64,000 nucleotides of DNA from Polytrichum commune (taxonomy: Eukaryota > Streptophyta > Polytrichopsida > Polytrichales > Polytrichaceae), in the NCBI GenBank assembly GCA_950295325.1, contig OX485805.1, forward strand, positions 46,774,758-46,838,757, written 5' to 3'. The first letter of the stretch is position 1. The number at the start of each line of letters is the position of its first letter. Under the pieces are notes generated by a model. That model searched no databases. It saw only the letters and a list, made by a program, of their open reading frames with translations, and was not told the origin of the DNA. Both the position numbers and the translations under genes were made by a program. Below are positions 1-64,000 of this stretch, one piece after another.

Positions 1-520
1 CCACATTCAAATCCTTACACATTGTGCAATTTTGTGGATTCGGATGGTTTGTCGAGTATATCTCGTGCACCACCTCCCAACAACACTTCAAATCAAACAC
101 GAGTTCCCGAAAGGCCTCTTTGTTGTCTAATTGGAAAAGAGCTGCACGGCACCAATCTCCACTCCCACATTCGCTCACCAATGTTCCCCCTTTTTGTATG
201 ATACGACGCAACTCCATCACCACAAAACTTACTTCAAAGGATTGCTTCATGGATGTGATCATCTCAATAATTCCATGCACAGTTGTAGGAAGCTTGTCCA
301 CAAGATTTGTGCATTGTCGCTTATTCAACACATCATCTCGTCGGACAATAGTTTGCATTTTGCTGATTTCTTCGTCTTCCCATTGCAAAAAATCCAAAAG
401 CTCACATCCATGTGGTTTCTTTTTGTGAACAAGTGTCAAAAAATATATGAAGCAAGTGATGATGAACCCCCAGAGCATTGACATTTGCTTCAACAATAAT
501 TGCCCAACTTCGACAGCCAT
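1..520 (-). CDS. N-terminal part of a membrane-anchored helical-domain protein, cut by the window edge
   Basis: Read on the minus strand from the ATG at 520-518, the frame stays open for 173 codons and leaves the window at base 1. An in-frame TGA lies about 15 codons upstream of the ATG, so this Met is the first possible start. Residues 15-31 form one hydrophobic segment (LWGFIITCFIYFLTLV), followed by a basic stretch (HKKKPHG) and an acidic, helix-rich region with the motif NKRQC near residue 66. Further on it reads ECGSGDWCRAALFQ and NKEAFRELVFDLKCC. Composition and the absence of stops argue for a real gene. NKRQC-type four-helix domains occur ahead of kinase domains in some plant TKL/MLKL-like proteins. 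That resemblance is from memory, and no kinase domain lies inside the window. A single-pass signal anchor is inferred. The downstream part, and so the function, cannot be seen. Confidence 0.7.
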   Translation of the reverse strand, partial: MAVEVGQLLLKQMSMLWGFIITCFIYFLTLVHKKKPHGCELLDFLQWEDEEISKMQTIVRRDDVLNKRQCTNLVDKLPTTVHGIIEMITSMKQSFEVSFVVMELRRIIQKGGTLVSECGSGDWCRAALFQLDNKEAFRELVFDLKCCWEVVHEIYSTNHPNPQNCTMCKDLNV

Positions 521-3130
521 GACGAAATAAAACCTGCATTGCACATCAATAATGCCAACATCTCATTCTATGACTTTTGTAAACATACACAAAACCCCAT
601 ACACCCAATTTTACTCAGTACGAACAAATTATTCTAACCACTTGTACAAATCATAGTCGCAAAATTCATTCTAGTCGAGAATTCTTGATCTAGGTAAAGC
701 CCTAATATTTCAAAAAGAGATGGAGAGTGGGCCAACACAAAAGAAGCCTTCAAATGAACATGTTCCAATTGTACTCCTCGTCTAATTGTGCTCATAATAG
801 AATCTCCCTTCCTTCCTATTCTCCCAACATAAATAACATGGCCACATGTTTTTGTGTCAGCTCATTTATATTGCTTGGGGAAGTATTTTTGTGGGAGTTC
901 CCATGCAAATCAAAAACTCTTTGTATGCAAAACTATTCATTATTGATGACTAACATAGGAAATCTAATGAAAAACATTGGCAACCTCTGCATACAAGCGA
1001 TAAAGCATGGTGTTAAGAACAAGAACCTTAGATCCTACTCTCATCTACCATGGTCAAGTTACACGACTCAAGTATTTTGCAAGCACAAAATGCAAAAATT
1101 GCCTAAAACAATTCAAACAATAAGCCATATTGATTCTTATCACAATTGATGCAATATAGAGTTCCAGCCAAGCTATAAGCAGACAAGTTGCTATACGTGC
1201 GGCTTAGCCCAATGAATTTGGTTACGATAATACGTCAAGTAGAATAGAAATGAAAAAAAAAGTTCATGTCCTAGGGACTTCAACGAACATTAATCCAAAT
1301 ATTCAATTTAAGGACAACTTTATGAACGAAAAATCCTTGAAATTCATTGGTTTTCACTATGGAGTAGCCAAAGAGCATGCAAAGTAGGGGGTGTCTAAAA
1401 ATTATCCATAAGGCTTACTTACTGCGCCCCATATGCTTCATCAACCAATACTAATGCATCCCAAGCACCGAGCATCATATACCCATGTGACATATCTAAA
1501 GTCCTTGCCTCTTATAATCATAACCCTTTGTTATTTTAAAACTTATGAACTTAATTTTGTATTGTGTCCATAAATATATTATGGCCCTAAATCATACGAG
1601 GTAGACACCCTATTGTCTTTATTGGACATAACTTTTATAAATGAGAAAAAAATTAGAGTCCATATAAATTGAATATTTGTGAGTTTATCCCCAACATCCT
1701 CACATTGAGGACGTAAGAAATGATTGTTGAAGAGTAAGTAAGACATATGTGATTTGTGGATCACAAAACTCGATACATGGATGACTCTCGTCGTCCAGAC
1801 TTTGAGGTTCCAAACGTGACCATACTTTGCGACATTTTGTCGTTGACCGAATACATATGTCACTAGGACTTGTTCTAGGAATATAATAGGTAATTATGCT
1901 CACATACTTTCATATAACAAAACACACATGCAACATACAACATGAAGGTAGTCGTAGGCTCACCTTGAAGTAGTCTTGAATATTTTCCTCAACAATAATT
2001 AGTCTTCGCTCCACGTTAGCATACCTCAATGTGAGCCTAAACACACTGCCAATAAAAAAATCACAATGAGCACACATGGCCCCTGGTATATTCAACATGT
2101 TGTAATAAGAGTCAAAGAATTTGGGAAATTTGCACAATCTCATATTTTGTTTTCTCTATTCATCATATGCGAAGTCCTTGTTCAACTTCTTATCATACTC
2201 TAGGAAGTCACTACAACCCCATGTTCCTCCAAACCTGAAATAAGATTGATTGTCCACAACCTCCCCAACTCAATTGGATGCAATCCTAAAAGCCGCAACA
2301 TGTTCATAAACATATCATTTTTTAAATCCTCATAGCGAAGTACGATGTTGTTTACGCTCAACAAGATAAATTGTTGTTTTTTGATATACTCACTACCAAA
2401 TGTCATAAGGTACTCACTTTGAGGAATGTTGTTGCTCATTCAAAGGTTGTTGGAATTTCATGGTGTGAATTTCTCAAAAACATCAATCAGAGGTGTTTGG
2501 TCTAGCAAAATGCAAGACATGATTGCAATTCTTTGGTGTTGGTTGGCAGCTTTGTGAAATCAAGCGCACAACTTCTACACTCTCTATTCTTCTACACAAA
2601 ATACATGCAACTAACATTGACTTTCAAATTATATTATTTGAAAATCCTTGCATTCTAGGCTAAGTATTACTCTAGCTAACAACATAGGTGACGAACAAAG
2701 TAGGCACTTTGGTGTCAAAATGTTAATTCTTTAAGGTGATGCATGAACTTCTGTAGACATTGGACGCTTGATGTGGAGATGAAATATAGATACCAAAGTT
2801 GCAAATGCTAATTGATCAAACATCCGAAAGAAAAGATCAGGCATGGAAGCAAAAGACAAGAAGGTCCACAAACATATGGAAAGGAGAATCGCTCAAGACA
2901 CCACCTGAGGATTTCGACACATGTTGTGTCATATTTTGTACAAGAGATCCAAATGTCTATGAAACGGAGACACTTTCTAGATTTTCTAATTTGGTCAACT
3001 TGTTAATAATATTGGTGTGTGGTCAGAAAGAATTGAAGTTCAAATTTTGCGTGCGTGTCTAACCTAACACCTACTTCACTATACACCACTAGACTCTATG
3101 ATGATAATATACACAAGTGACCATTACTGT
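521..3130. other. Gene-free AT-rich stretch with coding-like debris
   Basis: No supported gene. Two short minus-strand frames (2439-2200 and 2143-1910) have protein-like composition; the first contains VLRYEDLKND, loosely like a sulfotransferase segment. Stops separate them and no family can be assigned. The 5' leader and promoter of the gene at the left edge must lie in the first few hundred bases, but I see no convincing TATA box. Confidence 0.4.
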
Positions 3131-3149
3131 CAATCCCATACTTGATAAA

Positions 3150-3645
3150 CCAGTCCCCCTCCATTTCAATTCCAAATGTCAATCTCCAAAATTGTGCATT
3201 AGGACTAGGATTCGTTGCTTCGAACCAATACAAACTTGGCAATTTAGCTCGTAGTCCACCTCTAAGACTAGTGTTGAATCTTACAAGAAGAACTATAACC
3301 TATCATGTTGTTCATCAACCAATACATTGCATTCAAGCAACATTCATAACCGATACAAGCTGGGCATTGTTCAAAATTTGCAAACATCACACGATGTAGA
3401 CATTCACCAAATGTTTTGTTAAATTAGTGAACTTCATTCATGACAATTATATTCGTCGCCAAAATTGTTTACTTGCTAAATCGACACATAAAACTAAGTT
3501 TATCCAATTGTAGAGAGAACCATTTTGTTCGTAGTGTACCTCTTAGACTAGTGTTAATTCCTACAAGAAAGAACTATAACTTATCATGTTGTAGTTGGAC
3601 CAAGTGGTTGCATTCATGCAACATTCACAAAGACTTCCATGATCT
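3150..3645. repeat. Two diverged direct repeats, ~275-bp period
   Basis: The block around 3245-3370 recurs, diverged, around 3510-3640. Shared words include CTAAGACTAGTGTT / CTTAGACTAGTGTT, ACAAGAA, and ATCATGTTGT followed by a TTGCATTCAAGCAACATTCA-like end. Short open frames across both blocks are a by-product of the repeat. No terminal inverted repeat is visible, so a local tandem duplication is the simplest reading. Confidence 0.55.
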
Positions 3646-3670
3646 TGATGCTCTTCATTTTCTTAAGTAG

Positions 3671-6055
3671 ATGTTTAGGAGTTTATGAATTCCTTCAAGA
3701 CTCATAGTACGGAACAAACATGATCTTCCCATGTGTATGATTCCTGCTCAACAATGATGGGTACCACTTGAATCGGTAACCAAACGATAAAAATTAATAA
3801 TGCATGTGAGATTGAACTAGTTGGCATTGACTTCACTAGCTAGCTAGAAAAGGAAGGCAACTATCGTGGTACTATGACACCTTCTAGCACTCCCTTGATT
3901 CCATTGAGCATAAGAGCATGCAATTGCGACCCCTTAAAGCATCAAATCTCTAAAAATCTCTTGAAATCATCATACAAGATTATCTCAACGGTTAAGTTCT
4001 TAGCCATTGTCTAAACAAGAGATATTGGCTGCAAACTTTTGGTTGGAAACCACATCAAAAGATAGCCAAAAAGTTTCTTTTTTGTAGAACTGCATGCCGC
4101 TAGAGAAAGGAAAACGCATCCTTGAAATAAAGCGGGATAGAAAAGACTAAACTACATGAGAAGATAAAAGATGAGAGAGTCAAAGGAACCCTTGTGACTC
4201 CGAAAACAACGACAATCCAAAGGATCTCCATCGAATAAAAGACAATGACACAAAACATATAGTCCTTCTTGACTTCCACCTATGTTGTCATACAAAATTC
4301 AACCTTGTACATAATGCCAATATAATGTGAAAGGAAGTAAGAGCTTACATGAATAATGAGGCCAACAAAACTAGGGACGTCTAGTAGTCGATCGCCGCAA
4401 CGGAGCTATAACTTGGTGCAACATAAAGCTCTACCAGCCTAACATGGAAGCTGAACCTAATGTGTGAGGCTTGGCAATAATTGGGATCTAATTAAACGCA
4501 ATCCGCATCCCTTACACCATAATGAACCTCATCTAACCACCTTAATTGACCCGCCCACTCTAATGCTCTCAATGTAAGGAATCAAACTTCAATAGATTGC
4601 CAGTTTCACACAAATGCTGCAACATCACCATGTACAACAACTAAGCATTTTGAAACCTTCAAGTACGTTCCAAATTCATCACTATACACTGCACCAATAA
4701 TCAAGTTGCACCTAAAACATACAAAATCATCGATGTTGGTTGCATAGACAAGACCTTGAATCAGTACAAAACAAACACGTTTTCTCAAATGTTGTCCAAT
4801 GTCCAACTATTAAATTAGGTGTTACATCTAGTGTATCGTGTGTGCGCTCAACATTGAGCAACATGCCTACATGTTCTCGTGCTCAACATCTTGCTAGACA
4901 CGTTTATAGTGAACCAAATCGTACTCGATACCCACATAATCGAAAGACCTAATGAATGTCCTCCTACTTCTAGGATTACTGCAAAAATCCTAACTTGCTT
5001 TATGTTCCTCCATTTGGACTCCATCTAGAGTAGAAGAACTGCTCGGTACTCCGACTTGCACAGCGAAAGTCCTTAAAGTGCAACGCCTTAATGTCACTTA
5101 TATTGGACTCAATGGCCTTGGTGAGTTGAATATGGGGCAATAAGTATAGCACCACAAAAGATCCGCGAACTCCCCTTTCTTAGGCTCTCTGATCCGGACT
5201 TGTTCATCGCAACATGTTCGCACTTATTTTTTAGTACTAGGGTTGACACATTGCTACAACTGGAAACGAGACCTACACACCACACTAGCGCAACATTGCG
5301 TCGTGCATTAGCTACGGAGAACACTGTCAAGTTCTTTATCCAATGCGTGCAAGAAGTCTTAGGCAACCAAGACGTCTTCACACAAATGTGCACGAACTAC
5401 AATTCAACGTGTGCACTCCACCAAATCCTTAGTTACTACCAAAAAAAATATATCTTCAACAAGTACTCGCCCTCGCCGCCGCGGTGCACAAACTGGATCA
5501 AAGCTCAAGCAACGGAATCCTAACGACGCTCGCCACTGGGAAAGTACTTGCTCTAAGCCAAAATTCCATCTGACTGCCTGGCAGGAACTCCATTGCAAGC
5601 AAAGCATGAGAAGTATATCAAAATCCACCGCAAACAGGGCATGTCAAACACCCCGCCGCAGCAGCAAAAGAAGAGACGAGCGCTCAAATAGAAGTTCCTC
5701 TCGAGCAGCCTTTTCAAGCAAGGGCGGAGACAAAGACAGAGACACTTCACGCACTCTCAAAAATCATCAGAAAGCACATTCTCCGACGAGAGAACCAAGG
5801 GAGCCTGACCAAAAAAAGGCCTGACAGGGCAGCCACCACTTGGAAGCGTCACCATATCGTGCACGGTGAACCATACCGGGCACCGTGGGGTCGTTCGAAA
5901 CGCAGACGAGAGGGGAGCGTTGTTAGCAGTGTTGAAGAGTGAAGCCCTCGTATGAGGTTCACTCTGAAGGGTTTTCAAATTTCAACCCTACAGTTGAAGG
6001 GCTAGTTCAAATCCAAGACGTCCATCCAAGAATATAGAATTTGAATTATAATCAC
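3671..6055. other. Gene-free stretch
   Basis: No gene supported. GC content rises between about 5450 and 5900, where overlapping frames on both strands arise from composition only. A block at 5925-5965 (containing GAAGCCCTCGTATGAGGTTC) recurs in reverse complement near 12911-12950, so part of this stretch is a dispersed repeat. Confidence 0.4.
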
Positions 6056-6057
6056 TT

Positions 6058-6350
6058 ACACAGTTTAGGTGGAGTTAATCAAATTCATAATGCACAAAAG
6101 GGGTGAGGATATTGGTCTACAACCGGTATTAGAATAGTGTCCAATTTTGAAAGATGAATCTACAAGTTACTTGGGTTGCAAAGAATTAGAGATTGACCCA
6201 CCTTTGAAATCCCAATCTCTCACTAGTTTAGGTGAATTCCATCAAATTCATCGGACTGCGAAGTCACTTTGCACAAAATCACAATGCCCAAAAGGGATGA
6301 AGATTTCGTCCAGAGTTTGGTACTGGAATGAGTGATAAGTTTTGAAGATG
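6058..6350. repeat. Diverged direct repeat pair
   Basis: A unit beginning CAGTTTAGGTGGAGTTAATC (about 6060) and running to TTTTGAAAGATG is repeated from TAGTTTAGGTGAATTCCATC (about 6224) to TTTTGAAGATG. The second unit carries extra bases in the middle. Old tandem duplication; function unknown. Confidence 0.45.
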
Positions 6351-6399
6351 CGTTCAAGAGCTCGAGTTGTGCAGGATGAGAGGAAACACACAAACATTG

Positions 6400-7300
6400 A
6401 GAAAGACGACCTCACAAATACCATAGCAACTACTATAGCGAACTAGAAACCTCGGCGAGCTGCCTTTGGCCAGTATACTAGGGGCGCTAAAGATTCTGGA
6501 ACCGCCCAGCCTCGCCAGCATGATGAAGATGGTGGCGTACTACGAGTTCGCAAAACCCCCATATTGTTGTGTCTTGAATGAATGGTTGGTATGCTATGGA
6601 ATGGGTCATCTCCAACTTCCAATATAATCCAGGGTGAAATCATTTATGCACCCCGAAGGCAGGCAACCAGCACATAGACAAAACCATCACCCGATATAGA
6701 GGTTTAGAAATCACATCCATAACGTCCACGAAGGCAATGAAAACCACTGCGCCGCAAAAACCTAGTGAAGGAATAATTGAACACCAAACACACCTGTGAT
6801 ACGGACGTCAATCCCCCACCACTCCTCCCGACGAATCCGCAACCCACCCATGACGATGATCCCCGCAACTTAACTCTTCCTGTGGTTACAAACCATCCGG
6901 AGCACATCCACCCTCCTCACTCATTCAACCTCCTGCTCCTCCTCCTCAGCATAACCTACGTCCGTCGGCCCAATACTGCTCCTAGCTGCAGTCAGTCTCC
7001 TATAAAACCAGTACACAAATCCTCCTCCAACCCAAACGAAAAATCCACCAAGCAAGCAAGCACCGGATCACCACCCATTCCGACGCCCATAGCAGAGTAA
7101 GATCTGGCATCTGGAACACCGGTTGTTAGGATTGCGAGAGGGGAGGGGAGCGGAGCGGAGATTTCTGTGCCTGTCTATCTGTCCACGGAAGAAGCAGAAG
7201 AAGAGTGCGAGGGAGCAAGACGAAGAAGACAACAAAACAGAGCAGCCGACGACCCTGGCGTGATGGCGAGGTGCCTATCTATTGACGGTGGCCATGCTGA
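6400..7300 (+). promoter_or_regulatory. TATA-like promoter and GC-richer leader without an intact gene
   Basis: TATAAAA at 7001-7007 is preceded by a C-rich stretch and followed by about 250 bases of purine-rich, leader-like sequence. A short reading frame starts at ATG 7263 and stops after two dozen codons. Downstream sequence turns AT-rich and repetitive. This may be the 5' end of a gene whose body was lost or interrupted, or a chance TATA in a GC-richer patch. Confidence 0.3.
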
Positions 7301-7439
7301 CTCAGTGTCCTTCATTAGGTCCCAAACCACGTCCTAATTCACATCCCCAACCACTGGCACGGTTGCCTTTTCTTTCACTCCTTACAGTAGGTCGTACTAC
7401 TTGGACATATTCTACAGCACCGACTATGCTAAGCTTTAG

Positions 7440-8576
7440 CCACACTAATAAAATAAGCGCCAAGTTCCTTGTACCAGTCCCCATCCGTTGTTTAAATGAG
7501 TGAGACACGGGTGACATCATCCCAAAAATGGGTGATGTCACCCATGTTATGGAGGGGTACTTCTATGTGGGATGCCGGTTTATTTTGATTTCCTACTTTC
7601 TAACTAAATTTGGTGAGTGATAAGACATGACACTTTATGAAGGTCACCAGCAATGAAGGTCATCATCATTTAACTTTTTATATTTGATTTGCACATCAAT
7701 TTCCATACATTTATTGAATGAATTCCAAATTAAGTGTTGTTGATATGCGTAGGTTGGTACTACTATCATCTATGGAAATATCCATATTTTTATTTTTATT
7801 TTTTTGGTGAAATCTTCATTGTACATATTGTTTATAGGTGATTTTTTATGCATTTTTTTACTAAGCCCGACATGTAACATGGGCCATCATTAGTTCATAT
7901 TGACTAGATTTAAGATAATCATAGTCTTGAATGAGTTTATAGTAAAAGCACATAGTTCATTGTTTTTGCATTAATAGATTTGCAAAAATAGCATGTGATT
8001 ACATGGTTTAGGGTTTGTTACGTGGTTTGTTACATGGTTTAGGGTTTGCCTCGTAAAAGAATTGAATTATTACAGAGGAGAGATTCCTCATGTCATTATC
8101 AATATGTGGTTTAGCTTATTGACGCAATCCATGAATATTCTAATTACTTTGGCTAAGATTGGGTAAAAGGCTATAGCATGATAACCTAATTTAAAATCAT
8201 AATTAATCTAAGAATGTCGACAATTTTGATGAATGTTGACCACATTGTAAATTTTAAGTTACACTAATTTTTTAAAATCAAATGCAAGAGTATGGACTAT
8301 ACCCAAATGCCCCCGGTTTTGGTAAGTAAATGGCCTAGTCACTGCCGGATTGTTGTTCGGGTAAATACAATGAGGCGAGTGACCATCAACATCGCATGAA
8401 CTGATACATAGAGATTTTTTAAGTTTATACCCCTAATTGATAATCTAATTGTCAATGTAACCACTACATGAAGTGAAATAATCATGTGTTTGTTTTGATC
8501 AAACCTAACTGTGATACCTAATTGATACCAAAATAATCTCTAAATATTTCATGAGTGTTTCCTTTGGCTTGTTTGT

Positions 8577-8619
<43 letters not shown>

Positions 8620-8970
8620 TATTATTAAGATCTAGATTCTAAAAACATCATAAAATACACGTTCCTTAGGAGTACTCCTCAAAAGAAACAAAGTGGCCTT
8701 TAGTACCCAAGGGTGTACCGTAGGTGACTGGCGGATCCGGTCACCGGAGCTTTCTAACCGGCACATGTCCTTCTTGTGACCGTTAGGACCACCGGTCCTT
8801 TGGCACCCGTTCTTGCACAACACAAAATCTGGGACACCCATTCATGGGGGGTACCGGTCCTTGGGTGAGAGAAATGGGCACATGGCACCACCCTCTTTTG
8901 ACCGGCCCATTCACTTATTTTACAGAAAATGGACCGGGACCGGTACAGGAAACCTTGCCTTAATATCTAA
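7440..8970. repeat. Diverged inverted repeat with ACCGGTCC-type ends, MITE-like
   Basis: The segment 7440-7560, reverse complemented, aligns with 8845-8970. Shared words are GGACTGGTACAAGGAACTTG versus GGACCGGTACAGGAAACCTTG, with a common order of flanking motifs. Several further ACCGG motifs occur at 8720-8870. The arms are clearly diverged. The interior (7600-8630) is AT-rich, without a coding frame, and includes the (TA)n run at 8580-8616. Confidence 0.4.
8580..8616. repeat. (TA)n microsatellite
   Basis: About eighteen uninterrupted TA units. Confidence 0.95.
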
Positions 8971-9388
8971 CCATTTCAAGGGCTTCACAGAGTGGGACAA
9001 GTGCACCAAGTGTCCTCATATCATTAAATATCATTAGAATGGTGGAAAGTGTGTCATAACAATATATAGTTTTGGATCAATTTTCTGTGGGGTTTGGAAT
9101 TTGTGGGGTTATATTTTGGGTTTCTCCTATAATTTGGGTATACTCAACCTCAGTTTAGGGTTGACCACCAGAATCTAGCTAAATTCACGAGGGGGAAACA
9201 TTACTGCAACCTTACTGCACAATGCACATACATGTATGCACTAAATAGTCATAATAGTGTGGATGGAGGATTAGCGTGAAAATAGGTAGTGTGAGCCGCT
9301 CTAATTGTCTAGTGGGGGTGAAAATAATGTGGGTCCAAGACCCCGGATCAACCCCTCGGTCTTTCTAGATTCCTCGACTATAGTGCTA

Positions 9389-9730
9389 GATATGATATTT
9401 AGTGTCATACAACATTTAATGTCACCGTGGTAACTTTTTGGATGACACCTCTTATGAATAAGTGAACAAATACTATCGTGGACGATGGACAAGTTCATCC
9501 ATTGGCCATAACCCTACCTTCTCTTGTCAGCAACTTGTGATGAAATATTGTCATGGATGATTGCAATTTGGATGAAAAATCACTTAGTAAGTGACAATAA
9601 TTGCAACACTGGAAATCTATCATCCCCAAACAATGTACAAGGAATGACAAATAATGTTGGGTTAACATCTAGTGCCGTAACACTATACTGCAGTTTACAA
9701 TTGGTATTGAGCAAGAGAGTTAGAATTGAG
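9389..9730. mobile_element. MITE copy, inverted relative to the copy at 11936-12304
   Basis: The block begins ATATGATATTTAGTGTCAT and continues through CTTGTCAGCAACTTGTGATG and GGAATGACAAATAATGTTGG. The same words, reverse complemented, occupy 11936-12304. The inner terminus that the other copy shows is missing here, where retrotransposon sequence starts, so the copy is truncated at about 9730. Confidence 0.65.
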
Positions 9731-11770
9731 CAAGACAAATATTTGGATCCTTTAACTCTCCAAAAAAAAATAGGAAACATCTGGCTACGTGAAGAAGTTG
9801 GATACGGTATATATAACCATGAAAAATATTAAACTAGCAATACGATTACCATGCCTACAAAACATGTTTACAACATAATTAATGGTTATACATCACAGCC
9901 TTATAATAATCAATAAAGACTTTCCAAATGAACCCGCACATATCTTCATAGACTACTTTAAAGGTCTATATGTGATCAAAAATCAATTAAATCATCCCAC
10001 ACTACATAACAACCACCCTGATAAAACCATTCTATAGTTAACTTTCAAATATAAAGAACTCAACTCACAACACTCTATAAAGTAAGAGCACATGCCAACA
10101 TAACAAGAGACAAAGAAGCCGACACACTTGCTAAAGAAGATGGACAAAAGAATACTCCAACGCCTCACAACCACATGAGAATTTGCCCACTCAACACCGT
10201 ACTACTACCAAAGAGACGATTGGCTATCAATGGGAACAACCCCTAACAAAGGACCCATTAGATTCCTTGAAGAACATCTCACAAAATATCTAGAAATGAT
10301 CCCCATACTATACCCCAACATAGATAAATTGATATCCAATGAGAAAATAAACAATGAGCTCTCAAATAAGTTTTGGACAAACAAATTCATAACTCACTCT
10401 CAAAAAAACATGTCTTCTAAAATTGAGACATGGTCAATACATATGTAACTCTTAGATCCTTATACGTGGCTTCATGTACTTCTAAAGTGCAAGCAACACC
10501 ACATACATGCCCTTCGAACCAAAAGACATAACAAAGCAGTATGGGAACTGAGAAAACTTACTGTGGCCTCAAAAAGTTAAGATGCTATGTTCTCATGAAT
10601 GCATTCAATATTGACCCCCCCCCCCCCCAAAAAAAAAAAAAAAAAAAAAAAAACATCATCCCCCCATGGCTATTACCTTGCACATGTGGCCAACAAAGAT
10701 GTCACTGAAATGCTAGATTTAAACTAGACCTTCTATGTGTGAAAGGACTACCATATCAATCTCTACCACCAACATAACCTAGTGATAACTTAAAAATATA
10801 ATTCATTGATTCTACGAGGATAAGAAATCAATGAAGCACTACCAATTGACATACAACCACCAAAACAATCCTAAGTACCACCAACCAATAAATAACTTGG
10901 ATTACAAAAGAATAGGTGCCAACGTTGGCTAAGGAATTGTCACAACTTTCGGTAGGAGCTGGTGTTTGAAGGATACAACTTTCATGTCAAGTCACTTGCA
11001 TCACAATATAGTGCTCAAGTAAGGCCATCATGGAATGAATCCGGACCACTAAACATGTGATGTTTACCCTCATAAAGAATGAACCATTGAGAAGTCCTAT
11101 GACTCAACGGCCAACTAATAAAGAAAAGTGATCATATACCCCTACAACACCACAACCACACAAACCCCACCACTACAAAGATCGTCTAGTCACTTAGGTC
11201 CTTTGGTCACTATAATTACTGTAGTGCCCACATCAAGAGGGGTTGGTAGTCCTGCACCACTAATATTATGTCCAGTGAACATAACACCAAGGTCGAGTTG
11301 CACAAGCATTTCAATCACACATTTTTTCTCTCTCTATTCAAGTAGATCTAAACATATTTTCATACCATATAGTCTTATCATAGGATCCTATGATAGAATT
11401 TAGTATGTGATAAATTTGGACTTGGACTTAGTCCAATTCTACTTAACTTTGAATAGTTAGTTTGAATTCAAGATTCACACCCTACTTTAAATGTTGGTTG
11501 GCAAGTAAACCATGCCCATGGGGTGGACTTCCCATTGGAAACCTAAATGACGTGCATGGGGCACTATGAGATCAAACCCCCTAAATACAAGGAATTTATA
11601 AAGAAGAACAATTGTATACGTACTAATAGCTAGAAAATACCTCCACTACATACATCAAATATGCATCAAGAAATAAAAAGACATTTATTACATATGCGAT
11701 CCACTTTCACCTTCCAATGAAAATGTTATTATCAACTTTTTCATGAATAGAATGTAACTCAATGATTGCT
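9731..11770 (+). mobile_element. Non-LTR retrotransposon copy A, 5'-truncated and decayed
   Basis: This segment aligns with copy B (about 59335-61550). It starts inside the RNase H region (REEVGYGIYNHEK at about 9790), passes the tether (MGTTPNKGPIRFLEEHLTKY at 10230) and a zinc-motif remnant (TWLHVLLKCKQHHIHALRTK at about 10461). It then loses nearly all of the endonuclease domain by an internal deletion near 10830, and resumes in the 3' non-coding region. Similarity to copy B ends at the same words in both (ATGTAACTCAATGATTGC, about 11753-11770), which marks the element's 3' end. Many stops; not functional. A C-tract/A-tract run at 10616-10654 lies inside. Confidence 0.7.
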
Positions 11771-11935
11771 AGGCGATTGCCATAGGCACACATATACGTT
11801 CCATGGTCTAAGCAATCATCTTTATAACCACCCACTAAGTATCAAAGGAAAATTTTATATTTGGCACAATCTACTTCAAAAAAGGAAGTGATAACATGAT
11901 CAAATGCAACAACGGTGACAAGATTTAACTCCACG

Positions 11936-12304
11936 AAATATGATATTTAGTGCCACCACTTCTAATTGTCTTGCCCCATACTAATTGTAAACCACAGTGT
12001 AGTGTCACCAACACTTAATGTTAACCCAACATTATTTGTCATTCCTTGTAATTTTTGGGGCGGGGGATTACAGATTTACAGTGGTGCAATAACTGTCACT
12101 TACCAAGTGATTTTTCATCCAAATTTTGAAGTATCCATGGCAATATTTCATCACAAGTTGCTGACAAGGGAAGGTAGGGTTTTGGCCAATGGATGAAGTC
12201 ATCCATCATCCATGACAATACTTGTTCACTTATTCATAAAAGGGATCATCCAAATACTTTCCAAAGTGACATAATATACCATATGACACTCAATATCATA
12301 TTTA
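11936..12304. mobile_element. MITE copy with its own short terminal inverted repeats
   Basis: It begins ATATGATATTTAGTGCCAC and ends GACACTCAATATCATAT, so its two ends are inverted repeats of each other. It is the fuller partner of the copy at 9389-9730. About 165 bases of unassigned sequence separate it from the 3' end of retrotransposon copy A. Confidence 0.6.
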
Positions 12305-12309
12305 GTGTA

Positions 12310-13180
12310 GTACTTGGATAACTTTGATTCTTTTGGCCAGTTCCGGAATAAACTGCAGCCACACCCCGGCATTACTATCTCCACTTTGATGTCAGATGTT
12401 CACCCATAGGATGTATTTTGGCATTAACTACCTCTTTAATACAAAACGGACTTTCCACATGTCACATTATCAAGTGTCGTAGTCGTATAGAAGAGGGAGT
12501 TTTGAACTTAAAAGTTTGGTCGTGCAAATATGTGTCGTAATGTCGAGGGTGTCGTAGTAACGAGGTTAGACTGTAGTCTACTTCCCGCTTCCCTTTCGTC
12601 ACACGGCCTCTGCCACCAATGTTCAAGATTGAAGTCTTCAATGCCCTTCAAAATATACCTCTCTCAAAATAGCCCTTCAAAAAACGGCCCCAAATCGAAA
12701 ATGAAGACATCACTTGAAGTCCTCAATATGATTTGCCTATCATAAGAACCAACAAGCATAGGGCATTGTCACTATAAGGAGTGGAGTTAGATGCTTGATT
12801 CATAATTTTTCACATTATACTAGAAACACGTATCATATAATTCATGCACAAATTTAATATGAGATTTGTATTTCATTTCTTCGATTAACGGCTTGGACTT
12901 GAAGCAACTTCGAGATGAACCTCATACGAGGGCTTCAATCTTGAACACTATCCGCCACGCAAGAGCACATGGGGCTCGTGTTTTGTTTATGGAGACTAAG
13001 TACTTGTCGGCCCACAAGCCAAGGTTAAGTATTTAAAGGCAGAGTCAATGTCCCCCTTTATCCCTCCCAAATGGTGTTGGACCCACAAGTGTATCCGCTT
13101 TGGAATGGCCTAGAGAGGCTAAATAATGTTAAAATCTTGAACTCCTTGATAGCCTGTTTTTTGATCGTTGATCCTTGCAG
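12310..13180. other. Gene-free stretch
   Basis: No gene supported. Contains the reverse-complement partner (about 12911-12950) of the repeat motif at 5925-5965. Confidence 0.4.
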
Positions 13181-13853
13181 ATCTAGGATTTCCTGAGTTC
13201 TGAATTGTGGGCTCTCTTCTCAATGGCAGCTTCAGCAGATGGTTCATCTTTTGAAAATTATGAGGAGGCTGGAAAATTGGTGAAAGTTGCTGCTCGTGAT
13301 TGTATGCCCGCAGAGTCAGGTTCCATCATTGAATATCAATCTCGGACTGGTGTAGAGGTTTGTTTCACTGGTCTCTTGTTCAACAAAGTTCCATACATGA
13401 AGAGTATGAAATCAGGTTAAAGGAAAAGTCTTAATTAGCCTTTACACGCTGCTGTACAAACCATGGCCACAGAGAATCGTCTTTGGTATTTTCACTTATC
13501 AAAGTTCAGGAATTTTTTTGAGTCATTGCTGTCAGACACTTCAGGAATCCGTTGCTAGGGCATCTGGAGAAATTTCAAGAGGTTCTGCAACTTTGGACAT
13601 CAAATGGCTTGAAAGGCATTCTGGATGTAATGCTCCAGGTCTTCATCTGTTTTTTGTGTTTTTTTAACTTGAGGGAAACACTTATGTCTCTATACGCATT
13701 TCATAATTAATGGAAATGCTGAGGAAAACATTGCAGGTGTGCACATTTCGGTTGGTGCTTAAAAACGCTGCGTCATTGCTGGAAAATGATGACCCTGTGA
13801 AGGTGGAGGCTACAGCTGCTCTGGATAATCTTATAAATTGCCTTGTGCTTTAG
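13181..13853 (+). pseudogene. Fragment of a spliced gene, HEAT/ARM-like final block
   Basis: Three exon-like blocks follow acceptor-like AGs. Block 1 (from 13181) reads DFLSSELWALFSMAASADG with an in-frame TAG just before it. Block 2 (13545-13638) reads ESVARASGEISRGSATLDIK and ends CTCCAG before GT. Block 3 (13737-13853) reads NAASLLENDDPVKVEATAAL and ends in TAG. The phases of blocks 2 and 3 do not join into one frame, and the set has no plausible start. NDDPVKVEATAALDNLI is typical of helical repeat proteins such as importin-beta relatives, but that is a guess from a short segment. I read it as a broken 3' part of a duplicated gene. Confidence 0.4.
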
Positions 13854-14394
13854 GTTTTCCTTTGTTGCTTGGAGTGCTTGTGAAATTATGGGATGTGCTT
13901 CGTTTATTTTAAGTTCTCATCCTAGTTTCAATTTTGCATTGGCTGCAGATTTCAAGACTGAAGTTTGACTACAAGATCTGTGGACATGGCATGTAGTTGT
14001 TGTAGAGTTTTGTATGATATTTGCACATTAACATTATTTTTCTGTGATTAGCTTCAATTTTTGTGGTTACCCTTGTAAATTGCATTCTCAATTTTCTGGG
14101 ATGTCAGCAAGCTGCATGTATATATTTGAGATTATACACTTTCCGGAAGTATAGGACTTATAGACCTTGTGAAATTGTAAATTCTGCAAACATAAACTAC
14201 ATTGTGTTGAGAAACACAAACTGACTTCTATATCATACTTGAATTTCATTTCAGAGTTTACAACAATGTTTAAATTCCATACCTTTGCCTTAGGTTTATT
14301 GTTTTGATTCATTTCATGTAAGTTTAGCATTGTAGTTGAGCTTCACAATTTATGGTTGTAAGAAGAGAAATGTCCTTTATGAAAAAGAATGTTG

Positions 14395-14690
14395 TGTATA
14401 GAACCCAAAAAAATGAAGTGTATTGGAGTATAGTCAAAAGAATTGGATACTTGGAGTATAAGTATAAGTAAATTAGGGTGTTTTTTAATGATTCCTCAAA
14501 AAATTATAAGTATTGATAGGGTGTACTAAAATACAAGCATTTACCTTTATTTTGAAAAATATCATACCTTATAATCTTTTTTGCAAGGTAAATAGCCCCC
14601 CAAAAAATAGGTCCCGAACGCACGTGTATGCAAAATATAAGAGGGAGTGATCTCCCCGGGATCTCAAATTATTATGAAATATCAAAATCC
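14395..14690. repeat. Dispersed repeat, inverted partner of 49560-49815
   Basis: Shared words in order with the reverse complement of 49560-49815 include CTTATAATC, GGTAAATAGCCCCC, ATAGGTC and GTGTATGCAAAATATA. It lies next to a C-run at about 14720. No coding capacity; family unknown. Confidence 0.55.
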
Positions 14691-14699
14691 ATTGACACT

Positions 14700-17360
14700 G
14701 ACACATAAGAAGACCAAATAGCCCCCCCCCCCCCACGCCAATTCTTTTGCCTCATGAACATGGAGTGGTTACGTAGTCCAATATATTTTTAACAAGTGTC
14801 TTTTTGGTGTCTATTCCCAAATTTGCAACTAACTGCTAATATACATGTGTTTTATAAAGATAGATAACCAAATCAAGCCCGCTTTCTTTAAGGTATGTGC
14901 CATGTGGATTTAATGTGGCAATATAAGTGTTCAATTTACAATGTTTAGCTAAAACATTTAGCTAACTTAATAGGACCCCTATTTTTGAGAAGTACACAAC
15001 AAAGTTTGTAGCTAAGAATGGACAACCAAGAAACACATGTGGTACAAACGAGAATGAATTATGTGCTCAAAAAAAAAACACAGTCCTAGGTTCAATAGCT
15101 AACAAAATTGGTAGGTCTTACATCCAAATTTAACCCTTAAACATCCAAGAGGCCCCTACATGTCTTTGCATGCACAAAAACATCACATATTTGAGGTACA
15201 TAGTTTCATTTTTAGCTAATTATGTCAATATTGACCCTATCTAACATTTGCTTATCCTCCAAGTGCATTTTTTGAATCAGTTGAATACCTCATATGTCAT
15301 TAAAGATTGTAGTTCAAATACAAAATGTGGGTGCCCTTGAATGAAAATACATACAATAAATTTTTTTAACATCAATGTCATGTATGAGTATATTTTGAGT
15401 TTCTTCTTGATTTATTAAGACAATATATAAAATAAGGAATCAATCATGTAAATAAAACAGAATAAATGAAATGTAAACTTGGTGAGGCTCATATGATCTA
15501 TGTATATGCCCATGCAATTTTTAAAGGGTTAAAATGTAGGCTACACAAATTGTGAATGCATGCATGATGTTACAATAATTTAATAACATGTGGAACACTT
15601 TTCAACTCATATTTAGCACCATATATGCACTAAACATAATATACGAATAAAGGTGCAATTGTACATGCATTTGGATGTAAGGTAGATGAGGCTAATATGG
15701 ACACCTTCAACTCTATTGAATCATCCAACCGATGGATTCGAACATTTGAAGCTTGAGCATGTTGGCAATTATGAACTAAGACCAAAGAATTTGAAATCGA
15801 TGAAATCATTGAAATCAAAGTTGAGGAAAGTGTTGACCTAAGCTTTAGAATCAAAGAATCTATACTTTTCAATGTGGTGTTATAGGGGAGAACCTTTTTA
15901 TCGTTCAATGTTGTGTAAGCGGACAACATCATTAGTAGGTTCTACATGGGTCATTTGCCAATGAAAACCAAGTCGAATACCAATATTGGTTGTGTCATGT
16001 CTCTAAAGTGGTCACATGCAAGATAAAATGTTCCCAATTTGTTTATTCATTGTAGAATAGCCACAATATTAGTTGGTCAGCACCTCACAACCACATGCCG
16101 CCTCCTAATTTGCCCACCTTCGGCACAAAAATGAATTGTCATAGCTCGGTGGATAGCACTCCTTATCATGGAGGATGGTGGATGTAGTTTGACTTTTACG
16201 AAGATGATTAAAGGTGAGTTTCCATGTTGGCCCCTCGCCCACCATATTCTAGTGTGAATAAGGACAAACCAACCCAAATTTAGAGGGAATATGGTGGGGT
16301 TGGGTTCGTATGTGCCAACAAGCTACATCCATCTTCTCAATATATGAGCCCACCTACTAACCTCCTCCTCCAAGTTACCAAGGATGAAGTCTACACCATC
16401 ATTGGTTATCTTGAGTTTTCAATGGGTCTTATTCTTTCAGGATTGGCACTTGTAGGTTGAAGATTCTTTAGTAGTCACATGAAAGTCTAGGGCCATGTGT
16501 CCACTACCCTCCACATTCTAGAGGACCGCCAAAATATAGTTGGATGGTGGCTTGTGTTTTACTAACATGAGAACACCTTCGATCTACTGTGAAGACCTCA
16601 CCGAAGTTTGAGAATGAGAGATAAAAAAATTACAAGCCCACCAGAGGGGCACTTGGACATGGGCTCCCTTCACACTAGCATAGAGACAACCGAGCCAACT
16701 GAAGGCCAAAAGTGGCAGCCCAGTGGATCGCCCGAGAGAGTGTGCCGCAAGCGGAAAGGGTGGTGGCTATGGCGGAGGAGGAAAAATGTGGACGGCCATG
16801 GCCAAGGACTTGTAGTTACGGCAGCTGCTTGGGCATTGGGAATTGTGGGCGGTGGTCCCTCCCAGGCTTGGCTTCTTCTAGGATTCGGTCCAACTCAAGT
16901 TTCAACTTCGGGAATATTGTACATTCTACACGATTCAAGCTGCCATGATCGCTACATCACGACTTAGGTGTGTCTGGATTTTATAACCATTTGTGGATGA
17001 CATCGCGACAACTTGCCATCCATTCATTTGCTCAAAGCAAGATGACTCCACATGATAACCAATTCTCTTCATGACAAAATTTCCCAACCCACGCCTTCAT
17101 TGATGCCACACCATTGCACTACATCGTCTATTAGTGTGGGTGGACAATTTGCATGTAATTAAGCAATGCGGGCCACGCAATTCCCCAATCGAGGTGGACA
17201 TAATGTAGATTGAAGACTCCATATCTTCTCCTATTCTTCTTGAAGACTTTCCACCAACATCTAGGACATTAGTTCAAGGACAAGAGTAGCATAAAACAAA
17301 ACAATCGTTCAAATCAATCTTCTAGAATTATAACAAATCATGTGATTCACACAAATTTTA
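14700..17360. other. Gene-free AT-rich stretch
   Basis: Scanned on both strands; no gene, RNA or clear repeat boundary. The GC-richer patch at 16600-16960 yields overlapping frames without recognisable motifs. Confidence 0.45.
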
Positions 17361-17365
17361 AACTA

Positions 17366-17899
17366 CACGGTTTGTGGTATTTAGTGTCACGTATACTATT
17401 TGCAAATGGCCTCAACTAGATGCCTAGAGGTCTCAAAATGTCACGTTCACTAATTGCCAATGTTCTTCCATTCATCAACATAAGTAACTTCTTTAAGTAC
17501 CAAAATACCTACATTATGACATTTAGAGTAGCACATTCGGATACTTTAGATGATTGTCGTGCATTTTAGTATGCAAGGGGATAATACTTTGAGCGTACCA
17601 ATGGCAAGTGTCATGTTTTACATTTTAGTATGCAAGAAGAAGATATTCTAGAGCATACAAATGGCAAGTGTCATTTGTGTACACTTTAGTCAACTTGTAG
17701 ACCACTATGGAAATAGACATCCACCTCATACCACTATTGAACATCCTCATGCCAAGATACTAGGAAGCACACTTGAACGCCAAGTTTAATGAAACGACAC
17801 TTATGGTGAAGTTGTTAATCAACAGTGTAACCTAGGATATGCCTCAAAATAGGGTAAATGACACTATTACGCATGTGACACTAAATACCATAAGATGTG
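17366..17899. mobile_element. TA-flanked MITE, family T
   Basis: Starts CACGGTTTGTGGTATTTAG and ends, reverse complemented, CACATCTTATGGTATTTAG. TA lies on both sides (17364-17365 and 17900-17901), as expected for Tc1/mariner-type target duplication. Members at 35592-35946, 42844-43363 and fragments at 20571 and 55850 share the CACCGTTTATGGTATTTAG-like end and the phrase AGATGCCTAGAGGTCTCAAA. No transposase is encoded; mobilisation in trans is inferred. Confidence 0.75.
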
Positions 17900-18327
17900 T
17901 AAAGCTCTAGTGCGGGTTGACACATAACTTTGTCAACATTCATTCTCATCGCAAGAATTTGTGTAGGTTCAACACTACTGTAGTATGTACAATTAGGTCG
18001 CCCATGCACTGATTCATCGATATTCCACATGACTTTTAGTATTCAGTATCACAGTTTCAAAATAACATGACTTATGTTTTTCACTGTGGTTGCTACATGG
18101 ATGAATAAACAAAGTTATAAGTTTTTGTGATCTGATTTTGACCCAATGCATGCACTTCTGGGAGCTGTCTTGGGATTCATTAATTTACTCCTGGGTTGAA
18201 TCTTGCCGGGCATGGTGGCACAGCGAATCCTGGGCACTGGTCCTTCCCTGCCTCACCTTTCTCAAGGATTCCACCCGACTAAACTTTAACTTACATGCCG
18301 ACAGAAGTGTCTGAGTGAGTGTCCCAT

Positions 18328-19608
18328 GGAGGACGCTAAACACCCCCCCACGAACTTCTAGGGATTCCATATTCGGGCGGGGGCAGCCCTCCCACGAAAT
18401 TTCTGGCCCCGCCCGGATTTTTTCCAAACCCACCCGAAAATAGCTGCCCGCCCCGCCCGAAAACGAAAAAAACATTGCTCTTCCATTCTTGAAGGCCGCT
18501 TGACTACAAATCCCATATTGAGTGCACTTCACCTTCAAGGTCTCAAATCCAATATATATGAGCACTTCCACCTAGTAAATAAGTCATTAAATGGGATTTC
18601 ATTCCGGAAGTGAAACCATCAACCAAGAATGTAATTAACTTGGAAGTCAAAAAATTAGAAAATCCTCATCAACATTGAGGTTATAATTTTTATGACTTAC
18701 CATTTGAAATTGTCTTTGTCATTCTTAAATGACACTTAAATTTAGTGTGCTGATGTGGTATGTATATTTTATAATATTTTAGATAATTCTGGCTACTTTC
18801 AAGAATATTCATACGCACTTATTTATAAAATATACTTAATGGAACTAATTAATAAATTATTTTAATTACCGGATTTAATTGGAGTGAATTCCATTAATTA
18901 AATTTTAGGGTTAATTAGGCTTACTGGATATAAAAATTGAGTATTGTAATTACTGAAATTGATTGGACTTAATTGGAGTTAATTCCAGTAATTAAATTTT
19001 AGGATTAATTAGTCTTACTTAATTTGGAAAGAATACTTTCTGATTTATTTGGGATTAATTAGGATTAATCAGAATTAATTAGACATAATTACATTAAATC
19101 ACACTTAATTAGAATAAGTGCGTATGAATATTCTTGAAAGTAGCCAGAATTATCTAAAATATTATAAAATATACATACCACATCAGCACACTAAATTTAA
19201 GTGTCATTTAAGAATGACAAAGACAATTTCAAATGGTAAGTCATAAAAATTATAACCTCAATGTTGATGAGGATTTTCTAATTTTTTGACTTCCAAGTTA
19301 GTTACATTCTTGGTTGATGGTTTCATTTCCGGAACGAAATCCCATTTAATGACTTATTTACTAGGTGGAAGTGCACATATATATTGGATTTGAGACCTTG
19401 AAGGTGAAGTGCACTCAATATGGGATTTGTAGTCAAGCGGCCTTCAAGAATGGAAGAGCAATGTTTTTTTCGTTTTCGGGCGGGGCGGGCAGCTATTTTC
19501 GGGCGGGTTTGGAAAAAATCCGGGCGGGGCCAGAAATTTTGTGGGAGGGCTGCCCCCGCCCGAATATGGAATCCCTAGAAGTTCGTGGGGGGGTGTTTAG
19601 CGTCCTCC
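18328..19608. mobile_element. Foldback Mutator-like element with 496-bp terminal inverted repeats
   Basis: Arm 18328-18823 and arm 19113-19608 are reverse complements with about six mismatches in 496 positions (about 99% identity), five of them transitions. Outer ends read GGAGGACGCTAAACACC. The direct repeat GTGTCCCAT flanks the element (18319-18327 and 19609-19617). A 9-bp duplication with long terminal repeats is the hallmark of Mutator-like elements. The 289-bp spacer is AT-rich and contains an internal ~54-bp duplication (about 18874 and 18964). The two similar open frames, 18185-18571 (-) and 19365-19619 (+), are arm sequence read twice, not genes. A transcript would fold into a long hairpin. 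Non-autonomous. Confidence 0.88.
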
Positions 19609-19686
19609 GTGTCCCATGACTTTGTAACACTTTCTGTTTCCCACACTTCACGCCGCTGTTGCGTCACCACCCAAAAAAGACTATTA

Positions 19687-20568
19687 CAGTCCACCCTCTA
19701 TAAGTGTTAACATTTGGGAGTGGTAATATTGTTAACACTTATAGAAATATAGAGTTTAACAAATCAAAACATAACACGTATAAATGTAACACAAGTAAAA
19801 TATTGTTATAATACCAAATGAAGTTCCAAAATACAATTGAGGAGTCTCACTCCTCCATTTCCACTCCTGTAGGATGGAAGAAGGCATCTATAGAGGTCTG
19901 AACTCTGAAGCCTGAACTCTGAAGCCTTCCCCATCTCTACTATCCTAGATTAAATTGAAAGACAGATGCAAACTGACTCTAAACCACAAGGACACAAACC
20001 CTATCCACAAAAAATAATACAGCACCCTCAAAATTAATCAGACAAAACTCGCCGCCGCTGCCGCAGGAGACTTGGAAGGCAGATTTCGGCCAACCATAAC
20101 TCACTCGTTAGAAGTCGGAATTCGACAAAACTACTACCATTGGAATCGTCTCCTCAATAGCTTTCTAATGGTATGTGATTCGCCCTACAAGTCTGAAATT
20201 CGAAGACAACATTCTCAGAAATTCGAACGCTGGTAGACTGGCTCAACCTGCTAGGGTAAACTGAGTTGACGAGGGAGGGACTTGCAGTCAATATCCTAAA
20301 CCCTAATAATTTCTAAATGGGGGGTATGTTACAGTATGTTACAGTATATTACATGTGCTATGTTACATTATATTGTATTGTATGGTATTATATAGTATAA
20401 TAATAAGTTAACAGATATAGAGGGCAAAATTACAAAGAGGGGAGTAGCCAATCAGTTAACACTTAACACTTAACGTTATTGTAGTCTCCCCAAGTAGGGA
20501 GTAGAAAAAATGTTAACACTTATGGAATTTTAACACTTATAGAGGTAACACTTATAGAGGGTGGACTG
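19687..20568. mobile_element. Pogo-like (Tc1/mariner) non-autonomous element
   Basis: The 23-bp ends beginning CAGTCCACCCTCTATAAG are perfect inverted repeats (19687 onward and up to 20568), flanked by TA at 19685-19686 and 20569-20570. The form CAGT...CCTCTATAA is that of plant pogo-like ends (Lemi1 type; established knowledge). The right end carries three subterminal copies of AACACTTATRGA-like sequence and the left end at least two, a usual layout for transposase binding sites. The interior has no transposase frame. A family-T MITE end starts immediately at the right TA. Confidence 0.75.
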
Positions 20569-20570
20569 TA

Positions 20571-20690
20571 CACCGTTTATGGTATTTATTGTCACGTACA
20601 CTATTTGCAGAGGTCTAAACTAGATGCCTAGAGGTTGCCTAGAGGTCTCAAAGCGTCATGCCCACTAAATGTCAATATTATTATATTCAC
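20571..20690. mobile_element. Fragment of a family-T MITE
   Basis: CACCGTTTATGGTATTTA follows the TA shared with the pogo-like element, then AACTAGATGCCTAGAGG as in other members. Similarity fades after about 20690, and no right end is seen nearby. Confidence 0.6.
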
Positions 20691-20699
20691 CAAGCATGC

Positions 20700-22350
20700 A
20701 ATACTTAAACACTTTTACTCAAGCATGGAAGGAGGTCACCAAATAGGCTGGATGCTCGAGAAATGGAAGGTGATTGTGTTGGCGAAGTTCAGCGAGTACC
20801 AATCGATGACACAAATTTAATTTGAACCCGCTGTCACATGGAAGTGTGCATTAATTTTTCATGCCATACATGTGCTTGATAAGTGTGGATCATGAAGATT
20901 GCAATTTTAAAATTGTGATGTTATACAAACATGACTAGGTTTTATTCCATTTCATGTGGAAGTCGCAAGTTATATGTCATGTTGATATTTAGAATAATGT
21001 AGATTGGCATTATTCTTAATTGGCAAATACTTATCTTAACCTAGGTACACGAACATGTGAATAAGACCAATAAAGACTAGCCAAGGTAAGGTGATATCCA
21101 TTATTTTTTTGTGCAATAACTCCAACACTTGTTTTTATAATCTCTTGCTTGCCTTATAATTCCATGGTGACATCACCTTGGATGTCTACTTTGGGATATG
21201 GTCGACTCATTTGTACAAATCAAGAGTTTTGTTGATTCTGAAAGTACTTGGACATTGGGCATAGCTTGGGTTTCCCCCTCTAAACATGCGGTTTCATCCA
21301 TTTTTAATCTACGAATAACTTTACTATATAGCAAACTTCTTTGAGCCCCAATTAATGCGGTTTGAAAGCAACCCTTTAGTTGTTTTTTCCTTAACTTTTG
21401 TGTTCAAATTTGGTTGTAGCGGGGTTTAAGAATTATTTTCTTTACTTGGCCAGTCTTTGATCAGGCCACTAGTAGTATGGATACCACATGATCAAATCAA
21501 GAAATGCCACAGTTAAAGATGTACCCACAAGGCCCTAACAATATCTTTGCAATCATGTAGGTATAATGCAATAAAAATCACCAAACATCTATTAAGTTAC
21601 CGATCCACCCGAGGGTGGATTCTTCATAGTACGTATGAAGTAACGTGAGTATAAGAAGATGTATATTTGAGGCATTAGTGTACATAGTATACATAAGGAA
21701 GACGTATTAATTCTATTAGGACTACCAAACTTGATTTTCTAGGTGGTTAGGGGCTAATGGAACTCTCTTGTTATTGCCATATTAAATATGGAAGAGGAAT
21801 GTTGATTGATTTATTTATTTACGTTTATTGACACATGAGGAGGGCATATGTTTTGATTTTTTAGGAATGCCAAACCATATTTTCTTTTGCACTATTACAC
21901 TCTCACTAAAATTACATGAACCTACACAAATTAGTACAATTTTAACAATAAGACCGATAACAATTTCATGAGAAACTATATCAGTTGTAGTTTTAATGCT
22001 CCTAAAAAAACACATGTGCCCATAGAAAGGCATCTAAACATCCTTGATCATTGCAAATAAATTATGGAACAACAATCAACGTACTAACTTGAAGGAACAA
22101 GTCATGTCAACAAGATTCATGTAGTAATGTGTATGTCAACATGAGACATCACTACACAAGACTGTTGACATGGCTTGTTCGCATGACATGTGATGATGTG
22201 TATGTGAACAACTCATGTGTAAAGCTATGTGTCTTGGAGGAGATAAATCATATAATCAAGATTCATGATGTTATTTTGATATATTTGATAGGTTTGGTTT
22301 CATGACACATAACAAGGGGACGATAGTACATGCTTGTCCCCTATATTTTG
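20700..22350. other. Gene-free stretch
   Basis: No gene supported on either strand; AT-rich sequence with only short frames. Confidence 0.45.
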
Positions 22351-22582
22351 GGAGAGAGAGATTTATCACATATGAGAGCACCTCTCATCTATCTAACATA
22401 AAATTTGGACTTGTCCCCTATAGGTTTGTGGTTGTGTCATCTCAAATGGCTTGGACTAGACTAATTCAAAGTTTTTTAAACTAATTCCAATGTCAAATCA
22501 CCTTATAAAAATAACCTCCAAGCCTAATGTTGTTTTGGTGGATGAATTAGAGTTACACTCGTATGCAATAATTCCCTCTCTC
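22351..22582. mobile_element. MITE with GA-rich ends, family G
   Basis: Left end GGAGAGAGAGATTTATCACA and right end ATAATTCCCTCTCTCC are inverted repeats. The ~50-bp terminal blocks also share CTCTCATC-type words. The same layout and internal phrase (AATGTCAAATCA / GGTGTCAAATCA) recur at 51795-52040. No coding capacity. Confidence 0.6.
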
Positions 22583-25500
22583 CTATAGATTGGTTGATGA
22601 TCTATCCCAATTTAAGCTCACTAGATTAATTAAGGGTCTTTGTCATGGACTCAAGGATTGATTTGGCTAGAATTAACAATCGTTGGACTCTACTATAGTA
22701 AACAATGTTCCCCCTGCCCTATAACCTTGTAATGGTGAAGACCCTTGACTCTCATCCAAAGGCCGTGCCATGGGTGTTGGGAAAGCCATTTTATGTAATC
22801 TTGGGCCCTCAAGCATAGTGTGAAGTGAGAATGAACCATGTTGCAGGACCATTACATATTTTGTTGGCGGAAAAAAGGGGAGGATGTGGTTCAATATAAT
22901 AGGTCTCATAGTTTATAAATTTGAGAGAATTACTTGGTGGTGTTTGTCTGTCCTAGAATATATTTTGGAATCTGCCTTGCAGTCTATCCTGAAATCTGTC
23001 CTATTGGAATTTTTTTTATTAAAAATGTCATGGTCTCTCGGAATCTGCGTTAGGCCCACCTCATGGAGGTGGGTCTGACACAAATTCTTGTAGACCATGC
23101 ATCCTTATCCACAACATGCCATGTAGGACTCCATGTAGACTTTTCATCCACGAACTTTTCTTTGGACATTTAGGCCTTCACCTCCTAGTGTGAAGTGAAC
23201 TTGGACGGTCTCCGCCTCTACGACCAATGAGAGCTCTTACATTGCCATGGTCAGGGGCCTTCAGCCTTGTGTGTGAAGTGGCCCTAAGATTGTCTTGGAG
23301 TGGCTTGATGCCGGCTTGATCAGGAGTTGATCGCCTTAAGCTTACCTGGTTCTAATCAGCTGCAAGTTGGAAGCAGAGGTGCCCTTAATTAAGGGACTCT
23401 CATGCATGTCATTCCTTTCTGACTAATCCATAGTAATGCTCTTAGAAATTCTTCATAGGCATCTACATCCTCTGATGCTTAGGGGGTCGTATGCATGGGA
23501 TTCAAAATTTTGCATAGATTCTTTGGACTTGCTTTTGGAATGGTGTCCTCGTTGCACTCTTGGCTGATAGTAAGCCATGGTGTTGTCAAGAATCTTTCAA
23601 TGGAACACAAACATCAGTAGTAATTTGGATCCTTTTGTGGATCAATATACAAGTTGATTGTAGTTTTTTGCAAATATATGGCTAAACCTAACAATGTGCA
23701 AATTTAGGGCTATATTTTTCACCTTTACATCACTTTGGAAGGTGTTTCAGATTGTATCTCAATTTCAACGAATATACAGTCTCTCAACTATTAGAAGGTT
23801 GCTAGTTGCTCACTACTATCTTGAAAAGGAGAAAAAGAGCACATACAAATGTGTGCTTTAATTTTTAATTAAGGAAAAATATGATTCCGTTTGCAACGAA
23901 CTTCATTTATTCAACCAAGGTGCCACAACACTTGTTCACATGTGCAATTGTCAATCATAAAATTATACGAGCATATGAAAGTCTACCTCTCTGACCGTTT
24001 ATTAAACAAGTTTGTGGAAGGTGCAATGTGGTGTATAGCAAACAACATCACAAACTTTAGCAAGTTGGGGTAAACAAATATAAGCAATCAAGCCTTCTTT
24101 TTGGTGGAAATAGTTGGGTTTTATGGCCTAAATTATTTTAAAATAATTATCAAAATGCCTAGATGTTGGCAAATTTGGTGCATTGGAAAGCTCAATCCAA
24201 ACTCATGAATGAATGGAAATCAAGTTACATTACATGGATTTGTGTGTAGGATATGCTATGTCATGACATGGATGAATACACGGGTAGATCACTCCATTGT
24301 CAAGTTGAACACCATGTGCGACCAAAAAAAATCTTCTTTTGGTAAGTTGCACCACCAAAATGGGTCAAAATTTTATCAAATTTTTTTCATGAGTAGATAT
24401 ACACAGCACCTATGACATAGTCAAAAGTGGTAACTAAATTTAATGATTTGTTTTTTTCATAAAACATACCATTTCTAACTAGAATGACATAGAATTGAAC
24501 TAAAACAATTACTAAAAAAAATAAAGATGACTAAAAATTTCAAAAAAGTATTCAAAAGATACTATCAATGGTTATGTATATGTAGAAAAAATATCATAAA
24601 TTTTAAAATTATATATGGCATGTAATATAGGGGTAGCAAACTTTGTCCGCACGTGGTGTCAACTTGACAATGAAGTGACCTCCCCGTGGATGAATATACA
24701 TATACAAATTTTCTTGATTTTCCATAAAATTTTGTACGGACCGCCTTAGCCTTTTTTTGAAATTAGTTATTTATGGGGAAAAGAATGTCCAACATTCCAT
24801 CAACCTTCGGTATAGTTTATGATTGATTTGTCTCAAATTCCACCCAGTAGACCACTTTGAGATCCATGATGCTATTTCCAAAGTCAAATCTATTAGAAAG
24901 GGGAAACCTCCAAGCCGCAAGGGTTCTCGACATTTTTCACCTTTAGCTTGGATGGTTGTAAGAAATCAACTTCTTGGGATACACAAAGACCCGAAGGTTT
25001 AAGGTATGGTGTGCCTAAATTGTTGTTTAGTCTTAAATGGACACATGTATATGAGTGGTGTACGATACATTTGTTGAACAAAGATCGGACTACATGTTGA
25101 ATATGTGTTAATCATTCTAGATGCTATAGTCCACATAAGCAGAGGGAGAGATCTATATGATCATATTAATAACTTATAGAATTTGCACTTTGACAATGCA
25201 TAAGATACTCATACAAACTCCGAAAACTATGAGGTAAGTGGTTCCAGACATGATTTTGATATGCTAATCATCTCACACTAATTACATGTTTCTTATCCTA
25301 CGAGAAGTGGGTGCAAAGAGAAAAGTGTCCATTGGACTCGCACTCACTCGCTTACCATCGTACCTAATGTCATGCTTTTCAGACTTTGTGAGAAATCAAA
25401 CCACATGCACGATGAGGACCTTACCCTAAAGTCTCGATGTTGCTGAAATTCCATGGTAAATCTTCATTGAACATGGTCTGAGTCCACTACAAGTACCAAA

Positions 25501-25660
25501 TCTTCTCTTATTTTCTTGCTAGCGAAGATTGAACTGGAGAAAATAATTGAATCTTCATGACCACATCTTCATATTATGTACCTACTTTCTCTCAATTCGA
25601 CCATGAAATTTGCATTAGCTTATCTCACAAAGGCTACTGCACTCCACCATTCTAGAGAAT
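22583..25660. other. Gene-free stretch with hAT-like end motifs
   Basis: No gene supported. AGTGTGAAGTGAG at about 22815 and GTGTGTGAAGTGGCCCTAA ending at about 23295 resemble the end motif at 51325-51354. They may be remnants of one element family, but no target duplication is visible. Confidence 0.35.
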
Positions 25661-25667
25661 TATCTTA

Positions 25668-26206
25668 TTTTGTCTAATTAGTGTGGGTTGCATTAGGAGT
25701 TATACATTGCTAAAACATTTTATTGAAAATATCACTTTTTACTTAAATAACATCATTACACTAAATAGGATATTTAGTGTTTGATGCACTAAATATGAAT
25801 GCATACACTACATATCAATAACCTTACGAAAGTAAGTAACATTAAATGTAAACTCAAACACTAAATATCAACTATGATAATATGTGGAAGTTACATGTTT
25901 GAATTTAATGTCACTAAGGATATGAAAAAAAAATGATATAATAAAGGAGGTGGCAATAGGGAAGGTAGCGGCACATTTATATCTAGTAACACTAATTGTC
26001 AAGGAATTGAATTTAGTGTTGAGTAGGGTAGGGTGGTAACAACACTAAATATAATCAAACACTAAATATAATCAAACACTAAATATCTTATTTAGTGTAG
26101 TTAGTATGCACACCAAAGATTATAATATAACTTAGTTGTCTAGAAAATGATAATTACTGTCAGTAACACGTAACTGCGAATGGTATCCCACACTAATTAG
26201 ACAAAA
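25668..26206. mobile_element. Stowaway-like MITE hosting a second MITE
   Basis: Perfect 20-bp inverted ends (TTTTGTCTAATTAGTGTGGG and its reverse complement) are flanked by TA at 25666-25667 and 26207-26208. Within it, 25759-26097 is another element with ends CACTAAATARGATATTTAG, also flanked by TA. The inner element therefore inserted into the outer one later. No coding capacity. Confidence 0.75.
25759..26097. mobile_element. Inner TA-flanked MITE
   Basis: The ends CACTAAATAGGATATTTAG... and, reverse complemented, CACTAAATAAGATATTTAG... match over about 28 bases with one mismatch. TA lies at 25757-25758 and 26098-26099. The right end carries a short tandem duplication of ATAATCAAACACTAAAT. 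Confidence 0.75.
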
Positions 26207-26209
26207 TAT

Positions 26210-29200
26210 TGTAACTGGTTTGATACCATCCTCGTATACTTACAACCCCATTAGTCTTTTTGGCTTCTCGGACTTCAAAATTCTCTCCACCAAACATGCT
26301 TCTAGAATCTTGTCTTGTTGGTTTGACATCTACATAAGGCCAAACTTCTGAGAAGTGTAAGTGCATAATCAGTGTGGACAGCCTTTGTGTATCACCTATT
26401 CATTAACCTTATGTTCAAAAATTTGATGGTGATCACAAGTTGAAGCAAAAGTTTGTCTGGAACATCAAAAGATCAAATTTTGATCCTCCTTTCATCCCCC
26501 AATTTGCCATCGAATTGGATATAAAGAGCAATTAATCTTGTAGAGCTTGCCGATAAGCATAAGATCATCACCTAATTTCAGTTGTTTGTTGTGATAATCA
26601 TTCACATATCACATGTTTTTCATGTATTGATTCCACCTACATTTACGACAATTACTCCTTTGTTGTTGGGTCTTTGGTTATCAAATCAAAGTTCACTAGC
26701 TTTTACTAAAAATTGGCAATGGAAGCAATGCGTAATTTGAAATACAAAATTTGATGAAACACGATGTGATTTACTATGTGCATTTAAACTTAAGGTCGTG
26801 CAAGACTTTGGATATTTTGATTAGTACTTGATTAGTTGATTAATTTTACCAGCTACCAACTAAAGCATGTGATGCGATCGTGGGCACTTCCAACACCACG
26901 TACAATTTTGACTGTTGCATTGCAGCATGGATCTTCTCATCTAATTAACAATTGCAAGTCACAAAGACTGGTATTTTAAGTTTGAAAATCATAGTTGAGA
27001 TCCGAAAATCATAAGAGGTCACAGTGAAGATATTCCTTGTATATGAACAAACACACTATAGATCCTCCCCATGATCGAGAGTTAAACTATTAAACCTAGA
27101 ATAACAATGTCTAGGTGTTGAGCATTCTTAGTCTAGTCTCATCATAACTTAATGCACGTGAATTTGGTGTCCATCCTTATGAACAATAAGCGTGGCCATA
27201 TACCAATGTTCAAGGAGATTTATGGGCATAATTGGTCGAGATCCTAGTATCTCCAAGTCTAGCTGGTTACATGTTGACATCCTTCGGTTATTATTTATTT
27301 GTTGGGGTAATATTCTCTAGATTCCTTTGAAATGATAGGTAGTTTCCTTGAGGTCTTCAACTTTAACTGGCTATTTCTCAAACTCAACCAGTTCGTCTGT
27401 AACTAGCGGCTGGTTCTCCCCTTTAATTTCATTGCCACTCAAAATAAAGGTTCGGAGTGACCACATAAAGCCCACAATCCTTCACTTAACCTTTTCATTT
27501 TGAAACAAGCCCTAGGACCTGGCAGCTCCTTGTGGCAAGCATCCACCCTGCCAAGGGGGGGGAAATAATTACTATTCATTTAAAAGGAATCCATGGAATA
27601 TACCTCGAATTAATAAAGGGAAACCAAACAATGACAACATGTAATTGGTTGGACTTGGAAACACTAGGATTTTCATCCATTATGTCCCAAAATCTCCTTG
27701 GACATTACAGTGTATAATCCTATTACTATGGGCCACAATAATTTTCTATAGCGCACGCTCATTTGTTTAATGAGAATTAATATGAGCCCCATTACCTTGC
27801 AACCCATGTTGAATTACTATTTAAAAATTAATGTGGGTGATTTATTTTATTTTATTTGGTGGTATTTTTTTGTCATGTAACCAATGTCTTGGGTCGGAAG
27901 TCTTAACGAAGACTCATGGGATGACCTTGGGTCTTGGACCCACGTTAATTCCACCTTGACTGGAAAGTAAGCATGGCCCACGCTAAATTAGTTTCACGCT
28001 AATTTTCCACACACACTAATAGGACTATTTAGTGTAGTTGGCTTCATTTGCAACCCTAAGCCTAGACTTATACTAGAGGACCATTGGATTATATTGAAAT
28101 CCGTGTGGAATCATCACAATCTTTCCAATATTTGTGCGTCTCTATATAACCTTGTACCTACTTTGGGTGATCAAGAAACTTTGGTTGGAAAGTGGGGCCA
28201 TAGAGAAAAGGATCTGAAGTTTCCTTTTGGAATGGCAACGCCAAGCACCCCTCAGAGACTACTTAAGGGTTAACATATCAACCCGCGTGCGGTAGTATCT
28301 TCTAACGTACAGGCCACACTAAGGGCATCGCCACCCATTCCCCCCAACGCCAACGGGGGGAGGGTCTGGATGGCGTGGGCCGGCCACTGTGCCGGGGCAC
28401 CTCCCGTGGTCTTTGCCAGCGGGCCCGGGCAGCGGCCCGCTGTCGTAGTGTAAATACGCACATTATTTACATGTGTACGTATTTTGTGTTTCATGGTGAT
28501 TCCTTCATTTGGAGATGAAGGAGGAAAGTAAAAGGGAGTAGAATTAGATTACCTTTTTGTTACTCATAGTTATTCTTAGTAACTTTTAGTTTATCTTTTT
28601 TACTCTTAGTTTACTCTTATTACCCTTTTAGCCTTATTTCTAGTTTTATCCTTAATTTATCTTTAGACCAATGAATAATTAGAAATCACGTGATGAGGAT
28701 AAGAGGAGGATTTGAGGCCTTATCTCATATATGTGGTTGAGGAGAAGAGAGTGGGGAGAGACAAGTTTTTTGTTGTTGAAAGCTCGACGTTTTTGTTGTG
28801 TTTTTTTTTTTTGAGAAGAAAACTTGAAATAAAATATGCAATTGAGTTTTCATGTGATTGTTTTATCTTGAGTGTTTACATGCTTGAAGGAGAGTGAGCG
28901 AAAACAAAGTTGTGCTAGTTTGAGTGGAGGGAAGTTTGCTAGCTCTTGCATAGAAAGAGCTGAGACTTCGACCGTCCACAAAAAGACGGACAAGTCTTTG
29001 TTGGCAACAATCCTTTTAGAGAGTAAGACTTATTGATAGATTTGTTTTGTAAAGATTTGAAAGATTGAGGAAGTTTTGAGGACAATTGAAGATTCGACGG
29101 TCCGGCGAGCGAAACCAGTTGCAGCCAGAAGCCCCGTGCTTTCCTAAAGCGGACCTCTCTCTCCACGACACCGCCAACCGCACATGTGGCGGACTGCGGA

Positions 29201-29460
29201 GGGGGGTCACTGACAAGGCCCCCTTCCTTGTGCTTTCCACCATCCTCCACCCCCTTCCCTACACCTTCCTCTCCGCCCCTCCTCCCCCTCCTCATTCTTC
29301 CCCTCCCTTATCAGTGCTCACCAAAACTGTGAGCACCTTGTTTTTGGCACTTTTGCAAGGAGTTTTGCTTGTTTATTTTGAGGGGATTGTGTTATGTTTT
29401 TAAAATAAATTTCAGGGTTTATGTCGGAGGAGTGTAGGGGGTGAGGTTTTTAAGGTATGT
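26210..29460. other. Gene-free stretch
   Basis: No gene supported. A GC-rich patch at 28320-28445, containing GCCCGGGC-type palindromes, sits in AT-rich surroundings and resembles a MITE terminus. GC-rich 29080-29330 gives overlapping low-complexity frames only. Confidence 0.4.
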
Positions 29461-29463
29461 GTT

Positions 29464-30155
29464 GGTCATGGTAATGATAGGAATGTTTCACATGCAAATT
29501 CATATACAATAAAATGAATTATAAACGATTGTATAAGGATGTGACTAATGTGACTAATACCCTGCCAAGGTATTAGTTACATTAGTCACAACATTATAAA
29601 ATGTTGCACAACTCTCATACCTCGAGGCCTAAGTTTGTGATAATTTTTTGTATAGTTTCTACATCAAGGAAGTTTTTATGGTCATTTGATATTGTGACAT
29701 TTTTTTTTTAATTTTTTTTTATTCTCTTTAAATTGAATTTGAAATTGAGAAATCGTTAAAGTGGTCTAGTACATGTTGGAGTGTGTTGGTTTTGGTCATG
29801 GTAATGATAGGAATGTTTCACATGCAAATTCATATACAATAAAATGAAATTATAGACGATTGTATAAGGATGTGACTAATGTGACTAATACCCTGCCAAG
29901 GTATTAGTCACATTAGTCACAACATTATACAATGTTGCACAACTCTCATATCTCGAGGCCTAAGTTTGTGATAATTTTTTGTATAGTTGCTAGATCAAGG
30001 AAGTTTGGATTTTGGAAGTTTTTATGGTCATTTGAAATTGTGACATATTGTTTTTATTTTTTTGATTTTTATTCGCTTTAAATTCAATTTCAAATCGAGA
30101 AATCGTTAAAATGGTCTAGTACATGTTGGAGTGTGTTGGTTTTGGTCATGGTAAT
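29464..30155. repeat. Tandem repeat of 330-350 bp, each unit with a 21-bp hairpin
   Basis: GGTCATGGTAATGATAGGAA starts units at 29464 and 29794. A third partial unit starts at 30144 and diverges after a few bases. Each full unit contains GTGACTAATGTGACTAATACC, loop CTGCCAA, and its reverse complement: arms 29541-29561/29569-29589 (one mismatch) and 29872-29892/29900-29920 (perfect). Confidence 0.8.
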
Positions 30156-30159
30156 GAAA

Positions 30160-31040
30160 TAGTAAATTTACACCAATTTCTTTTGCAATTTCATATTTAT
30201 TTTTGCAAAGTCAATTTCTCAAGTTCATACTCATTCAAATTCTTCATACTTCTTAGAAGTTTGGTTATGAAAATTTGAAATGATGACTTCAATTTTTAGT
30301 GGTGGATTTGTTTGTTGTGGATGGAGTAAATTGGATTCTATGTAGTGATTTATTTGCTTCTCCACAGAGAATGGATTCATCGAATGGTACTTGCTGACAA
30401 ATAGCAATTGATGTAGAATATTATCTCATTCAAATTTTTTCACATACCTATAATAATTTTAAGGATGCAAACTGTGTATGAAAGGATAAGAACATTTTAT
30501 TTTCAATAAAATTGGATACATCCATTTGTGTGCTTTAATTCTACCATCTCATCATCATCATCTAATTCTATTGGACATGAACCCCTACTAACTACCCCGT
30601 TCCAGTCTGAATTGCTTGCTTGCATTTGTAGCCACGAACCAACACCTCTAGGGAACAGATGAAATTCGCCACCTACAGCAACAAGACATGAACAACAACA
30701 TCACCAAGACAGAGATTAGCAATAACATCAAGGCCAACAGAAAGAGCAAAAAACGAGGAACAGCAACAACGAGGACCATCAGCAACAACATCAAGGCGAG
30801 TACGACCAGGAAGACCACAATCAACACAAGGAAGGGGAAGACCAAGAACAGCACAGAAAAAAATTGCGATGACGACCAGTAGCAACACATATCGACGATG
30901 AAGACCAGGATCGGCACGAGGAAGGGGAAGAGGCGGTCTGTGTCCAGCACCTCCCACAGCCACCGAACAACACGAGGAAGGGGAAGACCATTTGAAATCG
31001 AAACCCAAAAAAAGAAATAAACAACATCCTCACCTACAGC
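30160..31040. other. Gene-free; low-complexity repeat at 30690-30990
   Basis: 30690-30990 contains reiterated ACGAGGAAGGGGAAGACCA-like units separated by CAACA-rich text, an imperfect minisatellite. Its reverse strand gives long hydrophobic frames that are products of the repeat, not membrane proteins. Confidence 0.45.
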
Positions 31041-32480
31041 TTCGCTGTCTTCGATTTGGCTCCGCGAACTCCCTCCTCGGCGCTCTCCCTCCTCGACAGG
31101 GAGAGACCTCTCCCACACATCCTCCTCTTCCCTCTCTTCCCCCACACTGCGTCCTTCTTCCTCGTCCCAATCCCTCCCCTCCGGCTCTGGATCCCAGTCC
31201 TTCTCCGGTGCCTCTCTCCAGACTGCATATGGACCGGCCGGCCTATATATGCACTCCCACAGTCAGCAACACTTCGATGCTCCGGTAGCTCCTTATCCAA
31301 TTCGGGCTGCTACAGGTGCACACTTGCGGCTCAAGATAGTATCTGCTTCGATTTCTCCTTTGGTGCTATAGCAGATTGGGGGGCGGCTCTCCGATGCTCG
31401 GGGAGCACCAGTAGTGACCTTAGAGTGGGTCTATTGAGGTTTGAGGAATAACCGGTTGAGGCTCCAGGCGGTGTCTTCTCCTTCGAATTTGCTACAGCAG
31501 TTTAGGCGGCTCCGGGATCAACTTTAGCAGTTCCAAGGTCTTTGCAGCTGCTCCGCTCTTCCTGTTCTTCGCCTTCACTGTTTCGATTCCCGATTTGTTG
31601 TCTGCGCAGCTACCTCCGCCTCGGTCTCCGCCTTCGCCGTTTATCTTGTTGTAGTCTTCTCTGTAGCTTTCGCCGGTTGGTTTCTAGCAGCTGGACCAAC
31701 TTCTCGGTGTTTCAGTCGCCGCCTCAGCTACTTCGGTGTTCACTCTTTTCAACAGCGGTGTTTACAGGGAGCGTCGAAGGGAGCGCTTCCTTAGATTCCT
31801 GGGTGGGTTGGGTTTGGCTATTGGTTAGGTCCTATCTCCACAGATTTTGTGGGATCCGGATCTATATGCCAAGTAGCTATCTAGATTTTATGTCGAGTCT
31901 GGAATTTCTTCTCAGATCCTCGCTTTGCAGTTTCTCTCTGTATCTTCACTATATCTCCGGGTTGGCTACTGATGCGAAGCTTAGTCTAGTATGCAAACTT
32001 TCGGGGATGTTGGGTATCTTCGATCCCTACCGAATGGTCTTTCAATGTGGGGTTATTTCTATCCCGATGCTGGAGGCCAGTATCTTCCTATGGTTCTCTC
32101 ACACAGCGTATATCTAACACAGTAGTGCAAAAAATCCTACCCTTTCAGCAGATCTAAAATTGCTTTGATAAGAAATCCTACCCTTTCGCAAATCTACATA
32201 GGTTCGTGCTCTCTGTAACTTAAGGCTTCACTCTTGTGTGCTGTGGGGGGGGGAGATCTGCTCCAAGCGATTGTGAGTTCGGTGGTGAATTCGGGGTTGC
32301 ACCTCCAACGTATTCGGCCGTTCTTCTTGGTTTCTTCGACAACTTTCACACTCTTACTCCTTCGGCGGCTCTCCTCGGCTTCAGTTGTTGCTTCGGCGTT
32401 GTGGGCGGATGCGGGGGGAGGTTGGCCTTACAGATCACCGAAGAGGTGGGTGGAGAGGGAGGGGTGGATTAGGGAGCAAC
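31040..32480 (+). promoter_or_regulatory. GC-rich island with a TATA-like box, no recognised gene
   Basis: CCTATATATGCAC at about 31241-31253 is followed by over a kilobase of GC-richer sequence rich in CTCCGG/TTCGGC words. Several overlapping frames run through it, none with recognisable motifs. It resembles the promoter and transcribed leader of a plant gene or of a retroelement, but no body follows. Low confidence in any function. Confidence 0.3.
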
Positions 32481-32489
32481 ATTCATGCT

Positions 32490-34318
32490 ACTTCAACCCA
32501 TCCACCCACGGCCTGACCTCCGGAATCGGCGGCTCTACTCAAAAACTGAGAGTCGCACTCCTTCCCGCTCCATTCACCCCTCTTTCATTACATTTCTATA
32601 TACTACAAGCAATCTAATGCTCTTACTTTTAAGACAACTCTATGCAGCTCCCAAAACCAAATGTGTAATTCCAAACAATCTAAGAGCCTTTGACAAACAA
32701 AAGGATCATGGACGTAAAATGAGTAATCAAAGCAACCCATAAACAATGAACTCAATTGTAAAACATATCACTAAAGAATGGAAGTAACGACTTAGATTAT
32801 GTAGGTTGATTTAATAAGAAACCTTAGCTACAAAATTTGCAACTTAGATCAACTATTTAATTTATGGAATTTGTTTCATTATATAAATTCAAGTCTATTT
32901 CTAGCCATGGAATAAAAATGTATTTGAATTAATCCAATCTCTGCCAATCCATTTGAAAAATCAATTATTAAGCGGCCCAAAATAGGGAACGTGGTCATTA
33001 ATGCATATGAGACCATTGGAATCTAGTATGGCATCGGCTCAAATGATAGTTTTTGTTTGCAACAATGTTTTTTTGTTTGCAATTGCGATGAATCCAAAAG
33101 CCTTACATTGGATGATGTACCGATAATGGATAACCATCTCTTTGGTAAGATATAAATCCATGAATCCATGTGATAGTTGGTTTAACGCTCTTTTGGAATC
33201 ATCAATATACTCTTCAAATTAGAGTGGTATGATTCGGTCATAATGTTGGTAATCTACCCAACATGTGAAATGTTGTGATGGCTAGTACACCTCATCGGAA
33301 TTTCTCTTCCAAACTTCATTCATGTAATTCGTGCATAATGCAATTATAGGTTGGCTATGTTGTATGTTGCAAAGATGCTCACGTGCCCATGAGACATGAT
33401 CAACATCAATGTGACAACCTTTTCCATACATGAAAAACCCATTTTGTTGCAGGACAACAATTATTTTGGTCTTTGGTATAATATTTTTTACCACATTTTG
33501 TCGATCCCAATGTCAAAGCACACTTTCCCATAGAAAACATATCATTAATATTCACACCTTTCTTAATTACAAATGATGTGACAAAAACTAGCCTCCATGC
33601 TTGCATGTCATGATTCCCCATATTTATTTGCATGCTTACATGCTCATATACGAGTAGATATAACAAGCCATTAAGATAAGGCCTCTTCGTAATAAAGTGG
33701 TGGAGATACATGCGCTTAATGGAGATTTGCCAAAGTTTCCCCAATCCTCTGAATGTTTTGGCTTGTCCTGCAATTAACAATAAACACGCCATATGTGGGG
33801 ATGGTTTTGTGATCTCGTTTGGCTTTGGTTTTATTTACCTTCATTTTATGCTTCTTTTGGTGATATTTTGTCTTTGATTAGTATGACAAGCATAATTATA
33901 TATTTATATGAAATTTGGACAACATGTCCTATCTCAAAGACAACAATCTTGCGTCAATGGAGTTTTTTTAAAGGTTGGCATTGTGGTAGAATTGCATATT
34001 ACTTCACTAACGTGAGATGTGTTAGCCAAGTCTACATAGGTTGGCAGTGGCTCTACAGAGGAATCATCATTTTCAACCTCCCAAATGATAAGTGTTGTAA
34101 GCATTTACCCAGTTGCCATGGATTTCAAAGTCCGCTTCATCTTCATATCACAATATTGTAAATATCTAGCTTGTGGCAAATACATACATCCAAATTGGTA
34201 CACCATATTGAGTGGTAATCATCATCAACATGCCACTATCACCCCAATGACATTGTTGATAAAATTTCACTCCTTATCATCGTGTAATGTTGATAGTTTA
34301 GAAGAAATGTATAGAATT
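32490..34318. other. Gene-free stretch with decayed minus-strand coding-like frames
   Basis: Between 33282 and 33792 two overlapping minus-strand frames look protein-like (for example HVSWAREHLCNIQHSQPII) but require a frameshift and match nothing I recognise. The plus-strand frame at 33793-34161 has no motif. Probably remains of an unidentified element. Confidence 0.3.
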
Positions 34319-34331
34319 CACTATTTACAAA

Positions 34332-35107
34332 GAAAAGAAAAGATAACGCCCGTACAATTTGTACCGGCGTGAATGTGAGCCCGTTAACCCTATATTGATC
34401 TCGGGATCCGAGATTGCTTATGGGGTGTTATGCCTCCTAAGGGAGGTGGGCTCTGGTGTTGTGCAAAGTTCTTACCACCTTATGGTGGGTGAATAGGTGT
34501 TTGTTTGTTGTCAAGTTTCCTTTTATTCAGGACCAGGTAAGTAAGGTATTTGATGGCATTTTGATGTATGTTTTTCATGAGGGTTTTGATGTGGGCTTTG
34601 GGGATTTTTAAGTTGGTTAATTGTTCGATAGAGAGTTCGTGTATAGCTCCTCTTACTCCGGCGGTGATGGTAATGAGGGGGTTGGTTTTCCATCCGTTGG
34701 CTCTAAGTGCGGTGATTAGTGGGTCATATTTGGTGTGTTTGTGTGTGCGGGCTTGTTCGGGGAATCGATCATGACAATAGGTGAATTCGATGAATTGCAC
34801 GGTGTGGCATGGGGAGGGTAGTATTGGGGGTTGTGTTTGGTTGGGAGCTCCGAGGATGCACATTATGTCTGGTCTTAGTTTGGCCTGACATTGGCATGGT
34901 CTTTGTGTACAACTGCATTGGAGGAGCCAGTTGGGGATTGTTTGGTCTTGGGGTTGGTTGGGTAGATTACCCGCGTTGGTCAAGGTGAAGAACCGGGTGT
35001 TTTTATTGGCTTGTAAGGTTTGGGAAATGAGGTGTGTTGCTTTGTTGTGTCTTGCGATGCGTAGGCCTTTTAAGTATGGGTGTTCGCATGTGGATAATAG
35101 GTGCGGC
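34332..35107 (-). mobile_element. Non-LTR retrotransposon copy C: 5'-truncated, 13-bp target duplication
   Basis: CACTATTTACAAA occurs at 34319-34331 and again at 35108-35120, bounding a 776-bp insertion whose coding strand is minus. A 5' truncation with a matching direct repeat is the signature of target-primed reverse transcription. Inside are a continuous frame (35106-34480) covering the end of the zinc-binding region and the whole restriction-like endonuclease domain, then about 150 bases of 3' non-coding sequence. Its 3' region differs from that of copies A and B, so it belongs to another subfamily. Confidence 0.82.
34480..35106 (-). CDS. C-terminal fragment of a retrotransposon polyprotein: restriction-like endonuclease domain
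   Basis: The frame is open from the truncation point. It reads HLLSTCEHPYLKGLRIARHN (end of a zinc-binding region), then CSCTQRPCQCQAKLRPD, then QFIEFTYCHDRFPE, KYDPLITALRANGW and ITAGVRGAIHELSI, and ends LNKRKLDNK. The order C-x-C...PD...EFT...KYxPLI...ITAGxRG matches my recollection of the PD-(D/E)XK endonuclease at the end of R2-, NeSL- and Dualen-type elements. There PD, an acidic residue before T, and a following K/Y form the nicking site. Here these are the PD, the E of EFT, and KY. In the family this domain nicks target DNA to prime reverse transcription. No start codon of its own is needed; the piece is a fragment and probably not expressed. Confidence 0.6.
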   Translation of the reverse strand, partial: PHLLSTCEHPYLKGLRIARHNKATHLISQTLQANKNTRFFTLTNAGNLPNQPQDQTIPNWLLQCSCTQRPCQCQAKLRPDIMCILGAPNQTQPPILPSPCHTVQFIEFTYCHDRFPEQARTHKHTKYDPLITALRANGWKTNPLITITAGVRGAIHELSIEQLTNLKIPKAHIKTLMKNIHQNAIKYLTYLVLNKRKLDNKQTPIHPP

Positions 35108-35591
35108 CACTATTTACAAACATATAAATAATTTGTGGTTTAGGTACTCTAGAGCATAAAGGCTTTACTTGGTAAAATTACTACAATCTAAGTAAGTAAG
35201 AAGATATAAATTTATGCAACTCCAAATAGCAAGTGCTGATAAATACCGTGAACAATCTAGTGAAAGCGTGCACATGCCAAGTTACGATTAAGCATCATGG
35301 GCTTTCAAGTTTTGATGGCCACTCAATCATCGATGTTGTTGGCTATGTCTAGTACTTGATGTTGCCCTCACGGTGCTATCGGATCTAGCACAAATCATGG
35401 AGACCACCTTCCAATAAGAAGGTGTCACATTGAAGCTTAATAAAAACATGATTAGTATAAGGGGATTGGTCTCTCATTGATGTCAATGAATGAAACAACT
35501 TATGTTGTATCTATTCTATTACGGCTTGCAATCAAAATGGTTCGTAGTAATACCATGTCTCGTGTTATCTAAGTTGCTAATATTGCCACTA

Positions 35592-35946
35592 CAATGTTTA
35601 TGATATTTAGTGTCACGTGCATTATTTGCAGAGGGCTTAAACTAGATGCCTAGAGTTTTAGTAGTGTCATGTCCATTAGTTATGAACGTGACATTATTTG
35701 TCAAGATAAGTAACTTTATGAAAGTGTAAAATTATTTACATTACGACATTAGGATATCACATTGGGGTGCTTTAGATGATATTTTTTTGTGTTACGTGAA
35801 GGTATTATTGAGCATGCAAATGACAAGTGTCATGTGTTTATACTAATGGCCAATCTTGTTGTTGGCCATTAGTATAATTGAGAATAGACCTCATACTAGC
35901 ACAAATGGCATTATTAATTAAGTGACACTAAATACTCTAGTTGGTG
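35592..35946. mobile_element. TA-flanked MITE, family T
   Basis: Starts CAATGTTTATGATATTTAG; the right end reads GTGACACTAAATACTC...GGTG. TA lies at 35590-35591 and 35947-35948. It contains a perfect 15-bp hairpin, TATACTAATGGCCAA with its complement (35839-35853 and 35862-35876). Confidence 0.7.
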
Positions 35947-36763
35947 TAGTGCAAGTGCACTACCTAGGATAACATTACTAAGCATGGTCCTCTTTATATG
36001 TGGAACCGAAATAACCTTATTGTGTTATGGGGTTATATATGAGAAATCATTTTGAATCTACAACCATGGCTTGCTCACAACTCACACCTTACAATGGATA
36101 GAAAGTGATTAGCAATGTTATGAAGACAAGTGAGCTTTTTTGGATGCTCCTTGATAGGTTTCACCTCTTCAAGCCGTATATTGCCAAGATGAACATGTAA
36201 ACTACCATTGTTTATATTCTTCTAAGTAATAAGAGTTCAACTCATTTTGGGTCGGGTGAAGCAAAGTCAAGTGCATATGTCATGCTTTTTGACATGTTGA
36301 TCCCTTTACAATCATACCATGCTTGCAACAATCCACCAATATATAGTAACCTTAATCTCAATCCATCTTAGAAAGTTGCTCATCAAAATAATGCGACTTG
36401 TGATTAATGTTCATCAAGTGGGACAACCAAAGATCTTTTGTGTTTATTTGATTTATATGGATATATTCGTTTGATGGTGGCTCACAAATTTCTCTTATGT
36501 GGAAATTATGAAAAAACCCTTCGATATGTTCCATTTGAAACACATCTTAGAAAATACTTTTCCCTTCAAAGCCTTTAAAAGTAAGGTTTTGAGTCTAAAG
36601 TGTGAAAGATTGAAGTGGCACTATCAGTGACACCACTTTGCCACCAAACTTGTCTATCCCAATTCAAGAAAATTGTCATCCTCGTTTGAGAAACTAATCT
36701 TCAAGCTCAGGTCCAATCTTGAATTTGAAATCTCGATCCATCAACTTCTAAAGTCTGAGATAA

Positions 36764-36920
36764 TTGCTCCAAGATGACCCTAAACTACCGGATGATAGTG
36801 GAGAGGTACCCAAACCAAACGGAATGGTTGACAGTTCGATTCCCGGCTGTGAAATTGCCTCTCTACTTGACGGAAAACTAGCTAGGTGGTCAAGCGCCTC
36901 CTATGTTCCTAAAGAAAAAA
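36764..36920 (+). mobile_element. SINE copy, older
   Basis: The phrase ATGACCCTAAACTACCGGAT...GTTCGATTCCCGGCTGTG...CTAGGTGGTCAAGCGCCTCC, then an A-rich end, matches the reverse complement of 63272-63475 throughout. GTTCGATTC matches an RNA polymerase III B box. It is more diverged, lacks a long A tail, and no clear target duplication remains. Confidence 0.75.
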
Positions 36921-37239
36921 TTTAAAATAGAGATGAACTTCTTCGTATGGACAACCACATCCACTTGTTCATGTCAATGTACATGTTTGCACTATATTTG
37001 AGACGTGTAAAAGACCTAATTTTTGTGTATTTGAACATTCCTAACTTTATGAACATGGTTTAGATCCATCAGTAGAGGTACACAATTTCTTTATTAAGAT
37101 GATGAATTGAAATAAAAATTTTAGGCAATTTTGAGGAGATTTTGGGGTTTTACAAGTGTTTTAGACCTGAACCCTAATGTAAACCCTCCCTTCAATCTCA
37201 CCTTCCAGTGTAACTAAAGCCACGGAAGATTCAAAACAA
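36921..37239. other. Gene-free AT-rich stretch
   Basis: Nothing recognisable; leads into the GC-rich island. Confidence 0.5.
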
Positions 37240-37690
37240 TGCTTCTCTAGGAGGATAGCCACAACCCTGGCCCCTTCGCCGCGCAAACCTCATGACCAAG
37301 CAGGGCCGTGCGATCTCCGATCGAACGGCCACGACGCCATCCCACCAAAGGCCTTCAAACCATCGCGTTCGCGGGCCGGCCCCGCGCAAACCCTCACCCG
37401 TGCTCGGGCGCCCGGGCCCGCGCGAAGGGGTTCGCGCTCTTTTCACAAGGGGAACTCGTTCAAAAAGCGCGGGCCCGCCCTCGATCTGGTGGTTCCCGGG
37501 GTGCCCGCCCTCCCGGCCCGGTCCTGGAGCACGGGTTCCAGCACGGGTTTCCCTTGTTCACCGTGACATACATAGTTCTCGCGATGGATTCCGACATCGC
37601 CATCGGTGTCTCTCCTGTTGCACGTTCTCTCAACCTCTCAAGAATTCACCGTCTCCGCACTTACAGAGATTTTGAGAGCTTCATTTGGTT
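37240..37690 (+). promoter_or_regulatory. GC-rich island upstream of the small three-exon gene
   Basis: Very GC-rich sequence (37330-37520 contains GGGCCGGCCCCGCGC, GGGCGCCCGGGCCCGCGCG and CCCGGCCCGG) in an AT-rich neighbourhood. Overlapping frames on both strands reflect composition. A short frame at 37584-37694 could be an upstream ORF. The position 200-600 bases before the first ATG of the next gene suggests a promoter and 5' leader. Confidence 0.4.
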
Positions 37691-37900
37691 CTGAATCTTC
37701 TCTGTTCCGGGCCTATGCAGAGTACAGTGCTGAATTTTGATGTTTTCGGTGTCACACTTCGGTGAAGAAGCTGTATAGATTTGAGCTGGGTTGTTTGTGT
37801 TTCCTCTAAATCCCACTATGCAATCTGTGGTTGAGTGTTGAAATCAATATTGACTCTAGCATTGAAAGAAGGAGATTCATTTTCTCACATTCATAATAGA

Positions 37901-38788
37901 ATGGCTGGTCGACGAGTCACATGGCGTAGGCTCGTGGTGGTTCACTCAAATACTTTAGTGAACGATGAGAATTTGAGCCTTGGATGGGAGAACGATGAGG
38001 AAAGCATCCTCCGGAATCCTTTGAGACCTCAGCCTCGCATCCCATTACGGGACATCACCCATCTCTTCCCAGGCAATGTGAGCTTCTGACCTTATCATAC
38101 TTCATTTAGCCTCCAGAATCTTATTGTTCAATGGTGGGAATGGTGTGTGAGCTGATGGTGTTACAACATAGAAACTTGATTCATTGAATGTGGATTGGTG
38201 TGAGCTGGTGGTGTCACAAACATAGAATGTTGAATTCGTTGAATGGTGAATGGTGAGAAGTGATGGTGTGAATTGTTGAGTGATGAACTGGTGTTCATAG
38301 GATGGCTTCACATCCAATCTTATTGAGCGGAGAACGGTGTTCCTAGCCTCTGGTGAATCTAGGTTCCTGGGATTTGTTTCTCTGCTGCTTCATGGACATG
38401 GAGCTGAAGTAGTGTTTTGATGACAGGTTATCTCTTCTGACGATAAGATTGAAGACCAGATTCTAGTAGTGCATCAGGGCGCCGAAAACGGCCGAATTAG
38501 AAGGCGGGCTGCCCCTGTGGAGCAGAATTCGAAGAAGAGACGCCTGGCGCAATGTAGTTCGGAGCTTTCCTCGGGACGCACTGTTCTTCGGAAGACGTTC
38601 AGGTGATACGTGCCATGAGCATGGAGTTTAAGATGTGGAGGTGAAGCATTGGCATGTGGGTAGTTACTCCTAAATCTAGGAGGACAACTCGCAAAGCGAG
38701 TACCTATGTGGCCCAGTCAAATCTGGGTGGAGACGGAGTTCCTGTGACTTTCTGCAATGTCAAATCCAATGTGGTGTGTACTTTTTAG
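37901..38788 (+). CDS. Small basic protein with a PLRDIT motif; three exons, 153 aa (model)
   Basis: Exon 1 is 37901-38077, from ATG to CAAT before GTGAGC. Exon 2 is 38427-38602, after TGACAG and ending TTCAG before GTGATA. Exon 3 is 38680-38788, after CTAAATCTAG and ending TAG. The three pieces add to 462 nt and join in frame. Exon 1 carries RIPLRDITHLFPGN; exon 2 carries RIRRRAAPVEQNSKKRRL, a plausible nuclear localisation signal; exon 3 begins RRTTRKASTYVAQSNLGG. If intron 2 is not spliced the protein stops at 38604 after 118 aa. RxPLxDIT resembles motifs in plant cell-cycle proteins, but this is a weak analogy and I do not recognise the family. Intron 1 contains two diverged GTGTGAGCTGRTGGTGT repeats (about 38140-38260). 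A further upstream exon cannot be excluded. Confidence 0.5.
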
Positions 38789-39650
38789 TAGCGCCATGTT
38801 CACCAATTTCTTTGTGAACTCTGGAGGAGACATGCAGGTGCCTAGCCCATTTTGTAGTTCTTACCACATCAGTATGCATGTGGCATTTAAGAATATGAAG
38901 AGATTCTCTCCTTGTTGAGAGATTGTATCCCAATTCGGATGCCAAATTGCAGGGCCATAGATAAATAAGGTCAAACTGGCCAGCTTTAGAACTGAGAGCA
39001 AATTCACTCCTGCTGTGGCCAGAGCTTATAGCACAGACAATCTCAACAAGAAGTTTGAGACTGAGTTGTGTTTGCACTCCTTCCCTCTGAAGGGGATTTT
39101 ACATGTGAATCTTTAATGACAGACAAATTCACTAGTTTCTCGTTGAATAAAAGTTTTGTCAACTGGAAAGTCGTACTAAGTTTCAACATCAGTTTCTGTG
39201 ACATCGATATGTTTCTGGATGATGGGAGTACCTCACCCAGAGGTTTCAACCTACAGACCAATGCATGTCTATAGTGGGCATTGTTGCAATGGAGGAGAGT
39301 CTGTTGCTTGTTGGAACAAAACAGGTCACATCCTGAGATACAGATGTGGAATAAATGGTTTCTTTCATTGTTGGGTGCATTGAAATTGCACGTATTTACA
39401 TGAGCACACCACTTGAGGTTGCTGCTACAGTTTTCTTTAAGACTGCTACTTCTAGTGATGCAAAATTGGTCATGAGTGCGGTGCCTCCACAAAGTAAGGG
39501 GCAACTTGTCATCTTGGCCCACATGTGAGCTTCTTTACACCTCTATGATAGTTACTTGGTAGCCTGGCTACGTGGTTGGGTGTTTCACCTAATCTACATT
39601 CCGGTGGTTGCAATGATGCTGAGATGGGAGTGTTGGTGTGATGTGTTCCG
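38789..39650. other. Probable 3' flank of the small gene; no other gene
   Basis: The minus-strand frame 39043-39522 has no recognisable motif. The plus strand looks like non-coding 3' sequence. Confidence 0.4.
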
Positions 39651-39663
39651 ACATTGCTTACAT

Positions 39664-40270
39664 GCATTGTTAGATGCCCTATTATGCAGGACGTGAGTTG
39701 AATGTGTAGACAGTTTGAAACCACTCAGTTGCGCTCTTCCATTCCTTAGACTTGTGATTGATAACATGCTTTCAATTACGATAGTACTGCTTCATAGAAT
39801 TTCGAGATTACTGGGGATGACACACATTCAAAGTGGTATGCAAAGACATGCTACCATGGAGAAAAGTGTTGTCGCTCAACAGGCATTGTTAGATGTCCCT
39901 CATCGATTGACAAGTTTTGTGATGCAGGAAGTGGGTCAAATGTGGAAACACTTCGAAACCAATCACTTGTGCACTTGTATAGCCTTAAACTTGTGATTGT
40001 CACATGCTTTTGTGATTTCGAGCTAAGGACTTGAAATCAATGGCGATTGTCGTGCTCAACAATTTTAGAAAAGCAGCAGGTAGTACTCTCAAAGCATGCA
40101 TCGTTGGATGACCCTCAGTGCTATGCAATGAGTAGAATGTTCAGACAGTTTGAACAGATTCAGACGTTGCGTTCATGCATTTCCTTGTGATTGATCACAT
40201 GCTTTTGTTGTTTGGAGCTAATGTTGTGATGAAGCCAATGGCGATAGTACTACTCAACAATTTAATTAAG
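39664..40270. repeat. Three ~217-bp tandem repeats downstream of the GH71 gene
   Basis: Units begin at GCATTGTTAGATG (39664), GCATTGTTAGATG (39883) and GCATCGTTGGATG (40098). They share, in order, a TGCAGG/TGCAATG region, an ACAGTTTGAA/CACTTCGAA region, CTTGTGATTG, CACATGCTTT and GCGATxGTxxTxCTCAACAAT. They are diverged and lie about 220 bases beyond the gene's stop codon. Confidence 0.65.
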
Positions 40271-40495
40271 GTTGTTGGGCATGACAGTCAAAGTCTCATG
40301 TGAAAAAGATGTGCGACGAAACTGACAAAATTCTGGTCCACAAATTCCGGTCTTGGATATTATTATGATGTTCCGCATTGGCAGGACCAGCTTAATTTGA
40401 AGCAGATTCTTGATGATTCTCAAGAGAGTTAAAGCAATAATATGAATGCTACCGAATGTAATACTTTTGGAAACAGTATTTCTCGAGTACATTAC

Positions 40496-41821
40496 CTACT
40501 GCTGGCAGTTATTGCAATTAGAGTAAACATTGTAATTGTTTGGTGTACTACCCATAGCTGCTGCCCCTGTAACCCCACCAGGGATGACATCCACTCCATT
40601 TCGAGTCAGGGTCGCAACCTGTGACCCTGCCGAAAAGTTCACGCTGCAAACGGTGACACCTGCCGAAGCATTGCAAGTATTGGAATTACTTCCAGACTGC
40701 ACAGTAACAACAGCATCCGAAGCCACCATAGCCACAACAAAAACCTGGTCGCTGTTCAGTATGCTACATCCACCATCCGCAGCCGGATTAGTATAGTAAA
40801 ACATGTACAAGGAATCACCATCCGGAGTGGGCTCACTTCCACCACCAGCTTTGTACCAATTGATGTAGTGTTGTCCGAGCTCCAAGAATGCACGGTGCGG
40901 GAAGCTAGTCACATCATAGGCCGCTCCGGTGGCACTGAATTGGGGACCGACATACGAACATTCCACCCAATCGTTCCAGGTAACAATCTCCACCAAAGGG
41001 GGCTGGTCTGCTATGATCTGCTTCCATCTTTGTATCCAGAGGTTAGGTCCTTGGTAGTCACACTTCACTGATGAGCATCCGATGTAAGGATTGTAGAACC
41101 ATGGGCTAACACTTGCCATGTAAACCATCCCATGTGATGAGGTGGAGGTTAGGAAGTTTAGGTCACGAGAGTCTGTAGGGTTTGTGTAAGGGCTGGAGTA
41201 ACATGGCCATGCGGATGTGTCCCACGCATACAACCCATCCACAACTGACCCGAATTTGTTCAAAACGTTGTCAACATTTCCAACAGATGATCCATCTGCG
41301 CTGGAGAAGAATGGGACGAAAAATATGTTGTCTCTACCTCCAGCTTGGGAAAATACGGTTTGCCATCCAGTGGCAGCATCTGCTTGACCTTTTCCTTGCC
41401 ACCATGCATCATCCTCACCTAACCATGCTGAGAAGAATTGCTTGCCTTGGTACTTGAGCTGGTTCGGATGGTTGGAGTAGGTTTGAATCATGGCAACGAT
41501 GTCGGAGATGGAGAGCTGGGTGCCATCCGTGTCTGTATGGCAATCTGCTGAGAAGAAGAGGTAGAAATTTGATCCTAACTCTTGCGCAGCTTGGTACATT
41601 TGGTCTGCAAGATTCTTTCTCCACACGTTTGTGTTGAGTGCGAATGCTTCGATGCCTTTGCTTTGAGCTAATTGGATTTCTTGCTTGTAGATGCTGATGT
41701 CCACCGGTTGGTAGATCATGTAGTGAGCGAACACCATCCCGTTCTGCGCTTGTGCACTCTCCAGAAGCATGCTGGCCATCGCTACCATCATTACAACACC
41801 CATGCCCATCGCCATCGCCAT
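40496..41821 (-). CDS. Secreted glycoside hydrolase family 71 (alpha-1,3-glucanase)
   Basis: The gene encodes 441 aa in one uninterrupted exon, with an ATG at 41821-41819. Residues 1-25 are a signal peptide (hydrophobic, ending ESAQA). The catalytic region runs from about 29 to 325. Family landmarks are MVFAHYMIYQP (29-39), GIEAFALN (56-63), YLFFSADC (87-94), VDGLYAWD (194-201), SVSPWFYNPYIG (237-248) and TWNDWVECSYVGP (281-293), the counterpart of the WNDYGESHYIGP signature of fungal GH71 enzymes. Residues 335-420 resemble the beta-rich C-terminal domain of that family (VTVQSGSNSN, SQVATLTRNGV). GH71 enzymes hydrolyse alpha-1,3-glucan (mutan, a fungal wall polymer). A secreted role against fungal walls, or on an equivalent substrate, is inferred. 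The neighbouring gene gives no operon-like context. A single exon and a mainly fungal family suggest possible horizontal origin. Confidence 0.88.
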   Translation of the reverse strand: MAMAMGMGVVMMVAMASMLLESAQAQNGMVFAHYMIYQPVDISIYKQEIQLAQSKGIEAFALNTNVWRKNLADQMYQAAQELGSNFYLFFSADCHTDTDGTQLSISDIVAMIQTYSNHPNQLKYQGKQFFSAWLGEDDAWWQGKGQADAATGWQTVFSQAGGRDNIFFVPFFSSADGSSVGNVDNVLNKFGSVVDGLYAWDTSAWPCYSSPYTNPTDSRDLNFLTSTSSHGMVYMASVSPWFYNPYIGCSSVKCDYQGPNLWIQRWKQIIADQPPLVEIVTWNDWVECSYVGPQFSATGAAYDVTSFPHRAFLELGQHYINWYKAGGGSEPTPDGDSLYMFYYTNPAADGGCSILNSDQVFVVAMVASDAVVTVQSGSNSNTCNASAGVTVCSVNFSAGSQVATLTRNGVDVIPGGVTGAAAMGSTPNNYNVYSNCNNCQQ

Positions 41822-41837
41822 CTCTTATTAACCCCAA

Positions 41838-42250
41838 GGTAATGTACGTGACGAGTGTCTTGAAATGCTCAAATTCTGCAAGAATTAGCTTCCATAGAAC
41901 TCATCAAGAATTTTCTGATGAAACTATAAAGTGCATCTCAAGTCTTGCAGGGCTATGTGCACATGAATATTGTCTATATCTAATTTCCTTCCAAATTCCT
42001 CGGAATGGCTGAATAGGTAGAGGAAAGCCTAATTCACTGACTTAGCTACTGGTAATGTACGTGATAAACTTCTTGAAACGCTCAAACTCTCCAAGAAGTA
42101 GCTTCCAAGGAACTCAAGATGAATATGCTGATGAAACTCAAAAGTGCTACCAAAGTCTTGGGGTAATCATCTGCTCAACGTTGTCTATATCTTTCCTTCC
42201 AAATTCCTCCGAATGGCTGAATAGATAGAGGAAATGGCTTCACCGACCTA
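41838..42250. repeat. Two 213-bp direct repeats in the upstream region of the GH71 gene
   Basis: GGTAATGTACGTGA starts at 41838 and again at 42051. The units share CTTGAAAxGCTCAAA, TAGCTTCCAxxGAACTCA, GAAACTxxAAAGTGC, ATTGTCTATATCT and CCAAATTCCTCxGAATGGCT. The first unit begins 17 bases upstream of the start codon (gene on the minus strand), so promoter and leader sequence is duplicated. Confidence 0.75.
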
Positions 42251-42259
42251 AAAGTTACT

Positions 42260-42840
42260 GACTCTCAGAACCATGAGACCCAGATGTGGAGGTGAGGATT
42301 AAGATGGGATGTTTGATCGGTACTTATACTTGTACTAGGTACTCCGAGAAGCCAGTGTCAAAGATTTGTCAGCGTTCAGACAGAAGAAGCAGAGATTGAG
42401 ATGTGGACAGCCGGGACTTCTTCTGTACGTTGACAATGTACAAGCAGGTTCCTCGAATTGGAGACGACGGTCTGCCATTTGGGACTTGATTGAGAGCTGC
42501 ATGGTGGAGGTTGAAGAATTGAGATGCAATGATACCTGATGACGAGCGTTCATGTCTCGGTAAGTTGACTAACTCCGAGGTTGTGTCATCAATCAAACTT
42601 TATGCCGCTATAGAAAGCTTACTTTTGGAGTCAGTTTCTGACGAATTCATGCGTAGAGGTAATCGAAATGACGTCTGAAGCTGATCACTACAATGCAAAG
42701 TTTGCAAATTCATCTCGGGGTGGTAAAATTCCATGGCATGTATCCAGCTCGGAGCGGATGTCGTCTAATTAAATTGATGATGGTTTTCTAGGACAAGTCC
42801 TGCAGAGATTCCTGTAGTTGCTGCCTATCTCCTTATCTCA
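42260..42840. other. Further upstream region of the GH71 gene
   Basis: No gene supported; moderate GC; no distinct TATA box recognised on the minus strand. Confidence 0.4.
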
Positions 42841-42843
42841 CCA

Positions 42844-43363
42844 CACCGTTTATGGTATTGGCGAACAGCCTAAACAAGATGCCTCGAGGTCTCAAAGTGA
42901 TACTTTTCTTAATTGTCAACACGATACTGTTCATCAAAATAGAGAACTTTTGGAAGTGAAATCCTATATACATTATGACATTTCGCATAGCACATTGGAG
43001 TGCTTGAGATGATAGTGTTGTGTTTTAGTATATTAAGGATTTTTTTTTTTAATGAGCATACTAATGGCAAGTGTCATGTGTTTATAATTTGGTATACAAG
43101 AGAAAGAGATATTCTTGAACATAATAGTGTCAAGTGCCATTTGTGCACATTTAGTCGGCTTGTAAACCATTGTGTGACATAAGCATACACCTCATAACAC
43201 TATGAACGTACTCAAGCTAAGATTTAGTAAGCGCACTTGAATGTCAAGTGCCATGAGATGATGCTAATTACGAAGTTATTGATCATTAGTGTATTCTAAC
43301 ATACACTTTGAAACAGGGTAAGTGACACTATTACGCATGTGGCACTAGATACCATAGATGGTG
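42844..43363. mobile_element. TA-flanked MITE, family T
   Basis: Starts CACCGTTTATGGTATTG. The right end, reverse complemented, reads CACCATCTATGGTATCTAG, followed by TA at 43364-43365. The left TA is mutated to CA. Internal phrases AAGATGCCTCGAGGTCTCAA and AATGGCAAGTGTCATGTG match 17366-17899. Confidence 0.7.
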
Positions 43364-44123
43364 TACTGTACCTCCCTACTGCTCTCATCTTCCACTTGGT
43401 CTATTCTAATGATAAGAAGCTCAAACAAGGTAAGTCAACTCTTGAAATTCCATGGAAGAACCCGAAAAGCATGTGAATGAAAGTCTCTGTTGAATTGGGA
43501 GCGCTCGAGGCTACAGTTAAATCGCATCAATTCGAACATGAATGTCTACTGCTATGGTTCTACTGTATTCTAGTTTGGCTATTAAAAAACCTAAGTCAAG
43601 CGTTGAGATTTCTTGTAAGAACCTTAAAGCAGGTGAATGAAAGCCTCGATGAGCTGGAAAGTGATGGAAGTGAATCCCATTAGTTGTAATTTGACTGTCT
43701 ATACACATACATTACGATGAGTGATCTCATCACTCCTTGAAATGAGTCTCCACTCACTGAAGTGGAACTTCCAACGTGCTCAAGATGACCAATGCATCAA
43801 ACCTGAATGTCAAATGTTGCCATCACTGAGTTGATTAGTCAAAAATACTAACATGGATACATTCAACAATCACAGTGTTACATACCTCTCACTCGGTTGT
43901 AATTCTCAACTCAATTGACTAATTGAACACTTACTTTATTTTTTTGTAACATCAACTTACAATTGACCAAATAAGGTTTGGTCAAAGAAGCTCTACCACC
44001 CGACCATAGGAGAGAGACAAAAAAGACCCTCTCTCCTCCCCCGAGCTTCCTCTTATGCCGAAGCACTACTTTTACTTTCTATCTTTACATATAGTAAAAA
44101 TATTTTATTCATAGCTCTATCTT

Positions 44124-44520
44124 ATAGTTCTACTATGAATCTTCTATCTTTGGTTCTTCTAGAACCTTCTTTTCATCTTTTATCTCAATTTTATTCTTCC
44201 AATTGGAACTGTCTAATTCCAATTAGATTCATCCTTCTTCTTTCTAGTTGGAACTGTCTAATTCCAACTAGCTTTATCTATTCATTGAGAGTTGTCTAAC
44301 TCCAATGAATAACATTCATTTTTCCAAATATGGAGTGGTCTAACTCCTGTGCACCTCATCGAGAACTGTCTAACTCACGTGCACATGGTCTCAATTGGAA
44401 TGGTCTAGTTCCAATGCACTAAATGCGGAGCTGTCTAACTCCAGTGCACATGTTGTCAATCTGGAGTTGTCTTACTCCAATCCATTCATCTTCAACTGAG
44501 AGTTGTCTAGCTCTCATTTT
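44124..44520. repeat. Array of 9-11 short inverted repeats with an invariant GTCTA loop
   Basis: GTCTA cores lie at 44211, 44256, 44294, 44338, 44368, 44403, 44433, 44469 (as GTCTT) and 44505. Each is the centre of an eight-base loop (typically CTGTCTAA) with complementary sides: AATTGGAA/TTCCAATT, CTAGTTGGAA/TTCCAACTAG, GAG/CTC within TTCATT/AATGAA, GGAG/CTCC, GAG/CTC, ATTGGAA/TTCCAAT, GGAG/CTCC, GGAG/CTCC and TGAGAG/CTCTCA. Two similar hairpins precede them: ATAG-TTCTA-CTAT at 44124 and GGTTC-TTCTA-GAACC at 44152. Several units are followed by GTGCAC. Spacing is 30-45 bp. Stems differ between units but keep pairing. Function unknown. Confidence 0.8.
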
Positions 44521-44529
44521 TCTCTGCTT

Positions 44530-47500
44530 ACACACTGGCACCTGTAGTTAGAATATTCCTTCATAATTCTAGTTACATTACACACAGCTCCAAGTTACAT
44601 ACCTAGTTGCTACTCAACTTCAGTCACTAGTATGTTAATGCAATCACTTAGTTGTGGGCCAAGGGCTAGACACCCACCTCTTTGAGCTAGACCCCTAGTA
44701 TTAATACTTGAGATGAAAATGTAGCCAATTTTATTATAGCACGTAGATTTCTTTTTGTGGACAATTTGACCCTAAAATTAATATCAGAGATCCCAAATTA
44801 GTTTACGTGAACTCACTTGAGATGAATTTATCACAATAACTTTGAGTTGGGGCCTGTCACTATTACCAAGGTAAATAAGGATGAAAGTGTCTAGCCCTGG
44901 CCTTAGTGGTGCTCAATGTGTAGTTTTGGATTCGACATTAAGAAAGTACTTTGATTCTAGAAATACCAGATTTGTTAATTTTGAATAAAAAGTTCATTAA
45001 TATGGTTGTTACTTAATAAGGAGTTACCTTTACCAAGTAGACGTGAAAATGAAAAGGAATAAGGATTAGTCGAAAAGAAGATTAGATAAGGAATAAGGTG
45101 GAAGGTTCCAACAAAAAACCAATATTGAAGGAATGGTGAGGATTGTAGGATGGAATTTAAGATAGATTTAGGAAAATATTTAAGAGGAAAAACACTGCTG
45201 GATATTGGAAACTTGAGTACTACTTAGAAGGTCAGAAGTATGGCAACTGCTTTAGTATTGCCTATGAACTCGTAGTGTCAGGTAGGTGAGGGAATTAAAA
45301 GATGAGGTTAAGCTATTGTCATGGTAAGGTAGATGACGTCTTCCATTAGCAAGGAAGACAACTAAGGCATGGTGATGTGGACGAACTAGTGTCAGTAGAG
45401 GGCAAGGGTCCGGTAGTACTAGTAGAGGGCAAGGGTATGGTAATACCAATAATGAAAGGCTTCCGGAAAAGAGTCTCAATTGTGGATGGATACGATAGTA
45501 GTGAAGTCAACTAGTAATGGGACAAAACTGGTAGAGGCAGTGTCTGTATGTTGCACACCTCTCCATGAGGAGTGCCTGCAATACTATGGGCACAAAGGGG
45601 ACCCTAAAGTAACACTCGGGACTTGTGGCGTCATAAGTGAGAGGGCTCAAGTGATCCTAGTGTGAATAAGGGCCCGGAGCGTTGAGAACGCCTCATACCC
45701 ATAGAGACCAGGAGTCACAAGGATAAGACCATGAACATTGGGTAGCTTATGGCGTCTGGATTCTAAAATGCTCAAGAACTCTCCAATCGTAGGTGTGAGC
45801 TAGGAGATGTCGCAATTTGAGTGGGACGTTGAGTAGGACTCTGTGGTGGGACAACAATGACCTGGAAGTGGTGCTCAAGACTGCCAAGGTTAAGACAACC
45901 ATAACTCCTGCAATACTTGTTCAAATGGGGCAAGTGAGGAGTCTATCGACATCTACGCAAAGAATAGATGTCGATGGACTAGTTGCTTGATATAATCAAA
46001 GATCTGATGACAAAATTATGGAGGTTTGATGTTGCTAAGGGGTTCCAACCCCAACGGCTAAGGGAAAACGTCTACCTGGCCCCAACTCTTAGGAGAGAGA
46101 CAAAAATGTTACTTGATGGTGGGGTAAGGGCCCTATACAAAGTTGTAGAGGTTTTTTATATCGGGAAGTGGTTTTGGAGACTGATCTCGCCCATTGTAGA
46201 ATAACACGACCTTCATGGGCGTTGGCCCAACATGGGAGCGAAGTTGCCAAGTATGCTTTGGGTTGTTGTTCCGGCAACGCGTTGATCAACTCAATATCGG
46301 ATAAGCATGAATGAAAGTCCACACCTTGCCATTGACTACCAAATGAGGGGAGAATTCTGAATGCATGTATAGGAGGGTTTGGTAAGCAAGCTATGAGTTT
46401 GGATGTTGGTATGAGGGGCTAACCATGCGTGTGTATGGGATGTGCAGGGTTAGCATTCGTGACACTTGCTCAAACTGCGAAATGATGAAGACAAGTTGAG
46501 AAGAGCTAACAAGGGTCACAACATTGTAGTGGTATTTGGTAGTAGGCTAGAACCTGTAGCATGCATAATAAAAAGAAAAGAAAAATCATGTAGGTCCTAG
46601 TAAAGAATGAAGTGGTGGAGATAATATTCCCGATATTGTACCAAAACTAATAGTGTGATAGGATAGTAGAAGGGAAATAGGAAATAGGGTCCAGTATGAA
46701 TGTTTGGTTCTACCAAGGGTAAAATGAAACATTCTTTAACAATAGTATGCGAGCCTATAATGGACACTACCAACTCCAAAAACCATTTTTTTGGGCGTTC
46801 GACAATGGATGGGATTGTGAATTGTTTCATTTGGTTAGCTTTTGAGGATCTTGTAGATTGTTGTTACACGTGTCAACATTTGAGTTGAGATGCAAAAGTT
46901 ATAAAAGGTCAAAATGACGATTTTTCTTCATGACCTTCAAGTGGTCACATAGGCTCAACCAATTGTTTGAACTACAGAGCATAGCATGGTGTGCTTCTTT
47001 TAAGCATATAGTCCAATCTCATCGTAACATATGTTATTTTGACAGCCTTGCCATACCATTCAAAAGTAGGTGTTTGCATAAGACTAATGTTCATCTAAGG
47101 CTTGCATTTGGTGCAAAGACCTTGATGATTTTCAAGAGCCTTGGACACTTCAAAATCATTGCCAAATGCACTCTTCTTACCTTGGAGTGGTATAGAGCAA
47201 GGAATCTAGGTAGGATTTACTATCGAAAAGACACGTGGTACAATGAAATTAGATTATTTGCTTAAAGTATAGACACCATTCTATGCTTAATAGTTAATAC
47301 AATTGGGAAGGCTTTGACCTCTCCTATTCTTTTTGCAATTCAACTTTGATAGTGAAACTTGAATGACAATCTTCACGATTTACAATTGCTAAATGGATGA
47401 GACAATTCCAAACCCGATCCAACGGTCAAATTTGATTCATAAAGTTGAAAGTGCCCACAATAGGGCCACATACCTTGTACCGTATATCACAATTGGGGAT

Positions 47501-48202
47501 CCACATAAATGACTATGTGTCGGCTCACCACTCCACCATCATGATGAACATGGAGCTTTTGATTTGCTCAAAAATGAGTATCAAGGAATCTAAATGTTCA
47601 AATACTCATTCAAAGTTTGTTCTCACATGTGAAAATAGCAATTTATTGCTCTTTGGATTTATACAACATTGAACTTGATAAAAAAAAAGGTGTTTGTATT
47701 GAAAGATGCCGTGCAATAAGGTCATTCTTGGTTGGCTTGTGAGACAATGGTGGAAATTCTCATTGTTTCTTAAATAGTTTAGACTTCAATGCAAAGATTG
47801 GAATATAATTTGCAGTTAAGTAAATATGAATATTTTCATAAAATATGAACTTTTTGCTTATCTCAATTCTAAGGGCGGATCTGTCGACATATTTTCAGTA
47901 TACACAAATTTTATGGAGATATGTGATTCAATAGTCACAATTACTTGAATGTTTTGATGTTAAGATACAATCAAGAATTCAAACTCATAATATAAATAGA
48001 AATAGAAATAGAAACAACATATAATATTATTCTTTGCAATCTTTGTAGGAGGATCCTACCACACAATTTGACATGTCATAACTATGGACTTAGACTTAAT
48101 CAAAATTTTGCTTAAATATCCGTTTAAGAATGATTTAGCTTTACTACGGTCGTTGTGGCATCATGTTGTGACACTCTACTTTTGACACTTAAATTCAAAG
48201 TG

Positions 48203-48236
<34 letters not shown>

Positions 48237-49536
48237 TACAAAAATTGAATATAATTTGATACAATGTTGACAAATCGTGTGTATGCTTTTAACCCCTAAA
48301 TGGCTTGAGAGGCTTTGAAAATTTTAGGGTTATTTTAGGAGACTGCAATTTACAATGCACATATGACCTAAATCCTACGAACTAGGCAAGCTTAGTGGAA
48401 GTTGACTTCTTTAAAACCCTATTTCCTCATGAAATCCGTGTTTACAAAATGAGCTCACGGCCCCATATAAGGACATGGAGGGCTTGAAACTCCCAATGAA
48501 TGATGCCATTCATGTGTGGCCTTGGTTTGGAAAATTTTCCGTACAATAGAGTCATTTGTAGGGTCGCTCAAAGAGGGATGAAATTGTGGGCTTCATCCTT
48601 CTTTGAGAAAACTTTCTAGTAAAAGGTCGTTAGCTTCTTCTATATTGGAGCTTATTTTAAAAGCTAGGTGAAATTTTTTGGGACCTCTTCTTTTCACCCC
48701 ATAAACTTTGAGAGAGAGTTTTAGTAGTTGAAATAGGGTATGCGCATGGGACCTGCTGTCCTAGATCCTAGATTGGCATATGGAAACCTAATTTGGCTCA
48801 TTCATCCTACGGGGACAGGCTAGGAAAATGGCTTTTAATGGCCTGGCACCACTCTTTGTGTATGGTAATTTGATGTTCAAGAAAACTTGGGTGACTTTGT
48901 GTTAATTCTCATAAACTCAAGTTTGGGACTAAACCCGCGCTTTCATCTGCTTTAGTTTATAAATAACTCTAACATGAAGGAGCTTCTTACTTGTTGTGAG
49001 CTTTACTTTACCTCTAAAATTTGATGAGTTCATAGTGACCATCCATGAGGTGTCTTGCTCACAAATACATAAGGTAAGTATACCTAAAAACTGACATAAT
49101 AAGGGTTGAGCATAGATTTTATTATTAAAACGGTCAATTATATGAAGATCAAGAGAACTCCAATGCACTAAAGAGCACATCATTTGGACACCACATGCAA
49201 AAGTTACAAGGTTTTAAAGCTTTTAGTTGTAGAACATCATGCACTTAGCAAGATGAGCTCCTTGACCCAAGTTTGAGGGGTGCCCAAAAATGGCTAAATA
49301 TAATGGAACAACTTATGAAAATTAACTGCTTTTTGTTTGTTAATGAATTCTACTTTATTTTGTTTATTGTTCAGTCTAAACCTACTAACCAAGCATCAAT
49401 CAATCCAATGGACAAAGCCTCATATATGTAGCTAGCTCCTTTTATATCTATATATTTATATATTTATCTATTTATCTATATGCCTATATATATCTATATA
49501 ATAAAAAATATTGTCAGATGTGTTACATATAAGGGT
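44530..49536. other. Long gene-free stretch
   Basis: No gene supported on either strand. GC-richer 45250-46340 gives short frames without motifs. An (ACT)n microsatellite lies at 48203-48235. GGGCTAGACACCC at about 44662 is a reverse-orientation stem-loop with the same GTCTA core as the array just upstream. Confidence 0.4.
48203..48235. repeat. (ACT)n microsatellite
   Basis: About eleven ACT units. Confidence 0.9.
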
Positions 49537-49815
49537 CCCTTCACACTATGGTTGTCCAAGTTGAGAGCTCGGGGGGGGGGGGGGGGGGGCACTCCCTTGT
49601 ATATTTTGCATACACCTGCGATAATGACCTATTAAAATGGGGGCTATTTACCGATGAGAAAGGATTATAAGGGATGCTAATTTTTGAAATAATGGTAAAT
49701 TGTTGTGATTATTTGCACCCTATTGGTAATTATAAATTCTTGGATGGTTGATTTTATGGTACCCTATATTACTTATATGTATTTTTTTCCCCTGATTGCC
49801 CCCATTCCTTAAAGT
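49537..49815. repeat. Dispersed repeat, inverted partner of 14395-14690, with a 19-G run
   Basis: Begins near AAGGGTCCCTTCACACTATGG, which resembles the end motif at 51325-51354, then a run of 19 G at 49571-49589, then sequence matching the reverse complement of 14395-14690. Confidence 0.5.
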
Positions 49816-50870
49816 GTATGATACAGTAAAATTCTTGTTAGAAACACATGTATAGAGTAAGAGAAACAAACATTTACTAGGGTTTAGGGTTCAGGGTCAC
49901 ACTGAAGTCCGGGCAAAGCAAAACACTAAACAATAACAACAAAAGATTGCAATTACATGTCATTAAGCAACACGAGCCAACGAATAAAAGTTGTGTTGGA
50001 TAACACAGTTAGAAACCTTGAGGTCTTAGGGAACAGGCCAGCCACATGTGTCTCAAAGTCACATTTACAAGGTTTGCATAATCCCTACAATTGATGCCTT
50101 GATCTTCCAATCCTACACATTGGAGGAAAATCCCACGCCATGCAAGCAAAATCCACCTAAACTAGCTAGGCTACCATTTACACATGTGGGAGATATGAGG
50201 GTACTCGAACTAAAATGACTACTACAGATTTCAAGGTATACTAATGATCATTCAGCCCTTTTTCCAAATTATATCTCCACATGTGTGAGATAGTACAAAT
50301 TTAGCAGGTTTTATTTTTTATTTGAAATGAACTCACTCAATGAGTTTGCATCTACCTCATCTAAGGTGTAGATTTTGCTAGTTGATTCATACAGTAGAGA
50401 CACAGTTGAGATAATAGCATCCACATCAACCCACACACAGCCACTCTAAACATACTTATATTTGTTGAGACCCGGCTGTTTTTTGAACCAATGGAGGTAA
50501 GCCATAGCAGTTGGGAAGAGCGTTTCTCTATTTCCGTTTTGGACTGCACGTTTCATCAAGTCAATGGGTTGCCAACAATTGCCCCACTTAGTACAAACCT
50601 TCACCCTTATCTTTTGAACCCTTCCTATATAGAACATGCCATATTTTGGTGGCAAAGTATTTAATTTTTGAAACTATCGCTTTTTCTCCATGCTATTTTA
50701 TATGTACCACTTAGGTAATTTAATCATGTTTTGTCAAATGCTATATTACATATAATCATGTTTCACAATCCCAAAGCACCCTATACTACATCTAATAATT
50801 TACAAATTTTACGCCAAATTTTTATACAAGACCCTATATTTTATCGCACGTAGTTCCTACGTTTTTCGCC
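49816..50870. other. Gene-free stretch
   Basis: No gene supported; ends in a C-run at about 50876-50891. Confidence 0.4.
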
Positions 50871-50875
50871 AGTGC

Positions 50876-51354
50876 CCCCCCCCCCCCCCCCGAGGTTGAG
50901 AGGCCGTGAGATTGAATGGCCAAACTTTGTTGAAAGGCCAAGAAATGGGCTGAAAATAGCCAAATAAAATATAGGAAACGGAGCCTTCGGCCAGGCATAG
51001 TGTGAAGCCTCCAAAGGTCAAGCCCAAATTCCAAACGAAGAAAGAGCATCCCGCTTTATTTCTTGTCCAAAACAACCCCAACAATCTAACGGCCAAGATC
51101 TTGTTAGTTTTATATTTTATCTTTAAAAAAAAATAACGATGGCCTCTCGACCATTCTTTTCTGACCCAAATTTCTTTCGAGAGTTTGTTGCCTTCGTCAA
51201 AAAGTACTGCCATGTAGGCATTTTGGAAAGCAATGGCCTTAAGACTTTGGTCTCCAGTGTGAAGGGTCGAGAGGCCAGATTCTTGGTTTCTTGCAATTTG
51301 AATGGTGGAATCGATAGCCTCTCGACCTTCGGCCATAGTGTGAAGCGGCCCTAA
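50876..51354. mobile_element. Possible hAT-like remnant
   Basis: The right end, reverse complemented, reads TAGGGCCGCTTCACACTATG, and an internal CATAGTGTGAAG lies at about 50998. The TAGGG start suits hAT ends, but no 8-bp target duplication or matching opposite end was found, so the boundaries are uncertain. Confidence 0.3.
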
Positions 51355-51794
51355 ATTATATAATTGAGATTCAATACAAACAATGGAATCCAACATATGC
51401 ACCAAAAACAATAAAGGAAAATAATATGGGCCTTGCAAGACTCTTGCCCATTTTCTTCCACAAAGGTAATCATGTATGTGCATCCGATGACACCCGTGTG
51501 ATGTAATTTTTTAAACAACAAATAAACACAAGTACTTGACAAATGGGTTGCTTTTAAATAGGGTCATTTTGAACACAATCCATACAAAACTACAAAAAAA
51601 ATTCCTTTGCGGTTCGAGTGGTCTTCGTTAGCATTATTTCCTAGCGTGAGAGCCTAAAGTATAAGCCACTCAAGGCATGCCTTTATTCTACACAAAATTT
51701 CACATTTTTGTGCAATGTCAAGGCACATAACTTATATAGGGCCTCTTTAACGCTTGGGAATTAACAAAAGTTACCACATGAGGCCTGCATACGA

Positions 51795-52040
51795 GCGAGA
51801 GAGAGAGAGAGAGAATTATCGCATAGAACGTATTGTACTTCTCATCCATCCAGCATAAGAACTTGGCCCCTTATAGGGTTGTTACTGATTCATCTCAATT
51901 TTTCAAATGACCTCAAGTGAACTAATTTGGGGTCTCGAAAACTAATTCCGGTGTCAAATCAACTAAAAAAGTGTAACCTATGGGCTTTTATGTTGGATGA
52001 ATGAGAGGTGCACTTGTATATGATAATTCCCTCTCTCTCC
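51795..52040. mobile_element. MITE with GA-rich ends, family G
   Basis: GAGAGAGAGAGAATTATCGC at the left and ATAATTCCCTCTCTCTCC at the right are inverted. Inner blocks CTTCTCATCCATCCAGCA and TGTTGGATGAATGAGAGG extend the pairing. Same family as 22351-22582. Confidence 0.65.
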
Positions 52041-52049
52041 AACATTGAG

Positions 52050-53175
52050 GTTGGAATATTTTGAAGTAACTCCTCAGCCATTTCCTCATCCATGTCGATG
52101 ACTTTCATCCATCTCGTCAACAAAGACCTGGATGAGAGCTGCTTAGGGCTTGGAGGCAATGTCCTCTCTGGGTGTCTCCGTCAAAAATTTCCTCAGATTC
52201 AAACTCTCTTCTCGGACGCTTGGTTTGCATCGTCACCTGCTTCGATTTCTTCACATCACCCTCTTCACATTCACGTAATTTCTCTGCAATTTGTTCATGT
52301 CAAATTTCTGGTAAGTAGATGACAATCGGTGGCTGGAAAACAGAGCACACGACTTCAATTGACGCAGGTAGGTTAAGTGCCGTGAAACATCACGATTGAT
52401 CAAATTGTAAGTCCAAGGTCTATTCATGCATTGTGTTTAATTGAATAACACAATCCCCCCATTACATTCCATAACTGGTATTCCATTTCTCCATGTTCTT
52501 CGTGTGGTTGTAGGTGACAAAACCGATGGCCGGAAACCAGAGCATGCTTCGCATGTCACGGTGAATTTAGGGTTTTGAGGTTCACTCATACCTTGTGGAA
52601 TCGTGGTGGATACAAAGGAGAAAAGTTTGAGCAGAATTGGCCACTTTTAGGAGAGGTAAGCTGTCCTTGGCTCTACCGGAAAGAAACCTTGAACGTCGTG
52701 GTTTTCATGCAGTATCGTGTCTATAGGATTTCTTGATATTGGAATTGGTTGGATTGAGCTTGATAATTGGTTATGCAGAGCTTCCAGATGACAGTTTCTC
52801 TTGAGAATTTGAGCCTGAAGATTGAGGGGGTGTAACCCCATCATGGACTTCATCATGTAGGGTTTGGCTCATGGAGTTAAGGTTTTTAGGTTTAATTGCA
52901 TCATCCTTCTAAGGTTTGCAATTGGTGGAATGCCCAGCATGTTAGAAAGGATATTCAATATGCTGGAAATTCAAGACAAGGTGGTTAGGGTTAAGCTTGG
53001 CAAACATGCCTATGGGTGAACACTTGACCAAGGGCAGACAGGGGTCAGATTTTAACCGAGCTTGATCTATTTGCATCGGTATCCAGCCAGCATAAGAGAA
53101 CTCTTTTCCCATTGTGGAATTGGAAAGGGGGTTTAATCTTGTGCACTGAAATTCATCGCAACAAGGACCACAGCC
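52050..53175 (+). promoter_or_regulatory. Upstream region of presenilin with a likely leader intron donor
   Basis: GC rises from about 52070. TTTCTG followed by GTAAGTAG at 52311 is a strong donor site, which suggests a non-coding first exon and a leader intron. The acceptor cannot be chosen with confidence. Two diverged copies of a GATGACAATCGGTGGCTGG-like block (about 52318 and 52513) lie in the putative intron. The ATG context is CAGCCATGG. Confidence 0.4.
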
Positions 53176-54633
53176 ATGGAGAAGGGGATTTTGGACACTG
53201 TGGGCAGTGAGATCGTCGGCATCGTAACCCCGGTGTCGATATGCATGTTCCTGGTTGTGCTTTTAGTCCACGTACTAAACCCGCATGGAGACCAAGCACC
53301 GGTTTCCAACATAGCCATGATGGTGTACAATGAGCAGCCGTCCGACTCGTTCTCCGAGAAGCTTGGGGGAGCATTGCTGAATGCGCTCGTGTTTGTCGTC
53401 ATCGTCACGGTGGTGACATTCATGTTAGTTGTGCTTTTTTACTACCGATGCACCAAGTGCCTCCGTGTGTACATGGGGATCTCCGCGTTCACGGTCCTGG
53501 CATGGATGGGAGGGATTGTTGCTGTCCAGCTGATTCAGTTGTACTCAATTCCCGTCGACGTGATTACGTTCACAATTTGTACCATAAACTTCGCGAGTGT
53601 GGGCGTTGCAGCTGTGTTCTTCTGCCGGATGCCGATTGTGGTCACTCAGGGGTATTTAATCTTCATCGGCATGCTCGTGGCGTTCTGGTTCACGAAGCTG
53701 CCTGAATGGACGACATGGGTGCTCCTCCTGGCTATGGCGGCTTACGATGTCGTTGCCGTGTTAACCCCAGGGGGTCCCCTCAACATGTTGGTGGAGATGG
53801 CGATCGCCAGGGACGAAGACATCCCAGCACTGATTTACGAAGCCCGCCCGAACGTCTCGAGCACAGCTCGCATACCTCCCACTCAAGCACAGATGACATC
53901 TTCGGCTGCGGACGGTCCCCGGCCAAGACGATGGAACCGAAGACGAGCTTCCCAGACGACAAACGCATCAAATGAGCCTTCTCAAACCACAGAGCCCGAG
54001 GGAAGCTCCAGATCACCAAACAATCAGCAAACTCTAAATCTTGCCACGACGGGTGCAGGTGACTCTCATAACAACCTGATCACTCAGCCTCCCATGGCAC
54101 CCGAAGTGGGCATTCTTGGCTCAAGATTGGTCTCTGCCACAGGGGAGGCGGGAGCCCTAAATGCCGCAGCGACCATTCTGAGCGACGACCGGCCCCATTT
54201 GGATGATGATAGAGTACCTTTGGTTCAACGCCACTCACAGATTTCATCAGGCAATTCAACCTCATTAGAGAGATTGGAAGCAGGACAGGAATTGCCGGCA
54301 ACAGCTGCGGTCAGAAATTCGGAATTGGCAGAGGATGATGAGGAAGGGATTGGCCTTGGGCTTTCCGGTGCCATCAAACTGGGGTTAGGGGACTTTGTCT
54401 TCTACAGTGTGTTGGTGGGACGAGCAGCTATGTATGACCTGATGACCGTGTATGCTTGCTACCTTGCGATTGTGGCAGGTCTCGCAGCAACACTGATTCT
54501 TCTTGCTGTCTGGAGGAGGGCACTTCCCGCTCTGCCCATCTCCATCTCCTTGGGTGTGCTGTTCTATTTCCTTGCTCGCCTTTTGATGGACCCATTTGTC
54601 CTGGACATGAGCACTAACCTTGTGTATTTTTAA
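53176..54633 (+). CDS. PSN: Presenilin, catalytic aspartyl protease of gamma-secretase
   Basis: One exon encoding 485 aa. Presenilin is the intramembrane-cleaving subunit of gamma-secretase; in plants it sits in endomembranes, and the partners nicastrin, APH-1 and PEN-2 are encoded elsewhere. Hydrophobic segments run from about 14 to 200 and 395 to 475. The first catalytic aspartate is D191 in AAYDVVAV, the second D406 in KLGLGDFVFYSVLVG, and the PAL motif is at 451-453 (LPALPISISLG). Between them lies a long hydrophilic loop (about 225-395) rich in Ser, Thr, Asn and Gln, with an acidic end (AEDDEEG), where autoproteolysis normally occurs. The N-terminus keeps MMVYNEQPSDS near residue 48. All signature residues are present, so it should be active. 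Length and loop size fit plant presenilins. Confidence 0.95.
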   Translation: MEKGILDTVGSEIVGIVTPVSICMFLVVLLVHVLNPHGDQAPVSNIAMMVYNEQPSDSFSEKLGGALLNALVFVVIVTVVTFMLVVLFYYRCTKCLRVYMGISAFTVLAWMGGIVAVQLIQLYSIPVDVITFTICTINFASVGVAAVFFCRMPIVVTQGYLIFIGMLVAFWFTKLPEWTTWVLLLAMAAYDVVAVLTPGGPLNMLVEMAIARDEDIPALIYEARPNVSSTARIPPTQAQMTSSAADGPRPRRWNRRRASQTTNASNEPSQTTEPEGSSRSPNNQQTLNLATTGAGDSHNNLITQPPMAPEVGILGSRLVSATGEAGALNAAATILSDDRPHLDDDRVPLVQRHSQISSGNSTSLERLEAGQELPATAAVRNSELAEDDEEGIGLGLSGAIKLGLGDFVFYSVLVGRAAMYDLMTVYACYLAIVAGLAATLILLAVWRRALPALPISISLGVLFYFLARLLMDPFVLDMSTNLVYF

Positions 54634-55849
54634 TTCAAAGCTCGCCAACACTATTATCAGTGGCTTCAACCATGCCTAGATGAGCAATTCCTTCACCCTT
54701 TCTCTTTCCCATTCCACTTCCTCATTTTCTTTTGCAGAGATTGAGTCTTTGGTCTGTGGATTGGTTCTCTATTTTCGAATCAGTCTCTCATTCCTGTGTT
54801 GTAGATATCTATAACCGTTGTTGACATGATTCGTAGAAGGAGGTTTCTCTTTCCCAGTCTTTTTTGTATGCATGCCCTACATATCTCTGTTTCATCAGCA
54901 CATCATGTGCTACTTTTTGACCACAGAAGGTGTCTCTGGGTGTTGGAAGGCCATCAGAGTTTTTGACACATCTGTATGTTGTGGATTTTTAATTGGTGCA
55001 TTGGAACTCCAATTCTATGTTTTCCAGTGGCGGTCTTCACTGCTGATAATTGATGAATGCAAAGTTGAAGACTGAACACGAAAAACCTCATGCTTTCTAC
55101 ACTGCTAAGAACCATGGGTGAGAAAACTATGAAAACGAAATTTTGAATGTGCAGACTCTTGGTCAGTTTAACATTGAAACCCACACTATTTAGCGAACCA
55201 CATTATCTAACAATCAAGGTCTTTGAAACAAATGATGGTATCTCCTTTAAATTTTACTTGTTTTCATAGACAAATAACCTATTTTATGAAGTTCCTTGTG
55301 CTCTTTCTAAAGACACAGAGGTCATTGCTACCATTTAGCCATTTGGCTACATTGACCTTCCAAGATCAATTGCATGTACCTTGAAGAAACACCTTGTCAA
55401 TTTTTGGATGTTTTTCTCCTTCAACTCTTGGACGTAGGAAGTGATTTTATGCACTTTGGATTCATATTCTCAATTTCTTTTAATAATACGCATACCCACA
55501 ACTAATAGTAAAAGAATGACAACATAGTTTTGTGGTTGAAGATTAAAGTGCAACTAGTGTTGCACATTATTTTCATCCTTAATGGCGTATATTGTGGGCC
55601 ATAGTGTAGGGATATGAAGGGCAAATCACACTGAACATATGCCCACAATATTTACCATAATTTTGTAGTGTACCTTGGTTCAAGCGCTTTAGCATTAAAT
55701 AATGACCACATAAAAAGGCATGTAGATCAAGGTCACATGGTCAAAGTCGAGCATTAAGATATTTTGAGCATTCTTTGCTACATTTTGATTTTCAAATTTG
55801 TGGTTTGAAGTATTTGCCTTTTAATTTTTGGCACCAATCAAAAGGGCTA
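54634..55849. other. Presenilin 3' flank and gene-free sequence
   Basis: The 3' untranslated region probably covers the first few hundred bases. No canonical AATAAA is obvious and no other gene is seen. Confidence 0.45.
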
Positions 55850-55985
55850 CACCGTTTTGGAGGTGTATGCTAGGTCACATTGATTATTGACAACTTCACT
55901 ATAAGTGTCATGTCATGACATTGGGCGTTCAAGTGTGCTTACCAATAGTTTAGCATGAGTATGTTCAATAGTGTTAGACAGTTAG
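55850..55985. mobile_element. Fragment of a family-T MITE, reverse orientation
   Basis: CACCGTTTTGGAGGTGTATG follows TA. The words TTGACAACTTC, GGGCGTTCAAGTGTGCTTAC and AGCATGAGTATGTTC match the reverse complement of the right half of 17366-17899. Confidence 0.6.
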
Positions 55986-56097
55986 ACAATACCCATGGTA
56001 TGATTTAGAAGGATTTTTTCTTTAAAAACAAGGTGACCCACATATACCATTATATACACATTTTGACTAAGAAACTTACAACCTTTGCCTTAAAAAC

Positions 56098-57430
56098 CTA
56101 GTAAATAATAAAACTCTAGGCCCATATAAGATACCCAACTCCATACTCAAAAACATGCCCCAAAAATTCCAACACATGTTATTCTTATCTTTCACACAAT
56201 GGTATAAACAATCTAACAATACCACTCTATTAAAAAAAATGAGATCTCTCCTTACTACCCAACCATAGACCTATAGCACTTGCTAACACTATCTACAAAC
56301 TTTATACCAACACTTTGACATTCATACTCTCATCATATGGAGAAAAATACCAAATACTACAAGATAGCTAGGAAGGTTTTAGAGCAGAAAGGTGCACATC
56401 AAAACAACACACAAACACAGACACTAGTAGTATCATTAGAAGACTCCCAATTCACCAACCGGGACATTTATTTACTTTACATTGACTTCAAAAACTCCTT
56501 TAGTGATATAGATCATGCACACATATTAGCTATCATGAAAGACTTAGGATACCCTGAAGACACAACCAAACTGGTAGGTAACATATACTCACATTCCAAC
56601 ACCATATTTACTAGAAAATACTTTGGCCAAACCAAAGAAATACCAATACAAAGAGGTACAAAACAAAGAGACACCCTTAGCCCATACCTCTTTATCATAT
56701 TTATGGAACCACTATTAAGATGGTTACAAAAAAGAAACTATGAATAGATCTTTGGAACATTCAAAACCACAATTAGCTTTATAGCATACTCAAAGGATCT
56801 AGTAGCCATCACCAACAAATTCACATCACTACAATCACAACTTAACAAAATAGATAGATATTGTGAATGGGCACGTATGGACCTTGGAATATCAAAATGT
56901 GCAGTCACATGGTGTCCAAATAAATCCAAAACGAACCAAGTAACATTCAAAACATAATTACAAATTGCCAATATCACATATAGAAACCAGCCCGTCCCAA
57001 TATTATATCAAAACAAACCATACATACACCTAGGAATCCAACTCATTCCATCCCTCAAATGGAAAACACAAATACACATCACAAGCACCAAAATTATCAG
57101 CCAATATAATCAATTAGCAAATTGTCCAACAATAATCAAACAAAAAATCAGTATGGTAGATACAATAATCAGTGTGAGAATTGCATACAACTTTTATGTA
57201 GTACCATACTCACTACCCGGATTCATAAAACTAGATACAAATTAATAATAACATTTCAACATAAAATATGTGGACTCCTTAATTACACACCAAATATAGT
57301 CACCCAACCACCCCATGAGTTGTTTGGAATAGAAGCATTCTCATTAAAAAAAAAACCTACCTTAGATGTATCGGAGAACAACTCAAAATTGCACTCAATG
57401 ATAAAGGCAAACTTGGAATAATATATAGGG
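56098..57430 (+). pseudogene. Reverse transcriptase remnant of copy B
   Basis: Readable pieces include NKTPGPYKIPNSILK (fingers), a GFRAE-like box at about 56375, LLYIDFKNSFSDIDHAHIL (catalytic Asp in IDF), IPIQRGTKQRDTLSPYLFI (primer-grip side; usual QGDPLSP-type motif) and, after a TAG at 56746, FIAYSKDLVAI. The last should be a Y/F-x-DD box, but the first aspartate is replaced (SKD), so the active site is broken. KWKTQIHI and QHKICGLLNYTPN follow downstream as in LINE post-RT regions. Confidence 0.75.
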
Positions 57431-59317
57431 GTCTTACACACTATATACTAGCTAAACATAGAGGTGCAAAAAATATACCTAGTATCAAACACCATGACTA
57501 TAACCGATCACCCACCACTAGAACAATATCCGTCATCAAAGTAGTAGGTGGAGCCCATCTTAGAAGTAAGATAGAAAAGTTCCCCTTGGAAGCCACTCCA
57601 CTTGAAAAATAAATGGCATAAACTATCCACAACACCACCCCCCAAAAAAACTCTCTACTCAGAACCTAAAATACATGCACAAAATGCTCCTAGAAGACAT
57701 ATATGACATAAAACAACTCACTTTATGAAATGGCACACACTTGATGTCCCATATTGAGTGTACAAACTATTACAAAAAACCAACACACCTAATAAAACAA
57801 GCACTAAAAACAATATAACAACTATTTTGCCACTTGTGATGTAATGAAAATTGTCAAGAGTCATGCCAGAACCATTACCCACCATGTACACTAAGCCAAT
57901 AATATATTATAATACAACATAATATAGATACTCTAAATAAAGAAATCCTCAGACATCCACCAACCCCACCACACCTAATACATCCGACCACATCCGCACA
58001 CATAAAAAAAACAACCTAGTAAGATACCCTATACACTCAATAATAGACCATTACATAAAACCAACTAAAGATAAATACAAAATTACAAAAAAATAAGACT
58101 CATACCTATGCCAATGGACACTATCCAGTGGCACAATCTACAACCAAAAAAACTCCCACAAAGAGAATTATTTCCCTATAATCTCCCAAGCATCATACAA
58201 CACAACACAACACAAATATAACACTCACATACTTTACCAAAAAACAACATACAATATATGAAATTACCATAAGAGAAAATATTTTTTTCACCCAAAAGAA
58301 AATCCAAGACACATATCTCCACCCCTAAACATCCCCCTTGTAAAAATCTCAACACATGAATGCAACCCTGAAAAAGATATCAATGCTAACATAAACAAAA
58401 TTCAAGTACAAGATGACATTGCCCACATATATGACCTTACATGCAAACACCTTACAACCATTCCTTACAACCGACTTGTATGGTTGTGGACCCAATACAA
58501 TCGAATGCTACACCATCCACATGACCTAATACCCTACCCAATCATTTGAAATAGAAATAACATGGCTATATCATAGATATAAACACATGATCCCAAAAAA
58601 TACCCACTCAAAAACTCACACCATGCCCTACCCAAAGTACTATCAGACTACATCACACTGTTCTTAATATTATACACTCCTACTTCTCTTCACCAGTCAC
58701 ATGCTCCACTCAACTAATAAAATTCTTCTCACCATTTCCTAGAGATAGAATTTTTGGATCTCTTAGTAACGCATTCTCACATAGATGGCAAGGAATAGGT
58801 AATGCTCACCCTCGCAGTGAAACTAAAGCCCAAACAACCATCCATTGGGCCAAGCTAGCAGCTATACACGACCCAAATACCACCACAATACTTACCATCC
58901 CAGATAAAAATTGGTATCAAGACTTCACCCCATATTTAGGCCCCTTCCCATACACACATGTAATTACTCACATGCCAACATATACCACGAAATACGAGGA
59001 ACCAACTAACCCACCATAACTCATCGAGCCACGTATAGAACCACTTGCTATAAAATTTCTCTGCGTACACCACTGGAATAATACCATCGGTACCACATAA
59101 CAAATAGACACAATAAAAAATATATGCAATAACCTTAACATAACCCACACAATCGCGCAAATTGCCCCTCCTACCCCACAAAATATAGCAATTAACAAAA
59201 ACAAAACAAGGAATTCCCTCACTTACTCAATCTCAAATATCCACCCCATAACACAATCCCACCAACCCCAAACTATGGGAATGAAAAACCCCTTAAATCC
59301 CCCCCCCCCCCCCAATA

Positions 59318-59700
59318 TTGCTTCTACATGGATGGATCCTTCAACCCTCTAAAAAAAGTAGGAGATATCTGGATATAGGAAGAAGTGGGATACGGTATAT
59401 ATAGCCACGAAAAAATTTAAACTTGCAATACAATTACCAGACCTACAAAACATATTTAAAGCATAATTAATGGCCATACATCACGCCCTTACGATAATAA
59501 ATAAAAACTTTCTAGATTAATCCGCACATATCTTCACAAACTGCCTTCATGGCCTATATGTGATAGAAAAAAAATAAAAAAATAAAAAAATAAAAAAAAA
59601 CACCCCACACTATACAACAACCACCCCGATAAAACCATTTTAGAAGAAATAGTTAACTTCCTTATACAAAGAACTCAACCCACAACACTATCAAAGACAG
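59318..59700 (+). pseudogene. RNase H remnant of copy B
   Basis: FYMDGSFNP supplies the first catalytic Asp (codon at 59331). In a second frame LPDLQNIFKA is followed by TAA and LMAIHHALTIINKNF. In RNase H this place holds the second acidic residue (A-E-L-x-A), so a stop replaces the expected Glu. SAHIFTNCLHGLYVI replaces the third Asp with Asn. Copy A has the same TAA at the same position but keeps the third Asp (HIFIDYFKGLYVI). Confidence 0.65.
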
Positions 59701-60039
59701 AGCACATGTAAACATCACATGAAACGAAGAAGTGAACACTCTTGCTAAAGAGGGTACATCAAAAGAACACTCCAACGCCTCACAACCACATGAATTTGTT
59801 CACTCAACACAGTACTACTACTAAAGAGATGTTTGGCCATCAATGGGAACAACCCCTGACAAAGGACCTATTAGATTCCTTGAAAAACATCTCACAAAAT
59901 ATGATAAGAATATAAATTTAGGATTGATCCCCATAATTTATCCCAACATAGATAAATGAATAGCCAAGGAGTTATCAAATAAATTTTGGACAGACAAAAA
60001 CAAAACTAACTCTCCAAAAACATGTCTTCTAAAACTGAG

Positions 60040-60689
60040 ACATGGTCAACGCCAACAAACAACTATTCTTTGATAGGGAAGCCTTCTCATCAATTACATG
60101 CCCCATATGGAACTCCCCAAACCCTAATACATGGTTACATGTACTTTTAAAGTGCAAACAACACCACATACATGCCCTCCGAACCAAAAGACATAATAAG
60201 GTAGTATGGGAATTAAGAAAACTTATAGTGGCATGAGAAGAGTCAAGGTGTTATGTTCTCATGAACACAGGCACATTCAATAATGACCGCCCAAAAAAAA
60301 CACAGTCCCCCCATGGCTATTACCTTACACGTGTGCCCACACAAAGATGTCATTGCAATGCGAGATTCAAACCAGACCTCCTATGTGTGACAGGACAATC
60401 TCCACCACCAACAGACCCTAATGATAACCTAATAATACAATTCATGGAATTCACAAACTGTATTGATAGAATACCATATGAAACTATAATCACAAAACTA
60501 GAAAAATGTAAACCATTAATACATTATATTATCAAGAGAGGATGGAAGGTAGATCAACTAATAGTCATCACGGCTGGTGCTAGGGCAACCACACACACCC
60601 TTTTTATAGAAAGTATTGAAACAACATTTAAAATCCCTAAGCTAAGCATCAAACACACATTTAAGGAAATCAACCTCATTGCCATATAA
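60040..60689 (+). pseudogene. Zinc-binding and restriction-like endonuclease region of copy B
   Basis: TCPIWNSPNPNTWLHVLLKC followed by HALRTKRHNK corresponds to a CPxC...H...C reverse-transcriptase-associated zinc motif, with the second Cys mutated to Trp. After one TGA the frame 60261-60689 (142 aa) reads RCHCNARFKPDLLCV, QFMEFTNCIDRIPY, CKPLIHYIIKRGWKVDQL and ITAGARATTHTLFI. Each piece aligns with copy C (RPDIMCI, QFIEFTYCHDRFPE, YDPLITALRANGW, ITAGVRGAIH), which supports a conserved catalytic domain. Confidence 0.65.
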
Positions 60690-61619
60690 TATGCTATATC
60701 TATAATTCTACACAAAAGGAGGATAGAAAACAACGAACCACTACCAATAGACACACAACCACCATAGCAACCCCAAGTATCCACCAACCAATAAATAATT
60801 AAGATCACAAAAGAATTAATGCCAACACTGGCTACGGAATTGTCACAACTCACGGTAGGGGTTGGTGGCCATATTGTCCTGCCAAGTAACTCACATAGTA
60901 GATGCCAAGTCACTTACATCACAATATAGTGCTCATACGAGGCCATTAGGCATTGAACTTGGACCACTAAACATATGATACAAACCCTCACATACATTGA
61001 ACCACTGAGAAATCCCATGACTTGGCGGCCACCTCACAAAGAAAAGAGATCATATACCCCATACAACATTACAACCACACTAACCCCACCAATACAAAGA
61101 TCCTCCAATCACTAAGACCTCATGGTCACTTTGATTACCCTGGTTATTATAGTGCCCACCCCGAGAGGGGTTAATAGTCTTGCACCACATATATTATGTC
61201 CAATGGACATAATACAAAGGGTGGGTCGAATGAGCATTTCATTCACGTTGATCTCACTAAGGTCAGCGTTTCTTCTCTCTTTAATAGTGTTATGAGGTCA
61301 TGCCTATGTTACACCTTGGGGGAGTGGAGTCTTCATTGGAAACCTAAATGACATGTGTGGGTCACTATGAAATTAATCCCCTTCTATACGAGAAGTTTAT
61401 AGAGAAAATAAACAGATAAAATGTATACAAATTGATGGTCGGGTAGAAAAATGGACCCATGTATTTATATTAATCTTTTTAATTTGATTTGATAAATGCC
61501 CTCATTCATTGAATATACTTTCATTCATAGCATGTAACTCAATGATTGCATCAGATAAACAAAGACAACAACACATTAGCTTAACCACAATTCCAAAAGC
61601 AAAACTCAAGGAAGCCCAC

Positions 61620-62490
61620 AAGCACTCCAAGAACCTCTAGCTTGCTCTATAACCTAAATGCAAACCCTAAATTTAATTAAGTGTATTAAACCTAATTGAA
61701 TGTAAATGAGTGCAAAGCCTAAGTTTCTACAAGTATTCATAGACATTTTAACTTATTAAGCCCGATTAAGTCCAAGTATGGACATTAAACCTGATTTAGC
61801 ATAATGAAACCTAAACAAGTGTAGTTAACCACATCAATTCTCATATCTGAATTAAATCCTAATTATTCTAAGTGAGAAAATAGTAGATTTAAGTAGGCTC
61901 AATTACTTTGGTAAGCATAGTTTCTGATTTGATTAAACTTAATTAAATTCCTTACGTTCAATTAGGCCTAATACACTTAATTCATTTGAATGTGTATAAA
62001 TACTTGTGTAAGTAGAAGGATTAATTGAACTACTATAAAATAAACAAACTAAAAATATCACACTAATTCAAGTTTTGTTTTAGAACGACAAAGACCCTTT
62101 TCAAATGGTTAATCACATAAATTACAAGGTTCTCAATGCTAATGAGGATTTTGCAATATTTATGACTTCCAAGCTTATTACATGCTTTATTGATAGTTTC
62201 ACTTCGGGAATGAAATCCCAATCAATCGTTTCTTTACTAGGGGAAGTGAACATATACATTGGATTTTGAACCTTGAAGGTGGAGTGTACTTAATAATGCA
62301 TTTTATGGACAAGTGGCCTTCAAGAATGCAAGGGCAATGCATTTTTTGGAAGTTGAGTGGGGCGTACAAGAATTTTTGGTCAGGATAAGAAAACTTTGAA
62401 TTTTTTCAGATGGATCATATGGGGGTGCCAAATCGCGGGCCCTGGCCCTAACAACCCTCACCCTAGAAGTTCATAAATATATGATGGGTT
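61620..62490. mobile_element. Diverged relative of the Mutator-like foldback element
   Basis: From about 62060 to 62480, successive words match the right arm at 19170-19600: AAATGGTTAATCA, ATTTATGACTTCCAAG, GGAATGAAATCCCA, TACATTGGATTTTGAACCTTG, AAGTGGCCTTCAAGAATG and CCCTAGAAGTTC. The preceding AT-rich part (TTAATTAAG, CCTAATT) resembles the spacer of that element. No second arm or target duplication was found. Confidence 0.6.
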
Positions 62491-62655
62491 CATGGCTCGA
62501 TAGAATGGGACCCATGCAAATTGACATGAGCTCTAGCCCTAGCCCCCCCAGCTCAACACGAGATCTTTGTATTGAGAAAGATTTCATTCTTTCATATCAT
62601 AGTGCACGTGTCACACCCTCATTCACCTTGAGCATGGCAATTTTCCAACCACTTA

Positions 62656-63049
62656 GAGCATCCTCAGTCGGTCTAGGTAAAGCTCACTGCAAACCAAGAC
62701 CTATCTTGCTTAAAATGCTCAAAATTTAGAGGGAGTGCACCAAATCTTGCTTAAAAATGGAAAGATCCTCCCACACTCCCTCTAAATGTCAAAAATTTGG
62801 AGGGAGTGTGGGAGGATCTTTCCATTTTTAAGCAAGATTTGGTGCACTCCCTCTAAATTTTGAAAATGTGGTGTTTTCAATGAGGGATTTCACCTACGTC
62901 AAATTTTTACAATTCTTTTTTCTTGAGAAATATCTCACGTTTATTTAGGTGTGCTTCTAATGATGGTAATTTCAGTTTCTAATTTTAGGTCAGTCAAAAG
63001 ATAGGTTTTGGTTTGCAGTGAGCTTTACCTAGACCGACTGAGGATGCTC
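62656..63049. mobile_element. PIF/Harbinger-type MITE with a perfect 62-bp internal hairpin
   Basis: Inverted ends of about 52 bp begin GAGCATCCTCAGTCGGTC, with one mismatch. TTA lies on both sides (62653-62655 and 63050-63052), the target size of PIF/Harbinger elements. Inside, 62721-62782 and 62800-62861 are perfect reverse complements separated by 17 bases. No transposase. Confidence 0.85.
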
Positions 63050-63269
63050 TTATTCATGTTCATATTAGAATGTAAGTCCCACCCAATCACCAATGCCCAC
63101 CTGCGCTGCCTCCGACCCCCTTGTCCATCACTATGTCCGCCCAATAAACATTTTAGCCCCCCCCCCCCTTGTTGCCCAATCCAAGGGTTGGCCCATGAAG
63201 TCAATGTTAGCCTGGCACCCCACCCTAATGCACCTAAACATGCTCTACTTATTCATTATGGTGTCATAA

Positions 63270-63271
<2 letters not shown>

Positions 63272-63303
<32 letters not shown>

Positions 63304-63475
63304 AGACAGAAGGCCGACAGGTCAACGCCAAAGCACAGGAGGCAATTGACCACCTGGCAAGATTTCCGTCCAGTGGAGAGGAGATTTCACAGCTGGGATT
63401 CGAACCGCCAACCTCTTCCTTGAGATTTGGGTATCTCTCCACCATCATCCGGTAGTTTAAGGTCATCTCGGACCA
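63272..63475 (-). mobile_element. tRNA-derived SINE with poly(A) tail and 9-bp target duplication
   Basis: GTCATAAAG flanks the insertion at 63263-63271 and 63476-63484. On the minus strand it begins TGGTCCGAGATGACC, contains GGTTCGAATCCC (an RNA polymerase III B box), and ends in about 31 A (T run at 63272-63302). A second copy lies at 36764-36920. Length about 173 bp without the tail. No open frame; such elements move using LINE enzymes. Confidence 0.88.
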
Positions 63476-63484
63476 GTCATAAAG

Positions 63485-64000
63485 GCATTTGCATGCCCAA
63501 CTGGTTTAGTGGGACTTGGGGTTTCATGGCAGGGTTAGGCCAAGTGGCGGCCACCCCAAAGCCACTAAACAATGATATAATAGGGTTGGCATTGGGGTGG
63601 CTTGTGGGTATGCTCTTAACGAGTGAGTTAATACCAAGGTCACCATGGTACTAAGTGCAAAGTGTCTAAAATGGACACTCTTAGGTTTGCACCCACCTCT
63701 TGTGGGATATTAAACACACAATTAGTACAAGATGATTAGCACATCCAAATCTCGCTTAAATATCTATATGTACACATTTAGTGACCCACATTAATGATTG
63801 TGTCACATTATTATGAATAATTTGAAAAACATAGATTTGGTGATCTTCAAACCAATTTTAACATCTAAGATTGAGTGTGGTTACTAGCATTATAGTAGTA
63901 TTCTACAACAGTTCTAAGTTTACAACAGTTCAATTCAAAATTGATAGCATTATAAGAAGGATTTTACCATTATTCAAGTCACACTAATCGCTTGCAATTC
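63485..64000. other. Gene-free end of window
   Basis: Nothing recognisable; AT-rich toward the edge. Confidence 0.45.

Follow-up and report, generated by a model that had tools for sequence, protein, structure and literature searches.

Palindromic units in a solo LTR of Polytrichum commune: candidate regulatory boxes of a Ty3/gypsy-related retrotransposon

Introduction

Within about 400 bp (44124-44520) of the window, the stretch of 64,000 nucleotides of Polytrichum commune analysed here, short inverted repeats succeed one another around a constant centre, while their arms differ from unit to unit and remain complementary. The locus raises the question of what larger sequence the array belongs to and of what would keep its arms paired. 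As possible answers, an earlier note on this DNA had named a structured RNA, a cluster of tiny mobile hairpins and a multi-site DNA target of a dimeric factor, with repeated production by a hairpin-making process as an alternative to selection for structure. These possibilities are examined below from the pairing of the units, their distribution in the genome, the element that carries them and the manner in which they change between copies.

The array and its units

The nine inverted repeats with a GTCTA loop, described in the earlier note as lying 30-45 bp apart, were confirmed. In the window the loops read GTCT followed by A or T, which corresponds to AGAC in the element sense, the minus strand. 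All units are placed on that strand and occupy positions 44198-44227 (loop at 44211), 44244-44271 (loop at 44256, arms CTAGTTGGAA/TTCCAACTAG), 44280-44310 (loop at 44294, outer arms ATTCATTG/CAATGAAT with a one-base offset), 44332-44347 (loop at 44338), 44362-44377 (loop at 44368), 44395-44414 (loop at 44403), 44427-44442 (loop at 44433), 44462-44479 (loop at 44469) and 44498-44515 (loop at 44505, arms GAGAG/CTCTC). The unit at 44368 is weak, with two of the four arm pairs k2-k5 in the window copy; k2-k5 are the third to sixth pairs outward from the GTCT loop, the two loop-adjacent pairs being omitted.

All four of these pairs are Watson-Crick in seven of the ten GTCT occurrences in 44124-44520 and at least three are in eight, and every one of these well-paired occurrences, at either threshold, is a member of the nine units. 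The random-shuffle control proposed in the earlier note was run on the region, and none of 2000 dinucleotide shuffles matched the observed number: units with four pairs averaged 0.02 per shuffle with a maximum of 1, against the seven observed, and units with at least three pairs averaged 0.20 with a maximum of 3. When 400-bp windows were moved in 50-bp steps along both strands, more than one four-pair unit was found nowhere except in those overlapping the array. Genome-wide, GRRNTTGTCTAANYYC was counted 858 times, versus 34 for a reversed-pattern control.

Two short hairpins with a TAGAA loop in the element sense (44124-44166, minus strand) had been counted as variants of the same repeat. Both are present, as ATAG-TTCTA-CTAT at 44124-44136 and GGTTC-TTCTA-GAACC at 44152-44166; they have a different core and lie outside the array, between it and a TATA-like box, and hence are not counted as the same repeat. 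The unit centre holds TGTCTA, which we take to resemble the auxin-response (ARF) sites. This candidate was rejected because the A after AGAC is mostly C in two of the nine units (64-copy set), which breaks the site.

The repeat that carries the array

The array is part of a solo LTR and not a stand-alone feature. In an alignment of eight copies the repeat ends at 43876 and 44582, delimiting an LTR of 707 bp on the minus strand with TGTAAT...GTAACA termini in the element sense, that is, with the TG...CA ends of LTR retrotransposons. It is flanked by a 5-bp target-site duplication, CACAG, at 43871-43875 and 44583-44587, which borders the LTR directly at both sides, leaving no internal region. 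Related sequences differ in what lies next to the LTR: a tRNA primer site, TGGTATCAGAGC, adjoins it in L101 and in the single element covered by the stretches L008 and L009, and a purine run, GAAGGGGGAGAT in the element sense, lies beside the LTR of L002. The primer site is presumably of the tRNA-iMet type. From the shared ends, the CACAG flanks, the primer site and the purine run it follows that the repeat is a minus-strand LTR and that the window copy is solo, presumably the remnant of recombination between two LTRs. The word CACTAC at 44064 had brought the end of a CACTA transposon into consideration, which was discarded in view of the copy boundaries at 43876 and 44582 with their 5-bp duplication.

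When the genome from which the window derives (408 Mb, 64 contigs) was searched at the DNA level, 641 first-look candidates emerged; 40 of them were scored, with at least 45 matches at E 0.001 or better. For matches to the window LTR at 54 loci (58 given), both ends were located by script in 25, of which 14 are bordered by identical 5-bp flanks, the other 11 including LTRs of longer elements or loci whose start was missed by the search words. A word of LTR sequence lying downstream of the array was found at 171 genome places and at none for the reversed control; the family therefore comprises well over a hundred LTRs. A subfamily (L006, L008) has a longer LTR, and in L002 two LTR pieces (1342-1959 and 2944-3296), the second partial, lie about 1 kb apart, which suggests a rearranged or truncated element.

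The distribution of the units bears directly on the suggestion that they are tiny mobile hairpins inserted one by one. Small and regular inverted repeats would agree with it, but the unit positions are common to dozens of LTR copies, which already refutes it, and the target duplications are found at the LTR ends and not at the units. Moreover, core pairs 20 to 50 bp apart in the same direction occur at 376 places (19 for a reversed control), whereas, of the two opposite arrangements, one with a self-complementary pattern occurs at 5 (3 for its control); the count of 376 does not consist of LTRs only, because it includes other tandem repeats, such as C2:9827075-9827363. Single insertion of hairpins thus retains next to no probability. 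The tandem repeat on C2 has a 47-bp unit that holds TTAGACAA once, by eye without complementary arms, and looks unrelated to the LTR array.

The type of element was read from the relative L009, a long element in which one LTR is almost complete and 275 bp of the second are present, the two being 99.6% identical. In its four internal frames of at least 100 aa, the Pfam families matched above their cut-offs are Retrotrans_gag, RVP_2, RVT_1, RNase H, Integrase_H2C2 and SH3_Tf2-1, while rve, zf-H2C2 and Chromo fall below the curated ones. Their order on the minus strand of L009 (gag, RVP_2 with RVT_1, RNase H, integrase) is the PR-RT-RH-INT order of Ty3/gypsy, and by this order and its Pfam matches the related element, as distinct from the window copy itself, is classified as Ty3/gypsy. 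It is probably of the chromovirus type, as suggested by a weak chromodomain match (PF00385, E 8.7e-4, 19.6 bits, below the cut-off of 25.1) at the end of a reading frame.

Other coding traces surround the LTR in the window. An open frame at 40496-41824 on the minus strand matches glycosyl hydrolase family 71 (PF03659, E 4.9e-79); as the solo LTR, in the same orientation, is situated some 2 kb upstream, an effect of the array on that gene is conceivable. An uninterrupted frame at 53137-54633 (plus strand) matches almost the entire presenilin profile (PF01080, E 1.1e-130), and a reverse transcriptase piece is located at 56319-56747 (plus strand; RVT_1, E 3.1e-10). The frames at 34480-35109 (minus strand) and 60237-60689 (plus strand) are alike by eye and match no Pfam family at E 0.001.

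Position of the array within the LTR

In the window LTR the loops fall at positions 75 to 372 of 707 in the element sense, and about 117 bp downstream of the loop of the last unit there is a TATA-like box of putative function, CTATATG (489-495 of 707; 44088-44094, minus strand). Multiple palindromic boxes thus precede a TATA-like box. One of three TATA-like words tried is present in 52 of 94 arrays, at distances that fall within a single 10-bp bin in 27 of the 52; none of the three occurs in the other 42, many of which are short stretches. As the array stands upstream of the TATA-like box it is presumed to lie within the U3 of the LTR, the U3/R border being placed from that box alone. A further hairpin, GGAGAGAG...CTCTCTCC, is located at 44009-44036 in the presumed R region and is seen in many aligned copies.

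Unit number and constraint

The number of units is far from fixed. Exact AGAC cores number 2 to 12 per array in the 94 arrays with a cluster (one of 95 loci has none), and the commonest unit spacings in these arrays are 36, 30, 46 and 38 bp, both being rough figures because some stretches are incomplete or hold two copies. Runs of 46-bp units vary in length between copies. Such variation favours a passive origin, in which a few palindromes, formed once, for instance through a template switch during reverse transcription, became many by tandem duplication and have a symmetry without function. The comparison of copies speaks to the contrary, as units change less than their surroundings. Column diversity was 0.096 in the units and 0.161 in other array columns among 64 copies, and 0.219 and 0.260 among 30 copies, taking as unit columns the centre and the arms to k5; these figures include decay after insertion, and the unit columns were chosen for holding AGAC. 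Pairwise, the window copy and L101 differ at 5 of 144 unit positions and at 33 of 166 other array positions; L101 and L009 at 16 of 173 and 86 of 460, a comparison used loosely because the spacer class of the script included part of the remaining LTR; and the window copy and the L009 LTR at 10 of 144 and 18 of 166. Relative to the spacers, the rate of difference at unit positions is therefore 0.18, 0.49 and 0.64 in the three comparisons. In these, alignment is poor where units were lost or gained, which makes the spacer values too high, and possession of the core was the criterion by which units were chosen. Conservation of the asymmetric AGAC centre equals that of the arms.

Recently inserted copies retain the array as well. 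On contigs C1, C2 and C3 the listed places of the downstream LTR word form six site pairs 5301-5302 bp apart, from which ten LTRs (L099-L108) were retrieved. These are near-identical, recently inserted elements of the LTR family. L101 and L102, 5302 bp apart and regarded as the LTR pair of a single element, show no difference over 804 bp. The same 11 units are found in the seven of these ten copies whose units were read, ten units with at least four arm pairs and one with three only; hence recently active elements carry the array, with its arms retained, which also argues against a functionless by-product. The array is real and constrained and probably functional.

Covariation of the arms

Between units, the arms covary. 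For the k2 pair of 499 distinct units (746 units from 95 loci) there are 255 G-C and 144 A-T pairs, about 46 G.T or A.C combinations and about 50 other mismatches, so that the paired share is 0.81 as opposed to 0.46 after shuffling; this statistic was taken over all units, related ones together, and does not number events. The two innermost pairs behave differently: 0.733 versus 0.737 in shuffles for k0, and 0.511 versus 0.594 for k1, which is worse than shuffled.

Within one and the same unit the signal is of another kind. In a column-pair test on 64 copies, 6 of 24 arm pairs fell in the top 5% of 4358 column pairs (rank test, p = 0.001), whereas controls with slid partners placed 0 to 2 of 15 to 23 there; the median rank of the arm pairs, 0.228, was however the same as that of partners slid by +1. 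Reading of the rows removed most of the strong cases: k2 of units 6 and 7 most likely reflects deletion or replacement of units, k7 of units 2 and 6 consists mostly of combinations that are not base pairs, and in unit 9 a swap between neighbouring unit types is possible. For these reasons only k5 of unit 1 was kept as clean. There, on a tree built from other columns, G-C changed to A-T on three branches (with 22, 3 and 1 copies below), accompanied by six further one-sided changes. Within a given unit, clean compensatory change is thus rare and limited to one site. The covariation reported in the earlier note holds between unit types and, apart from this one clean site, is weakly shown for substitutions within a unit.

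These results cut both ways for the passive origin. Same-unit covariation that is mostly, and most likely, unit replacement, with a median rank equal to that of partners slid by +1, and mismatches that resemble strand-symmetric decay would be expected from it, but the clean G-C to A-T double change at k5 of unit 1 would not. With the lower rate of difference in the units and the arms retained in young elements added, we regard a functionless symmetry as unlikely.

RNA or DNA

If the arms were paired in RNA, element-sense G.U mismatches should outlast A.C ones. Counted as mismatch states of the arms, single-copy states are 8 G.T and 10 A.C and shared states 17 and 14 in the 64-copy set, and 19 and 23, and 23 and 21, respectively, in the 30-copy set, which gives no clear G.U strand bias in either. 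Counted as cells, which are not independent, G.T exceeds A.C by 86 to 59 (64 copies) and by 81 to 72 (30 copies). Folding of both strands, a check proposed in the earlier note, was carried out, and the segment 44185-44482 folds far better than its shuffles on both, with z -7.3 in the element sense and z -7.7 on the other strand; the segment 43876-44170 is weaker (z -3.3). Neither the mismatch types nor the folding clearly favours RNA over DNA.

An array of RNA hairpins would be conceivable in this context, since the genomic RNA includes U3 at its 3' end and the loop TTAGACAA could be displayed there to an RNA-binding protein acting in packaging, stability or localisation. A fixed asymmetric core with changing but complementary arms, the strong folding in the element sense, the k2 pairs that covary between units and the excess of G.T cells are consistent with it. 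Opposed to it are the near strand symmetry of the mismatch states in both sets, the equally good folding of the opposite strand, the loop-adjacent pairs that are not kept paired, and the Rfam search of 43700-44800, in which no family reached its gathering score and the sole match up to E 1 was mir-14 with 19.7 bits versus the 53 required. The structured RNA of the earlier note thus gained no specific support, with no clear G.U strand bias and both strands folding well beyond shuffles, and we hold it to be rather improbable.

Discussion

The reading that best accommodates these data is that the array is made of palindromic cis-regulatory boxes in the presumed U3 of an LTR of a Ty3/gypsy, probably chromovirus-type, retrotransposon, to which we assign a probability of about 0.62; the regulatory step is inferred. 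According to it each unit, approximately GGARYTAGACARYTCC with dyad arms, would be a putative box bound by a host factor, probably dimeric, and occupation of the boxes would switch on transcription of the retrotransposon. The array would have been enlarged by tandem duplication, because more boxes could raise or stabilise transcription, and the arms would differ between unit types and stay complementary because it is the dyad symmetry that is kept and not one fixed arm sequence. To our knowledge, no factor is known to bind the AGAC-centred unit. Two features do not fit plain binding boxes: a centre conserved like the arms is unexpected for a dimer site with a neutral spacer, and the k2 covariation exceeds what independent half-sites need. 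Hence, of the earlier proposal of a multi-site target for a dimeric factor, the multi-site regulatory part fits best, now placed in the presumed U3 of a Ty3/gypsy relative, whereas a simple dimer site does not explain the conserved asymmetric centre.

For this last reason a model in which the loop itself is read is also considered. The asymmetric centre TTAGACAA would be recognised in an extruded hairpin, either as cruciform DNA or as RNA, the arms would need complementarity only, and the tandem gain and loss of loops would tune the activity of the retrotransposon. We consider it improbable. Still less credit, of the order of a long shot, is given to the possibility that the array matters mainly because small RNAs silencing the element arise from it or are directed at it. 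The strong folding of both strands agrees with it, and clusters of palindromes in maize Sireviruses are reported to attract small RNAs (Bousios 2016, as cited in PMC10760457); but this would come at the expense of the element and leaves the retention of the array in young copies unexplained.

Regarding the regulatory boxes as the preferred reading, several known systems can be compared with them. The earlier note had stated that no named plant feature was like this one, which does not hold: according to Bousios et al. (2010, PMC2829016), the LTRs of Sireviruses (Ty1/copia) carry palindromic repeated motif (RM) boxes, at least eight per element and 3 to 14 in the 3' LTR. Most of these precede the TATA box and lie in the upper LTR half, and a few bases intervene within some of them. 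A regulatory role was there proposed but not proven, and the boxes were absent from the classic elements compared with Sireviruses. The window array resembles them in having multiple palindromic boxes upstream of a TATA-like box. It differs in that the related element is Ty3/gypsy, in its motif GGARYTAGACARYTCC, in outer arms that change from unit to unit and in a fixed asymmetric AGAC centre, and the CGG-CCG core of the Sirevirus RM occurs in none of the units listed.

Repeated cis boxes (BII) in the U3 of a plant LTR element are found in Tnt1-type elements. The present array is similar to these in kind and location, and differs in having many more units, each of them a palindrome, and in belonging to another superfamily. 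Arrays of two or three repeats are mentioned for such cis boxes (background in PMC2829016), and the cis-regulatory regions of transposable elements are described as often being arrays of repeats, sometimes palindromic (PMC10760457). In VANDAL elements the target motifs of VANC are short, dense, of the same orientation and spread by gain and loss of tandem repeats, and the elements encode their own VANC reader; the motif is not called a palindrome in the sections available (PMC5735166). The short motif in one orientation is common to both systems, and unlike VANDAL the four L009 frames match gag and pol domains only. A gypsy family with a chromodomain in the integrase is described in Physcomitrium, in a paper whose text contains neither "palindrom-" nor "hairpin" (PMC7466625), and titles and abstract openings of the literature searched, with subscription journals largely outside its scope, gave no description of an AGAC-centred array.

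The case also recommends caution, as striking hairpin arrays need first to be checked for LTR ends. The young copies with paired units, together with arrays of differing unit number, permit a direct test of array size against activity. Judged by superfamily and by motif, the array is not a Sirevirus array, and it would work as those arrays are proposed to work. With it, an arrangement of palindromes already described for the Ty1/copia Sireviruses is seen in what is presumed to be the U3 of a Ty3/gypsy element, and its occurrence in both superfamilies implies that palindromic box arrays may have had more than one origin.
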